Shown: positions 1 through 64,000 of the stretch, one piece after another
How positions within the stretch are numbered: position 1 is the first letter of the stretch
Layout of the letters: every line of letters begins with the position of its first letter
Assembly (NCBI GenBank): GCA_902610815.1
Contig: CACLXG010000001.1
Coordinates: forward strand, 467,573 to 531,572
DNA from: an uncultured Candidatus Actinomarina sp.
GTDB lineage: Bacteria > Actinomycetota > Acidimicrobiia > Actinomarinales > Actinomarinaceae
Reading direction: 5' to 3'
DNA length: 64,000 nt
Position numbers and translations under genes: made by a program
Notes under the pieces: model-generated
The model's database searches: none
What the model was told of the DNA's origin: nothing
The model's input: the letters and a program-made list of their open reading frames with translations, nothing else

Positions 1-959
1 AGCTGTTGGTATTTTAAATAAAGCTGTTCTCGAGTAACTTCGTCCTCTTCATTTGTTAATTGGTTGAAACTCTCAATATTTTGCTTTTCAGAAAATTTTT
101 CGTTATTTACTAAAATTTCCTGTGAAAATTGATGAAACTTAGTAGCCACTGATTCTGATTCATACTCAATAAAGTCTTCTCTTGGTAAACCATATTGAAC
201 ATTCCATGCCGTTCTTCTTTCGCAATTAGAAAGTTTTACTAAATTCGTTTTAGATATTTTTACTTCTCTAATTCGATTAGTAATTTTGTCAGCATTAATT
301 AGTGGAAATTGTCCACATCTTGATGCTTGATCGCAGTAATCGCATTGTTTACCAGGAGTACGCTTTTTCCTACCTTCTAGATAATCTTCTAAGATATTGA
401 AATAATCATCAATAATTTCATCAGGATTTTCTACCATCTCAATTTCTACTAAGTCATCTAATTCAATAGCAGCCGTATAGAATTCTTCATTTTCAGATTT
501 CAATTTTGTAATAATTGCTCTATCAATTAACTCTGGTTCTGGGTCATGTGCAGTTTTTAATCTTATATATTCATATTGATTATCATCTTCGAACTCATAG
601 GCAAAGTGAGTGGTTATTCCGTACTCTTCTCCATCTATTTCTTTTATGGCCTCTTTAATTAAATACTCATGATTAAAATTGGAATTTCTTTTAGGATAAA
701 TTGTTCTAAATCTTGTGAATAAATCAGAAAGTATCCTTTTTTGAATAGTGTCATAAAATTGAAAATTATTATCTTCAGCAACTTTTACAGATGTTTCTTC
801 AAGAGCATCATTATTAAGCCAATCTACAATTGCTTTATTTAAATCTTTCCACCTATCTAATTTTGGACTTGCAAGTCTGGTCTTTTTTCCATAAGAGCTG
901 TGGCACTGTGATATCTTCCTTATTTGATTAGTTGAATAAGTATTATCTCTATCAGGCAT
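1..959 (-). CDS. Partial (runs off left edge) Cas4/AddB/RecB-like Fe-S nuclease candidate (PD-(D/E)XK superfamily)
   Basis: Minus-strand frame open from ATG at 957-959 to the window edge. N-terminus MPDRDNTYSTNQIRKISQCHSSYGKKTRL resembles the S-x-x-x-[IL]-x-x-C-x-x-x-Y motif; KQCDYCDQASRCGQFP gives CxxC-x5-C as in AddB/Cas4 Fe-S nucleases. Absent from the ORF track. Confidence 0.55.
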   Translation of the reverse strand, partial: MPDRDNTYSTNQIRKISQCHSSYGKKTRLASPKLDRWKDLNKAIVDWLNNDALEETSVKVAEDNNFQFYDTIQKRILSDLFTRFRTIYPKRNSNFNHEYLIKEAIKEIDGEEYGITTHFAYEFEDDNQYEYIRLKTAHDPEPELIDRAIITKLKSENEEFYTAAIELDDLVEIEMVENPDEIIDDYFNILEDYLEGRKKRTPGKQCDYCDQASRCGQFPLINADKITNRIREVKISKTNLVKLSNCERRTAWNVQYGLPREDFIEYESESVATKFHQFSQEILVNNEKFSEKQNIESFNQLTNEEDEVTREQLYLKYQQ

Positions 960-1072
960 AATAAAATTATAATTCACTAATTATTGCAAATCTGCCGTTT
1001 CAAAAGGCCTTAATGACTGCCAAAACTGCCAAAATTCAATCTCACTTTACTAACTATCTGTAGAATATATAT

Positions 1073-2905
1073 ATGGATAAAAGAGTATCGAAAAGCTTCA
1101 AATCAATTTTTAAAAACTTTTACCCAAATCTTGATGAAAATGAATGCAATAAAGCCTTGGATTACTTTTTATTCACATTAGAGAAATTTCCAGACAAGAG
1201 TAATATTTTACAACTCAAGCTTTTTCTATATATTTTCTCATTTAGGATTAGAGAGCTTTTTATAAAAAACAAGAACATTAAGAACTTTTTCTCTTATCTC
1301 CAGGGATCAAATGTTTTAATTTTACGAAAACTCGGTGTCTATATGTTTGTATTAATGGGACACTGTATCTCGAGATCGCTTGATGGAGAGGGGGTTATTT
1401 ACAACAAACTAAATTATCCAAAACACAATAATGCAACAGTAGATAAGAAATTGCATTCGCTTCCTGAAAAAATTCAAGTAGCAGTCATTGGTAGTGGAGC
1501 TGGTGGAGGTATAGCCGCACATAGTCTATCAAAAAAATATGATGTCGCTGTATTTGATAAAGCAAGCTATCTAAATAAAGAGACAAACAATGAAACTTTT
1601 GGGTATCACAACTTTTTTGAACACTATGGACTTAGTGCTACGAGAGGATTCGGAATTCAACTACTTACAGGAAAAAGTATAGGTGGTGGTACAAGCATCA
1701 ACTGGCAGACATCACTTGAGACGCCAACGGAAGTGTTGAATGAATGGGATGAACTGACTAAACAAAAAGATTATTTTAATTCTGATGCATTTAGAGAGAG
1801 TATCAAGCATGTAGTTGATAATCTTGGAGTAACTACTGACTTTAACCATATTCCATTGAAAGAGGAAAAATTAGCAGAAGGATTTGATAAAAACAATATT
1901 GGCTATAGAGTCATTCCAAAAAATAATCATAGTACTCATGGCATGGAATGTGGTTTTTGTGCCTTTGGATGCGGATACGAAAGTAGAAATTCATCTTATA
2001 GGGTCTGGTTGGAGAATGAAGATTTCAACGGAGATATTTATAGTGATACGGGTATTCAAAAAATTATTATAGATAATAACAAAGCAACACACATTGAAGT
2101 AGAAAACAATGGTAAGGTTTCAAGAATCGAAGTTGAACGAGTTATTCTTGCAGGCGGATCGCTAAACACTCCTAGCATCTTGTTAAATAGTGGATACAAG
2201 AACCCACAACTTGGTAAGAATCTAAAGACCCACCCAGTTTCAGGAGTTGCTGGAAAATTTAAGGAAGAACAAAAGCCCTGGTATGGAAGTATGCAAGGTA
2301 TGCATTCTGAGGATTTCTTATTCAAAACCAACAATTATGGGTACTTATTACAGGGATTGCCGATGCATCCAAGTATCTTTTTTCCATATTTTCCAAATTT
2401 TGTTTCCTCAGCTGAAGATTTTATTGAAAGTTACAATCATTGGTCTGGAGCAATTGTTCTGACATCTGATACAAGTAGCGGTTCTTTAATTAACAATGGT
2501 CCACTCTGGAAGTATAAATTAAATGATTTTGACAACATTCACCTCCTCGATGGACTAACCCAACTTGTAAGGTCTTATTATCTTGCTGGTGCAGAGGAAA
2601 TTATGGTTTCTGCTTCCCCAACAATGCATTGGAATAGAAATGAAAATGTAGATATAGAAGAATTTTTGAGTAAAATTCTATCAATCAAAAATCAACCTTA
2701 TAGATTGCTTTTAGGTTCAGCTCATCAGATGGGTACAGCAAGAATTAATCCAAACCCAGAACAAGGAGTTGTAGATTTAGATGGAAAAGTACATGGCTTA
2801 GAAAATGTTTATATTGTAGATGCTTCAACTTTTCCAAGATGCTCAGGTGTGAATCCTATGATTAGTATTCAATCTATGAGCCACTTCTTGATGTCAAAAA
2901 TTTAG
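1073..2905 (+). CDS. GMC-family FAD-dependent oxidoreductase (long-chain alcohol oxidase/dehydrogenase-like)
   Basis: VAVIGSGAGGGIAAHSLS dinucleotide-binding motif; C-terminal GTARINPNPEQGVVDLDGKVHGLENVYIVDASTFPRCSGVNPMISIQ typical of GMC_oxred_C. Confidence 0.85.
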   Translation: MDKRVSKSFKSIFKNFYPNLDENECNKALDYFLFTLEKFPDKSNILQLKLFLYIFSFRIRELFIKNKNIKNFFSYLQGSNVLILRKLGVYMFVLMGHCISRSLDGEGVIYNKLNYPKHNNATVDKKLHSLPEKIQVAVIGSGAGGGIAAHSLSKKYDVAVFDKASYLNKETNNETFGYHNFFEHYGLSATRGFGIQLLTGKSIGGGTSINWQTSLETPTEVLNEWDELTKQKDYFNSDAFRESIKHVVDNLGVTTDFNHIPLKEEKLAEGFDKNNIGYRVIPKNNHSTHGMECGFCAFGCGYESRNSSYRVWLENEDFNGDIYSDTGIQKIIIDNNKATHIEVENNGKVSRIEVERVILAGGSLNTPSILLNSGYKNPQLGKNLKTHPVSGVAGKFKEEQKPWYGSMQGMHSEDFLFKTNNYGYLLQGLPMHPSIFFPYFPNFVSSAEDFIESYNHWSGAIVLTSDTSSGSLINNGPLWKYKLNDFDNIHLLDGLTQLVRSYYLAGAEEIMVSASPTMHWNRNENVDIEEFLSKILSIKNQPYRLLLGSAHQMGTARINPNPEQGVVDLDGKVHGLENVYIVDASTFPRCSGVNPMISIQSMSHFLMSKI

Positions 2906-2906
2906 T

Positions 2907-3407
2907 TTAAGGATAATTTTTATCTGGAGCAAAGAACTCTGCAGCATCTAATCCTAAATCTATGAACATGCCGTGAGCCTCAACATGAGTTTCTTCACCT
3001 AATTGAATAACAGCTTCCGTATAAACTTTTTTATTATCAACTTCTTTAACCCAAGCATATAATTCAAATTCTTTTTCTACTGGTGTTGGCTTAAGAAAAT
3101 TAACAGATAAATTTGCAGTTACAGAAAATATGTTGTGAATAACTGTTGAGTAACCCATCATGTCATCCAAGGCAGCTGATAATATACCACCATGAACAAG
3201 GCCAGGCCCACCTTCAAATCTCTTTGCAAATGAATATTTTGCATAAACTTTACGATTTTTAATTTCTGGTTTCATTTGCATACTGTCTTTATTGTTACCG
3301 CTGACAAAAGAAGAATCAGGATATATATCTTGAAGCAGTGTTCCATCAGTCCAGCCTGAGGATGGATCAATTTCTAGAACTTGACCAGTTATGTACTTAT
3401 AATTCAT
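2907..3407 (-). CDS. PaaI/4HBT-family thioesterase
   Basis: Hotdog-fold motif GGPGLVHGGILSAALDDMMGYS. Confidence 0.8.
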   Translation of the reverse strand: MNYKYITGQVLEIDPSSGWTDGTLLQDIYPDSSFVSGNNKDSMQMKPEIKNRKVYAKYSFAKRFEGGPGLVHGGILSAALDDMMGYSTVIHNIFSVTANLSVNFLKPTPVEKEFELYAWVKEVDNKKVYTEAVIQLGEETHVEAHGMFIDLGLDAAEFFAPDKNYP

Positions 3408-4026
3408 TTTTATTTATATTAGATATGTCTTTTCTTAATGCCTCATTGATAAAAGCATTTGTTATATCAGATCTAGTTCTTTCAATAATTGACCTTGCAT
3501 TATCTGCATACCTTCTAAGTCCTCCTGTAAGAGCATCCGGATAATCTAACTCATTCAGTATCCCCATGCCCTCTTCCATAATTTCTAAGTAAGTTTCAGC
3601 TTTTTTAATATCAAGATTTCTTAAATGATCAAGTGCTTTTCTTCTCCACTCACCAATCGTATCTCCTATTCCCTGTATGTAGCTAGAAGGGTGTAGGTTG
3701 AATTCGGAAAATGGTTCAATTGTTCCTTTAACTTCAAAATTATAAAACATAACAGCTTCTACAAATTCTCTCTCGGCATCTAAAACATAACCTGCATAAC
3801 TAATTTCTGAAATTTCACTACAAATACTTTTTAAATCATTTAATTTTTCTTGAGCGCTTTTTATATGTTTTTCAGCATCAGATATATCGTTTCTATGAAC
3901 ATTTCTAATACTTTTTGAGCACTCACGAACTATCTCTCTCGAAATTGTTAAAGACTGTTCACGAACATCATTTAATTTATCAAAAGCTGCTGATAAATTT
4001 TCTAAATTAGCTTCAGATTCGGACAA
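3397..4026 (-). CDS. Translin-family protein
   Basis: All-helical; ...LDAEREFVEAVMFY... and C-terminal GGLRRYADNARSIIERTRSDITNA resemble archaeal/eukaryotic translin. Confidence 0.7.
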   Translation of the reverse strand: MSESEANLENLSAAFDKLNDVREQSLTISREIVRECSKSIRNVHRNDISDAEKHIKSAQEKLNDLKSICSEISEISYAGYVLDAEREFVEAVMFYNFEVKGTIEPFSEFNLHPSSYIQGIGDTIGEWRRKALDHLRNLDIKKAETYLEIMEEGMGILNELDYPDALTGGLRRYADNARSIIERTRSDITNAFINEALRKDISNINKNEL

Positions 4027-4389
4027 TTATACTGCTTGTTTTAAATATTCGACATTGTCATCATCTGCAGATAAATCATCTACATAGGAGAAACTGTTTC
4101 TTTGAAGCGAGGATGATCGTACTTGAAATGCCGTATAAACATAAATACCAAAAACTACATCAATAATTAGATGGAAAACAAATATAGGAACTGAGAGAGT
4201 TTGAAGAGCTATAAAAAAACTTGCTATAGCAATTAGTCCCAAAGTGATAAATCCTCTTCTTTGTTTCTCAACCATAAATTGATACTCATTAGAAATAGAT
4301 TTATTGACTTTTGAATATTGAAGCTCGGGGAATACTACTGCTACTGAAAGCGATACCATTAAAGCTATTAAAACTAGTGTAGAACTCAT
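4027..4389 (-). CDS. Hypothetical membrane protein
   Basis: Intact ORF with several hydrophobic segments; SD-like GGGCAGGG before the ATG. Confidence 0.6.
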   Translation of the reverse strand: MSSTLVLIALMVSLSVAVVFPELQYSKVNKSISNEYQFMVEKQRRGFITLGLIAIASFFIALQTLSVPIFVFHLIIDVVFGIYVYTAFQVRSSSLQRNSFSYVDDLSADDDNVEYLKQAV

Positions 4390-4447
4390 GCCCTGCCCTT
4401 ACTGTTGTTGTTTTAATAATAACTAGTTTTAAAAAAATTTTCTCTTT

Positions 4448-5056
4448 TTAAAATTTATTTTCTTTACCTTCTCTTAGTCTTTTGATATTTTCAGAATGTT
4501 TTATCAAAATTAAAACAAATATAACAACAAGAACTACCACATTAGATATTTCATTATTTGTATAAATTAATAATGACACCGTTATCAAAACTGTTGCCAA
4601 ACTAGCAATTGCTGACACACGAGTTGTTTTAAATACAACAAAATAGAAAAGAGCAAGTACAGGTATATTAAGTATTTGAAATATCTCTATATTGAATAAG
4701 TCAGAATTATATGGATTCATGAACACTGTTGCAACATAAACACCGAGGTAAGTAGCAACCCCTTTTCCACCTTTAAACTTATAAAATGCTGGATAAATAT
4801 GGCCTACAACAGCAGCTAGTCCGTAAACTAAAAAATATTGATCTTGATAGAAAAATATGATTGGAATAGCTCCTTTTAATAAATCTCCAAATAATACAAT
4901 TGCAGCAGACCCTTTTCCTAATGTCCTTAACACGTTTGATGTTCCTGGATTACCACTTCCCTCAGAAGAAATATCAATGCCTTTTATTCGAGCTGTAATA
5001 TAGGCAAAATTGATCGAACCAAGCAAATAACTAACTATTAATACTAAAAAATTCAT
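4448..5056 (-). CDS. plsY: Glycerol-3-phosphate acyltransferase PlsY
   Basis: YLLGSINFAYI, GSGNPGTSNVLRTLGK, GHIYPAFYKFKGGKGVAT motifs. Confidence 0.95.
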   Translation of the reverse strand: MNFLVLIVSYLLGSINFAYITARIKGIDISSEGSGNPGTSNVLRTLGKGSAAIVLFGDLLKGAIPIIFFYQDQYFLVYGLAAVVGHIYPAFYKFKGGKGVATYLGVYVATVFMNPYNSDLFNIEIFQILNIPVLALFYFVVFKTTRVSAIASLATVLITVSLLIYTNNEISNVVVLVVIFVLILIKHSENIKRLREGKENKF

Positions 5057-5133
5057 TTATTTGAGTCTAATTCATTAAAAATAAATAAGATATAGCTCGA
5101 TTATACAATTTACAAATTTAATCTTATAAATGT

Positions 5134-5289
5134 ATGAACAATATACCTAAATGCTCAAACAAAAGAAGGTTTACATCTGAAAATGAAGCAAGAAAAGAAA
5201 GATTATTTGTAGAAAAAGAATACAGTAAAAAATTTAGAATATACTTATGTACATTATGTCAAGGATGGCATTTTTCAACAATTAATTAA
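5134..5289 (+). CDS. Small zinc-ribbon-like protein (51 aa), not in the ORF track
   Basis: ATG..TAA ORF MNNIPKCSNKRRFTSENEARKERLFVEKEYSKKFRIYLCTLCQGWHFSTIN; CxLCxGWH resembles short actinobacterial zinc-ribbon proteins; ends 2 nt before uppP. Confidence 0.6.
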   Translation: MNNIPKCSNKRRFTSENEARKERLFVEKEYSKKFRIYLCTLCQGWHFSTIN

Positions 5290-5291
5290 TT

Positions 5292-6056
5292 ATGATTGAT
5301 ATTTTATTTGGGATCATACAAGGAGTCACTGAATTTTTACCAATTTCTTCAAGTGGACATCTCGTAGTTTTATCAGAGTTGTTTAAAGACAACAGTTTTA
5401 ATACATATGAGATAGCATTTTTACACTTAGGAACATTTTTTTCAATTTTAATATATTACTTCAAAGACATTTTTTTAATCTTAAAAAACCGTAACTCATT
5501 GATTCAAATTTTTAAACTTATAGCAATAGGTGTAATGCCGGCTGCAGCTTTTGGATTATTTTTGCCAATAAGTAATTTAATTGATGAAAGTAGCATGATT
5601 TTAGTAATTACAGCTTTAGCTTATATTTTTATTGCGAGTGTGTTGTATTTTGCTGACAAGCTAGAAGAGGGTGATAAAAGTATATTGGACCTTTCATTAA
5701 AAGAATCTCTAACAATAGGATTTGCCCAAGCCATTGCATTGTTTCCTGGAGTATCAAGGTCAGGAATCACTCTAAGTACAGCTTTGTATTTGAAATTAAA
5801 AAAAACTGAAGCAATATTCTTTTCACTTCTTCTTGGATTGCCTACAATTTTTGGTGCTTGGCTTCTTACATTTATGCAGGCCACAGAACCTATTGATAGC
5901 TCTTTATGGATACCTTGCATTGCTGCATTTCTTTCCGGACTAGTTGCAATCAGAGTTCTTATTAACTTTACAGTTAGTTCTAAATTAAATGTGTTTTCAA
6001 TTTATTGCTTTTTAATGGGTTTAATTTCGCTGGGGACTTACTTAATTAATCTTTAG
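5292..6056 (+). CDS. uppP: Undecaprenyl-diphosphatase UppP (BacA)
   Basis: GIIQGVTEFLPISSSGHLV and FPGVSRSGITLS motifs. Confidence 0.96.
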   Translation: MIDILFGIIQGVTEFLPISSSGHLVVLSELFKDNSFNTYEIAFLHLGTFFSILIYYFKDIFLILKNRNSLIQIFKLIAIGVMPAAAFGLFLPISNLIDESSMILVITALAYIFIASVLYFADKLEEGDKSILDLSLKESLTIGFAQAIALFPGVSRSGITLSTALYLKLKKTEAIFFSLLLGLPTIFGAWLLTFMQATEPIDSSLWIPCIAAFLSGLVAIRVLINFTVSSKLNVFSIYCFLMGLISLGTYLINL

Positions 6057-7067
6057 ATCAATCGGTTTCTTTTTAGGTTGAAATTTCAAAATTTCATTAG
6101 CAATATCAATAACATTCTTGAAGTTTGGATTATTTTTATAAGCAAATAAATCACTTCCTTCAGAAGCAACAGTTATTTCTTCTTGTAAAGGCATCTCTCC
6201 AAGAATTGGTACATCGAGTTTCTTCGATAGATCTTTCCCTCCATCCTTTCCAAATGGATATAGTTTATTTCCATCAACTTCCATATATGACATATTTTCG
6301 ATTACTCCAATAATGCTCGCATTAACTTTTTTAGACATAATTCCTGAACGCTCTGCAACCATTGTTGCATTTGTTTGAGGAGTTGTAACAACTATGTTTT
6401 CAAAATATTTTAAGAATTGAGATAAAGAGATTGAAACATCACCAGTACCAGGTGGCATATCTATAAGTAATATATCTATGTCTTGCCATAAAACTTCAAA
6501 TAAGAATTGTTCTATAGCCTTATGAAGCATTGGCCCTCTCCATATAACGGCTTCGTCTTGTTTTACAAAATACTCCATTGATATAACACTTAAATTATTA
6601 ATTTTTGATGGAAAGATTCTTTCATTAAATGGAATTGGAGGAAATTTAGCTCCCAAAATCTTTGGGACCGAGTACCCCCAGATATCAGAATCAAGAATCC
6701 CAACTTTCTTGCCAAGTTCATCAAATGCAATACCAAGTAAGGATGTTATAGTAGATTTCCCAACACCTCCTTTACCAGATGTAATCCCAATTATTCTTTT
6801 ATTTTTATGAAAGTTGTTTTTTAAATCTTCCATATCAATATCTGCACCAACAACAGCTGAGACTTCCGCTATTTGCTTTTCAGTTGGAGTTTTAAACTTA
6901 ATCTCTAAATCATTATTTTCGTTAATCCTTTGACGTAAAACATCTCTAACCCACTCAATCTCAGTAAAGTCGAGAATCTCGCATGATTTTTTCTTTAATT
7001 TTGTAATAGCATTTAACTCATCGAGGCTTCTATTAAATCCGGGATAGTTTATATCTTGAATATCCAT
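6042..7067 (-). CDS. Mrp/NBP35-family Fe-S carrier ATPase (start revised from 7100 to the internal ATG, MDIQDINYPGF)
   Basis: GITSGKGGVGKSTITSLLG deviant Walker A; DMPPGTGDVSISLSQ; TACAAT 7 nt upstream of the internal ATG. Confidence 0.9.
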   Translation of the reverse strand: MDIQDINYPGFNRSLDELNAITKLKKKSCEILDFTEIEWVRDVLRQRINENNDLEIKFKTPTEKQIAEVSAVVGADIDMEDLKNNFHKNKRIIGITSGKGGVGKSTITSLLGIAFDELGKKVGILDSDIWGYSVPKILGAKFPPIPFNERIFPSKINNLSVISMEYFVKQDEAVIWRGPMLHKAIEQFLFEVLWQDIDILLIDMPPGTGDVSISLSQFLKYFENIVVTTPQTNATMVAERSGIMSKKVNASIIGVIENMSYMEVDGNKLYPFGKDGGKDLSKKLDVPILGEMPLQEEITVASEGSDLFAYKNNPNFKNVIDIANEILKFQPKKKPIDLKIN

Positions 7068-7106
7068 GTTTAGTATTGTATTTATATTAGGTAATAACAT
7101 TACATT

Positions 7107-7601
7107 ATGATTAAAAGAAATTTACTGCTCATACTTTTAACAGCGCTTGTTGGTATCGCCGTGTTAAATGCTTCAAGTTCAGAAGAGCAAGTCAATACTA
7201 TTTCAGATATAAATAATGGAATTGAAGTTGATTCACTAAAACAGGTACATTCACTAGGTATTGAGGAAATCAAGACAGAGTATGTCATTCTTAATCTTTG
7301 GGCTAGTTGGTGTATTCCTTGTCAAAATGAAGTTGATGAATTATTAAAAATTTCTCAACAATCAAATATAACAGTTATCGGTATTCTTGTTGATGACTCA
7401 GCCTCAAATGGTAGAGAGTTTATTGAAGATAATAAAATTACATATAAGAATATATTAGAAGAAGCTGAGTCTGACATTGTTTTATCGCAGTTCAATTGGA
7501 CTGGAATTCCAACTACCTTAGTTTTGGATAGAAATCTTTCAATCTTGCATACTCTTAATGGTGAAATTACGGCTAACGAAATAATTGAATTAACTAAATA
7601 G
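7107..7601 (+). CDS. TlpA-like membrane-anchored thioredoxin/redoxin
   Basis: N-terminal hydrophobic segment; NLWASWCIPCQNEVDEL CxxC; TGIPTTLVLD cis-Pro motif. Confidence 0.85.
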   Translation: MIKRNLLLILLTALVGIAVLNASSSEEQVNTISDINNGIEVDSLKQVHSLGIEEIKTEYVILNLWASWCIPCQNEVDELLKISQQSNITVIGILVDDSASNGREFIEDNKITYKNILEEAESDIVLSQFNWTGIPTTLVLDRNLSILHTLNGEITANEIIELTK

Positions 7602-7632
7602 CCATTGTCTATGATTAGTTTATAATTTACAT

Positions 7633-7770
7633 ATGGATGCAATATTATTTTGGAGAATTTTTTTAGTGTTGGGAAGCTTAGCTTACCTTGGAGCTTCAGG
7701 ATTATTTGCATTAAAATTATTGGCTGCTTCTACAGGAAGAAAGCGAATAATAGATATTTTTATCAGATAG
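7633..7770 (+). CDS. Small single-pass membrane protein (45 aa), hypothetical
   Basis: ORF MDAILFWRIFLVLGSLAYLGASGLFALKLLAASTGRKRIIDIFIR; perfect TATAAT exactly 6 nt before the ATG. Confidence 0.45.
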   Translation: MDAILFWRIFLVLGSLAYLGASGLFALKLLAASTGRKRIIDIFIR

Positions 7771-7772
7771 AT

Positions 7773-7849
7773 TGGTAGCGGGGGTAGGATTTGAACCTAC
7801 GACCTCTGGGTTATGAGCCCAGCGAGCTACCAGACTGCTCCACCCCGCG
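7773..7849 (-). tRNA. Initiator tRNA-Met (CAU), CCA encoded
   Basis: Reverse complement CGCGGGGTGGAGCAGTCTGGTAGCTCGCTGGGCTCATAACCCAGAGGTCGTAGGTTCAAATCCTACCCCCGCTACCA; unpaired position 1:72 and GGG/CCC anticodon stem are initiator hallmarks. Confidence 0.96.
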
Positions 7850-7893
7850 CTGAATTATTAATAATAATAAGAATTAATTTAAACTCAAGAAAT

Positions 7894-10707
7894 TTAATTG
7901 TTATTTAAAAGTTCAAGAGCAAGATCTACATACTGTTGGGCTTGTTCAACAAGGTTTTGATATAAACCTAGATTTCCATTCTGCAATTCTTGCTGAGCTT
8001 TTTCAAAAGCTTTAGTTGCTTTTTCGAGTAGCTCAAGAGCACTTTCACCTTCTGTGTCTTCAACATTTTCAGTTGCAAAATCACCACCAAAAACACTAGC
8101 CAAAGCTTCAGACAAAGACTCCTCCATAATTATTCTGTCTTGAAAGACAACAACAACAAATTTAAACTCAGGTAATGGATTCTGCTCTCCCTGAAGATAA
8201 ATTGGTTGATAATAAAGTATTGATTGATTTATTGGAACAACAAAAAGATTACCTTTAATAACACTTGAACCCTGCTGATCAAGAAGAGTAAATATTTGTG
8301 AAATATCAGGGTCTTGGTTAATTCTTGTTGCAACCTGGCTAGGTCCATCCACAAATTCTCCTTTTGGTAGTCTAAAGTCGATTAACTGTCCATAATTTTC
8401 TGGATCTGCGTCTGCAACTAGAAATGACTGCATGTTTGGTCTATTTTCTGGATTAAATGGCTGAAAAATAAGATAACTTAGATCACTTTCACCTGGCAAG
8501 CTCATTAATAAATAATATGGCAACATTGGTTTGAATCCTATTTCAGTAAATTCTCCCCTTAAAGTAGCAACTCTAGGTGTTGTAGATGAATCAGATGGTA
8601 TTACCCAGGGATCCTCATCAGCATAAAATACTCTTGGATCAGTCATGTGGTAATCTCTATACATATCAGATTGGATTGTAAATAGATCTTCTGGATATCT
8701 TATATGCTCTAGTAACTCACTACTCATAGAGCTTTTTGGTGTAAACAGATTTGGAAAAATATCGTTATATGATGAAATCAGTGGATCTGATTCATCAACA
8801 ACATAGAAATTCATTGTACCGTCATATGCGTTTACAACTGCTTTGACTGAATTTCTAAGGTAGTTAAAATTCAGAGGAAGACCAGAGTTTTCATTGATTC
8901 TTCTTGTATCAGCTGGTTGAGCATAAGGATATTTGTCAGACACTGTGTACATATCTATTATCCAAAATAGATTTCCATCGATTAATGCCAAATATGGATC
9001 ATTGTCTGTATAGAGGAAAGGCGCAGCCTTTTTTACTCTACTTACAACATTACGCTCCATAATCAACTTTGAGTCATCTGACAGCTGATTTGAAATTAAT
9101 AAATTTAATTCACTATAACGTAGTGCAAATCCAAGTCTTCTAAAAAATGAACCTATTCCTACACCACCATCACCTGAATAGTTTGTGTAAGCAACTGATT
9201 GACCCTCAGTTGACAAAGGATAGTCAACTTCTTCCTGCAAAGAGTTCACAACCACATACTCGACTGACTCTGCTGATTCACCAAAGTAGATTCTTGGTTG
9301 TTGAACCTCTAACTCGCTAACAGTTGTAGTAGCAGGAACACCTTTTACATAAAAATCTGGCTGACCTTGACTTGCTACATTGTTTGCAGGACTAAAAACA
9401 ACACCATATCCATGCGTATATTGAAGTCTTTCATTGACCCAACCGACTGCCGGTAAATTTGTTTGATCTAACTCTCTAGCAGAGACCATGACCTGTGTTA
9501 GCTCACCATTAATTTTATAACGATCAACATCTACTTCATCTAGTGCGTAATAAGCTCTAATCTCCTGCAGCTGACTATATGTTTCTGCGAGAACTGTAGG
9601 ATCCCATAATCTAATATTGTCTACAGTTTGAGCGTTATCAGCTATATCGTTATTTGTTAAATTTGGTGAAGCTTCGAATGATTTTTCTTCAATACTATCT
9701 AAACCATAAGCAAGTCTTGTATAGTTGATATGATTCTCAACATATGGAAGTTCTTTGTTTAACTCATCAGGCACAACTCTAAATCTTTGAATTGCTGCAG
9801 GAACAACTCCACCAACGATAATTGAAACAGCAAGCCACAAGCTAATTGCTGTAACAGGTAATAACCAGCCTCTTCTTTTTATATTTACTAGCAACAATAT
9901 TGCGCCAAACAATGATATTAAAATTAAAAGGTTTAACGCAGGCAAGTGTGCAACAACATCTGTATAGCTAGCACCAAATACTTTACCTCTTGGAGAATAC
10001 AATAATTCCATAGAATCTAATCTATAAGCAAAAGCTTTGAGGACAGCTATAAATGCAAGTAATACAGATAGGTGAGCTTTTGCCCCACTACTTACTTCAG
10101 GCAACCTACCTGGACGGAGTTGTAAAGCTCCTGTTGCGATAAAAAATAAAACAATAATAAAAGAGGTAAAGATAACTAATTGAAACCCCCAAGACACAAA
10201 GAGCCTATATAGTGGTAAGCCAAAAACAAAACTTGATACATCGTACTGAAATACAGGGTCTGTAATTCCAAATGACTTTTGGTTTAAAAACAATAAAACT
10301 TGTTCCCACAATTGAGAAGCACCAGCGCCAAGAAATAGGGAAAGACCAATTGCGCCCACAAATCTATATTTTAAAAAACGCTCATTAAAAAATTCCCTAA
10401 ATCTAGATAATGGATCTTGAGATTCAAAAGATTCGAAGATATCCATTACTGGTGTTGCTCTTACAGCAAGTCTTAAATTAATGAAAATAAATGCAAACGC
10501 AAGAAGCGAAGTAGCTGCTACAAGAGCAGATTTTGTCAAAAGAATTTTTATCCAAACTGAATTTAAATCGACCGAATCAAACCATAAATAATTTGTAAGA
10601 AAGGTAGCAATAGCTCTTGCAATAGAAAATCCAATAATTCCTACAAAAACTAGAAAAGATAGACCTCTTCTCTCATTACCTGTATTTGCACCACCAATAT
10701 TAACCAT
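7894..10707 (-). CDS. UPF0182 family large membrane protein
   Basis: 937 aa with N-terminal TM helices (YLWFDSV..) and a long extracellular domain with family-typical segments (YTHGYGVVFSPANNV, DPRVFYADEDPW). Confidence 0.92.
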   Translation of the reverse strand: MVNIGGANTGNERRGLSFLVFVGIIGFSIARAIATFLTNYLWFDSVDLNSVWIKILLTKSALVAATSLLAFAFIFINLRLAVRATPVMDIFESFESQDPLSRFREFFNERFLKYRFVGAIGLSLFLGAGASQLWEQVLLFLNQKSFGITDPVFQYDVSSFVFGLPLYRLFVSWGFQLVIFTSFIIVLFFIATGALQLRPGRLPEVSSGAKAHLSVLLAFIAVLKAFAYRLDSMELLYSPRGKVFGASYTDVVAHLPALNLLILISLFGAILLLVNIKRRGWLLPVTAISLWLAVSIIVGGVVPAAIQRFRVVPDELNKELPYVENHINYTRLAYGLDSIEEKSFEASPNLTNNDIADNAQTVDNIRLWDPTVLAETYSQLQEIRAYYALDEVDVDRYKINGELTQVMVSARELDQTNLPAVGWVNERLQYTHGYGVVFSPANNVASQGQPDFYVKGVPATTTVSELEVQQPRIYFGESAESVEYVVVNSLQEEVDYPLSTEGQSVAYTNYSGDGGVGIGSFFRRLGFALRYSELNLLISNQLSDDSKLIMERNVVSRVKKAAPFLYTDNDPYLALIDGNLFWIIDMYTVSDKYPYAQPADTRRINENSGLPLNFNYLRNSVKAVVNAYDGTMNFYVVDESDPLISSYNDIFPNLFTPKSSMSSELLEHIRYPEDLFTIQSDMYRDYHMTDPRVFYADEDPWVIPSDSSTTPRVATLRGEFTEIGFKPMLPYYLLMSLPGESDLSYLIFQPFNPENRPNMQSFLVADADPENYGQLIDFRLPKGEFVDGPSQVATRINQDPDISQIFTLLDQQGSSVIKGNLFVVPINQSILYYQPIYLQGEQNPLPEFKFVVVVFQDRIIMEESLSEALASVFGGDFATENVEDTEGESALELLEKATKAFEKAQQELQNGNLGLYQNLVEQAQQYVDLALELLNNN

Positions 10708-10733
10708 GATTATATATTATTTATCTCTCGTGT

Positions 10734-11747
10734 TTATCGTGAACTATACTGCAAAATAACTGATAGTGCATCATCAAAAGATTCCACAGCAATTATTGCT
10801 GTATCATCAGTTTCGAATGGTTTGGCCTCTTCAAAATTTGCAACAGGAACTAGAATTAGTTCTGCACCTGCTCTTTTTGCCGCAATTATTTTTTGTTTTA
10901 TTCCACCAACCGGACCAACAGATCCATCAATTTCAATTGTGCCTGTTCCAGCAACAACCATTGAGTTGGTTATGTCCTGAGGAATTAAATTATTATATAC
11001 ATTTAAAGCCATCATTAATCCAGCCGAGGGTCCCCCTACATTGCCAGTTTTGATGTCTACTTCAAACGGAAAATCAAATCTTTCATTTACAGTTGTAGCG
11101 AGAAAACCTACCATAGGCTCCCCTTTGTATTCAACATGTTCAATAAGTGTTGTCTCAATAAAAAGCTGTTCACTTACACCATCTACTACCCTAATTAGAC
11201 CAATGGAAACTGTTTCTCCTATAGAGTAAGTTCTTAATGTAGATATAAATTCTGTAGCTGAAAAAATTTGAACATTATTAATTGAATTTAATAAATCACC
11301 TTTTTTAAGCTTGTTTTTAACTGGAGAATCATCAAGTAACCCTACTACAGCAACTCCTTCACCTTTAGTTTCAATTTCATATCCTATATTTTTTAAAGCT
11401 ACCGCAATAGCAACATTTTCAGATGTCCTCATATTCTGAATACTTATCTCACTTAATTCTTGAGGTGTTACACCATCAGGCAAAATTAATTCTTTTGGAT
11501 ATAAATCATAAGACGGGTTTACTAAAGACCATAAATATACGAATACATTAGCTTCATCTCTGCGAACTGTTAATTGATAGAGGTTACCTTCAAACTCATA
11601 ATTCTCATTGTTACCATAATCAATTTCCCATTGATATGGAGGGCCTGGTGACATAAAGTAGTAATCAGTAGTAATTAAACCAATTGGCATTAAGGCTATA
11701 AAAAATATTATTAGAAGCTTTCGAGTATTGGATAATCTACTAAACAT
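10734..11747 (-). CDS. PDZ domain / Lon-like (S16) serine protease, YlbL-like
   Basis: N-terminal TM, PDZ region, GNVGGPSAGLMMALNVYN and IAAKRAGAELILVP of the Lon proteolytic domain. Confidence 0.88.
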   Translation of the reverse strand: MFSRLSNTRKLLIIFFIALMPIGLITTDYYFMSPGPPYQWEIDYGNNENYEFEGNLYQLTVRRDEANVFVYLWSLVNPSYDLYPKELILPDGVTPQELSEISIQNMRTSENVAIAVALKNIGYEIETKGEGVAVVGLLDDSPVKNKLKKGDLLNSINNVQIFSATEFISTLRTYSIGETVSIGLIRVVDGVSEQLFIETTLIEHVEYKGEPMVGFLATTVNERFDFPFEVDIKTGNVGGPSAGLMMALNVYNNLIPQDITNSMVVAGTGTIEIDGSVGPVGGIKQKIIAAKRAGAELILVPVANFEEAKPFETDDTAIIAVESFDDALSVILQYSSR

Positions 11748-11778
11748 TGAAATCCATTTTATGCCTCATCCAGATATA

Positions 11779-11810
11779 AAAAAAGAGCCAGGCTTTACCT
11801 GGCTCTTTTT
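11779..11810. terminator. Bidirectional rho-independent terminator
   Basis: AAAAAAGAGCCAGG CTTTA CCTGGCTCTTTTT hairpin flanked by A/T tracts, downstream of the 11827..13227 gene. Confidence 0.9.
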
Positions 11811-11826
11811 AAATTATTAACTCACG

Positions 11827-13227
11827 TTAGGAACAAGGTTTTGACCAGTCGTGAGATGCGGCGGTAGGTCCAGAATAGTTAGCTTTAACTAATCTTGTAC
11901 CACTGCCTACGCTAGCATCCGGTGCTGTAATTGAAGTAGAAGTTTCAGCTTTACTGACTCCTAAAGTTCTTACAGGCATCATGCCGTCAGAGCTAACATC
12001 AACATTTGCTGCTGCTCTTCTAATACCAGCCTTTGTAAGATCTCCACCTTTAATTGCTGCTTCAAGAACACCTTTTAGGTGATACTGTGAAGACCATCCT
12101 GCAACCACATAAGAGCTAGCTGAGGTTTGCCCCATTGCTCCTGACCAAGTTGCACGCATGGCAGCGTGACCTGCTGTGTCTGCTTCATATGGATCAATCC
12201 ATGCTGCTGTATAAAAAGCACCTGAAGTAAACAATGCTTGAGTAGGTGCACCATCTGCAACAAAAGCCTCATTGAATGCTGGTGCTGCCATAAATGTAAG
12301 AGGTACTACTCCTAACTGGGCTGCTCCACCAGATACTTGAGCAGTTCTATTTGGATCTGTTGCCATGTAAACTGCATCAACTGGTTGCGTAGCCATTAAG
12401 CCAACTGCAGCTGCAACATCGAATTCAGTAACTGGCGGGACGTATTCCCAAGCTACCTCAATACCATTTGCATTTGCTGCTGCTTTAACGCCAGCAAAAT
12501 AATCATCTGCATATCCTGGATTTACATAAGCTATAAGACCAATTTTTTGAATTGGTACTGGTAAGTTTTCTACTCCCCAGTCAAGAATGTTCATCCCCTG
12601 CGCACAATATGAAGATCCAAACTCAATTGCTAGACCATTGTCAGCTGATTTATATGACCAACCTGACCACCAACTCATAGGAGCTGCTATTGTATCGCTC
12701 TCATCCATTGCTTCAAGAATAAATTGTGTTTGCACACTACCAAGTGTCATAGCAAAAGCTGCTACATCATCTTTTTGTAATGCAAATCCTTCAATCATTT
12801 TTGCTGGATTGTATTGGGTATCGTAACCATCAACAATAGCTACACTGTAGTCTCCAATACCACCTGTTGTGTTTACCCACAACCAAAATGCTCTTTGAGC
12901 ACCTTCTAATGCTGGACCTGCAGCTGCGAAAGGACCTGTGTAGTCATTTAATAAACCTAAATAAATACATCCTTTTTCTGGGTCAGCACCTGTAGGAACT
13001 TGTGTTCCAAGTGCTGCATATGCATCTGGACAAGGTTCCTCTGTTACACCAACGCCTGTTTTAACAGTTTGTGCAGTTGTAACCGCAGGAGAGTCAAGAG
13101 TTTCAACAACTTCAGGAGTTGTTTCTTCTACAACGACTTCTTCTTCGGCAGCGTCACCACCACAAGCGCTTAAAACAAGAGCGAATGCTATGAAAATAAT
13201 GATTCCTTGCTTTCGCAACGATTTCAT
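11827..13227 (-). CDS. ABC transporter substrate-binding lipoprotein, branched-chain amino acid type
   Basis: Lipobox LVLSACGG; periplasmic-binding fold sequence; adjacent to livM/livH-like permeases. Confidence 0.9.
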   Translation of the reverse strand: MKSLRKQGIIIFIAFALVLSACGGDAAEEEVVVEETTPEVVETLDSPAVTTAQTVKTGVGVTEEPCPDAYAALGTQVPTGADPEKGCIYLGLLNDYTGPFAAAGPALEGAQRAFWLWVNTTGGIGDYSVAIVDGYDTQYNPAKMIEGFALQKDDVAAFAMTLGSVQTQFILEAMDESDTIAAPMSWWSGWSYKSADNGLAIEFGSSYCAQGMNILDWGVENLPVPIQKIGLIAYVNPGYADDYFAGVKAAANANGIEVAWEYVPPVTEFDVAAAVGLMATQPVDAVYMATDPNRTAQVSGGAAQLGVVPLTFMAAPAFNEAFVADGAPTQALFTSGAFYTAAWIDPYEADTAGHAAMRATWSGAMGQTSASSYVVAGWSSQYHLKGVLEAAIKGGDLTKAGIRRAAANVDVSSDGMMPVRTLGVSKAETSTSITAPDASVGSGTRLVKANYSGPTAASHDWSKPCS

Positions 13228-13284
13228 AAATCCCCCTTTTAATTATTAGTACTAATGCTTTAAGGATAGCGAATGATTTTTAAC

Positions 13285-14397
13285 TTAGTAGGAAAAAGGC
13301 CAAGCTTTAAAATAATTGCGTAACCTAAACCAAATACCCCATAAACCTCTTGGCTCAAACATAAGAAAACCAACAATAAATAAACCAAATATGATTCTTT
13401 CGATTTGTGCAGCATTTAAAGGAATAACTTCCCTTACAAACTCTGAATGATCAATGACAAATTTTATAATTCCTGGCATTAGTCCAAAAAATATACTTCC
13501 AAATATTGGGCCCATCACTGTCCCAACACCTCCAATAACCACAATTGCTATAAAAGTTACAGAAAATAACAATCCAAACCTCTCTACATCAACTGCACCA
13601 ATTGTAGAAAACATTAAAGCTCCAGCCACTCCTGCATAAAAACTAGACAATGCAAAAGCTGATGCTTTAAATCTTGCTAAATTAATCCCAATAGCTTCTG
13701 CGGCGATATCTCTATCTCTTATAGCAGCGTAAGCTCTCCCAATTTTTGAACGAAGTAAATTTTTAACCCCAATACCAAGAAGTAACGCAACTAAAAGCCC
13801 TATAAAATAGAGAACTTGACTTTTTGTCAATATCAATGATCCAATTTCTAAACCATCTTTAAAATTTATTCCTAACAATGTATATCCAGCAGTTTTTCGA
13901 CCAAGTCCAGCTCCACCAGTTATAGTTTTTAGGTTAGATAAGATATATGAACCAATATAAACTATTCCAATACTTACTAAAGCTAGATTTAATCCTTTTA
14001 GTCTGACTGCCAAAGGTGCAATAATTAAACCTACACCCGCGGCTACAATTCCTGCTAGAGGTAGCCATATAATCATATCTAACTCATAGCCTATGATTTT
14101 ATTAGGAAATTCTGTAGAGAACCCTCCTACGACTGCCGCCGTATAGGTACCAACAGCTACAAAAAAACCGTGAGCCAAAGATATTTGTCCAGCCATTCCA
14201 GATACAATATTTAATCCCCACGTAGCAATTGTTAAAAAGACTGATGCTGAAAGTAGAAGAATCCAATAATCATCTGCTATAAAACCAAGTGTTATTAATG
14301 AAGTAGCAATAATGAGAGCTATGAATCTATGAGTGTTATTTTTAAGAATAGCTGTTTCATTCCTGTAGCTAGTAAATAAGTCTGGCCTGCCTCTCAA
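13285..14397 (-). CDS. livM: Branched-chain amino acid-type ABC permease LivM-like
   Basis: GLNIVSGMAGQISLAHGFFVAVGTY; ALSSFYAGVAGALM; VVIGGVGTVMGPIFGS. Confidence 0.92.
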   Translation of the reverse strand: MRGRPDLFTSYRNETAILKNNTHRFIALIIATSLITLGFIADDYWILLLSASVFLTIATWGLNIVSGMAGQISLAHGFFVAVGTYTAAVVGGFSTEFPNKIIGYELDMIIWLPLAGIVAAGVGLIIAPLAVRLKGLNLALVSIGIVYIGSYILSNLKTITGGAGLGRKTAGYTLLGINFKDGLEIGSLILTKSQVLYFIGLLVALLLGIGVKNLLRSKIGRAYAAIRDRDIAAEAIGINLARFKASAFALSSFYAGVAGALMFSTIGAVDVERFGLLFSVTFIAIVVIGGVGTVMGPIFGSIFFGLMPGIIKFVIDHSEFVREVIPLNAAQIERIIFGLFIVGFLMFEPRGLWGIWFRLRNYFKAWPFSY

Positions 14398-15314
14398 ACT
14401 CTCTCCACCTCTTCTTTTCCAAAAAGACCATCCGGCCTTATAATTAAAATGAAAAACATAATTATATAAGGTGCCAATGCACTAAATCCAGTTCCAAAAC
14501 TAATGCCAAGTGAAGCTTCAATACTTACTTGATAGTAAGCAATGTAACCTTGTGTCAAGCCAATAATTAATGAACCCACAACTGCCCCTACCAAAGAATC
14601 CAGACCTCCAATTACAATTGCTGGGAGAGCTCTTAATGCGGTAACAAAGCTTGCTTGAGTTAATCCGTTAAATCCTCCTGTGATAAAAAATCCAGATAGA
14701 CTTGCAAGCATTGCAGCCATGAACCATACAAGAGCAATAACCCTTCCAACATTTATGCCTTGAGCAAGAGATGCTTCTTGATCAAAAGAAGTAGCTCTCA
14801 TAGCTAAACCATATTTGGAAAATTTAAAAAATATTGAAAGAAAAGCTATTACAGCTATTGCCGCCAGTAATGCAGTAAGTTCTAAGAATTGTATCGCTAC
14901 TCCACCAACATTCAATGATCCAAAATTACCCATTTGAGAAAAAGAATCTCCCATATATCTTGGGTTCAAACCAATCCAATTGTCTAATACAGTTCTTATC
15001 AATATATCTATACCAATAGTTAAAATAGCAACAGAAAAAACTGGCTCACCAACCATTGCTCTTAAAAAAGTTCTTTCAATCATTAAACCGATTATTCCTG
15101 TAATAAATATTGCAAGAGGTAGTGCAATCCAAAAGGAAATACCTCTATCGACAGCTAACGCACTGATAATGCCAGCACCAGCTACAGCAAGAGCTGGTTG
15201 AGCAAAGCTTAAAACATCAGTTGCCTTATAAATAAGGACTAAACCAATAGCAACCAAAGAATAGACAGCACCTAATGCTAGACCTTGCATTGTCGCTTGT
15301 AGAAAGAGAATCAT
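14394..15314 (-). CDS. livH: Branched-chain amino acid-type ABC permease LivH-like
   Basis: QGLALGAVYSLVAIGLVLIYKATDVLSFAQP; GGLDSLVGAVVGSLIIGL. Confidence 0.92.
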   Translation of the reverse strand: MILFLQATMQGLALGAVYSLVAIGLVLIYKATDVLSFAQPALAVAGAGIISALAVDRGISFWIALPLAIFITGIIGLMIERTFLRAMVGEPVFSVAILTIGIDILIRTVLDNWIGLNPRYMGDSFSQMGNFGSLNVGGVAIQFLELTALLAAIAVIAFLSIFFKFSKYGLAMRATSFDQEASLAQGINVGRVIALVWFMAAMLASLSGFFITGGFNGLTQASFVTALRALPAIVIGGLDSLVGAVVGSLIIGLTQGYIAYYQVSIEASLGISFGTGFSALAPYIIMFFILIIRPDGLFGKEEVERV

Positions 15315-17152
15315 TTATACATATCCTCAATTAAATCGGAGAATTTCTCCATCAATACATTTCTTTTAACTTTTTGTGTAGCTGTCATATCACCATCTTC
15401 GTGATCAAGTTCTTTAGTTATCATTCTGAATTTTCTTATTGATAATGAAGAAGTTCTTTCATTTGCTTTTTTTATTTCGTTCCAAATTAATTCTTGAACA
15501 TCTTCATTTTCCGACAAGTTTCTATATGTTGTATAAGGAATGTTTTTTCTTAATGCCCAATTTGCAACAATATCAAATTCTATTCCAATTAATACTGATA
15601 TAAATTTCCTATCATCGCCGATCACAACTGCTTCTCTAATATACGGTGAAGTCTTAACATTATTTTCAATTTCAGATGGAGAAACATTTTTACCACCTTT
15701 TGTAATAATTATATCTTTTTTTCGATCGACAATTTTTAAAAATTCACCATCGAATTCACCAACATCTCCTGTATAAAGCCATCCATCACTGTCAATAACT
15801 TCTTTTGTTGCTTCTTCATTTTTAAAATAGCCTTTAAAAACTCCAGGGTGTCTTACCAATATTTCGCCATCGTCAGCTAGCTTTAACTCTACACCAGGTT
15901 GAGGCACCCCAACAGTTCCGAGTTTTACCTTTCCTGGCCTGTTTCCAGTTGCGATTGCGGAGTTTTCAGTCATTCCATAACCTTCATAAATTGGTACTCC
16001 TAATGACATAAAAAATCTTAAAATCTCTGGTGCTATTGGAGCTGCACCAGATAATGCATTGTCTACATTTAATAACCCTAGTTTTTTTCTTAAAGCTCTA
16101 AAACCTAAAATTTGAGCAAAGAAATTAGTTACTTTAGCAATTAAATCACCTTCTCCTATTTCAAGTCTTCTTCTTGCTGTAATGTCTCCTAATTTAGAAG
16201 CAACTGAAAAGAAAATTTGCTTTAATCTTGAAGCGTCTTTCATCTTTACCATAGCTCCTGCGTGCATTCTCTCTAAAATTCTCGGAACTGCAGGAAAAGC
16301 ACTAGGTTGTACCTCAGCTAAATCTGATTGAACTGTATCTATAGATTCTGCAAAATTTATAGTTCCCATTGCATGAAATCCAATTATGATATCTAATAAT
16401 CTTCCTAAAACATGACATAAAGGCAGGTATGAAATAAATTGAGGATTATCAGTTCCTGTTGTAAATGATAATTCTGGTATTTGAGTAGCAACCCATTCTA
16501 AGTTTCCATGAGTTAGCATTGATCCTTTTGGGGGTCCGGTTGTGCCAGATGTGTAAATCATCATTGCTGTATCTTCACTTTTAATATTGTCTTGCATTCT
16601 TGTAACAAACTCGGGATCTTTTTGATATTCTTCTTTTCCTGTTTTAATAAATTCGTCCCATGAGATTAATTTTTCATTGTCATATTTAGTAATTCCTCTA
16701 CTTTCAAAATATACAATTTTTGAAAGATTTGGAAGGTCTTCAATGACTTCTAGAACCTTGTCAACTTGTTCTTGATCTTCTGCAAACAAGATTTTAGATT
16801 CTGAATGCCCCAATAAATATTTAACTTCTGAAGGAGGGTTTGTTGGATATAATCCAACAGTAATACTTTGTATTGCTTGAATAGCAATATCAGCAATTAT
16901 CCATTCGGGTCTATTTTCAGAATGTATAGCTACTTTATCTTTAACGTCTACTCCGTAGTATTTTAAAGCATGTCCAATGAATTGAGTTTGATTCCAGAAA
17001 TCTTCATAAGTAACCTCATGCCATATTCCAAACTCTTTGTTTCGAAATGCTATTTTTTCCGGAAATCTCTCAGCAATTTCTCTTACTTTCCTTGAAGGAG
17101 TTGCCCCTCCATTGGCAGTAATTTCATTAAAAATTTCATTCATTGAAATCAT
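15311..17152 (-). CDS. AMP-dependent long-chain acyl-CoA synthetase
   Basis: MIYTSGTTGPPKGSMLTHGN; YEGYGMTENSA; GWLYTGDVGEFDGEFLKIVDRKKDIIITKGGKNVSP. Confidence 0.94.
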   Translation of the reverse strand: MISMNEIFNEITANGGATPSRKVREIAERFPEKIAFRNKEFGIWHEVTYEDFWNQTQFIGHALKYYGVDVKDKVAIHSENRPEWIIADIAIQAIQSITVGLYPTNPPSEVKYLLGHSESKILFAEDQEQVDKVLEVIEDLPNLSKIVYFESRGITKYDNEKLISWDEFIKTGKEEYQKDPEFVTRMQDNIKSEDTAMMIYTSGTTGPPKGSMLTHGNLEWVATQIPELSFTTGTDNPQFISYLPLCHVLGRLLDIIIGFHAMGTINFAESIDTVQSDLAEVQPSAFPAVPRILERMHAGAMVKMKDASRLKQIFFSVASKLGDITARRRLEIGEGDLIAKVTNFFAQILGFRALRKKLGLLNVDNALSGAAPIAPEILRFFMSLGVPIYEGYGMTENSAIATGNRPGKVKLGTVGVPQPGVELKLADDGEILVRHPGVFKGYFKNEEATKEVIDSDGWLYTGDVGEFDGEFLKIVDRKKDIIITKGGKNVSPSEIENNVKTSPYIREAVVIGDDRKFISVLIGIEFDIVANWALRKNIPYTTYRNLSENEDVQELIWNEIKKANERTSSLSIRKFRMITKELDHEDGDMTATQKVKRNVLMEKFSDLIEDMYK

Positions 17153-17929
17153 CTAATCACTGACTCCTAAATACGCCTCTATAACACTTGAATCTTTTGC
17201 AGCTTTTATAGGGTCACCATCGAACAACTTTTTTCCAAAATCCATAACTATAACTTCAGTAGCAATATCCATAACCATATTCATATCATGATCAATTAAA
17301 ACAACTGTTACTCCCAACTCTTCATATATATCAAGTATAAATCTAGCTATATCTTCTGTTTCTTCATTATTCATACCAGCAGCTGGTTCGTCTAAAAGTA
17401 GTACTTTTGGCTTCATGGCTAAAGCTCTGGCTAATTCAATTCTTTTTTGAATTCCATATGGCAACGAAAGTATAAATGAATATCTGTATTCCTCAATTTC
17501 GAGAAAATCAATTATATCCTCCGCTATTTGTCTAGCTTTCTCCTCTTCTTTTCTAGTTTTTTTAGAAAATAATAATCCGGAGACCGAACCATAATTTATG
17601 TGCCTATGAGCTCCTATCAAAATATTGTCAAGTGTTGTCATATTCTCAAATAATTCAATATTTTGAAATGTTCTCGAGACACCCAAATTAGCAATTGCGT
17701 CTGGCTTTAAATTACTAATATCTTTATTAAAAATTTTGACAGTTCCTGTTGTTGGCCTATATATTCCACTTATACAATTAAAAATTGAAGTCTTGCCAGC
17801 CCCATTTGGGCCTATAATTGAAAAAAGAGAGTTTTCGGGCACTTCAAATGAAACTTCTGTCAAAGCATTCACACCTCCAAAATTTAGGCTCACATTTTCA
17901 AATTTTATTAATGAACTCATGAGAGCCAC
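17153..17929 (-). CDS. livG: ABC transporter ATP-binding protein LivG-like
   Basis: GPNGAGKTSIFNCISG Walker A; LLLDEPAAGMNNEE Walker B. Confidence 0.93.
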   Translation of the reverse strand: MALMSSLIKFENVSLNFGGVNALTEVSFEVPENSLFSIIGPNGAGKTSIFNCISGIYRPTTGTVKIFNKDISNLKPDAIANLGVSRTFQNIELFENMTTLDNILIGAHRHINYGSVSGLLFSKKTRKEEEKARQIAEDIIDFLEIEEYRYSFILSLPYGIQKRIELARALAMKPKVLLLDEPAAGMNNEETEDIARFILDIYEELGVTVVLIDHDMNMVMDIATEVIVMDFGKKLFDGDPIKAAKDSSVIEAYLGVSD

Positions 17930-18705
17930 CGTTTTTTTCTTTTGTAGTGCTTAACATCTTTAAAAGATTTCCTATCAGTTCCCTCAGAATTTAGACCTAA
18001 ATAGAATTCTCTAACATCTTGATCCGCTAATAGTTTTTCACTTGGGTTGTCCATAACTACATTTCCTGTTTCCATGATATATCCATGATCTGATATTTTT
18101 AAAGCCATGTTTGCATTTTGCTCAACTAGTAATACTGTAACTCCCTGGGAGTTAATCTCTTTAATAAGTTCTGCAATTTGTTCAACTAATTTTGGAGCTA
18201 GTCCAAGGCTTGGTTCATCTAGTAACAAATAACTTGGATTTGACATTAATGCTCTACCTATGGCAAGCATTTGTTGTTCTCCACCAGATAAATACCCTGC
18301 AACATCTTTTCCTCTAGGTTGCAAAATTGGAAATAAATCAAAAACTCTGTCAACATTCTCTTGAACAGTTTCAGATGCAGTAAAACCTCCTAGTCTTAAA
18401 TTCTCTAAAACTGTTAGCTCTGAAAAAATTCTTCTTCCCTCAAGTACTTGTGCTATTCCTTTTTCAACAATTTTTGAGGGTGAGGCATTAGTTATATCAT
18501 CCCCCTCAATAGATATGGTTCCCTTAGTTATGTCACCATTTTGTGTATCAAGAAGACCGGTTATTGCTCTTAAAGTTGTAGTCTTTCCCGAGCCATTACT
18601 ACCTAGCAAAGCTACTATTTTTCCTTTTGGAATTTCAAAAGATACACCCCTTAAAACAAGAATTACATCCTGATATACAACCTCAAGGTTTTGAATAGAT
18701 AACAT
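17917..18705 (-). CDS. livF: ABC transporter ATP-binding protein LivF-like
   Basis: GSNGSGKTTTLRAITG; YLSGGEQQMLAIGRALMSNPSYLLLDEPSLGLAP. Confidence 0.93.
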   Translation of the reverse strand: MLSIQNLEVVYQDVILVLRGVSFEIPKGKIVALLGSNGSGKTTTLRAITGLLDTQNGDITKGTISIEGDDITNASPSKIVEKGIAQVLEGRRIFSELTVLENLRLGGFTASETVQENVDRVFDLFPILQPRGKDVAGYLSGGEQQMLAIGRALMSNPSYLLLDEPSLGLAPKLVEQIAELIKEINSQGVTVLLVEQNANMALKISDHGYIMETGNVVMDNPSEKLLADQDVREFYLGLNSEGTDRKSFKDVKHYKRKKRWLS

Positions 18706-18838
18706 TTACCTAATAACTTTAAGTAATAGAATTTAAATTTTCAACCAATACAGAATTAAATAAAAATTTTTATGAAACCTGTTTAAAAATATTACTTACA
18801 AATATTGGTTACATTTCTCTTATATTTATTATGTATAC

Positions 18839-20047
18839 ATGGTAGAAAACAATTACTCCCAGCAAGAATTATTTGAACAAGAAAAATACATTTCTGATTT
18901 GATTGAAAAGAAAACCGTAAAGAAAAAAAGTTCTATCAATGTAGTTATGGCCTCTGGGATTTTATCAAGCATATTAGTTTTGTCTTTTCTCTATCTTTTT
19001 GGAATTTTTGATGAAGAGGAAATAGTTCTACCAGATCCAGTAACCATAACAGAAACAATTACTGAAAAAGAACTTATAATGCCTCGTGTCGACTCAACAG
19101 AAATTGTATCGATCGCTGAACTGGCTACAAAAACAATAGTGCAAGTTCAAGTTGGTATCTTAAACGAAGAAGGTGATTTTCTTCCAAACGGTGGTGGTTC
19201 TGGTGTGGTTATTTCAAAAGATGGTCTAATCATGACAAATCATCATGTAATCGATCAATCCAATGAAGTCAGAGTTATTTTTGAAGATGGAAGAATGTAT
19301 GAGAGCGAGATAATTGGTTCTGATAAACTGACCGATGTAGGTTTGCTTAAAATTTCAGCTACAAATCTAATTCCTATATCGATCGGAAATAGCGACATAT
19401 TGTCGGTTGGTGATCTCGCTGTTGCAATTGGACATCCACTGACACTTGGCGCGGCACCAACAGTAACTTCTGGTGTAGTTTCTGCATTAGCAAGACGTTT
19501 AGATGTTGGAAGTGAGCTAATGGGAAGTGGGGTAACCTTATTTGGTTTAATACAAACTGATGCACCAATTACAAGAGGCTCCAGTGGTGGTGCGCTAATT
19601 AATAACGATGGCGAATTAATTGGAATTACAACAGCTATAGCAACTGCTGATGTAGGAGCTGAAGGCTTAGGGTTTGCAGTCCCCATTAACCTTGCGCTGA
19701 ATATCGCTGATGATTTGCTCAAGGAAGGTCAAATTTTTCATGCTTTTCTTGGAATCTTAGGTGCACAACATTTTGAGACTGCTGAAGACGGTGCGAGAGT
19801 ATTTTCAGGTGTATATATACAAGAGCTGTATGGTCCTACCAATGATATGTTCGCAATTGGAAAAGCCGGAGCATTACCGGGAGATATCATTAAAAAAGTA
19901 AATGGTGAAAATATAAAAACATTAGATGGATTAATAACCGAACTGAGAAAAAAAAGAGCAGGGGACAACATTGAAATAGAAATTTTAAGAAACGAACAAT
20001 ACATTACCTTGGTTTTTGAACTAGATCTTCGCCCTTCTGATGTCTGA
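18839..20047 (+). CDS. HtrA/DegP-like S1C serine protease with PDZ domain
   Basis: N-terminal TM; GGGSGVVISKDGLIMTNHHVI, TDVGLLKI, RGSSGGALINNDGELIGI catalytic triad motifs; C-terminal PDZ. Confidence 0.93.
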   Translation: MVENNYSQQELFEQEKYISDLIEKKTVKKKSSINVVMASGILSSILVLSFLYLFGIFDEEEIVLPDPVTITETITEKELIMPRVDSTEIVSIAELATKTIVQVQVGILNEEGDFLPNGGGSGVVISKDGLIMTNHHVIDQSNEVRVIFEDGRMYESEIIGSDKLTDVGLLKISATNLIPISIGNSDILSVGDLAVAIGHPLTLGAAPTVTSGVVSALARRLDVGSELMGSGVTLFGLIQTDAPITRGSSGGALINNDGELIGITTAIATADVGAEGLGFAVPINLALNIADDLLKEGQIFHAFLGILGAQHFETAEDGARVFSGVYIQELYGPTNDMFAIGKAGALPGDIIKKVNGENIKTLDGLITELRKKRAGDNIEIEILRNEQYITLVFELDLRPSDV

Positions 20048-21080
20048 CGATATTTTTTCGCAATTATTTAATCTATTTAATAATGATGATGGTGATGTTA
20101 ATTGGAACTTAGCTTCACAAATAAATAATCATATAAATAAAGAAGTAGAAGAAAATTTACTTTTTTCAAATAGCGAAATGAACTATGAAGAAATTTTTCG
20201 AGCAATCCAACTTAATAACCAATCTTTAGACGTCCCATATGAAGAGATTGAAAATTTGCAAATTCTAAATCCTAAAGATTATGGAAACTGGTTTCTAGAT
20301 TCTGTAAAACATTTTGACTTTAGCAATTTAAATATAGCAAACTCTGGTCCTTTTAATTTAGCTGGTGCACAATCATCTTTAATTGGTATGCAGCTTGGAA
20401 ATATTTCTGGATTCTTAAGTAAAAATACTTGGGGACTAAGCCATTTTGGAATTGTTCTCCCAAAAAATAAAATTCTTGCAATTAACAAATTTAATTTTGA
20501 ATCTAGAATTACCAAATTCGAAATTGATGATAAAGAAGCCACTATGGCTTTAATGGCTCTCGAATTTATTGCCTTGTCTTTAGGAAAATTTAATGCGCCT
20601 TTTTTATTTGTTCTTGAACAAATGCAAAAGAGTAACAAAAGTTTAATTGAAAGCTTAGGTGAAATGAAACCAGACTTAGATCCTACGAGTTTTTCAAATC
20701 CAGAAGAAATGTTTTCAAATATGCCAGAGCTAAATAATCTTAATTTTGATTCAGTATTCGATTCAATATTTGCACCATTAAGTTTTTATAGACAAGTAAT
20801 AAAAAGTACCACTAAACAATTTTTAAAATATATAGATCCGAGCGTTATAGATTTAGTCGCAAATTTAGACCTTGTAGGAACAAATGAAACTATTAGCGAT
20901 TTTGAAAACAAAATTTCAAATTATGATGAAAAATCAGAAAGTTTCATAAACTACCTTATTGAAAGTGAAAGTCAATATTCGATTTTAGACATTTTGTCAG
21001 ATATCGATCTTATTCCTTCATCTTTAGAAATCGAAGATCCTATTTCTTGGGCAGCTAGAACTTCATTACCTCCTATTTAA
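20040..21080 (+). CDS. Zincin_2/DUF2342-like family protein with degenerate metal-binding motif
   Basis: GDVNWNLASQINNHI and AGAQSSLIGMQLGNISGFLSKNTWGLSHFGIVLP resemble the actinobacterial hydrolase family; the expected (H/R)ExxH helix reads ALEFIALSL. Confidence 0.5.
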   Translation: MSDDIFSQLFNLFNNDDGDVNWNLASQINNHINKEVEENLLFSNSEMNYEEIFRAIQLNNQSLDVPYEEIENLQILNPKDYGNWFLDSVKHFDFSNLNIANSGPFNLAGAQSSLIGMQLGNISGFLSKNTWGLSHFGIVLPKNKILAINKFNFESRITKFEIDDKEATMALMALEFIALSLGKFNAPFLFVLEQMQKSNKSLIESLGEMKPDLDPTSFSNPEEMFSNMPELNNLNFDSVFDSIFAPLSFYRQVIKSTTKQFLKYIDPSVIDLVANLDLVGTNETISDFENKISNYDEKSESFINYLIESESQYSILDILSDIDLIPSSLEIEDPISWAARTSLPPI

Positions 21081-21124
21081 ATTTAAGTTCGCTAATATTG
21101 ATTTATTAAGAAAGGATATTGCAT

Positions 21125-21580
21125 ATGTCATTAAATATCGGTGATCAGATACCTGAATTTGAATTATATAACCACAATAAAACGAAATACAGCGACAAAG
21201 ACTTCTTGGGTCAAAAAACAATGTTTGTCTTTATGCCATTCCCATTTAGTAGTGTTTGTGATAAAGAAATCTGCGAATTAAGAGATTATCAAGAAGCTTT
21301 TATGAAAGAAGATACAAATACGGTACTAGTAACAGTTGGGGCTAGTCCTACTAATAGAGCTTGGGCAGAACATTACAATATTGAGTTTCCTATTTTATCT
21401 GATTTCTGGCCACATGGTGAAGTAGCTAAAAAATTTGGATGTTTTCATGATGTTGCAGGTATATCTTTAAGATATACATACATTACAAATGAAGAAAATG
21501 TAATCACAGAAATAATAAAGAGTGATGAAATCGGTGTTGAAAGAGATTTCAGCGAATATTCAGAAAGTTTTGGTATCTAA
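21125..21580 (+). CDS. Peroxiredoxin (AhpC/TSA family, AhpE-like)
   Basis: FMPFPFSSVCDKEICELRDYQEAF; SD-like AGAAAGGA before ATG at 21125 (track start 21119). Confidence 0.88.
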   Translation: MSLNIGDQIPEFELYNHNKTKYSDKDFLGQKTMFVFMPFPFSSVCDKEICELRDYQEAFMKEDTNTVLVTVGASPTNRAWAEHYNIEFPILSDFWPHGEVAKKFGCFHDVAGISLRYTYITNEENVITEIIKSDEIGVERDFSEYSESFGI

Positions 21581-21858
21581 CCTACATCCCTAACGTCAAA
21601 TTCTGCTGCACGCTGTCTTTTTATACGTCTTCTTTCTCTTTCTGAAAGGCCTCCCCAAATACCAAACTTTTCTGATTGTTCAACTGCATATTCAAGGCAT
21701 TCATCTTGAACTGTGCAAGCTCTACATATAGCTTTTGCTTTTCTAGTGGAGGCTCCTCTTTCTGGGAAAAATAGATCTGCGTCTGCCCCTTTACAATTTG
21801 CTTCTTCGGTCCAAGAAGGCATTCCGCCAATTAGTTCATCGATTATTTTTAACTCCAC
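21577..21858 (-). CDS. WhiB-family Fe-S transcriptional regulator (WhiB2/WhmD-like)
   Basis: Cys pattern in EEANCKGADADLFFPERG...CRACTVQDECLEYA and GIWGGLSERERRRIKR. Confidence 0.95.
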   Translation of the reverse strand: MELKIIDELIGGMPSWTEEANCKGADADLFFPERGASTRKAKAICRACTVQDECLEYAVEQSEKFGIWGGLSERERRRIKRQRAAEFDVRDVG

Positions 21859-21972
21859 CCTTGCTCCTTTAATAAACTACATAGGTGTAATTTATTACGT
21901 CAATAGTTAAATGTCAAGGGGTGAATTGTCTAAATAATTATTAGTTAATTCGCAAATATAGGATAATTAATT

Positions 21973-22434
21973 ATGGCTTACCAAAATATTGTTTCTACTG
22001 GTTCCGTTTATAAAGGAAGGACCGGTATGTGGTTATACCTCTTCCACAGGATTACAGGAGTGGCATTATTTGGTTATCTATTGCTTCACATTATATCTAC
22101 AGCACTTATCCTGGCTGGACCAGAAATCTACGAAGGAGCTGAGGCAATATACAAAAACTTTTATTTTAGAATTGGAGAAGTCGGCTTAATGGCAGCTGTC
22201 TTAGCTCATGCAATCAACGGATTAAGAATTATTGCTGTTGATCTTTGGCGCAAGGGATCTGATTATCAAAATGCGTTAAACATCACTGCTTTGGTTGTTT
22301 TTATTGCAATATTTGTTCCTACAACTTACAAAATGATAGATTCTTACTTTGAACTATGCTTGGAAAAAAGTTCAGTTGGTACAACAGTTGTTGACTGTAT
22401 GGTAAGACCTCTTCCAGATTGGAAAACAAAATGA
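21973..22434 (+). CDS. sdhC: Succinate dehydrogenase cytochrome b556 subunit SdhC
   Basis: WLYLFHRITGVALFGYLLLHI; operon position. Confidence 0.92.
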   Translation: MAYQNIVSTGSVYKGRTGMWLYLFHRITGVALFGYLLLHIISTALILAGPEIYEGAEAIYKNFYFRIGEVGLMAAVLAHAINGLRIIAVDLWRKGSDYQNALNITALVVFIAIFVPTTYKMIDSYFELCLEKSSVGTTVVDCMVRPLPDWKTK

Positions 22435-22829
22435 AATCAGTAAAAAGAACTGACTGGGGAAGAAGAACTCCGCCTATTGGAGGTAGTAATTTCGAGTTAT
22501 ATGCTTGGTTTTTTATGAGAATAAGTGGTTTATTCCTTGTTCTTTTGGCTGCTGGGCATATGTTTATAATGCATGTTTTTAACGACACACTTAACCTAGA
22601 TTACGAATTTGTAGCAGCAAGATGGGACACACCTTACTGGAGAACATTTGATTGGCTATTGTTAACACTAAGTATTCTCCATGGTACGAATGGTCTTAGA
22701 ATTGTAATGCACGACAACATTGCTAATAAAACATTTAGGCAACTTGCTTTATACGGATTGTATTTTACATCAACTGCATTTTTTATATTAGGAACTTATG
22801 TACTAGTAGCGTTTGTGAGGGAAGTATGA
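22419..22829 (+). CDS. sdhD: Succinate dehydrogenase membrane anchor SdhD
   Basis: Three TM segments; LLAAGHMFIMH, HGTNGLRIV; position in operon. Confidence 0.88.
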   Translation: MENKMKSVKRTDWGRRTPPIGGSNFELYAWFFMRISGLFLVLLAAGHMFIMHVFNDTLNLDYEFVAARWDTPYWRTFDWLLLTLSILHGTNGLRIVMHDNIANKTFRQLALYGLYFTSTAFFILGTYVLVAFVREV

Positions 22830-24568
22830 AAGTTATAAAACATTCATTCGATGGAGTAATCGTCGGAGCTGGTGGAGCTGGTTTAAGAGCAGCGATAGAG
22901 GCCGCTCCACACATGAAACTTGCAGTAATAACCAAACTGTACCCTACGAGATCACATACTGGCGCTGCGCAAGGTGGTATGAGCGCCGCTTTAGCAAATG
23001 TAGAAGAAGATAATTGGAATTGGCATGCTTTTGATACTGTAAAAGGTTCAGATTATTTAGCAGATCAACCTGCTGTAGATATTCTTTGTAAAGAAGCAAT
23101 AGATTCTGTTGTTGAACTAGAACACTGGGGCTTACCCTTTAGTAGATTAGAAAATGGAAAAATAGCACAAAGAAGATTTGGTGGTCATACAGTAAAAGAA
23201 GGTGAAGCACCAGCTTTCAGAGCTTGTTATGCTGCAGATAGAACAGGTCACATGATTTTGCAAACTTTGTACCAAAAGTGTGTATCCATGGGTGTTACTT
23301 TTTTTGATGAGTTCCAAGTTTTAGATATAAAAATAGATGATGGTGTTTGTAAGGGTGTAATCGCATATGAAGTTGCAACAGGTGATATTCATATTTTTGA
23401 AGCTAGAGCAGTAACATTTGCAACAGGGGGTTTTGGTAAAATATATAAAGTTAGCTCAAATGCTCACTCACTTACTGGTGATGGTCCAGGAATTTTATAT
23501 CAAAAAGGAATACCTCTTGAAGATATGGAATTTTATCAATTCCACCCAACTGGAATATACAGACTTGGAATATTGTTATCTGAAGCTGCGCGTGGGGAAG
23601 GTGGAATTTTAAGAAATAAAGATGGTGAAAGATTTATGGAAAGATATGCACCATCAATCAAAGACTTGGCACCTAGAGATATGGTCTCTCGCGCAATCGC
23701 TACAGAAATTAGTGAAGGAAACGGTGCAGGACCAAATAATGATTTTGTATATTTAGATTTAACCCACCTTGGTGCTGAAACAATTAAGCAAAAACTCCCC
23801 GATATTACTGATTTTGTAAGAACTTACGTAAAAATTGAACCTATTAATGATCCAATTCCAGTACAACCAACTGCTCATTACGCTATGGGTGGTATTCCTA
23901 CAGATGTTAATGCTAAAGTTTTAAGCGATGAAACAGGTACAGTACTGCCAGGAGTCTATTCTGCTGGAGAATCAGCATGTGTAAGTGTACATGGAGCAAA
24001 TAGGTTAGGCACAAATTCACTCCTAGATATAGTAGTTTTTGGAAAGAGAGCGGGTCAAAGTATGGTTGACTATGTTTCTTCTACTAAACCAATGACTCTC
24101 TCTGATAATGCTGCAGAAGACCTTACAAATAAAATTGAAAACTTAATGGAGAAAGATCATAGCCTTGAATTTTCAGTTCCAAGGATTCGAGAAGAGTTAC
24201 AAGACACTATGGAAGAAAATGCCAAAATATTTAGAACAGAAGAGAGTTTAGAAAAACAAACAGAAATACTCTCCGATCTTCGCGATAGATATCAGAATGT
24301 AACTATTTCTGATAAAGGGAAAGTTTTTAACACAGAACTGTTGGAAGCAATTGAGCTGGAGTACTTACTAGACATGTCAGACACTACTGTTGCAAGCGCA
24401 CTTCATAGAAAAGAAAGTAGAGGAGCACATTCAAGGGTTGATCATGTCGAGAGAGATGACAAAAATTGGCTTAAGCACTCATTTGCATTTAAAAATGGAG
24501 ATTCCGTTAAGCTAGAATATAAAGATGTTGAACTTGGAAACTATGAACCAAAGGAAAGAAAGTACTAA
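22826..24568 (+). CDS. sdhA: Succinate dehydrogenase flavoprotein SdhA
   Basis: VGAGGAGLRAAIEAA; RSHTGAAQGGMSAAL; HGANRLGTNSLLDIVVFG. Confidence 0.97.
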   Translation: MKVIKHSFDGVIVGAGGAGLRAAIEAAPHMKLAVITKLYPTRSHTGAAQGGMSAALANVEEDNWNWHAFDTVKGSDYLADQPAVDILCKEAIDSVVELEHWGLPFSRLENGKIAQRRFGGHTVKEGEAPAFRACYAADRTGHMILQTLYQKCVSMGVTFFDEFQVLDIKIDDGVCKGVIAYEVATGDIHIFEARAVTFATGGFGKIYKVSSNAHSLTGDGPGILYQKGIPLEDMEFYQFHPTGIYRLGILLSEAARGEGGILRNKDGERFMERYAPSIKDLAPRDMVSRAIATEISEGNGAGPNNDFVYLDLTHLGAETIKQKLPDITDFVRTYVKIEPINDPIPVQPTAHYAMGGIPTDVNAKVLSDETGTVLPGVYSAGESACVSVHGANRLGTNSLLDIVVFGKRAGQSMVDYVSSTKPMTLSDNAAEDLTNKIENLMEKDHSLEFSVPRIREELQDTMEENAKIFRTEESLEKQTEILSDLRDRYQNVTISDKGKVFNTELLEAIELEYLLDMSDTTVASALHRKESRGAHSRVDHVERDDKNWLKHSFAFKNGDSVKLEYKDVELGNYEPKERKY

Positions 24569-25263
24569 TGGACGTCAAAGTTAACATTTTAAGATATAAC
24601 CCTGAGACAGATAGAAAAGGTCATTGGGAAGAGTACATTCTCGAAGCTGATCCTGATGAGAGAATATTGGATTTACTTCACAAAGTTAAATGGTTTGATG
24701 ATGGAAGCTTAGCATTTAGAAGATCATGTGCTCATGGAGTATGTGGATCTGATGCCATGGTTGTGAATGGCGAAAACATGCTAGCTTGTCAGGTTCTTGT
24801 GAAAGAAGTAAGTACACCAATAAAAATTGAACCTATTAGAGGTCTGCCTGTCATAAAAGATTTGGTAGTAAATATGGATTCTTTTTTCGATTCCTATAAG
24901 AAAGTTATGCCTTATCTTATAAATGATGGCGAGCCAGGTGAAAGAGAAAGACTTCAATCTCCTGAAGATCGAGATAGGTTTGAAGATACTACAAAATGTA
25001 TTTTATGCGCTGCTTGTACAACAAGCTGTCCTGTTTTTTGGACTGCTGATACCTATGTAGGACCAGCAGCGATTGTCAATGCTCACAGGTTTGTGTTTGA
25101 TTCTCGAGACAATGCCTCTAAACAAAGGCTTGAAATATTAAAAGATGTAGATGGAGCATTTAGGTGTAGAACAGCATTTAATTGTACCTCTGCTTGTCCT
25201 CGTGGTATACAGGTAACTAAAGCTATCGAGGATGTTAAAAGAGAAACCCTCACAATCAATTGA
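24568..25263 (+). CDS. sdhB: Succinate dehydrogenase Fe-S subunit SdhB
   Basis: RRSCAHGVCGSDAM; CILCAACTTSCPVFW; CTSACPRGIQVTKAI. Confidence 0.97.
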   Translation: MDVKVNILRYNPETDRKGHWEEYILEADPDERILDLLHKVKWFDDGSLAFRRSCAHGVCGSDAMVVNGENMLACQVLVKEVSTPIKIEPIRGLPVIKDLVVNMDSFFDSYKKVMPYLINDGEPGERERLQSPEDRDRFEDTTKCILCAACTTSCPVFWTADTYVGPAAIVNAHRFVFDSRDNASKQRLEILKDVDGAFRCRTAFNCTSACPRGIQVTKAIEDVKRETLTIN

Positions 25264-25535
25264 TTGAAGATATCCTTAAACAATTCAAAGGTAATCTAAT
25301 AAATAAAAATATTGATCTAAGCTCTATTTATTTTGAAATTACAGATATTGACAAAATATATAATCTTGATACCTGTAACACAATTGACTCAACAATTGAA
25401 AGTGAAAATTTTTTAAAATTTAAAATCTCTACTGAAAACTTGTTCTTAATTGTTGAAGGGAAAAAACATCCAGAAGACCTTCTTTTTAATGAAAAAGTAA
25501 AAATTTCTGGGGATATAAGTATTCTTGCTCCATAA
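25260..25535 (+). CDS. Hypothetical protein, weakly SCP2-like C-terminus
   Basis: TTG start overlapping the sdhB stop; LIVEGKKHPEDLLFNEKVKISGDISIL is reminiscent of SCP-2 domain ends. Confidence 0.5.
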   Translation: MIEDILKQFKGNLINKNIDLSSIYFEITDIDKIYNLDTCNTIDSTIESENFLKFKISTENLFLIVEGKKHPEDLLFNEKVKISGDISILAP

Positions 25536-25538
25536 AAA

Positions 25539-25564
25539 GAAAAGACGACTTTCGCCGTCTTTTC
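25539..25564. terminator. Bidirectional rho-independent terminator between sdh operon and HU
   Basis: AAAAGACG(A)CTTTCG(C)CGTCTTTT hairpin between convergent genes. Confidence 0.85.
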
Positions 25565-25583
25565 AAATTTGATTAAAGTGCTA

Positions 25584-25856
25584 TTAGTTTAAAGCGTCTT
25601 TTAATCCTTTTGCAGCTTTAAAAGCTGGTGCATTCTTCGCAGCAATTTGGATTGTTTCTCCTGTAGCTGGATTCCTGCCTTGTCTTGCAGCCCTGTATCT
25701 TGACTCAAAAGTACCAAAACCAGCAACACTAACTTTGTCACCATTCTTCATACCATTTGTTACGCCATCGAACACGGCTTCTACAGCTTTTTTAGCATCA
25801 GATTGTGACAACCCTACTTCAGCTGCTACAACGCTTGCTAATTGATCTTTATTCAT
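25584..25856 (-). CDS. hup: HU-family DNA-binding protein
   Basis: MNKDQLASVVAAEVGLSQSDAKKAVEAVFDGV...GFGTFESRYRAARQGRNPATGETIQI. Confidence 0.97.
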   Translation of the reverse strand: MNKDQLASVVAAEVGLSQSDAKKAVEAVFDGVTNGMKNGDKVSVAGFGTFESRYRAARQGRNPATGETIQIAAKNAPAFKAAKGLKDALN

Positions 25857-25950
25857 AGCTGTTTAGCCTTTCTTTTTTGAGTTTTTATAAAACTCCTTAT
25901 CAATAAGTATAGTTTTTTTAATTGATTTGTCTTTAAAACCTAAATTTATT

Positions 25951-25970
25951 GCCTTTTTTTTAAAAAAGGC
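25951..25970 (-). terminator. Probable terminator downstream of mdh
   Basis: GCCTTTTTTTTAAAAAAGGC palindrome immediately 3' of mdh. Confidence 0.55.
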
Positions 25971-25975
25971 TGAAT

Positions 25976-26914
25976 TTATTGACTTAATATGCTATTAAGT
26001 TCTTCTACCTTTGATTTAACAGCATCTGAAGCGCTTTTTAAAGCGTTTAATTCACTTTCCTCAAGATCAATTTCAACAACCTCGGTCACGCCATTTGCTC
26101 CCAACATTGTTGGGACACCTAAAAATACATCATTTATGCCGAATTCACCATTGACCCAAGAACATGCGGGCATTATTTCATTGGCATCTGAAATAATTGA
26201 CTTAACCATTGTTGCTGCAGCGGAAGAAGGTGCAAAATATGCACTTCCGGTTTTAAGTAATCCCACTATCTCAGCGCCTCCATCAGAAGTCTTTTGGACT
26301 AATTCTGAAATCTCGTCATTACCAAGTAGCTTATTAAGTGACTTGCCTGCAACTTTGCACTGTGAAGGAACCGGAACCATTGTTTCTCCATGACTTCCAA
26401 GTGTCAATGCCTCAATTTCATTAATGTTTACATTTAATTTTTCAGAAATAAAGTATGCAAATCTAGAAGAATCTAAAACACCTGCTTGTCCAATAACTTT
26501 GTTTTTTGGCAACCCAGAAACTTGAGAAACTAGAGTTGTCATTTGGTCTAGTGGATTTGTAACAACAATTATGATTGGTGATTTTGAATAATTGAGAATA
26601 TTTTTTGTAACATCACTGACAATGTTTGCATTAACTTCAAGTAAATCCATTCTAGTCATACCTGGTTTTCTAGGTAAGCCAGCAGTAATTACAACGACAT
26701 CACTATCAGCAGTATCTTCATAATCATTAGTTCCGATTATTTTGCTAGAAAAATTTTCTACATATCTTGATTGGTTCATATCCAATGCCAATCCTTGTGG
26801 AAGACCTTCAACAATGTCAGTCATTACGACAGAATCAACAAGATCATACTCAGCAACTCTAAGTGCAGTCATAGAACCGTATTTTCCAGCACCAACAACA
26901 GTTACTTTTTTCAT
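25976..26914 (-). CDS. mdh: Malate dehydrogenase
   Basis: VTVVGAGKYGSMTALRVAE; ITAGLPRKPGMTRMDLL; GSHGETMVPVPS. Confidence 0.95.
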   Translation of the reverse strand: MKKVTVVGAGKYGSMTALRVAEYDLVDSVVMTDIVEGLPQGLALDMNQSRYVENFSSKIIGTNDYEDTADSDVVVITAGLPRKPGMTRMDLLEVNANIVSDVTKNILNYSKSPIIIVVTNPLDQMTTLVSQVSGLPKNKVIGQAGVLDSSRFAYFISEKLNVNINEIEALTLGSHGETMVPVPSQCKVAGKSLNKLLGNDEISELVQKTSDGGAEIVGLLKTGSAYFAPSSAAATMVKSIISDANEIMPACSWVNGEFGINDVFLGVPTMLGANGVTEVVEIDLEESELNALKSASDAVKSKVEELNSILSQ

Positions 26915-26917
26915 TCT

Positions 26918-28153
26918 CTAAAAACTTTCTATATTTTCAACGAGACTTTCAGCAAAATCAGATGACGATAGAGTAGTGGCATCTGTTCGACCTCTGGCAA
27001 GATCGTATGTCACATTTCCATCTCTAATTGATTTCTCCATAGCTTTAATGATGAGTTCTGAAGCTTCATTCCACCCCATGTATCTAAACATCATTTCTCC
27101 AGACAAGATCAGAGAACCAGGATTGGCTTTATCTTGTCCAGCATGTTTTGGTGCAGTTCCATGAGTAGCCTCAAAAACTGATTTACCATTTTCATAATTG
27201 ATATTTCCTCCAGGACTGATACCAATTCCACCAATCTGTGCAGCTAATGCATCTGATGCATAATCACCGTTTAAATTAGTTGTAGCTATAACATCAAATT
27301 CATGAGGTTTAATTAATATTTGCTGCAAGAAGGCATCTGCAATAACATCTTGTACTAAAATTTTATCTCCAGCATCACCATTGCAATCATCCCATGAAAC
27401 AGCTACATCAGAAAATTCATTTTTGACTAATTCGTAACCCCAGGCTCTAAATGCTCCTTCTGTAAATTTCATAATGTTTCCCTTATGAACAATGGCTAGA
27501 TTTTTTTTGTTATTTTCTACAGCATAATTTAGTGCAGATCGAATTAGTCTTTCAGAGGCAGTTTTTGAGATTGGCTTTATTCCAATTCCACTATCACTTC
27601 TAATTTCCCAATTGAATTCTTCTTTAAGAAATTTATTTAATTTAATAACATCATCTGAGTTCATTTCTAACTCTTTCCCTGAATAGACATCTTCCGTGTT
27701 TTCACGAAATAATGCGATATCTACATTTCCTGGATTCTTTGTTGGTGTCTCAACCCCTTCAAACCATCTAAGTGGCCTCAAACATGCGTATAAATCTAAT
27801 TTTTGCCTAATTGCAACGTTGATTGACCTAATTCCTTCACCAACTGGCGTTGTAAGCGGTCCTTTGATACCAATTCCAAATTCATCAAACATTTCTATTG
27901 TCTTTTCTGGTAACCATTCACTTGTATTATCAAATGCTTTTTGACCAGCTAATACTTCTTGCCATTCAATCTTTCTTTCATTTGAATAAGCTTTTTCAAC
28001 AGCAACATCGAAAACTCTCTGTGAAGCAGGCCAAATATCTATGCCTATACCATCTCCTTCTATAAAAGGTATAACAGGTTTGTCTGTATCAAATGAATCT
28101 CTGGTTTTTTGAATAGCTAATTCTAAATCTTTTCTGTTTAAATTTTCATTCAT
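26918..28153 (-). CDS. icd: NADP-dependent isocitrate dehydrogenase
   Basis: [61 protein letters not shown]. Confidence 0.95.
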
Positions 28154-29019
28154 ACAACATCCTTAATGGCCTGACCGATTCTTGTTGGATTTTCAACGAC
28201 ATTTGCACCAGCATCAGTCAGTGCTTCAATTTTAGCACTAGCCGTACCTTTGTTTCCAGAAACAATTGCTCCTGCATGGCCCATTTTTTTTCCTGGTGGA
28301 GCTGTAAGTCCAGCAATGTAAGAAACAACAGGTTTAGTTACATTCTTCTTAATAAACTCTGCTGCTTCCTCCTCAGCACTTCCACCTATTTCACCAATCA
28401 TAACAATAGCTTCTGTCTGTGAGTCGTTTTGAAAAGCATCAAGTACATCTATAAAAGATGTGCCTGGAACTGGGTCTCCCCCAATGCCAATACAAGTTGA
28501 TTGGCCTATGTTTAAATTTGTTAATTCAAGAACTGCTTGATAAGTTAAAGTTCCAGACCTAGATACAACACCGACGTTTCCTTCCATGGTAATTTCATGA
28601 GGCATAATTCCAACATTAGATTTACCTGGAGAAATTAATCCAGGGCAATTTGGACCGAGTAATCTTGAAGATGTTTTTTCTTTTAAGAGGTCATACATCT
28701 CTGCTTCATCTTTAGCGGGAATTCCTTCAGTAATACATACTATTAAATCACACCCAGCATACGCAGCTTCTAAAACTGCATCTTTTGCAAATGGTGGTGG
28801 GACAAATGTCATAGCTGTATTTGCTCCCGTTGCTTCTACAGCTTCTTCAACTGTATTGAAAATTGGAATTCCCTCTACAGATTCTCCACCCTTACCAGGT
28901 CTAGTGCCCGCAACAACTTTTGTACCGTAATCCCTATTTCTCAATGCATGAAACTTTCCCTGTTCTCCAGTAAGTCCTTGAACTACAACTTTTGTTTCAC
29001 TATCAATAAAGATAGACAT
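28150..29019 (-). CDS. sucD: Succinyl-CoA synthetase alpha subunit
   Basis: [63 protein letters not shown]. Confidence 0.96.
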
Positions 29020-30152
29020 TAGATTGCTCCTTCAACTGCTAACTTAGCTGCTTCATCCATAGAGCTAGAAATTGTAATTTTTTCATTTGTATTTTGTTCC
29101 AAAATAGATAATCCTTCTTTTGAATTAGTTCCATCAAGCCTTACAATTATCGGCCATTTAAGTTCTTTGCCTTTAGTGGCTTCAACTATGCCATTAGCTA
29201 CAAGGTCGCACCTTGTAATTCCCCCAAAGATATTAATTAGTACACTTTTAACATTATCTTCTGATTCCAATACTTCTAGTGCTGCCGTAACAGTCTCTGC
29301 TTTTGCGCCACCGCCTATGTCTAAAAAATTTGCTGCCATTCCACCATGTTCAGATACAACATCAAGCGTGGACATCACTAATCCTGCACCATTACCAATA
29401 ATTCCAACACTCCCCTCAAGCTTTATAAAATTAAGGTTTTTTTCTTTGGCAAATTGCTCAGAAACTGGAATAGGTATTTCATTTTCGAAATCTTTAAAAT
29501 TTTCGTGTCTATAAATAGCATTCATATCTAGTGAAACTTTTGAATCTAAAGCAGAAACTCCATTGTTTGTAATTGCTAGTGGATTAACCTCAACTAAATC
29601 ACAATCACCTTCTACAAATAATTTGTATAAGTTTGAAATAACATCACTTAATTCAGCTTTATAACTTTCATTGAGTTTTGCATCCTCTATTGACTTAATG
29701 ATTGTTTCCGAATCTAACCCTTTGGAAGGAGAAATATGAAGCATTATTAAGTCGTCTGGGTTCTTTTCTGCTACTTCTTCAATATCCATACCTCCTTTTG
29801 CACTGAGCATCATTAAGTAGGATTTTGCTGATCTATCAAGTGTGAAAGAAATATAATACTCTTCTAATATATCTGAAGCCTCTTCTAATAAAAGACTCTC
29901 CACAATATGGCCTTTGATATCCATTCCTAAAATTTCACCTGAAAATTTGGTAAGTTCATCAAAATCTTTTGCGACTTTGATACCTCCAGCTTTACCTCTT
30001 CCTCCTACTTGAACTTGAGCCTTAACTACAACTGGATATTTTAGTCCATGATTATCAGTAATTTCAGATATGCTAGATACAAAAATAGATTTGGGTGTTG
30101 GAATAGAAAAGTCTTGATAAAGTCTTTTACCTTGGTACTCAAAAAGATTCAT
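29019..30152 (-). CDS. sucC: Succinyl-CoA synthetase beta subunit
   Basis: [60 protein letters not shown]. Confidence 0.96.
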
Positions 30153-30204
30153 AATGTTATAACAAGAATATAGATTACAAAAAAATAAGATTTATGCTGT
30201 GTGT

Positions 30205-32346
30205 TTATAGAAATTTTATTGGAGCCCATTCAATGTCCAAATATTTAGTCCCTATATCGTCTGAAAATTCAACAGTAATTTCATTTCCTTGAACTTCCTT
30301 TATTACCCCTTCTCCGTATTTTTCATGAAGAATTTTTTGTCCAACTGATGACGAATTATTTTTTTCATTTGACTCTTGAAATTCTGGAGAAAAATCTTTA
30401 GTTTCAAAATGTTCTGATCCTTCATCTAAAAATCTACTAGGTAAATTGTATGTTGTACCACCCCATAGAGTTCTAGACCAAGCATGGGATAAGTAAAGCT
30501 TCTTTTCTGCTCTAGTTACACCAACATAACAAAGTCTTCTCTCTTCTTCAATTTCTGATTGATCACCCTGTGAGCTTCTCTCGTGTGGAAATAAATTTTC
30601 TTCCATTCCAGTCATAAATACGTAAGGAAACTCTAAACCTTTGGCATTGTGTAAAGTCATTAATAAAACCTTATCTGAATCTTTAAGTTCATCAGTTTCT
30701 GAAAAAAGCGCAATAGATTCTAGATAATCTCTCAACTTTGCATAGGGTTCATCAATCTCATCTTCATAAAGATTTTCAAAATTATATGCAGAATTTAATA
30801 GCTCCTCTATATTTTCAAGTCTCATTTGTGATTCCATTGTTCCTTCTTTAATGAGATTCATTTTATAGCCAGTTAAGTCGATAATTTTTTCTATAGATTT
30901 TGATGGTCCTTCTAATGAAAATGTTTTTAAATCTAAAATTAAATTTTTGAATTCAATCAATTTATTTTTTATTCTTGGAGATATATTCTCAACCTGTTCA
31001 ATGTTTTGCAACAATTCGAATATCGACATTTCATTTTTGTCGATATGATCTCGCAGCTTCTTGACACTTGACTCGCCAATCCCTCTTTTTGGAACATTGA
31101 CAATCCTTTCAAAAGACACTAAATCATTTTCATTTACTAGAAATTTCAAATAAGAAATTATATCTTTTATCTCTTTTCTGTCATAAAACCTAACGCTTCC
31201 AATTAGCTTGTGATTTATATTCAATTTTCTTAATTCTTCTTCAAATAATCTCGATTGACTATTTGTTCTGTAGAAAATTGCAACTTCTGCTTCTTTATCA
31301 TTTTTAATAATTTCCTTAACTTCTTCAGCTACCCACCTGGATTCATCTTTTTCAGATCTAAATCTCAAAGAACTTATTTCAAGACCATCTTCATTATCAG
31401 TCCAAAGATTTTTTTTAATTTTTCTTGGATTATTTGAAATAATTGTGTTTGCTAAATCTAATATTTTTTTTGTAGATCTGTAATTTTTATCGAGTTGAAT
31501 TATCTTGGCGTTATTAAAATCTTTTTCAAACTCAATAATATTTCTTATATCCGCACCTCTAAAAGCATAAATACTTTGATCAGAATCACCAACAACACAT
31601 ACATTTTGGTTGTTTGAACTTAATAGCTCAACAAGCTTATATTGAACATAATTTGTATCTTGATATTCATCTACCATGACAAATTGAAATTTATTTGACC
31701 AATAATGTAGTATTTGATCATTTGTTTGTAAAAGTTCTACAGTTTTGATCAATAAATCATCAAAATCCATGGAGTTAGCCAAAATTAATTTCTTTTCATA
31801 GCTCGAATATATTTCTGCAACTTTGACCTCAAAAAATGACTCTGCGTTTTGTAATGCTTCTCCTGGTGAAATCATATTATTTTTTAGATTTGAAATATGA
31901 GCTTGAAATCTTTTTGGTGAATACTGTTTCAAATCAACATTATTTTCTGACATACAGTTTCTTACAACTTTGTTTGAATCTGATTGATCATAAATTGAAA
32001 AATTATTTCTATAACCAATTTTATCACCATGAATTCTAAGAATTTTTACACACAAGCTATGAAAAGTAGATATCCATTTAGGAGATATTTTTAAGTTCAA
32101 TAAATTACCAATACGTAATTTCATTTCCTCAGCGGCTTTGTTAGTAAATGTAATGGCTAAAATCTGCTCTATATCAACTTTGTGCTGTTCAACCAAATGA
32201 GCATATCTATGTGTTAATACTCTTGTTTTACCAGATCCTGCTCCAGCCATAATTAAGACTGGACCATTGATAGTAGTTACAGCTTCAATCTGACTTTCAT
32301 TTAAAATATTTTTCCAGGCTTCAGGAATTTGAGGATCTGACGACAT
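30205..32346 (-). CDS. pcrA: UvrD/PcrA-type SF1 DNA helicase
   Basis: LNESQIEAV; MAGAGSGKTRVLTHR; VVGDSDQSIYAFRGAD; LMTLHNAKGLEFPYVFMTGMEENLFPH. Confidence 0.95.
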   Translation of the reverse strand: MSSDPQIPEAWKNILNESQIEAVTTINGPVLIMAGAGSGKTRVLTHRYAHLVEQHKVDIEQILAITFTNKAAEEMKLRIGNLLNLKISPKWISTFHSLCVKILRIHGDKIGYRNNFSIYDQSDSNKVVRNCMSENNVDLKQYSPKRFQAHISNLKNNMISPGEALQNAESFFEVKVAEIYSSYEKKLILANSMDFDDLLIKTVELLQTNDQILHYWSNKFQFVMVDEYQDTNYVQYKLVELLSSNNQNVCVVGDSDQSIYAFRGADIRNIIEFEKDFNNAKIIQLDKNYRSTKKILDLANTIISNNPRKIKKNLWTDNEDGLEISSLRFRSEKDESRWVAEEVKEIIKNDKEAEVAIFYRTNSQSRLFEEELRKLNINHKLIGSVRFYDRKEIKDIISYLKFLVNENDLVSFERIVNVPKRGIGESSVKKLRDHIDKNEMSIFELLQNIEQVENISPRIKNKLIEFKNLILDLKTFSLEGPSKSIEKIIDLTGYKMNLIKEGTMESQMRLENIEELLNSAYNFENLYEDEIDEPYAKLRDYLESIALFSETDELKDSDKVLLMTLHNAKGLEFPYVFMTGMEENLFPHERSSQGDQSEIEEERRLCYVGVTRAEKKLYLSHAWSRTLWGGTTYNLPSRFLDEGSEHFETKDFSPEFQESNEKNNSSSVGQKILHEKYGEGVIKEVQGNEITVEFSDDIGTKYLDIEWAPIKFL

Positions 32347-32383
32347 TAAAGAAAAGACACTACTTGCAAGAATGGAAATATTT

Positions 32384-33358
32384 TCAACTTATACCTAAAG
32401 CTTCTTCTACTTCAATAATTGTTTTTTGAGCAGAATCTTTTGCTGATTTTAAATTTGATACAACAATATCCTCTAAATTATCACTGGTTAAGTCATGAAA
32501 ATTCTTTTTTATTGGGTCAAGATAGTCAATTACTGTTTCAGCAACTGCTATTTTAAATTCCCCATATTGTAAATTTTCAAATTCTTTTTCTGTATCAGAT
32601 ATTTCTTTATCATTAACTGCAGCATAAATTTCAATCAAATTACTAATACCTGGTTTATTTTTAGGATCGTACCTAACAATGTTTTCAGAATCAGTAACTG
32701 AAGATTTGAATTTTTTTAATATGTTGTCTTTTTCGTCATTAAAGTAAATAGTTCCATTTATATCATCAGAGCTTTTAGACATTTTATTTTCTGGATGTCT
32801 TAGAGACATCAAGCGAGCACCTGATTTTCCACTTGTTTTTTCAGGTATTGGAAATATTTCACCATAATTTGTATTAAAACGCTCTGCTATATTTCTAGTC
32901 AATTCAAGGTGTTGAGTTTGATCATCTCCTACGGGAACTTCATTGGCTTTGTGTATTAAAATATCAGAAGCCATCAAGATAGGATATGTCAATAAACCTG
33001 AATGAGTACCAAAAGAAGAAGCTTTTTCCTTAAACTGAGTCATTCGTTGTAGCTCTCCTACTTGGCAGAAATTAGACAGTATCCAAGAAAGATAAGCGTG
33101 TTCGTGTAGATTACTTTGTGTATATATGACCGAAGTTTTAGTATTAATTCCGGAAGCTACAAGTACTTTTAAAGTATCGTTTATACTTTTTTTAAGATCA
33201 TTCTTATTTGGTAGTCCTGTTAATGAATGTAGGTCAACTATACAAAAGTAATTTTTACTGTTTTCATTTGATAGCTTAACCCAATTATTAATTGCACCAA
33301 GTAAATTGCCTAGATGCACTAAGCCACTTGGTTGTATACCAGAAAAAACTGTTTTCAT
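32384..33358 (-). CDS. trpS: Tryptophanyl-tRNA synthetase
   Basis: FSGIQPSGLVHLGNLLGAI; KMSKSSDD (KMSKS). Confidence 0.97.
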   Translation of the reverse strand: MKTVFSGIQPSGLVHLGNLLGAINNWVKLSNENSKNYFCIVDLHSLTGLPNKNDLKKSINDTLKVLVASGINTKTSVIYTQSNLHEHAYLSWILSNFCQVGELQRMTQFKEKASSFGTHSGLLTYPILMASDILIHKANEVPVGDDQTQHLELTRNIAERFNTNYGEIFPIPEKTSGKSGARLMSLRHPENKMSKSSDDINGTIYFNDEKDNILKKFKSSVTDSENIVRYDPKNKPGISNLIEIYAAVNDKEISDTEKEFENLQYGEFKIAVAETVIDYLDPIKKNFHDLTSDNLEDIVVSNLKSAKDSAQKTIIEVEEALGIS

Positions 33359-33399
33359 ATCTGCTATTCTAATAAACTAAATCAAATTGGAGAGTTTTT

Positions 33400-34305
33400 A
33401 TAAAATCCGAATATAAGTTATCAGCAAACGCAGGATTAATAAATATAGTAATTATTGGAATTTTATTTGGATTTCATGGTTTGCTAAATAGAAGTTTATT
33501 AGTAGATGGTGTAAATGAAATTTTTGTTGTTACTACAAGAATATCGCTAGTCACTTTTTTACTTACTATTTATTGTGCTAAAGAGTTCTTTTCTGAAATC
33601 AATAAAGAGTACTTTTTGAAAGGAACTTTAACTGGGTTTTTAGCAATTACTATTCCTGGGTGGACTTTTATCTATGCTTTAAAAAGCATCTCTTCAGGCC
33701 TTCAAAGTATTTTTATTTCAACAATTCCTATGTTTACAGTCTTCTGGGTTTTTCTTGTTTATAAAGAAGAAAAAATTACACGACTTAAAGTTATTTCAGT
33801 ATTTATAGGTCTTAGTGGACTAATTTTACTTTTTGCCTCTGGAGCTACTGGTCTATCAAATGATGGAGATCTCCTAACTGGAGGATTACTAGCACTAATT
33901 GGTGTACAGGGACTTGCATTAAGCAATATTACAAATAAAAAAGACTCTCAATACATTCCTGCGAGAACTTATCTACTAGCTCAATGGATAGCAAGCACAG
34001 CTTTTTCTTTAATTTTGTTTTTTATCCTTGGAGGGGAAGTTGAAATTTTAAATCGCTCTCAGGCCCTAAGGTTATCTGGCTTAGTTTTTATAGACATCTT
34101 TAACTACTCTCTTTTCTTTTATACAATTAAAAGACTTTCGGCTACGTTTACAACTCTGGTTGATTATGTTGTGCCAATAGTAGGAATTTATGTTGGCTAT
34201 ATTTTTCTGGATGAAGTAATTAATAATATATTTTTTGTAACATTATTTTTTATATTTATTTCACTTTACTTAGCAGTTAAGGATGAAGCTCGGAGTCTTG
34301 ATTAA
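33400..34305 (+). CDS. EamA/DMT-family transporter (track start 33481 truncates TM1; probable non-canonical AUA start at 33400)
   Basis: Frame open from 33376; upstream residues (KSEYKLSANAGLINIVIIGILFGFHG) complete the first TM; SD-like GGAGAG 5 nt before ATA at 33400. Confidence 0.75.
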   Translation: MKSEYKLSANAGLINIVIIGILFGFHGLLNRSLLVDGVNEIFVVTTRISLVTFLLTIYCAKEFFSEINKEYFLKGTLTGFLAITIPGWTFIYALKSISSGLQSIFISTIPMFTVFWVFLVYKEEKITRLKVISVFIGLSGLILLFASGATGLSNDGDLLTGGLLALIGVQGLALSNITNKKDSQYIPARTYLLAQWIASTAFSLILFFILGGEVEILNRSQALRLSGLVFIDIFNYSLFFYTIKRLSATFTTLVDYVVPIVGIYVGYIFLDEVINNIFFVTLFFIFISLYLAVKDEARSLD

Positions 34306-34828
34306 AATCTAAATCGAGATTTAATATATTTCTAATCATTTTTGCCGTTGCACCCCATAAAATTTCGTTATCAATATGAAAAATCCAATCATTTGGATAC
34401 AGACCTCTGTATACCCAATTTTTTTCTAACTTTAGATCATCAATTGATGCGTATAAAACTTTTTGAACTTCATCTTTGTTGAACTTTTTTGGTTTGTTTT
34501 CTAACAGGCAGAGAATAGGGTAAACTTCAAATTTGTACTCTACTGTGTCAACAGAGTCTATGTAGCCAAATGGAGTAATTAAATTATCAGATATCAATAA
34601 TTCCTCCGTGGCTTCACGTACTGCGGTATGAATAATACTTATATCATTTTTTTCTTTTTTTCCACCAGGAAACGCTATATGTCCCTTGTGTGTAGGCATG
34701 TTTTCTGATCGCTTTATAAATAGAATTTCAACTTCATCAAAAAATAAAACAGCTACAGAAGCATAATTATTTTTTGTGTTTTCTACAGAACTATCTAAAT
34801 TTTTATAAACTAATTTATTTTTTACCAA
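34277..34828 (-). CDS. NUDIX hydrolase (CoA pyrophosphatase-like)
   Basis: HIAFPGGKKEKNDISIIHTAVREATEEL Nudix box. Confidence 0.9.
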   Translation of the reverse strand: MVKNKLVYKNLDSSVENTKNNYASVAVLFFDEVEILFIKRSENMPTHKGHIAFPGGKKEKNDISIIHTAVREATEELLISDNLITPFGYIDSVDTVEYKFEVYPILCLLENKPKKFNKDEVQKVLYASIDDLKLEKNWVYRGLYPNDWIFHIDNEILWGATAKMIRNILNLDLDFNQDSELHP

Positions 34829-34829
34829 T

Positions 34830-35543
34830 TTATTTTTGCTTTGCGACCAAATCTACTGTCAAACCTATTGGATTCAAAACTTCCCATGCATTAAATTTTG
34901 TTGGAGCATCAAAACCAAACCAAGTAGTGTCGATTTCTGAGAATCCTTGAATACGTATTTCATCACCCACTAGTGATGCTGTAATAGAAAACGGTGTGTC
35001 TAACTCTATTTCTCTAATTGACAATTTACCAACTATTGTATCTTCAACTTTAGAATCAAAATTTTTATTTGGAATAACCAATTCATCTATCTTAAATACA
35101 GCCTCTGGAAATAATTTTGATTCAAGCCACTGAGATTTAATTGCTGAATCCCTAATTGAGTTATTACTTTTTAGAGTAGAGATATCAACGCGAATCAACA
35201 AATTTGTTATGTATAGACAAGAATCTGATTGGTCGCATTCAGATAGTTCAAGAGTGAATTCTCCAATAATCTCACTTGTAACACCTTCTACGGTTTCGAG
35301 GCCAGAGTTCAAAAATTGCTTTGGAGCTAAATAACCCACCCTGCTTTTGTCTTTTAGAATTTCATAGACTGTACCCTCAAAAGAATCTAATTGTACAATT
35401 TCAGTAGTAGTTGTAGATTCCTCTTCTGCAGTAATTGTTGCTTCTGTTGTATCGGTACTACTAGCTTCAGGTTGAGGTGTTTGTTCAGAATTATCACCAC
35501 AAAAAGCAAAAAGTAGGAATAAAACAATAAAAAATTTTTTCAT
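34830..35543 (-). CDS. YceI-family lipoprotein
   Basis: LLFAFCGD lipobox-like; SRVGYLAPKQ and DSAIKSQWLESKLFPEAVFKIDEL typical of YceI. Confidence 0.8.
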   Translation of the reverse strand: MKKFFIVLFLLFAFCGDNSEQTPQPEASSTDTTEATITAEEESTTTTEIVQLDSFEGTVYEILKDKSRVGYLAPKQFLNSGLETVEGVTSEIIGEFTLELSECDQSDSCLYITNLLIRVDISTLKSNNSIRDSAIKSQWLESKLFPEAVFKIDELVIPNKNFDSKVEDTIVGKLSIREIELDTPFSITASLVGDEIRIQGFSEIDTTWFGFDAPTKFNAWEVLNPIGLTVDLVAKQK

Positions 35544-35612
35544 TTTATTAATTTTAATGATATTTATTTCAATTATTTGATATCAAGGCAATTCTTTTTT
35601 TAAAATACAAAT

Positions 35613-36341
35613 ATGAACACAAAAGTCACAATTCCTATTTTCACCAGAACATTTTTTCTATTCCCAGTTTTTATGATATTTGTATTAATTCCGATAATGA
35701 TTCTAATTATCATTGCTTCTTTTTTGCCTTATGGGAAATTAATAGCAACAAAGATATATGAATTTTTTGGTTGGGTCGGGCTTAAATTTGTAGGTATAAA
35801 ACTTATTGTTAAGGGTGCAGAAAAAATAGATTTAAATAAAAGCTATGTTGTAGTTTCAAATCATCCCTCTACTTTAGATATTTTTACGCATATAACTGCT
35901 TTACCTGTATCAATAAGGTTTCTTACAAAAACTGAGCTATTTAGGATACCAGTGTTTGGAAGGGTATTAAAAGTTTTAGGACTACCTCGAATAGATAGAA
36001 AAAATGCAAGCGCAAATTTCGAAAAAATTAATGACTCTATATCAAAAGTAATTAAAAACAAGAACTCTATCATGATTTTCCCTGAAGGAAAAAGAAGTAA
36101 CCAAAAAGATCTTCTCCCCTTTAAGAAAGGAGCTGCTTATATATCAAAAGATTTTCATCTGCCCATTGTTCCGGTAGTTACTCATAATGCACATAATCTT
36201 ATGAGGAAAGGAGAGGTTTGGTTGAGAAGTGGTGAAATAACTATTGAGATATTAAACCCAATTTATAACACCAAAGAAATTTCTGTAGAAGAATTAACAA
36301 CAAAAATTTATAACTTAATTGATGAGAAACTAAAATTTTAA
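35613..36341 (+). CDS. 1-acyl-sn-glycerol-3-phosphate acyltransferase (PlsC-like)
   Basis: VVSNHPSTLDIF (NHxxxxD); IMIFPEGKRSNQ. Confidence 0.9.
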   Translation: MNTKVTIPIFTRTFFLFPVFMIFVLIPIMILIIIASFLPYGKLIATKIYEFFGWVGLKFVGIKLIVKGAEKIDLNKSYVVVSNHPSTLDIFTHITALPVSIRFLTKTELFRIPVFGRVLKVLGLPRIDRKNASANFEKINDSISKVIKNKNSIMIFPEGKRSNQKDLLPFKKGAAYISKDFHLPIVPVVTHNAHNLMRKGEVWLRSGEITIEILNPIYNTKEISVEELTTKIYNLIDEKLKF

Positions 36342-36875
36342 AAATCTATTTACATAATCTGTAATATTTTCAAAAACTTTTTGATTTTCTTCAATTGAGG
36401 AATCTTTTTGGTGTTCCTTATTTGTAATCAAATGAAATTCTTCAAAAACTCTTAATCCATAATTCATTAATTGCGCACTCAGTATGTTAAAAGCATTTTG
36501 AGCATTTCCACCACCACCTCTTACTGATGTAATGACACCTACTGATTTATTTTTAAATAGTGAATTATATCTATTTTCATCGTAAGCAAGAGATAACCAA
36601 TCAAGAGTATTTTTTAAATGTGCCAAAAATCCTCCATTAAAAACTGGACTAAAAATAATAATCTTGTCTGCACTTTCTAGAGATTTTCTCATTTCCAATA
36701 TTTTTTTTGGAACATCTTTTTGGTTGTTTAGCAAAAATGGAATATTTTCATAAAGATTTTCATGAATGTCATTAGGCACAGCCTTTTCGTCAAGAAATTT
36801 GTTTAGCTTTTTTGCTAATTTGGTATTGTTTGAATCTTCACTAACTCCTGCGCTAAGAATTAATAATTTTGACAT
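36330..36875 (-). CDS. NADPH-dependent FMN reductase
   Basis: Flavodoxin-like fold: IIIFSPVFNGGFLAHLKNTLDWLS; SVGVITSVRGGGGNAQ. Confidence 0.85.
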   Translation of the reverse strand: MSKLLILSAGVSEDSNNTKLAKKLNKFLDEKAVPNDIHENLYENIPFLLNNQKDVPKKILEMRKSLESADKIIIFSPVFNGGFLAHLKNTLDWLSLAYDENRYNSLFKNKSVGVITSVRGGGGNAQNAFNILSAQLMNYGLRVFEEFHLITNKEHQKDSSIEENQKVFENITDYVNRFLKF

Positions 36876-36903
36876 GAATTAAGTATGTAATTATGTTTGT
36901 TAT

Positions 36904-37239
36904 ATGGAAAGTGATAAATCAACTAATTTTTTTGAATTAGACATTCGTGTCGGGAAAATAATTAAGGCAGAAATTTTCAAAGAAGCTAAAAAACCAGCAT
37001 ACAAACTCACAATTGATTTTGGTAATTTAATTGGCACTAAAAAAACCAGTGCACAGATAACAAACTATAAACTAAATGAACTTCAAGAAAAGCCTTGTAT
37101 AGCAGTTATAAATCTTGGAAATAAACAAATAGGACCATTTATGAGTGAGTGCTTAGTTTTAGGATCAATTGCTGAAAATGGAGATGTACTATTACTTCAG
37201 CCATCCGACAAAGCAGAGCTTGGAGACAAAATTTCCTAA
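36904..37239 (+). CDS. csaA: CsaA-like tRNA-binding domain protein
   Basis: ELDIRVGKIIKAEIFKEAKKPAYKLTIDFG...SAQIT.YKLNELQEKPCIAVINLGNKQIGPFMSECLVLG. Confidence 0.9.
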   Translation: MESDKSTNFFELDIRVGKIIKAEIFKEAKKPAYKLTIDFGNLIGTKKTSAQITNYKLNELQEKPCIAVINLGNKQIGPFMSECLVLGSIAENGDVLLLQPSDKAELGDKIS

Positions 37240-37709
37240 CCTATTTTATTTTCGAAATACTTAGGATAAAATGTACCAACTCTTCTTCCAAGTTTTTCAC
37301 CTTGATTATTAATCAATACATATGTTGGAGTGTTGTTTAAGTTATATATATCAATAAACTCATGATCTTTTTGCTTACTTGCATTTATAGAAACAAAATA
37401 AACATCTGGATTTTTCTTTTTAAATTCATCAACTATGAATTTTGAAGCAGTGCAACCTAGTCAGTAGTCTGAGTAAAACTCAATGATTGAATATTGGTGT
37501 TCTGAAATGTTATAAGAGTCATCAACCATGTTCCTATTTGATGTATAAAGAATAAGGAATCCAAAAATACCCAAAACAAATAAACTAAGAAAATAAAGAA
37601 CAGTTATTGGTTCATAAGCAATAAAAATGATAGCAAGTCCGATAACCCATCCAGTAGGGAGATAAAGCAAACTATATCTGTTTAATATTCTAAGAAACTT
37701 TTTTTTCAT
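37236..37709 (-). CDS. Membrane-anchored thioredoxin-fold protein with in-frame TGA (candidate selenoprotein, UxxC)
   Basis: ATG 37707-37709 (MKKKFLRILNRY...) through ..SIIEFYSDY-TGA-LGCTASKFIVDEFKKKNPDVYFVSINASKQKDHEFIDIYNLNNTPTYVLINNQGEKLGRRVGTFYPKYFENKIG-TAG. The TGA (37461-37463) falls at the first Cys position of a CxxC motif and the frame stays open with Trx features after it. The track ends the ORF at this TGA. Confidence 0.6.
37422..37442 (-). promoter_or_regulatory. Candidate bacterial SECIS-like hairpin
   Basis: RNA AAAUUCAU-AGUUG-AUGAAUUU: perfect 8-bp stem starting 18 nt after the UGA, 5-nt loop with G as second loop nucleotide. Confidence 0.45.
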
Positions 37710-37743
37710 AATTTTGCCCGTCAGACATATAATATACTTGAAT

Positions 37744-38154
37744 ATGGATTTCGTTAATGAATTACGAAAAAGAGGTAAAAGAATAACTAATGCAAGAGAA
37801 GTTGTTTGCAAAATTCTTGAAACATCTGGGCATAAGCACTTTACTGTTGAAGAGCTACATAAACTTTCATTAAAAAAAGATAAAAATATTGACTTAGCTA
37901 CTGTTTATAGAACTCTAGAACTTTTAGAAAATATAAATCTAATTGAACATTCCCACCAGGTACATGGCTCAGGACTATATTTTGTAAAAGATGTACATTC
38001 AAATATACATATTGTTTGTGAGTCTTGTGGAGACATTTCAGATCTTGATATAAAAACATCTGAAAAAGTAAATAATCTAATAACTAGTGAAACAAATTTT
38101 AGAGAGATAACAAATCACTTCGTATACTCAGGGTATTGCAAAAAATGTAAATAA
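37744..38154 (+). CDS. Fur-family transcriptional regulator
   Basis: RITNAREVVCKILE; DLATVYRTLELLENINLIEH; two CxxC zinc sites (CESC, CKKC). Start revised from 37714 to ATG 37744. Confidence 0.93.
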   Translation: MDFVNELRKRGKRITNAREVVCKILETSGHKHFTVEELHKLSLKKDKNIDLATVYRTLELLENINLIEHSHQVHGSGLYFVKDVHSNIHIVCESCGDISDLDIKTSEKVNNLITSETNFREITNHFVYSGYCKKCK

Positions 38155-38163
38155 ATCTTTTAT

Positions 38164-38178
38164 TGCAAATTATTTGCA
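38164..38178. promoter_or_regulatory. Putative Fur-family operator (7-1-7 palindrome)
   Basis: TGCAAAT-T-ATTTGCA perfect inverted repeat between the Fur-family gene and the ECF transporter. Confidence 0.7.
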
Positions 38179-38193
38179 TTAAGATAAACAAAT

Positions 38194-38958
38194 ATGGAAA
38201 CATCCCATTCTCATCATTTAGAAACTCATAGTGACTCGTATTTAGTAAAAATCAAACCCGAAATAAAATTACTTTCCTTTTTTGCAATTATTCTCTCTAT
38301 TGCCTTTTTGAGTTTGGAAAACAATGTTTCGGTTGTACTTCAAGCAGTAATAGTTGCGGGTTTATTGATTGTTTCAAAATTACAACTTAAAACATATTTA
38401 AAAAGACTTTCAATAGATATACCATTTGTATTGTTTGCCTTATTTTTACCATTTGTGAGTAAAGGGAATGGAGAAATCTTAACAAGTTTTTTCAATTTCA
38501 GTATTTATAAGACTGGAGTTGATGAAATGATATCAATTCTGATAAAAATCACTCTTTGTGTCACATTGGCAATTGTTCTTACTGCGACAACGTCTAATAT
38601 CGAAATAATATATGGATTACAGAAACTTAAAGTATCACCTTTGTTAATTTCTATATTTTCTTTTGCAATTAGATATATTGATGTATTCATTGACGAGGTA
38701 AAAAGAGTAAAAATATCAATGCGCTCAAGAGGTTATTCTGAAAAAGGAATAAAAACACTTAAACCCCTTGCTTTTGCATCTGGTGCCTTGTTGATTAGGG
38801 GGTATGAAAGAGGAGAAAGGGTTTATAATTCTATGATTTCTAGGGGCTTTAAAGGAACGTTAGAGCTAGAGGCACGAGAGTTTAATTCATCTAATTTAAT
38901 ATTTCTAATTTCCATATTTTCAATTGTAATTTGTATTGTAGATAGGTTCGTTTTATGA
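38194..38958 (+). CDS. ECF transporter T component (CbiQ/EcfT-like)
   Basis: SMRSRGYSEKG..., GERVYNSMISRGFKGTL are characteristic EcfT Ala-Arg-Gly-type motifs; His-rich N-terminus METSHSHHLETH. Confidence 0.88.
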   Translation: METSHSHHLETHSDSYLVKIKPEIKLLSFFAIILSIAFLSLENNVSVVLQAVIVAGLLIVSKLQLKTYLKRLSIDIPFVLFALFLPFVSKGNGEILTSFFNFSIYKTGVDEMISILIKITLCVTLAIVLTATTSNIEIIYGLQKLKVSPLLISIFSFAIRYIDVFIDEVKRVKISMRSRGYSEKGIKTLKPLAFASGALLIRGYERGERVYNSMISRGFKGTLELEAREFNSSNLIFLISIFSIVICIVDRFVL

Positions 38959-39701
38959 ATCAGGAATACCTCAATGTAGATAACTTAAGTTTTGAATATC
39001 CAGATGGATTTAAAGCTCTTGAAAATATAAATCTAAGTTTATCAAAAGGTGAAAGGCTTGCTGTATTAGGCCCTAATGGAGCAGGTAAAACTACTCTCAT
39101 TCTTCATTTGAACGGGATTCTAGGTGATTTAAATGGGCAAATTACATTAAATAATAAAGATTTTTCAGAAGAAAATATTTCGAAAATTAGAAAATCTGTA
39201 GGTTTAGTTTTCCAGGATCCAGATGATCAACTATTTATGCCAACCGTGTTAGAAGATGTCATGTTTGGACCAAAAAATTTTGGATTCAGTGATGAGTTAG
39301 TAAAGAAAAATTCAATCAACGCACTCGAGCAAGTTAAGATGCTGCAGTTTAAAGACAAACCACCTCACCATTTAAGCTTTGGTCAAAAAAGAAAAGTGGC
39401 AATAGCAAGTGTTCTGGCTTCAGATCCTGAATTACTAGTTTTAGATGAACCTAGTTCAAATTTAGATCCTGCTTCTAGGAGAGAACTAATAGATATACTT
39501 AAAAATTTAGATGTATCAATTATCCTTGTTACCCATGATTTACCAATGGCGTTGGAAATTTGTAATAGAAGTGTAATTTTAAACAACGGTAAAATTACTG
39601 CAGATGATGACACTTATAAAATTCTTAAAAACGAAAAAATTATGTCAGACAACAGGTTGGAATTACCTTTTGGATTTGCCCTTCATCATTTAGAAGAGTG
39701 A
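38955..39701 (+). CDS. ECF transporter ATPase (CbiO/EcfA-like)
   Basis: GPNGAGKTTLILHLNG; VGLVFQDPDDQLFMPTV; HLSFGQKRKVAIASVLASDPELLVLDEPSSNLDP. Confidence 0.92.
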   Translation: MNQEYLNVDNLSFEYPDGFKALENINLSLSKGERLAVLGPNGAGKTTLILHLNGILGDLNGQITLNNKDFSEENISKIRKSVGLVFQDPDDQLFMPTVLEDVMFGPKNFGFSDELVKKNSINALEQVKMLQFKDKPPHHLSFGQKRKVAIASVLASDPELLVLDEPSSNLDPASRRELIDILKNLDVSIILVTHDLPMALEICNRSVILNNGKITADDDTYKILKNEKIMSDNRLELPFGFALHHLEE

Positions 39702-40699
39702 AATTCTGAGGACTTAATATATTCAGCTATGTTATCAATAGCCTCAAATGCTTCCTTAATTGGAAAAAAGTGCCATGCATGCCAAAGTTTATCCCATGTT
39801 TGAAGTTGTACATTTGTATTCTTATCTCTTAATTTTTTCACAAATTCAATTGCATCATTGTAAAGTAATTCATCGGAACAGACCTGGATTAAAGTTTCCG
39901 GAAAACTATTTATATCAGCATAAACTGGTGACAGTACTGGATTAGTGGTACCGTACTCTCCTGCGTAAAACTCTCCAACCTCATACATTCCTTCAATAAT
40001 TATTGTTACATCTCTGTTTTTGAGATATCTTTTATCTTGAAACCCGTCTGACAAATCAAGCCAAGGTGAAAGCAAAATGAGACTGTTAGGATTATACATA
40101 AACCCATCATCTACTACAAGGCCTGTGGCTAAACCTCCCCCAGCTGATTCACCCATCCAAATTGAGTGTTCGTCTTTATGAAGGGCGTCAATAAATTCTA
40201 CAGCTATCTTTGCATCTTCATGTGCAGCAGGAAAGTTATGTTCAGGACTCAGCCTATATTCAAAAAAATAAATCACTAAATTTGATTTTTGAGAAATGAT
40301 TGAAACAAAATTTTTATGTGACTTAATACTTCCCGCAAAATAGCCACCTCCATGAAAATAAACACCATACTTTCCACTCTCTGCATTTTTTGGAGTAAAT
40401 TTATAAATTTTGACAGGAGAATCTTTAAGTTCTTCGATTTGAACTTCATCATTAAAAGGTAAAATTCTTTCACCTGAATTATTGAGGTTTACTCTTGAGT
40501 CAATAGCATAATCTAAACGATCTTGGAATGTAGGATTTTTTCTTGTTACATCGAGCCTAATTCGATCACGTACTTTGCGAAGTTTTAATATGTTTACATA
40601 CAAAGGAGTCCTAACAAATAATGGAAGTTTTGGGATGATTTCAATTGTAAATTTTTCAAGAATTAAAGCTAATAAACTTGCCATGTTTAAATTATACAC
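39686..40699 (-). CDS. Alpha/beta hydrolase (HSL/acetyl esterase-like)
   Basis: VYFHGGGYFAGS oxyanion motif; WMGESAGGGLATGL nucleophile elbow. Confidence 0.9.
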   Translation of the reverse strand: MYNLNMASLLALILEKFTIEIIPKLPLFVRTPLYVNILKLRKVRDRIRLDVTRKNPTFQDRLDYAIDSRVNLNNSGERILPFNDEVQIEELKDSPVKIYKFTPKNAESGKYGVYFHGGGYFAGSIKSHKNFVSIISQKSNLVIYFFEYRLSPEHNFPAAHEDAKIAVEFIDALHKDEHSIWMGESAGGGLATGLVVDDGFMYNPNSLILLSPWLDLSDGFQDKRYLKNRDVTIIIEGMYEVGEFYAGEYGTTNPVLSPVYADINSFPETLIQVCSDELLYNDAIEFVKKLRDKNTNVQLQTWDKLWHAWHFFPIKEAFEAIDNIAEYIKSSEFHSSK

Positions 40700-40735
40700 C
40701 TTTAGTTGTGTACAAAAAAAATATATAATAGATTC

Positions 40736-41815
40736 ATGAAAAACGCTAAAGGATCATTAGCTATTTTAGGATCTGGTGAAACAAGCCCAAACTTAGTTAG
40801 TGTGCATAGAGAGCTGCTTAAAGGGTTAGATGATTCTTCAAACATTTTTATGATTGACTCACCATTTGGATTTCAAGAAAATGCTAATCAACTCGTTGAA
40901 AAAATTATAGATTTTTACAAAGTAAGTTTAAATGTTGAGCTGAAACTATCTAGTTACAGAAAAATTGAAGAATTAAATACAAAATCGTTCTTTAAATCAA
41001 TTCAATTATTAGAAAATGCATCATTTATTTTTGCTGGGCCAGGAAGTCCTAGTTATGCCAGCAAGTTATGGCATGGTAATGAATTTGAGCAAACTTTAAA
41101 AAATCATTTGATAAAGGGTGGTAATAGCTTATTTGCAAGTGCAGCGGCCTCTACTCTTGGAGAATATACATTACCTGTTTATGAAATTTATAAAGTAGGT
41201 CAAGATCCTTATTGGGAAAAAGGGTTAAATATTTTAGATGTTTATGGTCTGTCATGTACAGTAGTTCCTCACTTTAATAATGCAGAAGGTGGAAATCATG
41301 ATACTAGCTTTAGTTATGTTGGCGAGAATAGAATGAAGGCTCTTTTAGATAAGTCTTATTCAAACATTCTTGGCGTCGATGAACACACTGCATTAATTAT
41401 TTCTGGAAAAAATGAAACATTTAAAGTTGTTGGATTAGGCAATGTAACTGTATTAAACAAAGAAGGAGCTCATATCTTCGAAAAAGATTCTGAAGAAAGT
41501 TTAAATACTTTACAAAAGTTATTGGTATCTGACAAAAAGAGCTCTGTCAAAAAAATAGATAGTATTGAAACTGAGATAACTTCTGCAGATAAATCCACTT
41601 TAAAAGAAATTGCTAATTTAGAAATTCAAATAGAGTCTTATAAGAAGAACAATGAGCGTTTTGAAATGTTAGTTGAAAAACTAATATTACTAAGGTCGAA
41701 GTTGAGAAATGAAAAAAATTATGAGCTTTCTGATGAAGTTAGAGATATATTAGAATCTTCTGGTTTGCAAGTAGAGGATTCTGAAAAAGGTGTTCAGTGG
41801 AAAATTATTGAATAG
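40736..41815 (+). CDS. Peptidase S51/cyanophycinase-like domain fused to CysS C-terminal-like domain
   Basis: GSLAILGSGETSP; FAGPGSPSYASKLW; FASAAASTLGEYTLPVYEIYKVG. C-terminus LVEKLILLRSKLRNEKNYELSDEVRDILESSGLQVEDSEKGVQWKI resembles the CysRS C-terminal element. TATAAT 6 nt before ATG at 40736. Confidence 0.7.
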   Translation: MKNAKGSLAILGSGETSPNLVSVHRELLKGLDDSSNIFMIDSPFGFQENANQLVEKIIDFYKVSLNVELKLSSYRKIEELNTKSFFKSIQLLENASFIFAGPGSPSYASKLWHGNEFEQTLKNHLIKGGNSLFASAAASTLGEYTLPVYEIYKVGQDPYWEKGLNILDVYGLSCTVVPHFNNAEGGNHDTSFSYVGENRMKALLDKSYSNILGVDEHTALIISGKNETFKVVGLGNVTVLNKEGAHIFEKDSEESLNTLQKLLVSDKKSSVKKIDSIETEITSADKSTLKEIANLEIQIESYKKNNERFEMLVEKLILLRSKLRNEKNYELSDEVRDILESSGLQVEDSEKGVQWKIIE

Positions 41816-42626
41816 CTTTTGGATAGTGTCCCAATAACTTAAATTCTTTAGAAACTTTACTTATTTTTTCCTCAAGCTCAGATTGTTTTTCCAAGTTTTC
41901 TAATTCATAATCAATATAAAATTTATACTCCCAAGGTCTTCCCAGTATTGGTCGTGATTCAAGTTTTGTAAGGTTTATATCCAAATCACTAAAAATATTC
42001 AAAGACTTTAAAAGCGAACCTGGCTTATCATCAGATATGAGCACTGATGAAACCTTATTTTTTACTTGATTCTGATCTAAATCTATATTTCCAATAAGAA
42101 GAAATCTGGTATAGTTTTCCTCATGATTTGATATATTTTTTTCTAAAATCAAAAATCTTTCATCGCTTTCAAAATGATCTCCAGCAATCGCAGCAGTAGT
42201 TAGTTCATTATTTTCTAAAATTTCAAATACACTTCCAGCAGTATCAAAGACTGGAGTGATTCTAAACTTATGCTTCTGTATATACTTGCTGCACTGTTGT
42301 AATGCCTGTGGGTGAGAAATAACATTTGTAATATTTGCTATATCTGAACCAACTAAGCCTATTAAACTGTGGTTAATTCTATGAACATACTCAGCAAATA
42401 TTTTTAGACCACTGTCTATAAGCTCTTCATATGCTTCATTCACAGTACCTGCGATTGAATTTTCAACAGGTAATAATCCAATGCCAGAATCAGACTTTAC
42501 ATATGATATTAACTCAGTAAATGTCTCAGTTGGATGATACAGATAGTCCGGATATTCCTTTTTTAAAAGTTCCTCTGAATATGAGCCAGATGAACCTTGG
42601 TAAGCAATTGTTTGATTATTTTTCAT
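41805..42626 (-). CDS. pheA: Prephenate dehydratase
   Basis: IAYQGSSGSYSEELL; GLLPVENSIAGTVNEAYEEL; KLESRPILGRPWEYKFYIDYE. Start revised to MKNNQTIAYQG. Confidence 0.94.
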   Translation of the reverse strand: MKNNQTIAYQGSSGSYSEELLKKEYPDYLYHPTETFTELISYVKSDSGIGLLPVENSIAGTVNEAYEELIDSGLKIFAEYVHRINHSLIGLVGSDIANITNVISHPQALQQCSKYIQKHKFRITPVFDTAGSVFEILENNELTTAAIAGDHFESDERFLILEKNISNHEENYTRFLLIGNIDLDQNQVKNKVSSVLISDDKPGSLLKSLNIFSDLDINLTKLESRPILGRPWEYKFYIDYELENLEKQSELEEKISKVSKEFKLLGHYPKAIQ

Positions 42627-43053
42627 TAATATACTCCAGTGCTTCAATATATCCCTGCACACCTGTTCCAATAATTGATTTATTACAAATATCAGAAATT
42701 AAATTTGTTTTTCTAAATTGTTCTCTATGGTTTATATCTGAAATATGAACTTCAACTATTTCATTGTTTTGTGCATAAATCTGAAGGGCGTCTCTTATTG
42801 CAATACTTGTATGCGTGTATGCTCCAGGGTTAATCACAATCCAGGAATTTTCAATATTGATTAGGTTTTGTATATAATTTACAATCTCGCCTTCAATATT
42901 TGATTGAAAAAAAACAGTTTTGATTTTTAACTTTTTAGCTTCAGAATTGACTAAATTTTTTAGCTCATCATAGCTTGTTGAACCGTATTCTGTAATTTCT
43001 CTTATGCCTAAAAAATTCAGATTAGGACCATTGATAAAATATATATTTTTAAT
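42616..43053 (-). CDS. aroQ: 3-dehydroquinate dehydratase type II; apparent AUU start overlapping the aroB stop
   Basis: FINGPNLNFLGIREITEYG...FFQSNIEGEIVNYIQ...IVINPGAYTHTSIAIRDAL...HISDINHREQFRKTN; no ATG/GTG/TTG in frame before the conserved N-terminus; GAGGTGAT SD immediately upstream. Confidence 0.9.
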   Translation of the reverse strand: MKNIYFINGPNLNFLGIREITEYGSTSYDELKNLVNSEAKKLKIKTVFFQSNIEGEIVNYIQNLINIENSWIVINPGAYTHTSIAIRDALQIYAQNNEIVEVHISDINHREQFRKTNLISDICNKSIIGTGVQGYIEALEYINEK

Positions 43054-44041
43054 TTTGAATCACCTCAATCAATTCATCGAAACTTATGCTAATTAGATTA
43101 GGATGTGATATGTCTGACAATAAAACAATATCTACGGAATCAGATTTACTTTTTTTATCATCTTTTAAAATTTCTAACAAGTAATCAATACTGTTTTCAA
43201 ATTCATATGATTTTTTGTAATCAAGTTTTTCTAAATATGATATATATAAATCAATTACTTCTTGTGGTAAACCAAAATGTTTTTTTGATAGCCCAAGTTC
43301 ATAAATCATTCCTATAGCTACAGCTTCACCGTGTGATAAAGTGAACTTTGAATCTTTCTCAATTAAGTGCCCTATTGTATGTCCGAAATTTAAATATTTT
43401 CTTTTTCCAGTTTCTAAATAATCTTCTTTTACAATATCTTCTTTGATTTGTATTCCTTTTTTGATTGTATCAGTATCTATTTTGAAATTATCTGTAGTAA
43501 CCAATTTATTAAATATTTCTTTACTACCAATTAATCCGTGTTTTACAAGCTCAATTAAGCCATCTTTATAATCTTTATCTTTCAATGTATTGAGGAGTTC
43601 AAAACACACAACAACACCCTTGGGTAAATTAAAAGTGCCAATCTGGTTTTTTCCATAATCATTATTAAAACCATTTTTACCTCCATGAGATGCATCAACC
43701 ATAGCTAATAAAGTAGATGGTACTAATGTGAACCCAACACCCCTTTTATATGTACTTGCAGCAAAAGAACAGAGGTCGAGCAAAACTCCACCTCCAATAA
43801 TTACTATTTCGTCTAATCTATTTAAATTTGATGAAAACATTATTTCCCAAATTTTTTCAACTGTTTCTAAATTTTTTGTTTCTTCAGAAACATTTAAATA
43901 AACATGACTTACATTAACGTTGTTATGTAATTTAAATTGCTCAAGGGAAGAATCCAGAATAATTAACCCCTCATTTGGTAAATCTTCATTAATATATTTG
44001 ATTAACTCTTCAGTGCTATTTAGATAAATATTTTTAAGCAT
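43049..44041 (-). CDS. aroB: 3-dehydroquinate synthase
   Basis: VIIGGGVLLDLCSFAASTYKRGVGFTLVPSTLLAMVDASHGGKNGFN; LNFGHTIGHLIE; SHGEAVAIGM. Confidence 0.95.
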   Translation of the reverse strand: MLKNIYLNSTEELIKYINEDLPNEGLIILDSSLEQFKLHNNVNVSHVYLNVSEETKNLETVEKIWEIMFSSNLNRLDEIVIIGGGVLLDLCSFAASTYKRGVGFTLVPSTLLAMVDASHGGKNGFNNDYGKNQIGTFNLPKGVVVCFELLNTLKDKDYKDGLIELVKHGLIGSKEIFNKLVTTDNFKIDTDTIKKGIQIKEDIVKEDYLETGKRKYLNFGHTIGHLIEKDSKFTLSHGEAVAIGMIYELGLSKKHFGLPQEVIDLYISYLEKLDYKKSYEFENSIDYLLEILKDDKKSKSDSVDIVLLSDISHPNLISISFDELIEVIQN

Positions 44042-44534
44042 TTTGGGTTTCCATTATTTCTAATACTTTGCTTGTAGTATCTTTGACATTCTCAGTGGAA
44101 ATTTTATATTCCATCATCTCGTACCTTTTTATTCTATTTTTATATCTACTTTCAAGTACTTCTCTTCCAGTACTAACTAGTGGTCTGTTGGTATTTTTAA
44201 TTCTTTCCCAAAGGCTTTCAAAGTTAAGACTTAAATAAATGGTTTGATTACTTTTAAGTAAATTCTCAAAAATATTGTCATTTTCTATCGCACCACCACC
44301 TAAAGAAATTAAATTAAATTTGTTTTGATTTGCAAAAAATTCTTTTTCTTCAATTTCTCTAAAAAAAGTCTCTCCTTTTTCTTCAAATATATTATCTATT
44401 TGACCATACTTATTCTCTATACTTTCATCCAAATCAATACACGTATATTGAGTTTGCTGTTTTATATTATTTAAAATCGTAGTTTTACCAACACCCATAA
44501 ATCCACATATATAAAATGAATTATTCATTTTCAT
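44034..44534 (-). CDS. aroK: Shikimate kinase
   Basis: ICGFMGVGKTTILNNI Walker A; FFREIEEKEF; LGGGAIEN. Confidence 0.93.
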   Translation of the reverse strand: MKMNNSFYICGFMGVGKTTILNNIKQQTQYTCIDLDESIENKYGQIDNIFEEKGETFFREIEEKEFFANQNKFNLISLGGGAIENDNIFENLLKSNQTIYLSLNFESLWERIKNTNRPLVSTGREVLESRYKNRIKRYEMMEYKISTENVKDTTSKVLEIMETQNA

Positions 44535-45702
44535 ATTTCATAGACCATGTTTTATTTGCCAAATTAAAGCTATCAAGAGTTATATCTTTTATTTCATTAA
44601 CTCTTTTTAAAATTACTTCTTTATTATCTCCACCTGTATTTTCAATCAGGGAATTTAAAAGATCTATAGATATTACACTTTCAAAAATTGGAACAGCTCT
44701 AGGCACAGCACAGGTGTCAGATCTCTCATAGGTAGTTTCCGTCTCTTTCTGTGATGCTAAGTCAACACTCTTTATAGGAGTCAAAGTTGTACTTATAGGT
44801 TTTAAATAAGATGTTATCATAATTGGCTCTCCTGTTGACATGCCTCCTTCAAATCCTCCTAAATTATTTGTAATTCGTTCAACATTTCGTTCATTTAAAA
44901 CTATTTGATCTTGTACGCCAGTACCAAAATCTTTAGATGCCTCTATACCACTACCAACCTCAACAGCTTTAACGCTCTGTACAGACATGATTGATGAAGC
45001 AAGTTTTGCATCCAGCTTTCTATCAAAATGAACATAGCTACCGCACCCTGCAGGGAAATTTTTTGCCAATAATGTTATAGAGCCACCTAAAGTGTCTTTT
45101 TTCTTTCTTGCCTTTAAAATTTCATTTATCATTAATTCACTTGCTTCTTTATTCGGACAGGATACTTCAGATTCATCAACAAGTTTTTTAATTAGACCTA
45201 TGTCTTCTAAATTAATATTTTCTAACTTTTGCTCGCCAATAGATGAAACATAACCAACAAGTTCAACACCAAGTTGAGTTAAAACTTGATGACAGATAGC
45301 TCCAATTGCACATCTAATTGCAGTTTCACGAGCACTTGCCCTTTCAAGTGAAATCCTTATGTCATCATGTTTATACTTAAATGTCCCGACTAAATCAGCA
45401 TGTCCTGGACGAGGAACTACGAAAGGATCTATTTCTTTATCCTTCCAATTTTTCCAGTCTTTATTGATTATCTTTATTGCTATCGGACCGCCAGTTGATA
45501 AATTGTTAATGACTCCAGAAGTAATAAAAATCTCATCTTTTTCTATATTCATTCTTCCACCAGAACCTAAAGATTTTTGCCTTCTTGCTAGAAACTCGTC
45601 AATATAATTTTTACTTACCTCAAAATTTGATGGAATACCTTCTATAATTGCTGTTAATTCTGGTCCATGACTCTCACCAGCAGTCAGATATTTAATTTTC
45701 AT
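44521..45702 (-). CDS. aroC: Chorismate synthase
   Basis: LTAGESHGPELTAIIEGIP; RRQKSLGSGGRMNIEKDE; RPGHADLVGTFKY; RASARETAIR. Confidence 0.96.
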   Translation of the reverse strand: MKIKYLTAGESHGPELTAIIEGIPSNFEVSKNYIDEFLARRQKSLGSGGRMNIEKDEIFITSGVINNLSTGGPIAIKIINKDWKNWKDKEIDPFVVPRPGHADLVGTFKYKHDDIRISLERASARETAIRCAIGAICHQVLTQLGVELVGYVSSIGEQKLENINLEDIGLIKKLVDESEVSCPNKEASELMINEILKARKKKDTLGGSITLLAKNFPAGCGSYVHFDRKLDAKLASSIMSVQSVKAVEVGSGIEASKDFGTGVQDQIVLNERNVERITNNLGGFEGGMSTGEPIMITSYLKPISTTLTPIKSVDLASQKETETTYERSDTCAVPRAVPIFESVISIDLLNSLIENTGGDNKEVILKRVNEIKDITLDSFNLANKTWSMKYENE

Positions 45703-46507
45703 AATCTATCCTTTCTAAAATTTCCTTGTAAACTTCGTTAAATTTTATACTTTGTCCTGTCCATATGTTAAACGATGAAATTGCTTGAGCAATTAACATT
45801 ATTCTCCCATCAATTGTTTTTACATTTTTGGGAAGTTCACTTGTTAATTGTTTAGTTACACCATATCCAAAGTTATAGAACAATTCTAATTTTGAAAAAT
45901 TAAGGTGACTTATAGGCAATTTTTCATTTTCATATGGTGGCATTCCCAGTGGTGTAGTGTTTATAATGACCTCAACATCACCAGCAATCTCATTAAGCTC
46001 CGCATAAGTTAAGTCTCCATCCGTTTTATTTCTAGACACTATATCGACCTTATTATTTTCTGATAACGTATACTTTGCAGTTTGAGCACTTCCTCCACTA
46101 CCAAGAATAAGAACATACTTATCAATAACATCAAAATTGATAAATTCAAAAGTTTGGTTAATACCATCGACATCTGTATTTGATAATGAAACAATGTTGT
46201 CATCTACTTTTACAGTATTTACAGCTTTAATATTATCAACTTCTAATGATGGCGAGACATTCTTTAAATCTTTAGATAAATTATAAATTTTTTCTTTATG
46301 CGGAATTGTTACGTTATATCCATCAAAATTATTATTTAAACTTTCAAAGATATCTAAAGTAAAATTCTCAATTGGTAATTTTTTATAAGCAATATCAATA
46401 TTTGAGATCATAGAAAGACTTTGATGTATTTTTGGAGAAAATGTCTTTATTAATGGCCAACCTATTATCCCTAATCTAATTGTCATAATTTGCTCCAATT
46501 TTTTCAA
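45692..46507 (-). CDS. aroE: Shikimate dehydrogenase
   Basis: GIIGWPLIKTFSPKIHQSL; GYNVTIPHKEKIY; LGSGGSAQTAKYTL; NTTPLGMPP. Confidence 0.93.
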   Translation of the reverse strand: MKKLEQIMTIRLGIIGWPLIKTFSPKIHQSLSMISNIDIAYKKLPIENFTLDIFESLNNNFDGYNVTIPHKEKIYNLSKDLKNVSPSLEVDNIKAVNTVKVDDNIVSLSNTDVDGINQTFEFINFDVIDKYVLILGSGGSAQTAKYTLSENNKVDIVSRNKTDGDLTYAELNEIAGDVEVIINTTPLGMPPYENEKLPISHLNFSKLELFYNFGYGVTKQLTSELPKNVKTIDGRIMLIAQAISSFNIWTGQSIKFNEVYKEILERIDYEN

Positions 46508-47744
46508 GATCTGAAAAAAAACTAGGGTAAGAATCTGAAATACAATTTATGTTATCTGGTTTAATTCTGTTATTAATTGCTAGGTTTGCAATTACACCAG
46601 TCATAGCTATTCTGTGGTCTTCAAAAGTTTTAATTTGTCCTGATTTTAGTTTTTGCAGTCCGTTAACTTTAAAACCATCAGGATTAACTTCTATATTACC
46701 ACCAAGAGTTTGAATAAATTTTTCCATAGATTCTATACGGTCTGATTCTTTTAGCCTTAACTCACCTGCACCGCTAACGGTAGTTGTTCCCTTTGCTTGA
46801 GTCGCCAAAAGAGTGAATATTGGAAATTCATCCACCATGTCAGATACATCTTCTTTACTAATCTTGACAGCAGATAGATTAGATTTTGAAACATGTATAT
46901 CTCCTACTGATTCATTATTTTGGACTTCTAAATTTTCAATTGATATTTTTGCGTTCATTCTTTTTAGTATTTTAAGGAAACCAATTCTTCTCTCGTTGAG
47001 TAAAACGTCTTTAATGATTAATTTTTTACTTTTCATAAGCCCAAGAGCTATCAAAAATGCTGCTGAAGAAGGGTCTCCAGGCACAGTATAATTAATATTT
47101 CTAAGGCTTTGTATAGGCTCTATAGTTATAGAATTACCAAGTCTCACGGTATTTACTCCCATTAAATTTAACATTCGTTCAGTATGATCTCTTGTTGGCA
47201 TCTCTTCAGTAACAGTCGTCGGAAATTTATCATGATATAGTGATGCAAGAAGAAATCCACTTTTAACTTGTGCACTTGGTTTTTCTGAATGAATACTTTC
47301 AAATTTATAATCTTTTGGCTCAAAATTAATTGGTAATTTACCATTGGAATCTTTAATAGCAGCACCCTTTTCATTAAGTGGCTTAACTATTCTCTTCATT
47401 GGGCGTTTGATTAATTGTGAACTACCGGTCAACTCAGATCTGAAATTTTGTTTTGACAGTAGACCTATAAGAAGCCTTGCAGTTGTACCCGAATTTACTG
47501 CATCAATTGGATCTTTTGGTTGTTTTAAGCCACGTAACCCTACTCCGTGAATCTCAACTTCATTTTTGTTTGTTTCATTTATTTCTACACCTAATTGTCT
47601 AAAGATCTGTATCGTAGCCTTAGTATCTCCAGACAATAAAATATTTTTGATGCTTGAAACTCCAGTTGCTAAAGAGCAAAGAATTACTGCTCTATGAGAA
47701 AGAGATTTGTCACCAATAATACTTAAAGAGCCTTGAATTTTCAC
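46476..47744 (-). CDS. aroA: EPSP synthase
   Basis: GDKSLSHRAVILCSLATG; NSGTTARLLIGLL; RLKESDRIESMEKFI. Confidence 0.96.
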   Translation of the reverse strand: MKIQGSLSIIGDKSLSHRAVILCSLATGVSSIKNILLSGDTKATIQIFRQLGVEINETNKNEVEIHGVGLRGLKQPKDPIDAVNSGTTARLLIGLLSKQNFRSELTGSSQLIKRPMKRIVKPLNEKGAAIKDSNGKLPINFEPKDYKFESIHSEKPSAQVKSGFLLASLYHDKFPTTVTEEMPTRDHTERMLNLMGVNTVRLGNSITIEPIQSLRNINYTVPGDPSSAAFLIALGLMKSKKLIIKDVLLNERRIGFLKILKRMNAKISIENLEVQNNESVGDIHVSKSNLSAVKISKEDVSDMVDEFPIFTLLATQAKGTTTVSGAGELRLKESDRIESMEKFIQTLGGNIEVNPDGFKVNGLQKLKSGQIKTFEDHRIAMTGVIANLAINNRIKPDNINCISDSYPSFFSDLEKIGANYDN

Positions 47745-48580
47745 TATGATAGGTCTCTTTCTCCAAATTTATCTGCTAATGCCCTACGCCAATCAACAGT
47801 ATCTGACAAATAATCTAACATAATTTTCTCGTCATTAATTTTTTGAATTTGTTCAAGTTCTGTTATTAATTTATTTATTAAATCTTTGACATTGTCAACA
47901 TTTGTTAGATACATATCAGAAATCATATTTGGTGACGTCCTAGATAGACGAGTAGCTCCATCAAAACCGCCAGAAGCTAAATTTATCAATTCGTTCAAAT
48001 TTTGCTCCTTCATAGCAAGTGAAACTAAGGCTGAACTTAGAATGTGCGGCAAGTGACTTGTCAAAGAAATTAACTCGTCGTGTTTTGATTGATCAATCCA
48101 TATCTCTTTAGATTCAATAGCTCGTACAAATTCTAAAACTAGTGTTTTACTTTGTTCATCTGTTGACTTTGTTTCACATAGTAAAAATGGTGCCCCTTCA
48201 TACATTTCAGGAGTCGGTACCCACGTACTATTGTCAGCAATACCGCATAATGGATGTCCACCAATTGAGGGGATAGAAGATACATCCATTTTTTTACATA
48301 TAAGCTGTTTTGTACCTCCCAAGTCGACAATAGCTTTTGTTTTCAATGAAGATTGCGAATCAAAATATTTGATAATTTCATTTATAGGTGTAGCTAAAAC
48401 GGTAAGATCATAATCTATTAATTCTTTATGATCCAAAGAAAGAGCCCCAAGTTCTTTTGCACGCCTTACGTTATTTTCTGATATATCAGATCCGCTTACT
48501 TGAATGCCACTATTAACCAACTTGATTCCCAAATTAGTTCCCATTAAACCAAGACCAATAATATGAACTTTTTTTAGCAT
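47744..48580 (-). CDS. tyrA: Prephenate/arogenate dehydrogenase
   Basis: VHIIGLGLMGTNLGIKL; VDLGGTKQLI; IGGHPLCGIADNSTW; LTSHLPHILSSAL. Confidence 0.92.
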   Translation of the reverse strand: MLKKVHIIGLGLMGTNLGIKLVNSGIQVSGSDISENNVRRAKELGALSLDHKELIDYDLTVLATPINEIIKYFDSQSSLKTKAIVDLGGTKQLICKKMDVSSIPSIGGHPLCGIADNSTWVPTPEMYEGAPFLLCETKSTDEQSKTLVLEFVRAIESKEIWIDQSKHDELISLTSHLPHILSSALVSLAMKEQNLNELINLASGGFDGATRLSRTSPNMISDMYLTNVDNVKDLINKLITELEQIQKINDEKIMLDYLSDTVDWRRALADKFGERDLS

Positions 48581-49593
48581 TAAAGTGACCTTCCAACCGC
48601 CTTTGCGACGATTGATGCTTTGGTTATCAAAGTTTCTAATTCGCTAGGTAGTAATGCTTGTGGGCCATCACATAAAGCTTCCTCTGGCCTTGGATGAATT
48701 TCAATTAATAATCCATCAGCCCCAGCAGCTATAGCTGCTAATGCAACTGGCTCAACTAAAGTATTGTCACCTGTTGCATGACTAGGATCAGCAATTACAG
48801 GTAAATGACTGTTCTGCTTCAAAAAAGGAATAGCATTTATATCAAATGTATTCCTTGTAGCTGTCTCATAGGTTCTAATACCTCTTTCACACAACATAAC
48901 ATTCTCATTTCCTCTTGATAAGATGTACTCACTTGCAAGTAATAACTCATCCAAAGTTGCAGACATTCCTCGTTTTAACAAAACAGGCAACTCTGATTCA
49001 CCAACAGCTTCAAGAAGTTTGAAATTTTGCATGTTTCTTGCACCAATTTGTAGAACGTCTACATATTTTTCCATCATTGACAAATGTTGGGCATCCATAA
49101 TTTCACTAAAGAGAGGTAATGAAGTTATTTCGGAGGCCTCCTTTAGCATTTTTAATCCATCTTCCCCCAATCCCTGGAAACTATATGGAGAAGTTCTTGG
49201 CTTAAATGCACCACCTCTCAAACCATTTGATCCTGCATCCTTTGCAGCCATTGCAGTTTCAATTGTTTGTTCCTGTGTCTCTGCACTGTCTGGACCAGCA
49301 ATAATTGCAACTTCATCACCACCAATGGTTAGGTTTTTTATTTGAATTATGGAATTTTCCTTTTTGTAGTTTTTGCTTGCAAGTTTATATGGTTTTCCTA
49401 CTGGAATAACTCGACTTACATTTGGTAAAAGCTTCATCACGGCTCGATGATCATCATTTACTTTTCCACTGACTGCAACGACACTTCTTTCAACACCGTT
49501 TATAACAAGTGGTTCATGTCCTTGCTGTATGGCTTTTTCCTTTACTTTCTCAATATCTTCATCAGTATGTGACTGCTTCATTACTACTATCAA
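48580..49593 (-). CDS. aroF: 3-deoxy-7-phosphoheptulonate (DAHP) synthase, AroF/AroA(beta) type
   Basis: IIAGPDSAETQEQTIETAMAAKDAGSNGLRGGAFKPRTSPYSFQGLGEDGL; VIADPSHATGD. Confidence 0.96.
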   Translation of the reverse strand: MIVVMKQSHTDEDIEKVKEKAIQQGHEPLVINGVERSVVAVSGKVNDDHRAVMKLLPNVSRVIPVGKPYKLASKNYKKENSIIQIKNLTIGGDEVAIIAGPDSAETQEQTIETAMAAKDAGSNGLRGGAFKPRTSPYSFQGLGEDGLKMLKEASEITSLPLFSEIMDAQHLSMMEKYVDVLQIGARNMQNFKLLEAVGESELPVLLKRGMSATLDELLLASEYILSRGNENVMLCERGIRTYETATRNTFDINAIPFLKQNSHLPVIADPSHATGDNTLVEPVALAAIAAGADGLLIEIHPRPEEALCDGPQALLPSELETLITKASIVAKAVGRSL

Positions 49594-49608
49594 TTTTCCT
49601 CCTTAAAA

Positions 49609-49636
49609 TAAAAAAATCGGGCTTTTGCCCGATTTT
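49609..49636 (-). terminator. Attenuator terminator upstream of DAHP synthase
   Basis: RNA AAUCGGGC-AAAA-GCCCGAUU-UUUUU: 8-bp stem then a U-tract, in the 5' leader of aroF. Confidence 0.92.
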
Positions 49637-49644
49637 ACACAGCG

Positions 49645-49679
49645 TACTTTAGGGCAACCTATATGTGCTCTCTAAAGTA
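49645..49679 (-). promoter_or_regulatory. Attenuator 1:2 hairpin; region 2 also carries UUGCCC complementary to the terminator 5' arm
   Basis: UACUUUAG (49672-49679) pairs with CUAAAGUA (49645-49652); UUGCCC (49652-49657) pairs with GGGCAA (49625-49630) of the terminator. Confidence 0.8.
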
Positions 49680-49703
49680 AAAGTATGTGTTATTTAATTT
49701 CAT
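49659..49703 (-). CDS. Leader peptide MKLNNTYFYFREHI (aromatic attenuator)
   Basis: ATG AAA TTA AAT AAC ACA TAC TTT TAC TTT AGA GAG CAC ATA TAG; tandem Tyr-Phe-Tyr-Phe codons overlapping attenuator region 1. Confidence 0.8.
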   Translation of the reverse strand: MKLNNTYFYFREHI

Positions 49704-49746
49704 TAAGAAGTATGTTAGCAGGGTATTTAGTTTTGCAAATAAATTT

Positions 49747-50091
49747 TTATCTATCTGGTCTCAATTTTTTTGCATCATCTAAATAAACATGACTAACTTC
49801 TGTTAAATCTTTATTTAAATAGATCAATATGCGAATGCACCCTGAAAGATCGTTATCTATATTTGGTGCAAGTGTGTCTATAGCAGCAACGGATGTCATT
49901 TCAAGCTCTCTAAATGCTTTTGCTGGAAAAGCTACAGAAATGTCGGAAGTTACTGTAAAAATAGCAAATTCAATATCATTTTCAGTTATTGCATTCTTAA
50001 TTAGAATTTCATTAATAAGTTTTTTAGAAGAAGACATAATACTTACTTCATTATTTTCAACAACTGCAATTGCTCCACGTATGCTTTTCAT
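49747..50091 (-). CDS. aroH: Monofunctional chorismate mutase, AroH type
   Basis: SIRGAIAVVENN; VAFPAKAFRELE; GCIRILIY; HVYLDDAKKLRPD. Confidence 0.92.
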   Translation of the reverse strand: MKSIRGAIAVVENNEVSIMSSSKKLINEILIKNAITENDIEFAIFTVTSDISVAFPAKAFRELEMTSVAAIDTLAPNIDNDLSGCIRILIYLNKDLTEVSHVYLDDAKKLRPDR

Positions 50092-50109
50092 AATATTTGT
50101 ATACTATAT

Positions 50110-50137
50110 AAAAAGAGTGGAACGATGTCCACTCTTT
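50110..50137. terminator. Rho-independent terminator downstream of groEL
   Basis: AAAAGAGTGGA-ACGATG-TCCACTCTTTTTT hairpin. Confidence 0.9.
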
Positions 50138-50160
50138 TTTAATTCTTAGATGTAAATTTA

Positions 50161-51801
<1,641 letters not shown>

Positions 51802-52095
51802 TTACTTACTTACTTTTGCAAGAATATCTCTACTTGAAAGAATAAGATACTCTATGCCTTCAACTTTAATTTCTGTACCACCATATTTTGAGTAAACGAC
51901 TTTGTCGCCTTTTTCAACATCCGGTTTAATTTTTTCGCCACTATCATTTGGCTCTCCTGGACCAACTGCTACAACTTCACCCTCTTGTGGTTTTTCTTTC
52001 GCAGTGTCAGGAATATAGATCCCTGATGGGGTCTTACTGTCTTCTTCTGACAAAGGTCTTACTATAACTCTGTCTCCTAGTGGTTGAAGATTCAT
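51802..52095 (-). CDS. groS: Co-chaperonin GroES
   Basis: [14 protein letters not shown]...[38 protein letters not shown]. Confidence 0.99.
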
Positions 52096-52176
52096 ATATA
52101 TTTACCTCCTAAATAAATATCTACATTGTGAATTTAATACTGTCTTGTTTATATATGTAAATAAATTATTTAAAAA

Positions 52177-53178
52177 TTAAGTAATTATTGAGCTTAAACG
52201 GACATCATCAGCATTTATGTCGTTTGTTGTTAAATTATTTTGAGCAGCTACGCAAATCATTGCAGCATTATCAGTGGATAATTTTGGTGTTGGTAAGTAA
52301 ATATTGAGGTCATTATTTTCTGCAAAAATATTCATTTTTTCTCTGAGTCTTGAATTAGCCATCACTCCACCACCTCCAGAAATATTTTTAACACCCGTTT
52401 CATTAACTGCTTTGACAAAATTTGATAATAATGAATCAACAATAGCCTCTTGATAAGATGCAGCAAAGTCTGCTTTTGTTACTTTGTCATTTAAATCTAG
52501 ATTGTTCAAAAAATTTGTTGCGGCAGTTTTTAAGCCCGAAAATGAATAGTTATACTCATGCTTTGTTTTTGGCCGAGGAAGCTCTATTTTGTTAGGATCT
52601 CCACCTTCACCTATTTTTTGAATTGCTGGACCTCCTGGAAAACCGAATCCACAAAACCTAGATAATTTGTCAAAAGCTTCACCCGCTGCATCATCAATTG
52701 TTGTACCTAATAATTGGTAATTACCCCACTCTTCAACCAGTACAATTTGAGTATGGCCACCTGAAACTAAAAGTGTCATAAATGGTGGTTTCATTGTTCT
52801 ATTTTCAATTAATGGTGCAGCCAAATGTCCTACCATATGGTCAACAGTTAGAAATGGTTTATCTATAGACCAAGCTACTGACTTAGCAAAATTATATCCT
52901 ACTACAAGACTTCCAACGAGACCGGGGCCATCTGTAGTTGAAACTATATCAATATCTGAAATTTGTAAATTTGCACTATTTAACGACGCATGGAATATAT
53001 TTCTTATCATCTCAGCATGTGCTCTTGATGCAACTTCAGGAACTACACCTCCAAATTTTTCATGTATATCTACTTGTGATGAAATTGTATTTACTAACAA
53101 TTCGTCACCTTTTAATATCGCAATAGCTGTTTCATCACATGATGTTTCAAATCCAAGAATTATTTTTTCATCAAGCAT
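52177..53178 (-). CDS. tsaD: tRNA threonylcarbamoyladenosine synthase TsaD
   Basis: ILGFETSCDETAIAIL; HMVGHLAAPL; SGGHTQIVLV; start revised to MLDEKIILGFETS. Confidence 0.96.
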   Translation of the reverse strand: MLDEKIILGFETSCDETAIAILKGDELLVNTISSQVDIHEKFGGVVPEVASRAHAEMIRNIFHASLNSANLQISDIDIVSTTDGPGLVGSLVVGYNFAKSVAWSIDKPFLTVDHMVGHLAAPLIENRTMKPPFMTLLVSGGHTQIVLVEEWGNYQLLGTTIDDAAGEAFDKLSRFCGFGFPGGPAIQKIGEGGDPNKIELPRPKTKHEYNYSFSGLKTAATNFLNNLDLNDKVTKADFAASYQEAIVDSLLSNFVKAVNETGVKNISGGGGVMANSRLREKMNIFAENNDLNIYLPTPKLSTDNAAMICVAAQNNLTTNDINADDVRLSSIIT

Positions 53179-53614
53179 AAACTTTCTCCAAATGAAATAA
53201 GTTAGCATCTTCATTTACATAATAATTTTTTCTAACACCATACTGTTTGAATCCAAAAGACTTATACAAATTTATAGCTATATCATTCGACTGCCTTACT
53301 TCCAATAATATTTTGTTAAAATCAGATACCTCAAAATAAGAAATTAGCTCCTGTGTAAGTTTTTTTGCAATTGAATTATTTCTATGACTTTCCAAGACTC
53401 CAATTCCTAAAATATGGATATCAAAAAACGTTTTTTGAATTGCAAGATACCCAACAATTTGATTGTCTTGTTCAAAAACCCAATATACAAACTCTCCATT
53501 ATTAATTTTGTTGTTGATCAAAACACTATCCCAAGCAGTCTCAAATAAACTTTTTTCTAATTTTGCTAACTTATCTGCTAATTCAATTGTTGATCTTTCA
53601 ATTTTCTTAATCAT
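53171..53614 (-). CDS. rimI: GNAT acetyltransferase, RimI-like
   Basis: IHILGIGVLESHRNNSIAKKLTQELI; LLEVRQSNDIAINLYKSFGFKQYGVRKNYY. Confidence 0.9.
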   Translation of the reverse strand: MIKKIERSTIELADKLAKLEKSLFETAWDSVLINNKINNGEFVYWVFEQDNQIVGYLAIQKTFFDIHILGIGVLESHRNNSIAKKLTQELISYFEVSDFNKILLEVRQSNDIAINLYKSFGFKQYGVRKNYYVNEDANLFHLEKVYA

Positions 53615-54311
53615 GGAAGTTAACCTTACCTTCTAAACTTTTTGTTGAAAAGGATACGTCAGGTTCTCGCATATATTCAAGCCTGACTTCGTTAAAATTT
53701 GGAAAATCATTATTTTTAAATAATTCTTTTCCAATATTAAAAATATTTTCAGACGAGACATGTTCTGGAGACCCAAATTTAATATATGAATTTTCACCGA
53801 ATAAATTTTCATTCAAACTGTGCCAATCACCTACTATAAGTTTTTTATCGTTATCTTCTTCTAATTTAATCTTTAGGTTTTCAGCATTTAGAACCTCTGG
53901 TTCAGAATCTCTCACAACTCCACCCGGTACTGGCTTATATAAACAAAATGCGTATTCCTCTCTCTTAATGTCAATAATTGTACAAATTTTTCTGTGACCA
54001 GTGTGTGCCGCGAAAGCTAACGCGTCTAGTCCATTTACAGGCACCAATGGGATTCCTAGGCTGCCACATACTCCCTGTGCTACTGCTAGACCAATTCTTA
54101 AACTTGTATAATAACCAGGACCAATATCAAGATACACTACACTAATGTCGGACTTTTCTATTCTCGACTTCTTTGTTATTTCATCGATTGATTTAATCAA
54201 TAAATTCGTAGTACCATTTTCTGATAAAACAGAACTGCTAGAAATCAATTTATCATCGTGAATGGCTACAGAAATATATCTGCCTGAAGTTGAAATGGAT
54301 AAGCTATACAT
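53607..54311 (-). CDS. tsaB: TsaB (t6A biosynthesis)
   Basis: DIGPGYYTSLRIGLAVAQGVCGSLGIPLVPVNGLDALA. Confidence 0.92.
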   Translation of the reverse strand: MYSLSISTSGRYISVAIHDDKLISSSSVLSENGTTNLLIKSIDEITKKSRIEKSDISVVYLDIGPGYYTSLRIGLAVAQGVCGSLGIPLVPVNGLDALAFAAHTGHRKICTIIDIKREEYAFCLYKPVPGGVVRDSEPEVLNAENLKIKLEEDNDKKLIVGDWHSLNENLFGENSYIKFGSPEHVSSENIFNIGKELFKNNDFPNFNEVRLEYMREPDVSFSTKSLEGKVNFHD

Positions 54312-54726
54312 TTATAAAAATTTCTCTAGTGTGTTCATCAACTATGTTAATTTCAATCAAATCCATTATAGGAATATTTGCTTCAGCCATTAAATTTGCC
54401 CACTCAATTAGTACTAGAGTATTTTCTTCATTTAATGGTAAATCTAAATCAATAAACTCGGACCAACTACCAAGGCGATACAAATCTACATGGAATATTT
54501 TAATTTCTCCAACTTCATAATTTTTGACAATATTAAAAGTTGGAGAAGTAACAACATCATTGCATCCAAAGAATTTTATAATTTTTTTTGCAATAGTAGT
54601 TTTACCTGCTCCCAGAGGACCTGACAATCCAATTATTTTTGGAAGAATTAAACTTTTTAAATAACTGTCAAGAAAGTTATCTAAATCATCTTCTTTAATA
54701 AAATTACTCAACTTCAACTCTTTCAA
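54304..54726 (-). CDS. tsaE: TsaE ATPase (t6A biosynthesis)
   Basis: LSGPLGAGKTTIAKKII; TSPTFNIVKNYE; IFHVDLYRLG; LVLIEWAN. Confidence 0.93.
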   Translation of the reverse strand: MKELKLSNFIKEDDLDNFLDSYLKSLILPKIIGLSGPLGAGKTTIAKKIIKFFGCNDVVTSPTFNIVKNYEVGEIKIFHVDLYRLGSWSEFIDLDLPLNEENTLVLIEWANLMAEANIPIMDLIEINIVDEHTREIFINV

Positions 54727-55789
54727 GTCTTTTAGACATGTTAGTTAAAATTTCCCACTCAATTGTTTTATTCCATTGGGCAATGTCAGAAACAGAAATA
54801 TTCAACTTACCATCCATAGAATTACCTAAAACAGTTACTTCATCATCAATTTGAACATTTACATCTGTAACATCAAATAATATTTGATCCATTGTGACCC
54901 GGCCAATTAAATTACAAAATTGATTATTTACAATAACTTTTCCATCAGGAAACGAATTCCATGGATAGCCATCACCATAACCAATAGGTGCGGTCGCAAT
55001 AATTGAGTCTCTAGATAATGTTTGTGCTTTTCCATAAGAAACTGCCTCACCTTTTTTTCTAGTTTGTAAATTAGAAATTCTAGTTTTTATTTCCAAAGTT
55101 GGTTTAAGTTTATTTTCATTGTCAACTGCTGTAATTTGAACACCATATGCTGCTATCCCTACTCTTGCCATATTAAAAGATGAATCGAGATTGTAAAAAG
55201 ATGATGCCGAGTTGTCTATATGTAAAATTAAGTTGCTTGAGTCAATATCTGCAATTGTATTTTCAAATAATTTAATTGATCTTTTAGTCTCTATTTCATC
55301 TGTGTCTGCCAATGGAAAGTGGGTACAAATACCAACTAAATTCAAGTTTGAATCTTCTATTCTTCTAAAAAAATCTTTAAATTTTTCTGGAGAAAAACCT
55401 AATCTATGCATTCCAGTATCAATTTTTAGATGAACATTAAAAGTGCTTCCATTATCAATAAGCGCATTGATAAAACTTTCATTGTATACAGTAAGGTCTA
55501 AATTATTAATTCTTATCTTTTCTATTTGACTGATTGAAGGTTCAGATAACAACAGCACTCTTGCTTTTTTTGCATGTTCTTTAACTTGGATTCCCTCATC
55601 TACTGAAGCTACTGCAAACCATGCAACTCCTGCTTCTGTTGCGCTATTTACTGCCCATTCAATACCATGACCATAAGCATTGGCTTTAACTACAAGACAT
55701 AAATTTTTTTGGGTTAATTCTTTAAGATACAAAAGATTGTTTAAAAAATTTGTTTTTTTTAGATATATAAATCCTCTATCCATATTCAC
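54704..55789 (-). CDS. alr: Alanine racemase
   Basis: CLVVKANAYGHG PLP lysine; KIDTGMHRLGF; MARVGIAAYG; IGYGDGYP. Confidence 0.95.
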   Translation of the reverse strand: MNMDRGFIYLKKTNFLNNLLYLKELTQKNLCLVVKANAYGHGIEWAVNSATEAGVAWFAVASVDEGIQVKEHAKKARVLLLSEPSISQIEKIRINNLDLTVYNESFINALIDNGSTFNVHLKIDTGMHRLGFSPEKFKDFFRRIEDSNLNLVGICTHFPLADTDEIETKRSIKLFENTIADIDSSNLILHIDNSASSFYNLDSSFNMARVGIAAYGVQITAVDNENKLKPTLEIKTRISNLQTRKKGEAVSYGKAQTLSRDSIIATAPIGYGDGYPWNSFPDGKVIVNNQFCNLIGRVTMDQILFDVTDVNVQIDDEVTVLGNSMDGKLNISVSDIAQWNKTIEWEILTNMSKRLERVEVE

Positions 55790-56226
55790 ACAATACGAGT
55801 CATTAAATTTTTCATGATTTCACCATCAAAATAATAACCCTGCCAACCAGCTCTCTTTGCGTTATCAGATAATTTCTTTCTTTTTATAAACATTTCTTGT
55901 GTTTGTAAGTCAGATGATAAATAAAAAATTGAATGATTATTATCATTTTTTAAAATTAAGAATAAGGGAAAGTATATTCCTGAATCCATTCGATCTTTTT
56001 GTGGACCCCAGGCTGCTCCTAAAATTCTTTTTGGAATTTTATCAATATTTTTTGTTTGCTTAGTCTTTACTTGGGCTAAATATCCACAAAAATCACAAAT
56101 AATGTCAGCACATTTAAAATTGGGCGGCAATTGTTTGAGTGTATTTTGATGTTTACATTTAAAACAATCAAACTTCTTGATTAGTTTTTCTCCCCAATCA
56201 CCTAATTTTTGCTTATCAGTTGCCAT
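55786..56226 (-). CDS. DpnI-like restriction endonuclease catalytic domain protein (146 aa)
   Basis: CFKC...CDFC zinc site, KCADIICDFCGYLAQVKTKQ (cf. DpnI VADFYCNHCSEEFELKSKK) and FIKRKKLSDNAKRAGWQGYYFD (cf. DpnI SIIQRKPLAPTARRAGWIGCNID), comparison from memory. Confidence 0.72.
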   Translation of the reverse strand: MATDKQKLGDWGEKLIKKFDCFKCKHQNTLKQLPPNFKCADIICDFCGYLAQVKTKQTKNIDKIPKRILGAAWGPQKDRMDSGIYFPLFLILKNDNNHSIFYLSSDLQTQEMFIKRKKLSDNAKRAGWQGYYFDGEIMKNLMTRIV

Positions 56227-56230
56227 AAGC

Positions 56231-58027
56231 TTATTCTACAGTAACTGATTTTGCTAAGTTCCTTGGTTGATCGATCGACTCACCATTTAAATTTGCTACG
56301 TGATACGCAATGAACTGCAGAGGAATTATAGATATAACTGTAGTTAGAATTTCATTACTATCTGGAAGAGTGACATATTCGTCAGATATATTTTCTAATT
56401 TTTCTGATTGATTATCACCAATTGCTATGACATAAGCTCCTCTAGCAATAACCTCTTGTACATTACTAGTTGTTTTGTCTAACAAGTGATTTTGACTAGC
56501 AGTTACAATTATTGGAGTTCCGTCTTCAATTAAAGCTAAAGTTCCGTGTTTTAGTTCTCCAGCTGCTAACGCTTCTGCATGCAAGTAAGAAATCTCTTTT
56601 AATTTTAAAGCACCTTCCGCTGCAAGTGCATAATCTAGCCCTCTCCCAATAAAATAAATATCATTCTTTTTATAAATTTTTTCAGATATATCTTTTATTT
56701 GTTTTTCACAATCCATAGTCTCTTCAATCAATTTTGGTAGTTCAGCAATCTCATCAAAAGAAACATCTAATTTATTTTGCGAATCCCAATGTTTAGCTAA
56801 CAGTAATTGTCCAACTAACATTCCAAGATAAGCTTTAGTTGAAGCTACGCCTATTTCTGGGCCAACGTGTAAGTAAAAAACGTTGTCAGCCATTCTTGCT
56901 AACGAGCTACCTACAACATTCACTAAAGCAAGGACATGAGCACCATTTTCCTTTAATAGCTCTGTCGCAGCAATAGTGTCCATAGTTTCACCAGATTGTG
57001 AAATTACAATGCCTAAATCGTTTTTGCCAACTATTGGTTCTCTATATCTAAATTCCGAAGCAAGTTCTACACTGACTGGAACTCCTAGAACTTTTTCAAA
57101 TAGGTCTTTTCCGAATAAACCAGCATGGTAAGCAGTACCACATGCAACTATCCAAATTTTTTCATACTTTGATGCTTCATCTTGTTTAATTGGAATTTCT
57201 TTAGAAGTTGTTTCAAGTCTTCCAGAAATGGTTCGCTCTATTACTTCTGACTGTTCAAGTATTTCTTTATACATAAAGTGGTCATACCCAAGCTTTTCAG
57301 CTTCGGAAACCTCCCAGTCTATTTCTTGAATTTCTCTTTCAATCTCGTTCAATTCTGAATCAAACAACTTATATTGACCATTTTTAATTTCTACAAAATC
57401 CCCATTTTCCAAAAAAATCATTTTATTTGTGTGTTCTAAAATAGCTGCTGAATCAGATGCTAGAAATACTTCGTTTTCTCCAACACCTAAGACAAGAGGA
57501 CTCATTAAACGGCCTGCAACAATTGTTCCTTCTTCTTTTGTAGTAGTTACAACAAGAGCATATGTTCCTTCTAAAGTTTTTGCTACATCAATTACAGTTT
57601 TCAACAATTGACCATTCCATTTTCTACTTAACTCAACTGCAACAACCTCTGTGTCAGTATCAGATTTAAATCCAAAACCTTCTTCTAAAAGATCTTTCTT
57701 AATTTCTGCATAGTTCTCGATTATTCCATTATGAATGATTGCAAATTCTTCACTATTGTCAGAATGTGGATGAGCATTAACATCATTTGGAACTCCATGA
57801 GTTGCCCATCTTGTATGACCAATACCTATATTGCCTTTAATATTGCTATCTTTTAAATGATTTTTTAAAACGTCAAGTTTACCTTCTTTTTTTTCGACAG
57901 TAATTTTGTTACCATCAGAAATTGCAATTCCAGCTGAATCGTATCCTCGATACTCTAAACGTGATAAACCATTAATTAGAATTGGTAATGGTTCTTTTGG
58001 GCCTGAATACCCGACTATTCCACACAT
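56231..58027 (-). CDS. glmS: Glucosamine-fructose-6-phosphate aminotransferase
   Basis: MCGIVGYSGPKEPLPILINGLSRLEYRGYDSAGIA; IGHTRWATHGVPNDVNAHPH; LAKSVTVE C-terminus. Confidence 0.99.
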   Translation of the reverse strand: MCGIVGYSGPKEPLPILINGLSRLEYRGYDSAGIAISDGNKITVEKKEGKLDVLKNHLKDSNIKGNIGIGHTRWATHGVPNDVNAHPHSDNSEEFAIIHNGIIENYAEIKKDLLEEGFGFKSDTDTEVVAVELSRKWNGQLLKTVIDVAKTLEGTYALVVTTTKEEGTIVAGRLMSPLVLGVGENEVFLASDSAAILEHTNKMIFLENGDFVEIKNGQYKLFDSELNEIEREIQEIDWEVSEAEKLGYDHFMYKEILEQSEVIERTISGRLETTSKEIPIKQDEASKYEKIWIVACGTAYHAGLFGKDLFEKVLGVPVSVELASEFRYREPIVGKNDLGIVISQSGETMDTIAATELLKENGAHVLALVNVVGSSLARMADNVFYLHVGPEIGVASTKAYLGMLVGQLLLAKHWDSQNKLDVSFDEIAELPKLIEETMDCEKQIKDISEKIYKKNDIYFIGRGLDYALAAEGALKLKEISYLHAEALAAGELKHGTLALIEDGTPIIVTASQNHLLDKTTSNVQEVIARGAYVIAIGDNQSEKLENISDEYVTLPDSNEILTTVISIIPLQFIAYHVANLNGESIDQPRNLAKSVTVE

Positions 58028-58061
58028 TATATCTCCATTCCAACGAGCAGGTTAAAATAAA

Positions 58062-58196
58062 GACTGCTGTAAATTGTCTCTGTTCACAGATTTCTCTATG
58101 TTTTTAAACAATTTATTACGACTGCAGAGCCGAGTATGCATCCGCCGAATGTTTCGATAACATACTTCCTCGTCACCTTTTTCAAGGCCTGGCGCT
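58062..58196 (-). ncRNA. glmS ribozyme/riboswitch
   Basis: Leader of glmS: UUA^GCGCCAG...GACGAGGA(AGUAUG)UUAUCGAAACAUUCGGCGGAUG(CAUACU)CGGCU plus P3/P4 (UAAAUUGU/ACAAUUUA) and P4a-type hairpin CAUAGA-GAAA-UCUGUG; conserved catalytic core is evident. Confidence 0.96.
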
Positions 58197-58229
58197 AATT
58201 GCTCGTTATTACAATTATAAGAAACTTAT

Positions 58230-59537
58230 TTAAGTTTGTAAGAAGTTTTTAATTTTGTTGACTAAATTTTCACTGAATTTCTCAACAGACTCTTCCTCAC
58301 TAGCCTCGACAAGCACTCTAAGAAGCGGTTCTGTGCCAGAATTTCTTATTAAGTATCTACCATCTAAATTTTCTTCCTCTGACAATGTCTTTGCTATATT
58401 GTCTAATTCTTCTAATTGGTTTATATCCGGCATATTGTTTAGTTCTATATTGATTAGCCTTTGTGGATACTCTTTAATATTGTCCTTACGAAATTGCGAT
58501 AAAGTGGTTTTAAAAAAAGATAAAGCTTTTAAAGAATATATTAATGTAAGAAGACCATCACCTACTGGAAGTTTGTCTGAAATTATTATATGTCCAGATT
58601 GCTCACCACCAATGGAAGCATTACTTTCTAACATTGCTTCTGCAACATATTTATCACCAACAGCTGTTTCAATATTTTTAAAATTATTTTTTTCCATTGC
58701 AGTTTTAAATCCAAAATTAGACATAACAGTTGAAACAACTACGTCATTGTTGAGTTGATTGGTAGAGGATAAATATTTTGCAATTAATAATATTAAGATA
58801 TCCCCATTGCAGGTAATACCATCTTCATCGACCATTATGAGCCTATCTGCATCTCCGTCAAATGCAGCACCAATCTCGCCTTTTTTTAGATTTTCGATTA
58901 AATTTTCTGTATGCGTAGCGCCGCTAGCTAAATTTATATTTTCCCCATTAGGCTCATTTGCAATCATTTTAAATTTAGAGTCATTATCTTTTAATAACTC
59001 CTCTATTATTTTGTAAGCAGAGCCGTTTGCACTATCTATAAGTAAATCAAAATCTGTTAAGTCAAAATCAAGGTCCCGATTAAGAAATTCAAAATAAACT
59101 TTAAATCCCTCTTCAGAGTCCTTATAGCTAGTATGTGCATTTGGTAAAGAAATATTTTCAATATTTGCTTCAATTTCGATTTCAATTTCATCTTGAAGCT
59201 TAGAGCCATTTTCATCAATTAATTTAATGCCGTTATATTCACTTGGATTATGAGAAGCTGAAATTACAATACCTAGATTATGTCCAAAATGATCTAGCAA
59301 TACTGGCATAGATCCTGAAGGTAATATTCCATAATTAATTACTTCAATATTTTCTGAAAATCCTTCACAAATCCAATCTAATATTTCTAATGAAGAAACA
59401 CGTGTATCGAGAATTACGGCAACAGATGTCGGTCTTAAAATATTTTCAACAGAACAAGTAACATTAGAAACTATTTCTTTAGTTAAATTTTTATTTGGAA
59501 TACCTCGGATTCCATCGGTACCGAAATATTTCTTCAA
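58230..59537 (-). CDS. glmM: Phosphoglucosamine mutase
   Basis: KKYFGTDGIRGIPN; VISASHNPSEYNGIKL; AFDGDADRLIMVDEDG; RYLIRNSGTEPLLRVLVEA. Confidence 0.97.
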   Translation of the reverse strand: MKKYFGTDGIRGIPNKNLTKEIVSNVTCSVENILRPTSVAVILDTRVSSLEILDWICEGFSENIEVINYGILPSGSMPVLLDHFGHNLGIVISASHNPSEYNGIKLIDENGSKLQDEIEIEIEANIENISLPNAHTSYKDSEEGFKVYFEFLNRDLDFDLTDFDLLIDSANGSAYKIIEELLKDNDSKFKMIANEPNGENINLASGATHTENLIENLKKGEIGAAFDGDADRLIMVDEDGITCNGDILILLIAKYLSSTNQLNNDVVVSTVMSNFGFKTAMEKNNFKNIETAVGDKYVAEAMLESNASIGGEQSGHIIISDKLPVGDGLLTLIYSLKALSFFKTTLSQFRKDNIKEYPQRLINIELNNMPDINQLEELDNIAKTLSEEENLDGRYLIRNSGTEPLLRVLVEASEEESVEKFSENLVNKIKNFLQT

Positions 59538-59544
59538 TTTGTTT

Positions 59545-59943
59545 TTATCTCTTAGTAAACTGTTCAGCTCTTCTAGCTTTTTTTAGACCGTATTTCTTAC
59601 GCTCTACCTTACGAGCATCTCTTGTAAGAAGTCCTGCCTTCTTAAGCTTTGGCCTTAGTTCAGGATCCATTTTGATTAATGCTCTAGATATTCCAAGAGC
59701 TACCGCATCTGACTGAGCAGAAAGCCCACTTCCGTTTACATTAACTGCAATATCGAATTTGCCTTCAAGAGAAACAACTTTAAATGGTTTTTCAATTGTC
59801 ATTTTCATAGAAGGGCTCGGAAAATATTGTTCTAAATCTTTTCCATTAAATGTAAACTTACCGTTTCCTTCAGTAATAGTTACTCTTGCAACAGAAGATT
59901 TTCTTCTTCCAGTTCCATAAAAATTATCAGGCATTTTCTTCAA
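59545..59943 (-). CDS. rpsI: 30S ribosomal protein S9
   Basis: YGTGRRKSSVARV; GLLTRDARKVERKKYGLKKARRAEQFTKR. Confidence 0.99.
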   Translation of the reverse strand: MKKMPDNFYGTGRRKSSVARVTITEGNGKFTFNGKDLEQYFPSPSMKMTIEKPFKVVSLEGKFDIAVNVNGSGLSAQSDAVALGISRALIKMDPELRPKLKKAGLLTRDARKVERKKYGLKKARRAEQFTKR

Positions 59944-60388
59944 CTTTCTTTATATTAAAAACTAATTCCTTCGGGTTTTGACTTTGATGAGGGTGATTAG
60001 CATCAGGATAAATATGTAACTTTTTCAATACAGCTCTTCCAAGACGATTTTTTGGAAGCATGCCCCATACTGCTCTTTCAATGATTTTTTCAGGCTTTCT
60101 TTGTTTTAATGAATTAAAGCTTTCAGATTTAATTCCCCCAGGATAACCGGAGTGAGAGTGATACATTTTTTGTTCAGGTTTTTTTGAAGTAATTGCAATT
60201 TTTCCAGCATTTATTACGACAACATGATCACCTACATCTAAATGGGGTGCATACTGTGGTTTATGTTTACCACGTAATATTTGAGCTAATTCACTTGCTA
60301 AACGGCCAATGGGTAGCCCTGATGCATCAACTAAGTGCCATTCACGCTCGGAAGCTTCTATTCCTTTAAATGTTGTTTTAGTATTCAT
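59927..60388 (-). CDS. rplM: 50S ribosomal protein L13
   Basis: WHLVDASGLPIGRLASELAQILRGKHKPQYAPHLDVGDHVVVINA. Confidence 0.99.
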   Translation of the reverse strand: MNTKTTFKGIEASEREWHLVDASGLPIGRLASELAQILRGKHKPQYAPHLDVGDHVVVINAGKIAITSKKPEQKMYHSHSGYPGGIKSESFNSLKQRKPEKIIERAVWGMLPKNRLGRAVLKKLHIYPDANHPHQSQNPKELVFNIKKVEENA

Positions 60389-60449
60389 TTATCAATCTTT
60401 TTGAATTGTAACGAAATACTAGTATAAAGTGCATTTATATTTATGAAAA

Positions 60450-61175
60450 CTAGTATTTAACATTCCAAAGTACTAGACCATTTGGAGGAGCTAAATAGTT
60501 AAGCCTTGCATTTTTGGGATTAATAAGATTTTTAGAAACTTCATCACTTGAAACTTTATTCTCACAATAAGCTATTTGGACACCAACTATATTACGCACC
60601 ATGTTTCTCAAGAAGGAGTTACCAGTAATTGTATACTCAAAAAAATCACGCTTTTTTATCCAGTTACTCTTGTATATTTTTCTATTTGGGTTTTTATTTA
60701 CATCCTTTTTTGAAAAAGCAGAAAAATTATGTTCACCTACAAACAACTGTGATAAATAGTTTAGTTTTTTTATATCTAATTTCTTCGGATAAATATATGA
60801 TTGACTACCCAAGTAAGGATATTGTTGGTTTATATCTGATACAAAATATTTATAAGTTCTTTCAAATGCATCAAACCTAGCATGGAAGCTGTCATTTATT
60901 GTCTTGAAAGAATTTATTGAGATTTTGGAACCTAAAATTTTATTCAAAGAATTTATTGTTTTGTCATTTATAACTAATTCCGTTTTTATATTTATTACTT
61001 GTCCCTTTGCATGGACCCCTGCATCTGTTCTACCGGAGTAATTTAATTCATATTTTTCAGTAAATATTTCTAATGCTTTTTGGAATTCACCTTGTACAGT
61101 TTTTTTTTCTTTCTGTATTTGAAAACCGTGAAAATCAGTTCCGTCGTAGGAAATAATTAACTTGTAGTTTTTCAT
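60450..61175 (-). CDS. truA: tRNA pseudouridine synthase A
   Basis: ISYDGTDFHGFQIQ; NYSGRTDAGVHAKGQVIN; GNSFLRNMVRNIVG. Confidence 0.97.
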   Translation of the reverse strand: MKNYKLIISYDGTDFHGFQIQKEKKTVQGEFQKALEIFTEKYELNYSGRTDAGVHAKGQVINIKTELVINDKTINSLNKILGSKISINSFKTINDSFHARFDAFERTYKYFVSDINQQYPYLGSQSYIYPKKLDIKKLNYLSQLFVGEHNFSAFSKKDVNKNPNRKIYKSNWIKKRDFFEYTITGNSFLRNMVRNIVGVQIAYCENKVSSDEVSKNLINPKNARLNYLAPPNGLVLWNVKY

Positions 61176-61720
61176 TAAACAAAGATACGAATTGGATCAG
61201 AAAAAAATATTAAAATAGCTAAAAATGTTACAGATGCAATACTTGATGTTCTTTTATCTAGAAGGAATGCCACAGCAAGTGCTTTTGTTAATACAAAATA
61301 CATCCAACCAAATATTAATAAAGTTAAAAGTTGAAATATATTTTGCGGAATAGAAACATAGTTATTAACAAAAATAATTATTCCAAAAATACCAAGAATT
61401 CCATGGGTATAACCTGTAAAAATCAAAATGTTAGTAATTTCAATTATTGTATTAAATGCTCTTGTTAATAAAAACCATGATGCCAAAGTAGCGAACAACC
61501 AAGCAAAGACACCATCTACTAATCCATAAAAAACAATATCGCTTATATTTACTGAATTTGAATTTATTATAAATGGGATATAAATACTTAGTAGACTTAC
61601 CAACACTACAATAAGTGAATTTCCAGACTCATACCTATCATTACTAAATCTGATATACACATCTTGACTTAATCTAATAAATTTTTGAAATTGAGACCAG
61701 ATATCTTTTAAAGAATTCAA
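61175..61720 (-). CDS. Yip1-like multi-pass membrane protein, hypothetical
   Basis: 181 aa with about five hydrophobic segments, between rplQ and truA. Confidence 0.6.
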   Translation of the reverse strand: MNSLKDIWSQFQKFIRLSQDVYIRFSNDRYESGNSLIVVLVSLLSIYIPFIINSNSVNISDIVFYGLVDGVFAWLFATLASWFLLTRAFNTIIEITNILIFTGYTHGILGIFGIIIFVNNYVSIPQNIFQLLTLLIFGWMYFVLTKALAVAFLLDKRTSSIASVTFLAILIFFSDPIRIFV

Positions 61721-61722
61721 AT

Positions 61723-62073
61723 TTAAACTAGTTCTAATACAGCTAACTCTGTGCCATCACCTTGTCTATATGTAGTTCTTGTAATCCTAGTATATCCACC
61801 ATTTCTGTCTTCATACTTTGGACCAATTTCATCAAAAAGTTTTGCAACAACTGACTTATTTTGAATCATTTTTAACACTTGTCTCCTATCATGAAGAGTC
61901 CCACTTTTTGCTTTTGTGATTACTTTTTCTGCATAAGGTTTTACAGTTTTAGCTTTTGTAACTGTTGTTTCAATTTTTTCATATTCAATTAGAGCACTGA
62001 TCAAATTACTAATAATTTGATCTTCATGTGAAGAAGAACCTCCAAGCCTTTTACCTTTTGTAGGTTTAGGCAT
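61723..62073 (-). CDS. rplQ: 50S ribosomal protein L17
   Basis: [53 protein letters not shown]; track start 62142 lies inside rpoA. Confidence 0.98.
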
Positions 62074-63025
62074 CAGCCATATCTCCTGAGTCAAGATCAG
62101 AACTTGTTGGAAGACTGAGTCCCAGCTCATCAAGCTTTGCAACTAATTCATCTAAACTTTTTTGTCCAAAGTTCGTTAAATTGAGCAAATCATCTTCTGT
62201 ATATTCAAGAATTTGACCAACTGTAGTTATGTTTTCTCTACCAAGACAATTTCTTGGTCTTTCAGATAAATCTAATGCATCAACAGACAATGAAAGGTCT
62301 GGAGAACTTCCTTCAGAAATAGTTAATTCTCCAAGTTCTAATCCAACTCCTTCATCAATATCTGCAAAAAGCTTCCATAATTCACCAAGAGTTTTTCCAA
62401 CTGACGAAATAGCTTCACTTGGCTCAATTGAACCATCAGTTTCAACATCTAAAGTTAACTTATCATAGTCAGTTACTTGACCAACTTGTGTTGGTGAAAC
62501 AGCATAGCTTACTTTTACGATTGGAGAGAATATAGAATCAATTGGTATAAAATTTGAATCACTAGTTTTATTTTTATCAGCTAATCTATAACCAACTCCA
62601 TGTGCAATTGAAACTTCCATATCAAGAGTAGAACTGTCGGATAATGTACATACTTTCAAATCAGTATTTACAACTTCAACTCCAGCAGGACATTGGATTT
62701 GTGCAGCAAGAACATCTCCTGGACCTTTAGCTTTAACTGTAAGTGTATGATTTTCTTGATCATCTACCTTGAGTACTAGTCTCTTTAAATTAAGAAGTAA
62801 ATCTAAAACATCTTCTACCACTCCTGGGATTGATGTAAATTCATGATTTACTCCATCAATTTTGATTCCGGTTACAGCTACTCCAGGAACTCTTGAAAGA
62901 AGCGCTCTTCTCATTGTGTTGCCTAAGGTGAGACCAAATCCTGGTTCTAATGGTTCAATTACAAATTGGGTCCTATTTTTACCAAGCTCTTCTTGGGTAA
63001 TCTCTGGTCTTTGTAGCATTAACAT
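62066..63025 (-). CDS. rpoA: RNA polymerase alpha subunit
   Basis: [44 protein letters not shown]-terminal domain [14 protein letters not shown]. Confidence 0.99.
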
Positions 63026-63046
63026 TTTATTTCTCCTCTCAAATGT

Positions 63047-63661
63047 TTACTTCGAATAAAGCTCTACTATTAATTGTTCTTCAATCTGTGAACTTGCATC
63101 GCCCCTTGAAGGTTCAGCATTGATTTTTACAGATTTCTTTTTATTATCTACATCTAACCAGCTAGGTATTACATTGTCCTGTCCAGTATCGATAGTATGT
63201 TGGATAATTATTAAATCTTGGCTTGCATCTTTAATTTCAATTACATCACCTGGTTTTACCTTATGAGATGGAACATCAACAAATTTACCATTTAGTTTAA
63301 AGTGTCTATGAGAAACTAACTGTCTTGCTTGAGGCCTAGTAGAAGCAAAACCAGCTCTATATATAACATTATCTAATCTTGACTCAAGAAGCACAAGGAG
63401 GTTCTCTCCAGTAATTCCAGGCATTCTTGTAGCCTCTTTATAGTAATTTCTAAACTGCTTCTCAAGCACGCCATACATGTATCTCACTTTTTGTTTTTCT
63501 TTTAACTGAGTCCCGTAATCTGTTTCTCGAACTCTTTTTCTGCCATTTTCACCTGGTGGATAAGGCCTGTCCTGAAGTGCTTTATCACCTTTTCTATTCT
63601 CAAAAACATTAAAGCCTATTCTTCTTGATACTCTTACTCGAGGTCCCGTATATCTAGCCAT
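63047..63661 (-). CDS. rpsD: 30S ribosomal protein S4
   Basis: [51 protein letters not shown]. Confidence 0.99.
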   Translation of the reverse strand: MARYTGPRVRVSRRIGFNVFENRKGDKALQDRPYPPGENGRKRVRETDYGTQLKEKQKVRYMYGVLEKQFRNYYKEATRMPGITGENLLVLLESRLDNVIYRAGFASTRPQARQLVSHRHFKLNGKFVDVPSHKVKPGDVIEIKDASQDLIIIQHTIDTGQDNVIPSWLDVDNKKKSVKINAEPSRGDASSQIEEQLIVELYSK

Positions 63662-64000
63662 TATCCTCTTCTTCTTTTCTTAGGCCTGCAGCCATTATGA
63701 GGAGTTGGAGTTATGTCTTTGATTGTTCCAACATCCATACCCATATTTTGTAAAGTTCTAACAGCAGTTTCTCTACCAGCACCTGTACCGCTGATAATTA
63801 TGTCTAGCTTTTGAACTCCATACTCAGTAGCCCTTCTAACAGCTTCTTCCGCTGCAACTTGTGCTGCGTAAGGTGTAGACTTTCTAGATCCCTTAAATCC
63901 AACAGATCCACCAGATGTCCAAACTATAGTTTCACCAGATGGGTTTGATATATTTATTATTGTATTATTAAAACTTGCTTTTATGTGAGCTACACCAGCA
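63661..64000 (-). CDS. rpsK: 30S ribosomal protein S11 (partial, runs off right edge)
   Basis: Minus-strand frame with ..[39 protein letters not shown] preceding rpsD with TAATG overlap. Confidence 0.95.

Follow-up and report, generated by a model that had tools for sequence, protein, structure and literature searches.

Locus organization and the in-frame TGA codon

The window analyzed here is a 64,000-nucleotide stretch of a contig from an uncultured 'Candidatus Actinomarina' sp., and it belongs to a 1.1-Mb genome. On its minus strand, a thioredoxin-like gene with a single in-frame TGA lies between a divergent gene for a Fur-family regulator and a convergent csaA gene that overlaps its end (Table 1). 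Under the standard code the frame stops at residue 82, and reading the TGA as selenocysteine (Sec, U) gives a 157-residue protein (MKKKF...SIIEFYSDY-U-LGCTASKF...NNTPTYVLI...). The original prediction, made from the letters of the DNA, had placed the TGA at the first residue of a (U/C)xxC thioredoxin motif, with a cis-Pro motif past it. Both are there, the latter as NNTPTYVLI in the translation. It had also counted about 75 open codons after the TGA; the frame is indeed open to the TAG, and the exact number is 74.

Table 1 Features of the predicted selenoprotein locus (positions within the window)
Feature	Position	Strand	Details
Predicted selenoprotein gene, membrane-anchored thioredoxin-like	37236..37709	-	157 aa, Sec = residue 83; ATG start 37707-37709, TAG stop 37236-37238
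N-terminal anchor, two predicted long helices (residues 2-31, 34-57)	37539..37709	-	AlphaFold2 model; hydropathy up to 2.55
Thioredoxin-fold domain (~residues 70-156)	37242..37502	-	UxxC + cis-Pro (P128, TPT); PF00085, Foldseek
Predicted Sec codon TGA, residue 83	37461..37463	-	position 1 of UxxC, YSDY-U-LGC
bSECIS-type hairpin AAAUUCAU-AGUUG-AUGAAUUU	37422..37442	-	frozen synonymous sites, covariation, loop common with SelW-like gene
Fur-family regulator, divergent neighbour	37744..38154	+	PF01475, 84 bits; 34 bp between start codons
CsaA / tRNA-binding-domain protein, convergent neighbour	36904..37239	+	TIGR02222, over cut-off

The openness of the frame after the TGA was rejected as stand-alone evidence. 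Altogether 28 TGAs in the window, the present one included, have ≥45 codons open downstream and long open frames on both sides, and most of these cases are apparently not genes. The other 27 TGA-interrupted open frames of the window showed no obvious redox motif.

Conservation of the TGA and selection across it

The gene was found in 33 of 42 'Candidatus Actinomarina'-like congeners; all 33 copies carry exactly one TGA and none carries a Cys codon at this position. All eight congeners at ≥90% completeness have the gene, each with one TGA, and the nine congeners without a gene match are all below 90% completeness. The 156 remaining genomes of the class gave no match at E≤1e-8. Every close homolog has TGA, not Cys, at the same codon, both in the aligned congeners (18/18) and in the named Actinomarina-type loci (32/32), the latter from SAGs and MAGs; the closest named records are SAGs and MAGs of 'Candidatus Actinomarina' or Actinomarinales. 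The frame is conserved on both sides of the UGA: close homologs continue past it with no further frameshift or stop, and the block YSDY-U-LGCTAS across it is invariant. Median dN/dS values are 0.05–0.13 upstream and 0.08–0.12 downstream of the TGA, and purifying selection is equally strong in the two parts.

These data bear directly on the caveat, raised with the original prediction, of a nonsense mutation or sequencing error, in which the TGA breaks a former Cys gene and leaves the part beyond it nonfunctional or pseudogenic. The TGA is one base away from TGC and TGT; however, the identical codon recurs in each of the 33 genomes and each of the 32 named loci, consistently so in over 30 SAG and MAG assemblies; the Cys state is absent, no other disruption is present, and downstream selection matches that upstream. 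Because the TGA is conserved, we regard this explanation as refuted and extremely unlikely.

Genome-wide reassignment of UGA to Trp or Gly would also let the UGA of this gene be read through, and UGA has been reassigned in some streamlined bacteria. However, as had been predicted, TGA is a normal stop elsewhere: it ends sdhC, sdhB, and other genes, and it terminates 16 of the 63 open frames of ≥150 codons in the window. In one relative, the ortholog of the present gene itself terminates with TGA (L057, 2501-3019), so that UGA seems to have both meanings, Sec and stop, within a single gene. The full Sec machinery in the genome (see below) argues in the same direction. Since TGA is an ordinary terminator, reassignment is refuted, and its probability is practically negligible.

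A SECIS-like hairpin downstream of the UGA

The predicted 8-bp hairpin (AAATTCAT-AGTTG-ATGAATTT), with its loop 26 nt after the TGA and G at loop position 2, was recovered at the expected site, starting 18 nt after the UGA. In the bacterial SECIS (bSECIS) model, an apical loop of 3–9 nt with G in the first two loop positions is carried by a stem of 4–16 bp and lies 16–37 nt from the UGA (PMC13188914). The 8-bp stem, the AGUUG loop, and the 26-nt distance fall within these ranges. Taken alone, the hairpin is weak evidence. The warning that an AT-rich genome produces such hairpins by chance was justified, given that 2.99% of the TGAs in the window are accompanied by a bSECIS-like hairpin of ≥8 bp. 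Hairpin energy was rejected as evidence as well: the fold z-scores (-0.37 and +0.62) are near zero, meaning that shuffled sequence folds just as stably.

Comparison across relatives was more informative and showed a conserved hairpin with one compensatory change. In codons +8 to +11 (TTC/CTC ATA GTT GAT/AAT), the synonymous third-base difference is 0.0, compared to a gene mean of 0.38 per codon, and the six codons starting at +6 form the most constrained stretch of the whole gene. Paired cells make up 92.9% of the alignment of the stem, and sliding the pairing by one column reduces this value to 61% or less. Alignment pair 25-39 is U-A in 22 sequences, U-G in three, and C-G in three, which, judged from the alignment, is a compensatory change from U-A to C-G with U-G intermediates. 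Informative variation is confined to three of the eight stem pairs, with a double change in only one, and in 16 of the 28 sequences the outermost pair does not form.

Selenocysteine machinery and other selenoprotein genes

A complete Sec gene set (selA, selB, tRNA-Sec, and selD) was found in the same genome. The selA gene scores 386 bits (cut-off 268) and tRNA-Sec scores 75.4 bits (gathering score 47). Directly downstream of selA is a full-length selB homolog (L010 1447-3126; aligned residues 3-542) that scores 194 bits against the NCBIfam cut-off of 242. We count it as SelB below the cut-off but adjoining selA; as a consequence of this low score, annotation by such models may overlook the Sec trait of the genus. 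The machinery is present in most or nearly all of the congeners searched, whose genomes are incomplete (tRNA-Sec: 28/29; selD: 28/29; selA over cut-off: 24/29).

Three further genes of the genome have an in-frame TGA. The first is selD itself (L089, G000:C3:142000-143700; YSHGSG-U-ACK), with a possible CAG-GUU-CUG hairpin; the TGA is present in all 28 genomes having selD. The second is a SelW-like gene (L087, G000:C3:111754-111969; MEIKLEFCVV-U-NYTPRAV) with a CVVU motif, found in 27 of 29 congeners and with TGA in all 27. In the genus this gene has a hairpin 17 nt after the UGA with the loop AGUUG or AGUUA, and these loops are common to it and the thioredoxin-like gene. The third is an AhpD-like/peroxidase-related gene (L088, G000:C4:99225-99413; CEYU), in which the frame stays open for ~104 more codons. 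Together with the present gene, these TGA codons indicate four or more selenoprotein genes; the count comes from family searches and is a minimum. The PF00578 peroxiredoxin-family genes of the genome, checked for in-frame TGA, had none.

A conserved hairpin 3′ of a leaky stop would look the same if the UGA were read by a near-cognate tRNA such as Trp in programmed read-through, with the hairpin serving as a read-through element, and the codon context here, UGA-C, is a leaky one. However, the TGA occupies the catalytic Cys position beside an invariant resolving Cys, a homolog with Cys at the UGA position exists (see below), and at least three other TGA genes in the genome belong to known selenoprotein families, one of them with the same hairpin loop. 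We consider near-cognate read-through very unlikely.

What stands above chance is the conserved TGA, the selection past it, the frozen synonymous sites of the hairpin, and the Sec machinery, not the hairpin or the open frame alone. We estimate a probability of about 96% that the gene encodes a selenoprotein with Sec at UGA codon 83, in a membrane-tethered thioredoxin domain with the redox role proposed below. At this codon, the ribosome would be expected to insert Sec via SelB and tRNA-Sec, guided by the downstream hairpin.

Protein fold and predicted function

With U read as C, residues 69-143 match the thioredoxin family PF00085 (Pfam) at 25.5 bits, above the curated cut-off of 23.5. The AlphaFold2 model (mean pLDDT 83, with low confidence for residues 1-20) combines two long N-terminal helices with a thioredoxin fold, and the latter matches thioredoxins in Foldseek (E about 1e-7, probability 1.00, TM-score to target 0.7–0.77). 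Based on the Pfam score and on a fold with both (C/U)xxC and cis-Pro, we assign the domain to PF00085. Its score against the thioredoxin equivalog TIGR01068 was 28.9 bits, below the curated cut-off of 96.8. The NCBIfam selenoprotein models SaoT (NF040730), HUIPC (NF047660), and GOS_C (NF045500) describe thioredoxin-like UxxC proteins, as here, but gave no match to the present protein at E≤1. Standard gene calling truncates the protein after residue 82, so that the catalytic half is missed, and no NCBIfam model covers it.

The two N-terminal helices are hydrophobic and are predicted to tether the thioredoxin domain to the membrane. The N-terminus is positively charged, with five K/R in the first 11 residues, and the turn between the helices is acidic; by the positive-inside rule, this pattern means that the domain probably faces the cytoplasm. 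Sec83 would be the attacking residue, replacing the first, nucleophilic Cys of a CxxC motif, with Cys86 as the resolving residue. Given this replacement and this resolving residue, the protein would most likely act as a fast thiol/selenol-disulfide oxidoreductase cycling via a selenenylsulfide. Under selenium shortage, translation would halt at residue 82, leaving the membrane anchor alone.

Distant homologs

Searching 397 genomes of the phylum yielded eight distant matches outside the class, and all five of these loci that were read (L103–L107) have TGA at the aligned position. The motifs of these distant Actinomycetota are YSDYUAAC (L103 and L104), YADWUGAC (L105), YSETUPIC (L106), and APWUPAC (L107, where the match itself began after U). 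A bSECIS-like hairpin with its loop ~26 nt after the UGA is present in L103, L104, L106, and L107, and L105 has only a 4-bp candidate. L103 and L104 are the ones that resemble the present gene in full-length alignment, long hydrophobic N-terminus, and a loop 26 nt after the UGA, whereas they differ in sequence (26–28% identity), gene neighbourhood, and the loop itself (GGUCG). The N-termini of L105 and L106 resemble a lipoprotein signal, and such relatives may therefore work outside the membrane. Because the distant homologs carry TGA, Sec at this position either predates the genus and extends beyond it or was acquired several times. A Chloroflexota MAG (L077) has a homolog with Cys (YSDYCAGC, 34% identity), which completes a Sec/Cys pair; it is one clear Cys homolog, from another phylum.

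Relation to known selenoprotein families

A 2026 inventory of 119 prokaryotic selenoprotein families includes thioredoxins and several UxxC thioredoxin-like families (PMC13188914). The present protein shares with the Sec-containing thioredoxins (PF00085, UxxC; PMC13188914) the thioredoxin fold, Sec as the first residue of the redox motif, and a bSECIS element inside the coding region, but it differs from them by its two-helix membrane anchor, its own motif (YSDYULGC), and its low PF00085 score (25.5 bits). Among the UxxC thioredoxin-like selenoproteins it is a new, so far uncatalogued member, carried on a predicted two-helix membrane anchor.

One set of marine metagenomic families has to be weighed against this novelty. 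We take cd02950, the domain used in describing one of them, to be the TxlA family. The Global Ocean Sampling (GOS) survey (PMC2398784) describes 'Trx-like 3' as a UxxC family of 212 sequences with weak cd02950 similarity (domain E>0.001), found in 33 samples and commoner in marine ones; it gives 321 sequences for 'Trx-like 1', and SelW-like, SelD, and AhpD-like 1 rank among its most frequent marine selenoproteins. The present family may already be catalogued as 'Trx-like 3' or 'Trx-like 1', with only the host being new. 'Trx-like 3' is similar in being UxxC, thioredoxin-like, marine, and abundant, and the Actinomarinales are exclusively marine epipelagic (PMC7771536). However, the comparison is one of descriptions, the main text passages (PMC2398784) name no organism, and no NCBIfam selenoprotein model matches the present protein. 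We give this identity a serious chance, somewhat short of even, and otherwise treat the family as uncatalogued.

The gene set found here fits the list in the GOS passages, and part of the GOS reads may therefore come from Actinomarina. With this result, at least some of the selenoproteins abundant in marine metagenomes gain a likely host, and an uncultured group of plankton is linked to a requirement for selenium. The result also shows that 'Candidatus Actinomarina', a group of streamlined marine bacteria, has a full set of genes for selenocysteine use; our literature search returned no paper linking Actinomarina or OCS155 with selenoproteins or selenocysteine; the main text of the Actinomarinales genome paper makes no mention of selenium (PMC7771536). 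A wider joint reading is conceivable, though in its entirety rather unlikely. Here, a free-living actinobacterial lineage, among the most streamlined of its kind, would have kept the entire Sec pathway for a few redox proteins (at least SelD, the SelW-like and AhpD-like proteins, and the present thioredoxin). The thioredoxin would be obligately Sec (never Cys in the genus) and controlled by the adjacent Fur-family regulator, and Actinomarina would be a main source of orphan Trx-like, SelW-like, and AhpD-like selenoproteins in surface-ocean metagenomes.

Gene neighbourhood

Divergent from the selenoprotein gene, window positions 37744-38958 contain fur followed by cbiQ (cobalt ECF transporter T component), an arrangement kept across the genus. 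It is possible that fur-cbiQ and the selenoprotein gene are under common metal or redox control. The conservation of the divergent Fur-family gene suggests control of the selenoprotein gene by iron or peroxide; scored against the Fur and PerR models, this regulator stays far short of either cut-off. All 32 named loci share the gene order cbiQ-fur (divergent), selenoprotein gene, csaA, and FMN reductase. One of these loci, L066 (JAKVCV010000044.1), is filed under a Saprospiraceae MAG and has the Actinomarina gene order, and this placement most likely reflects a binning error or contamination.
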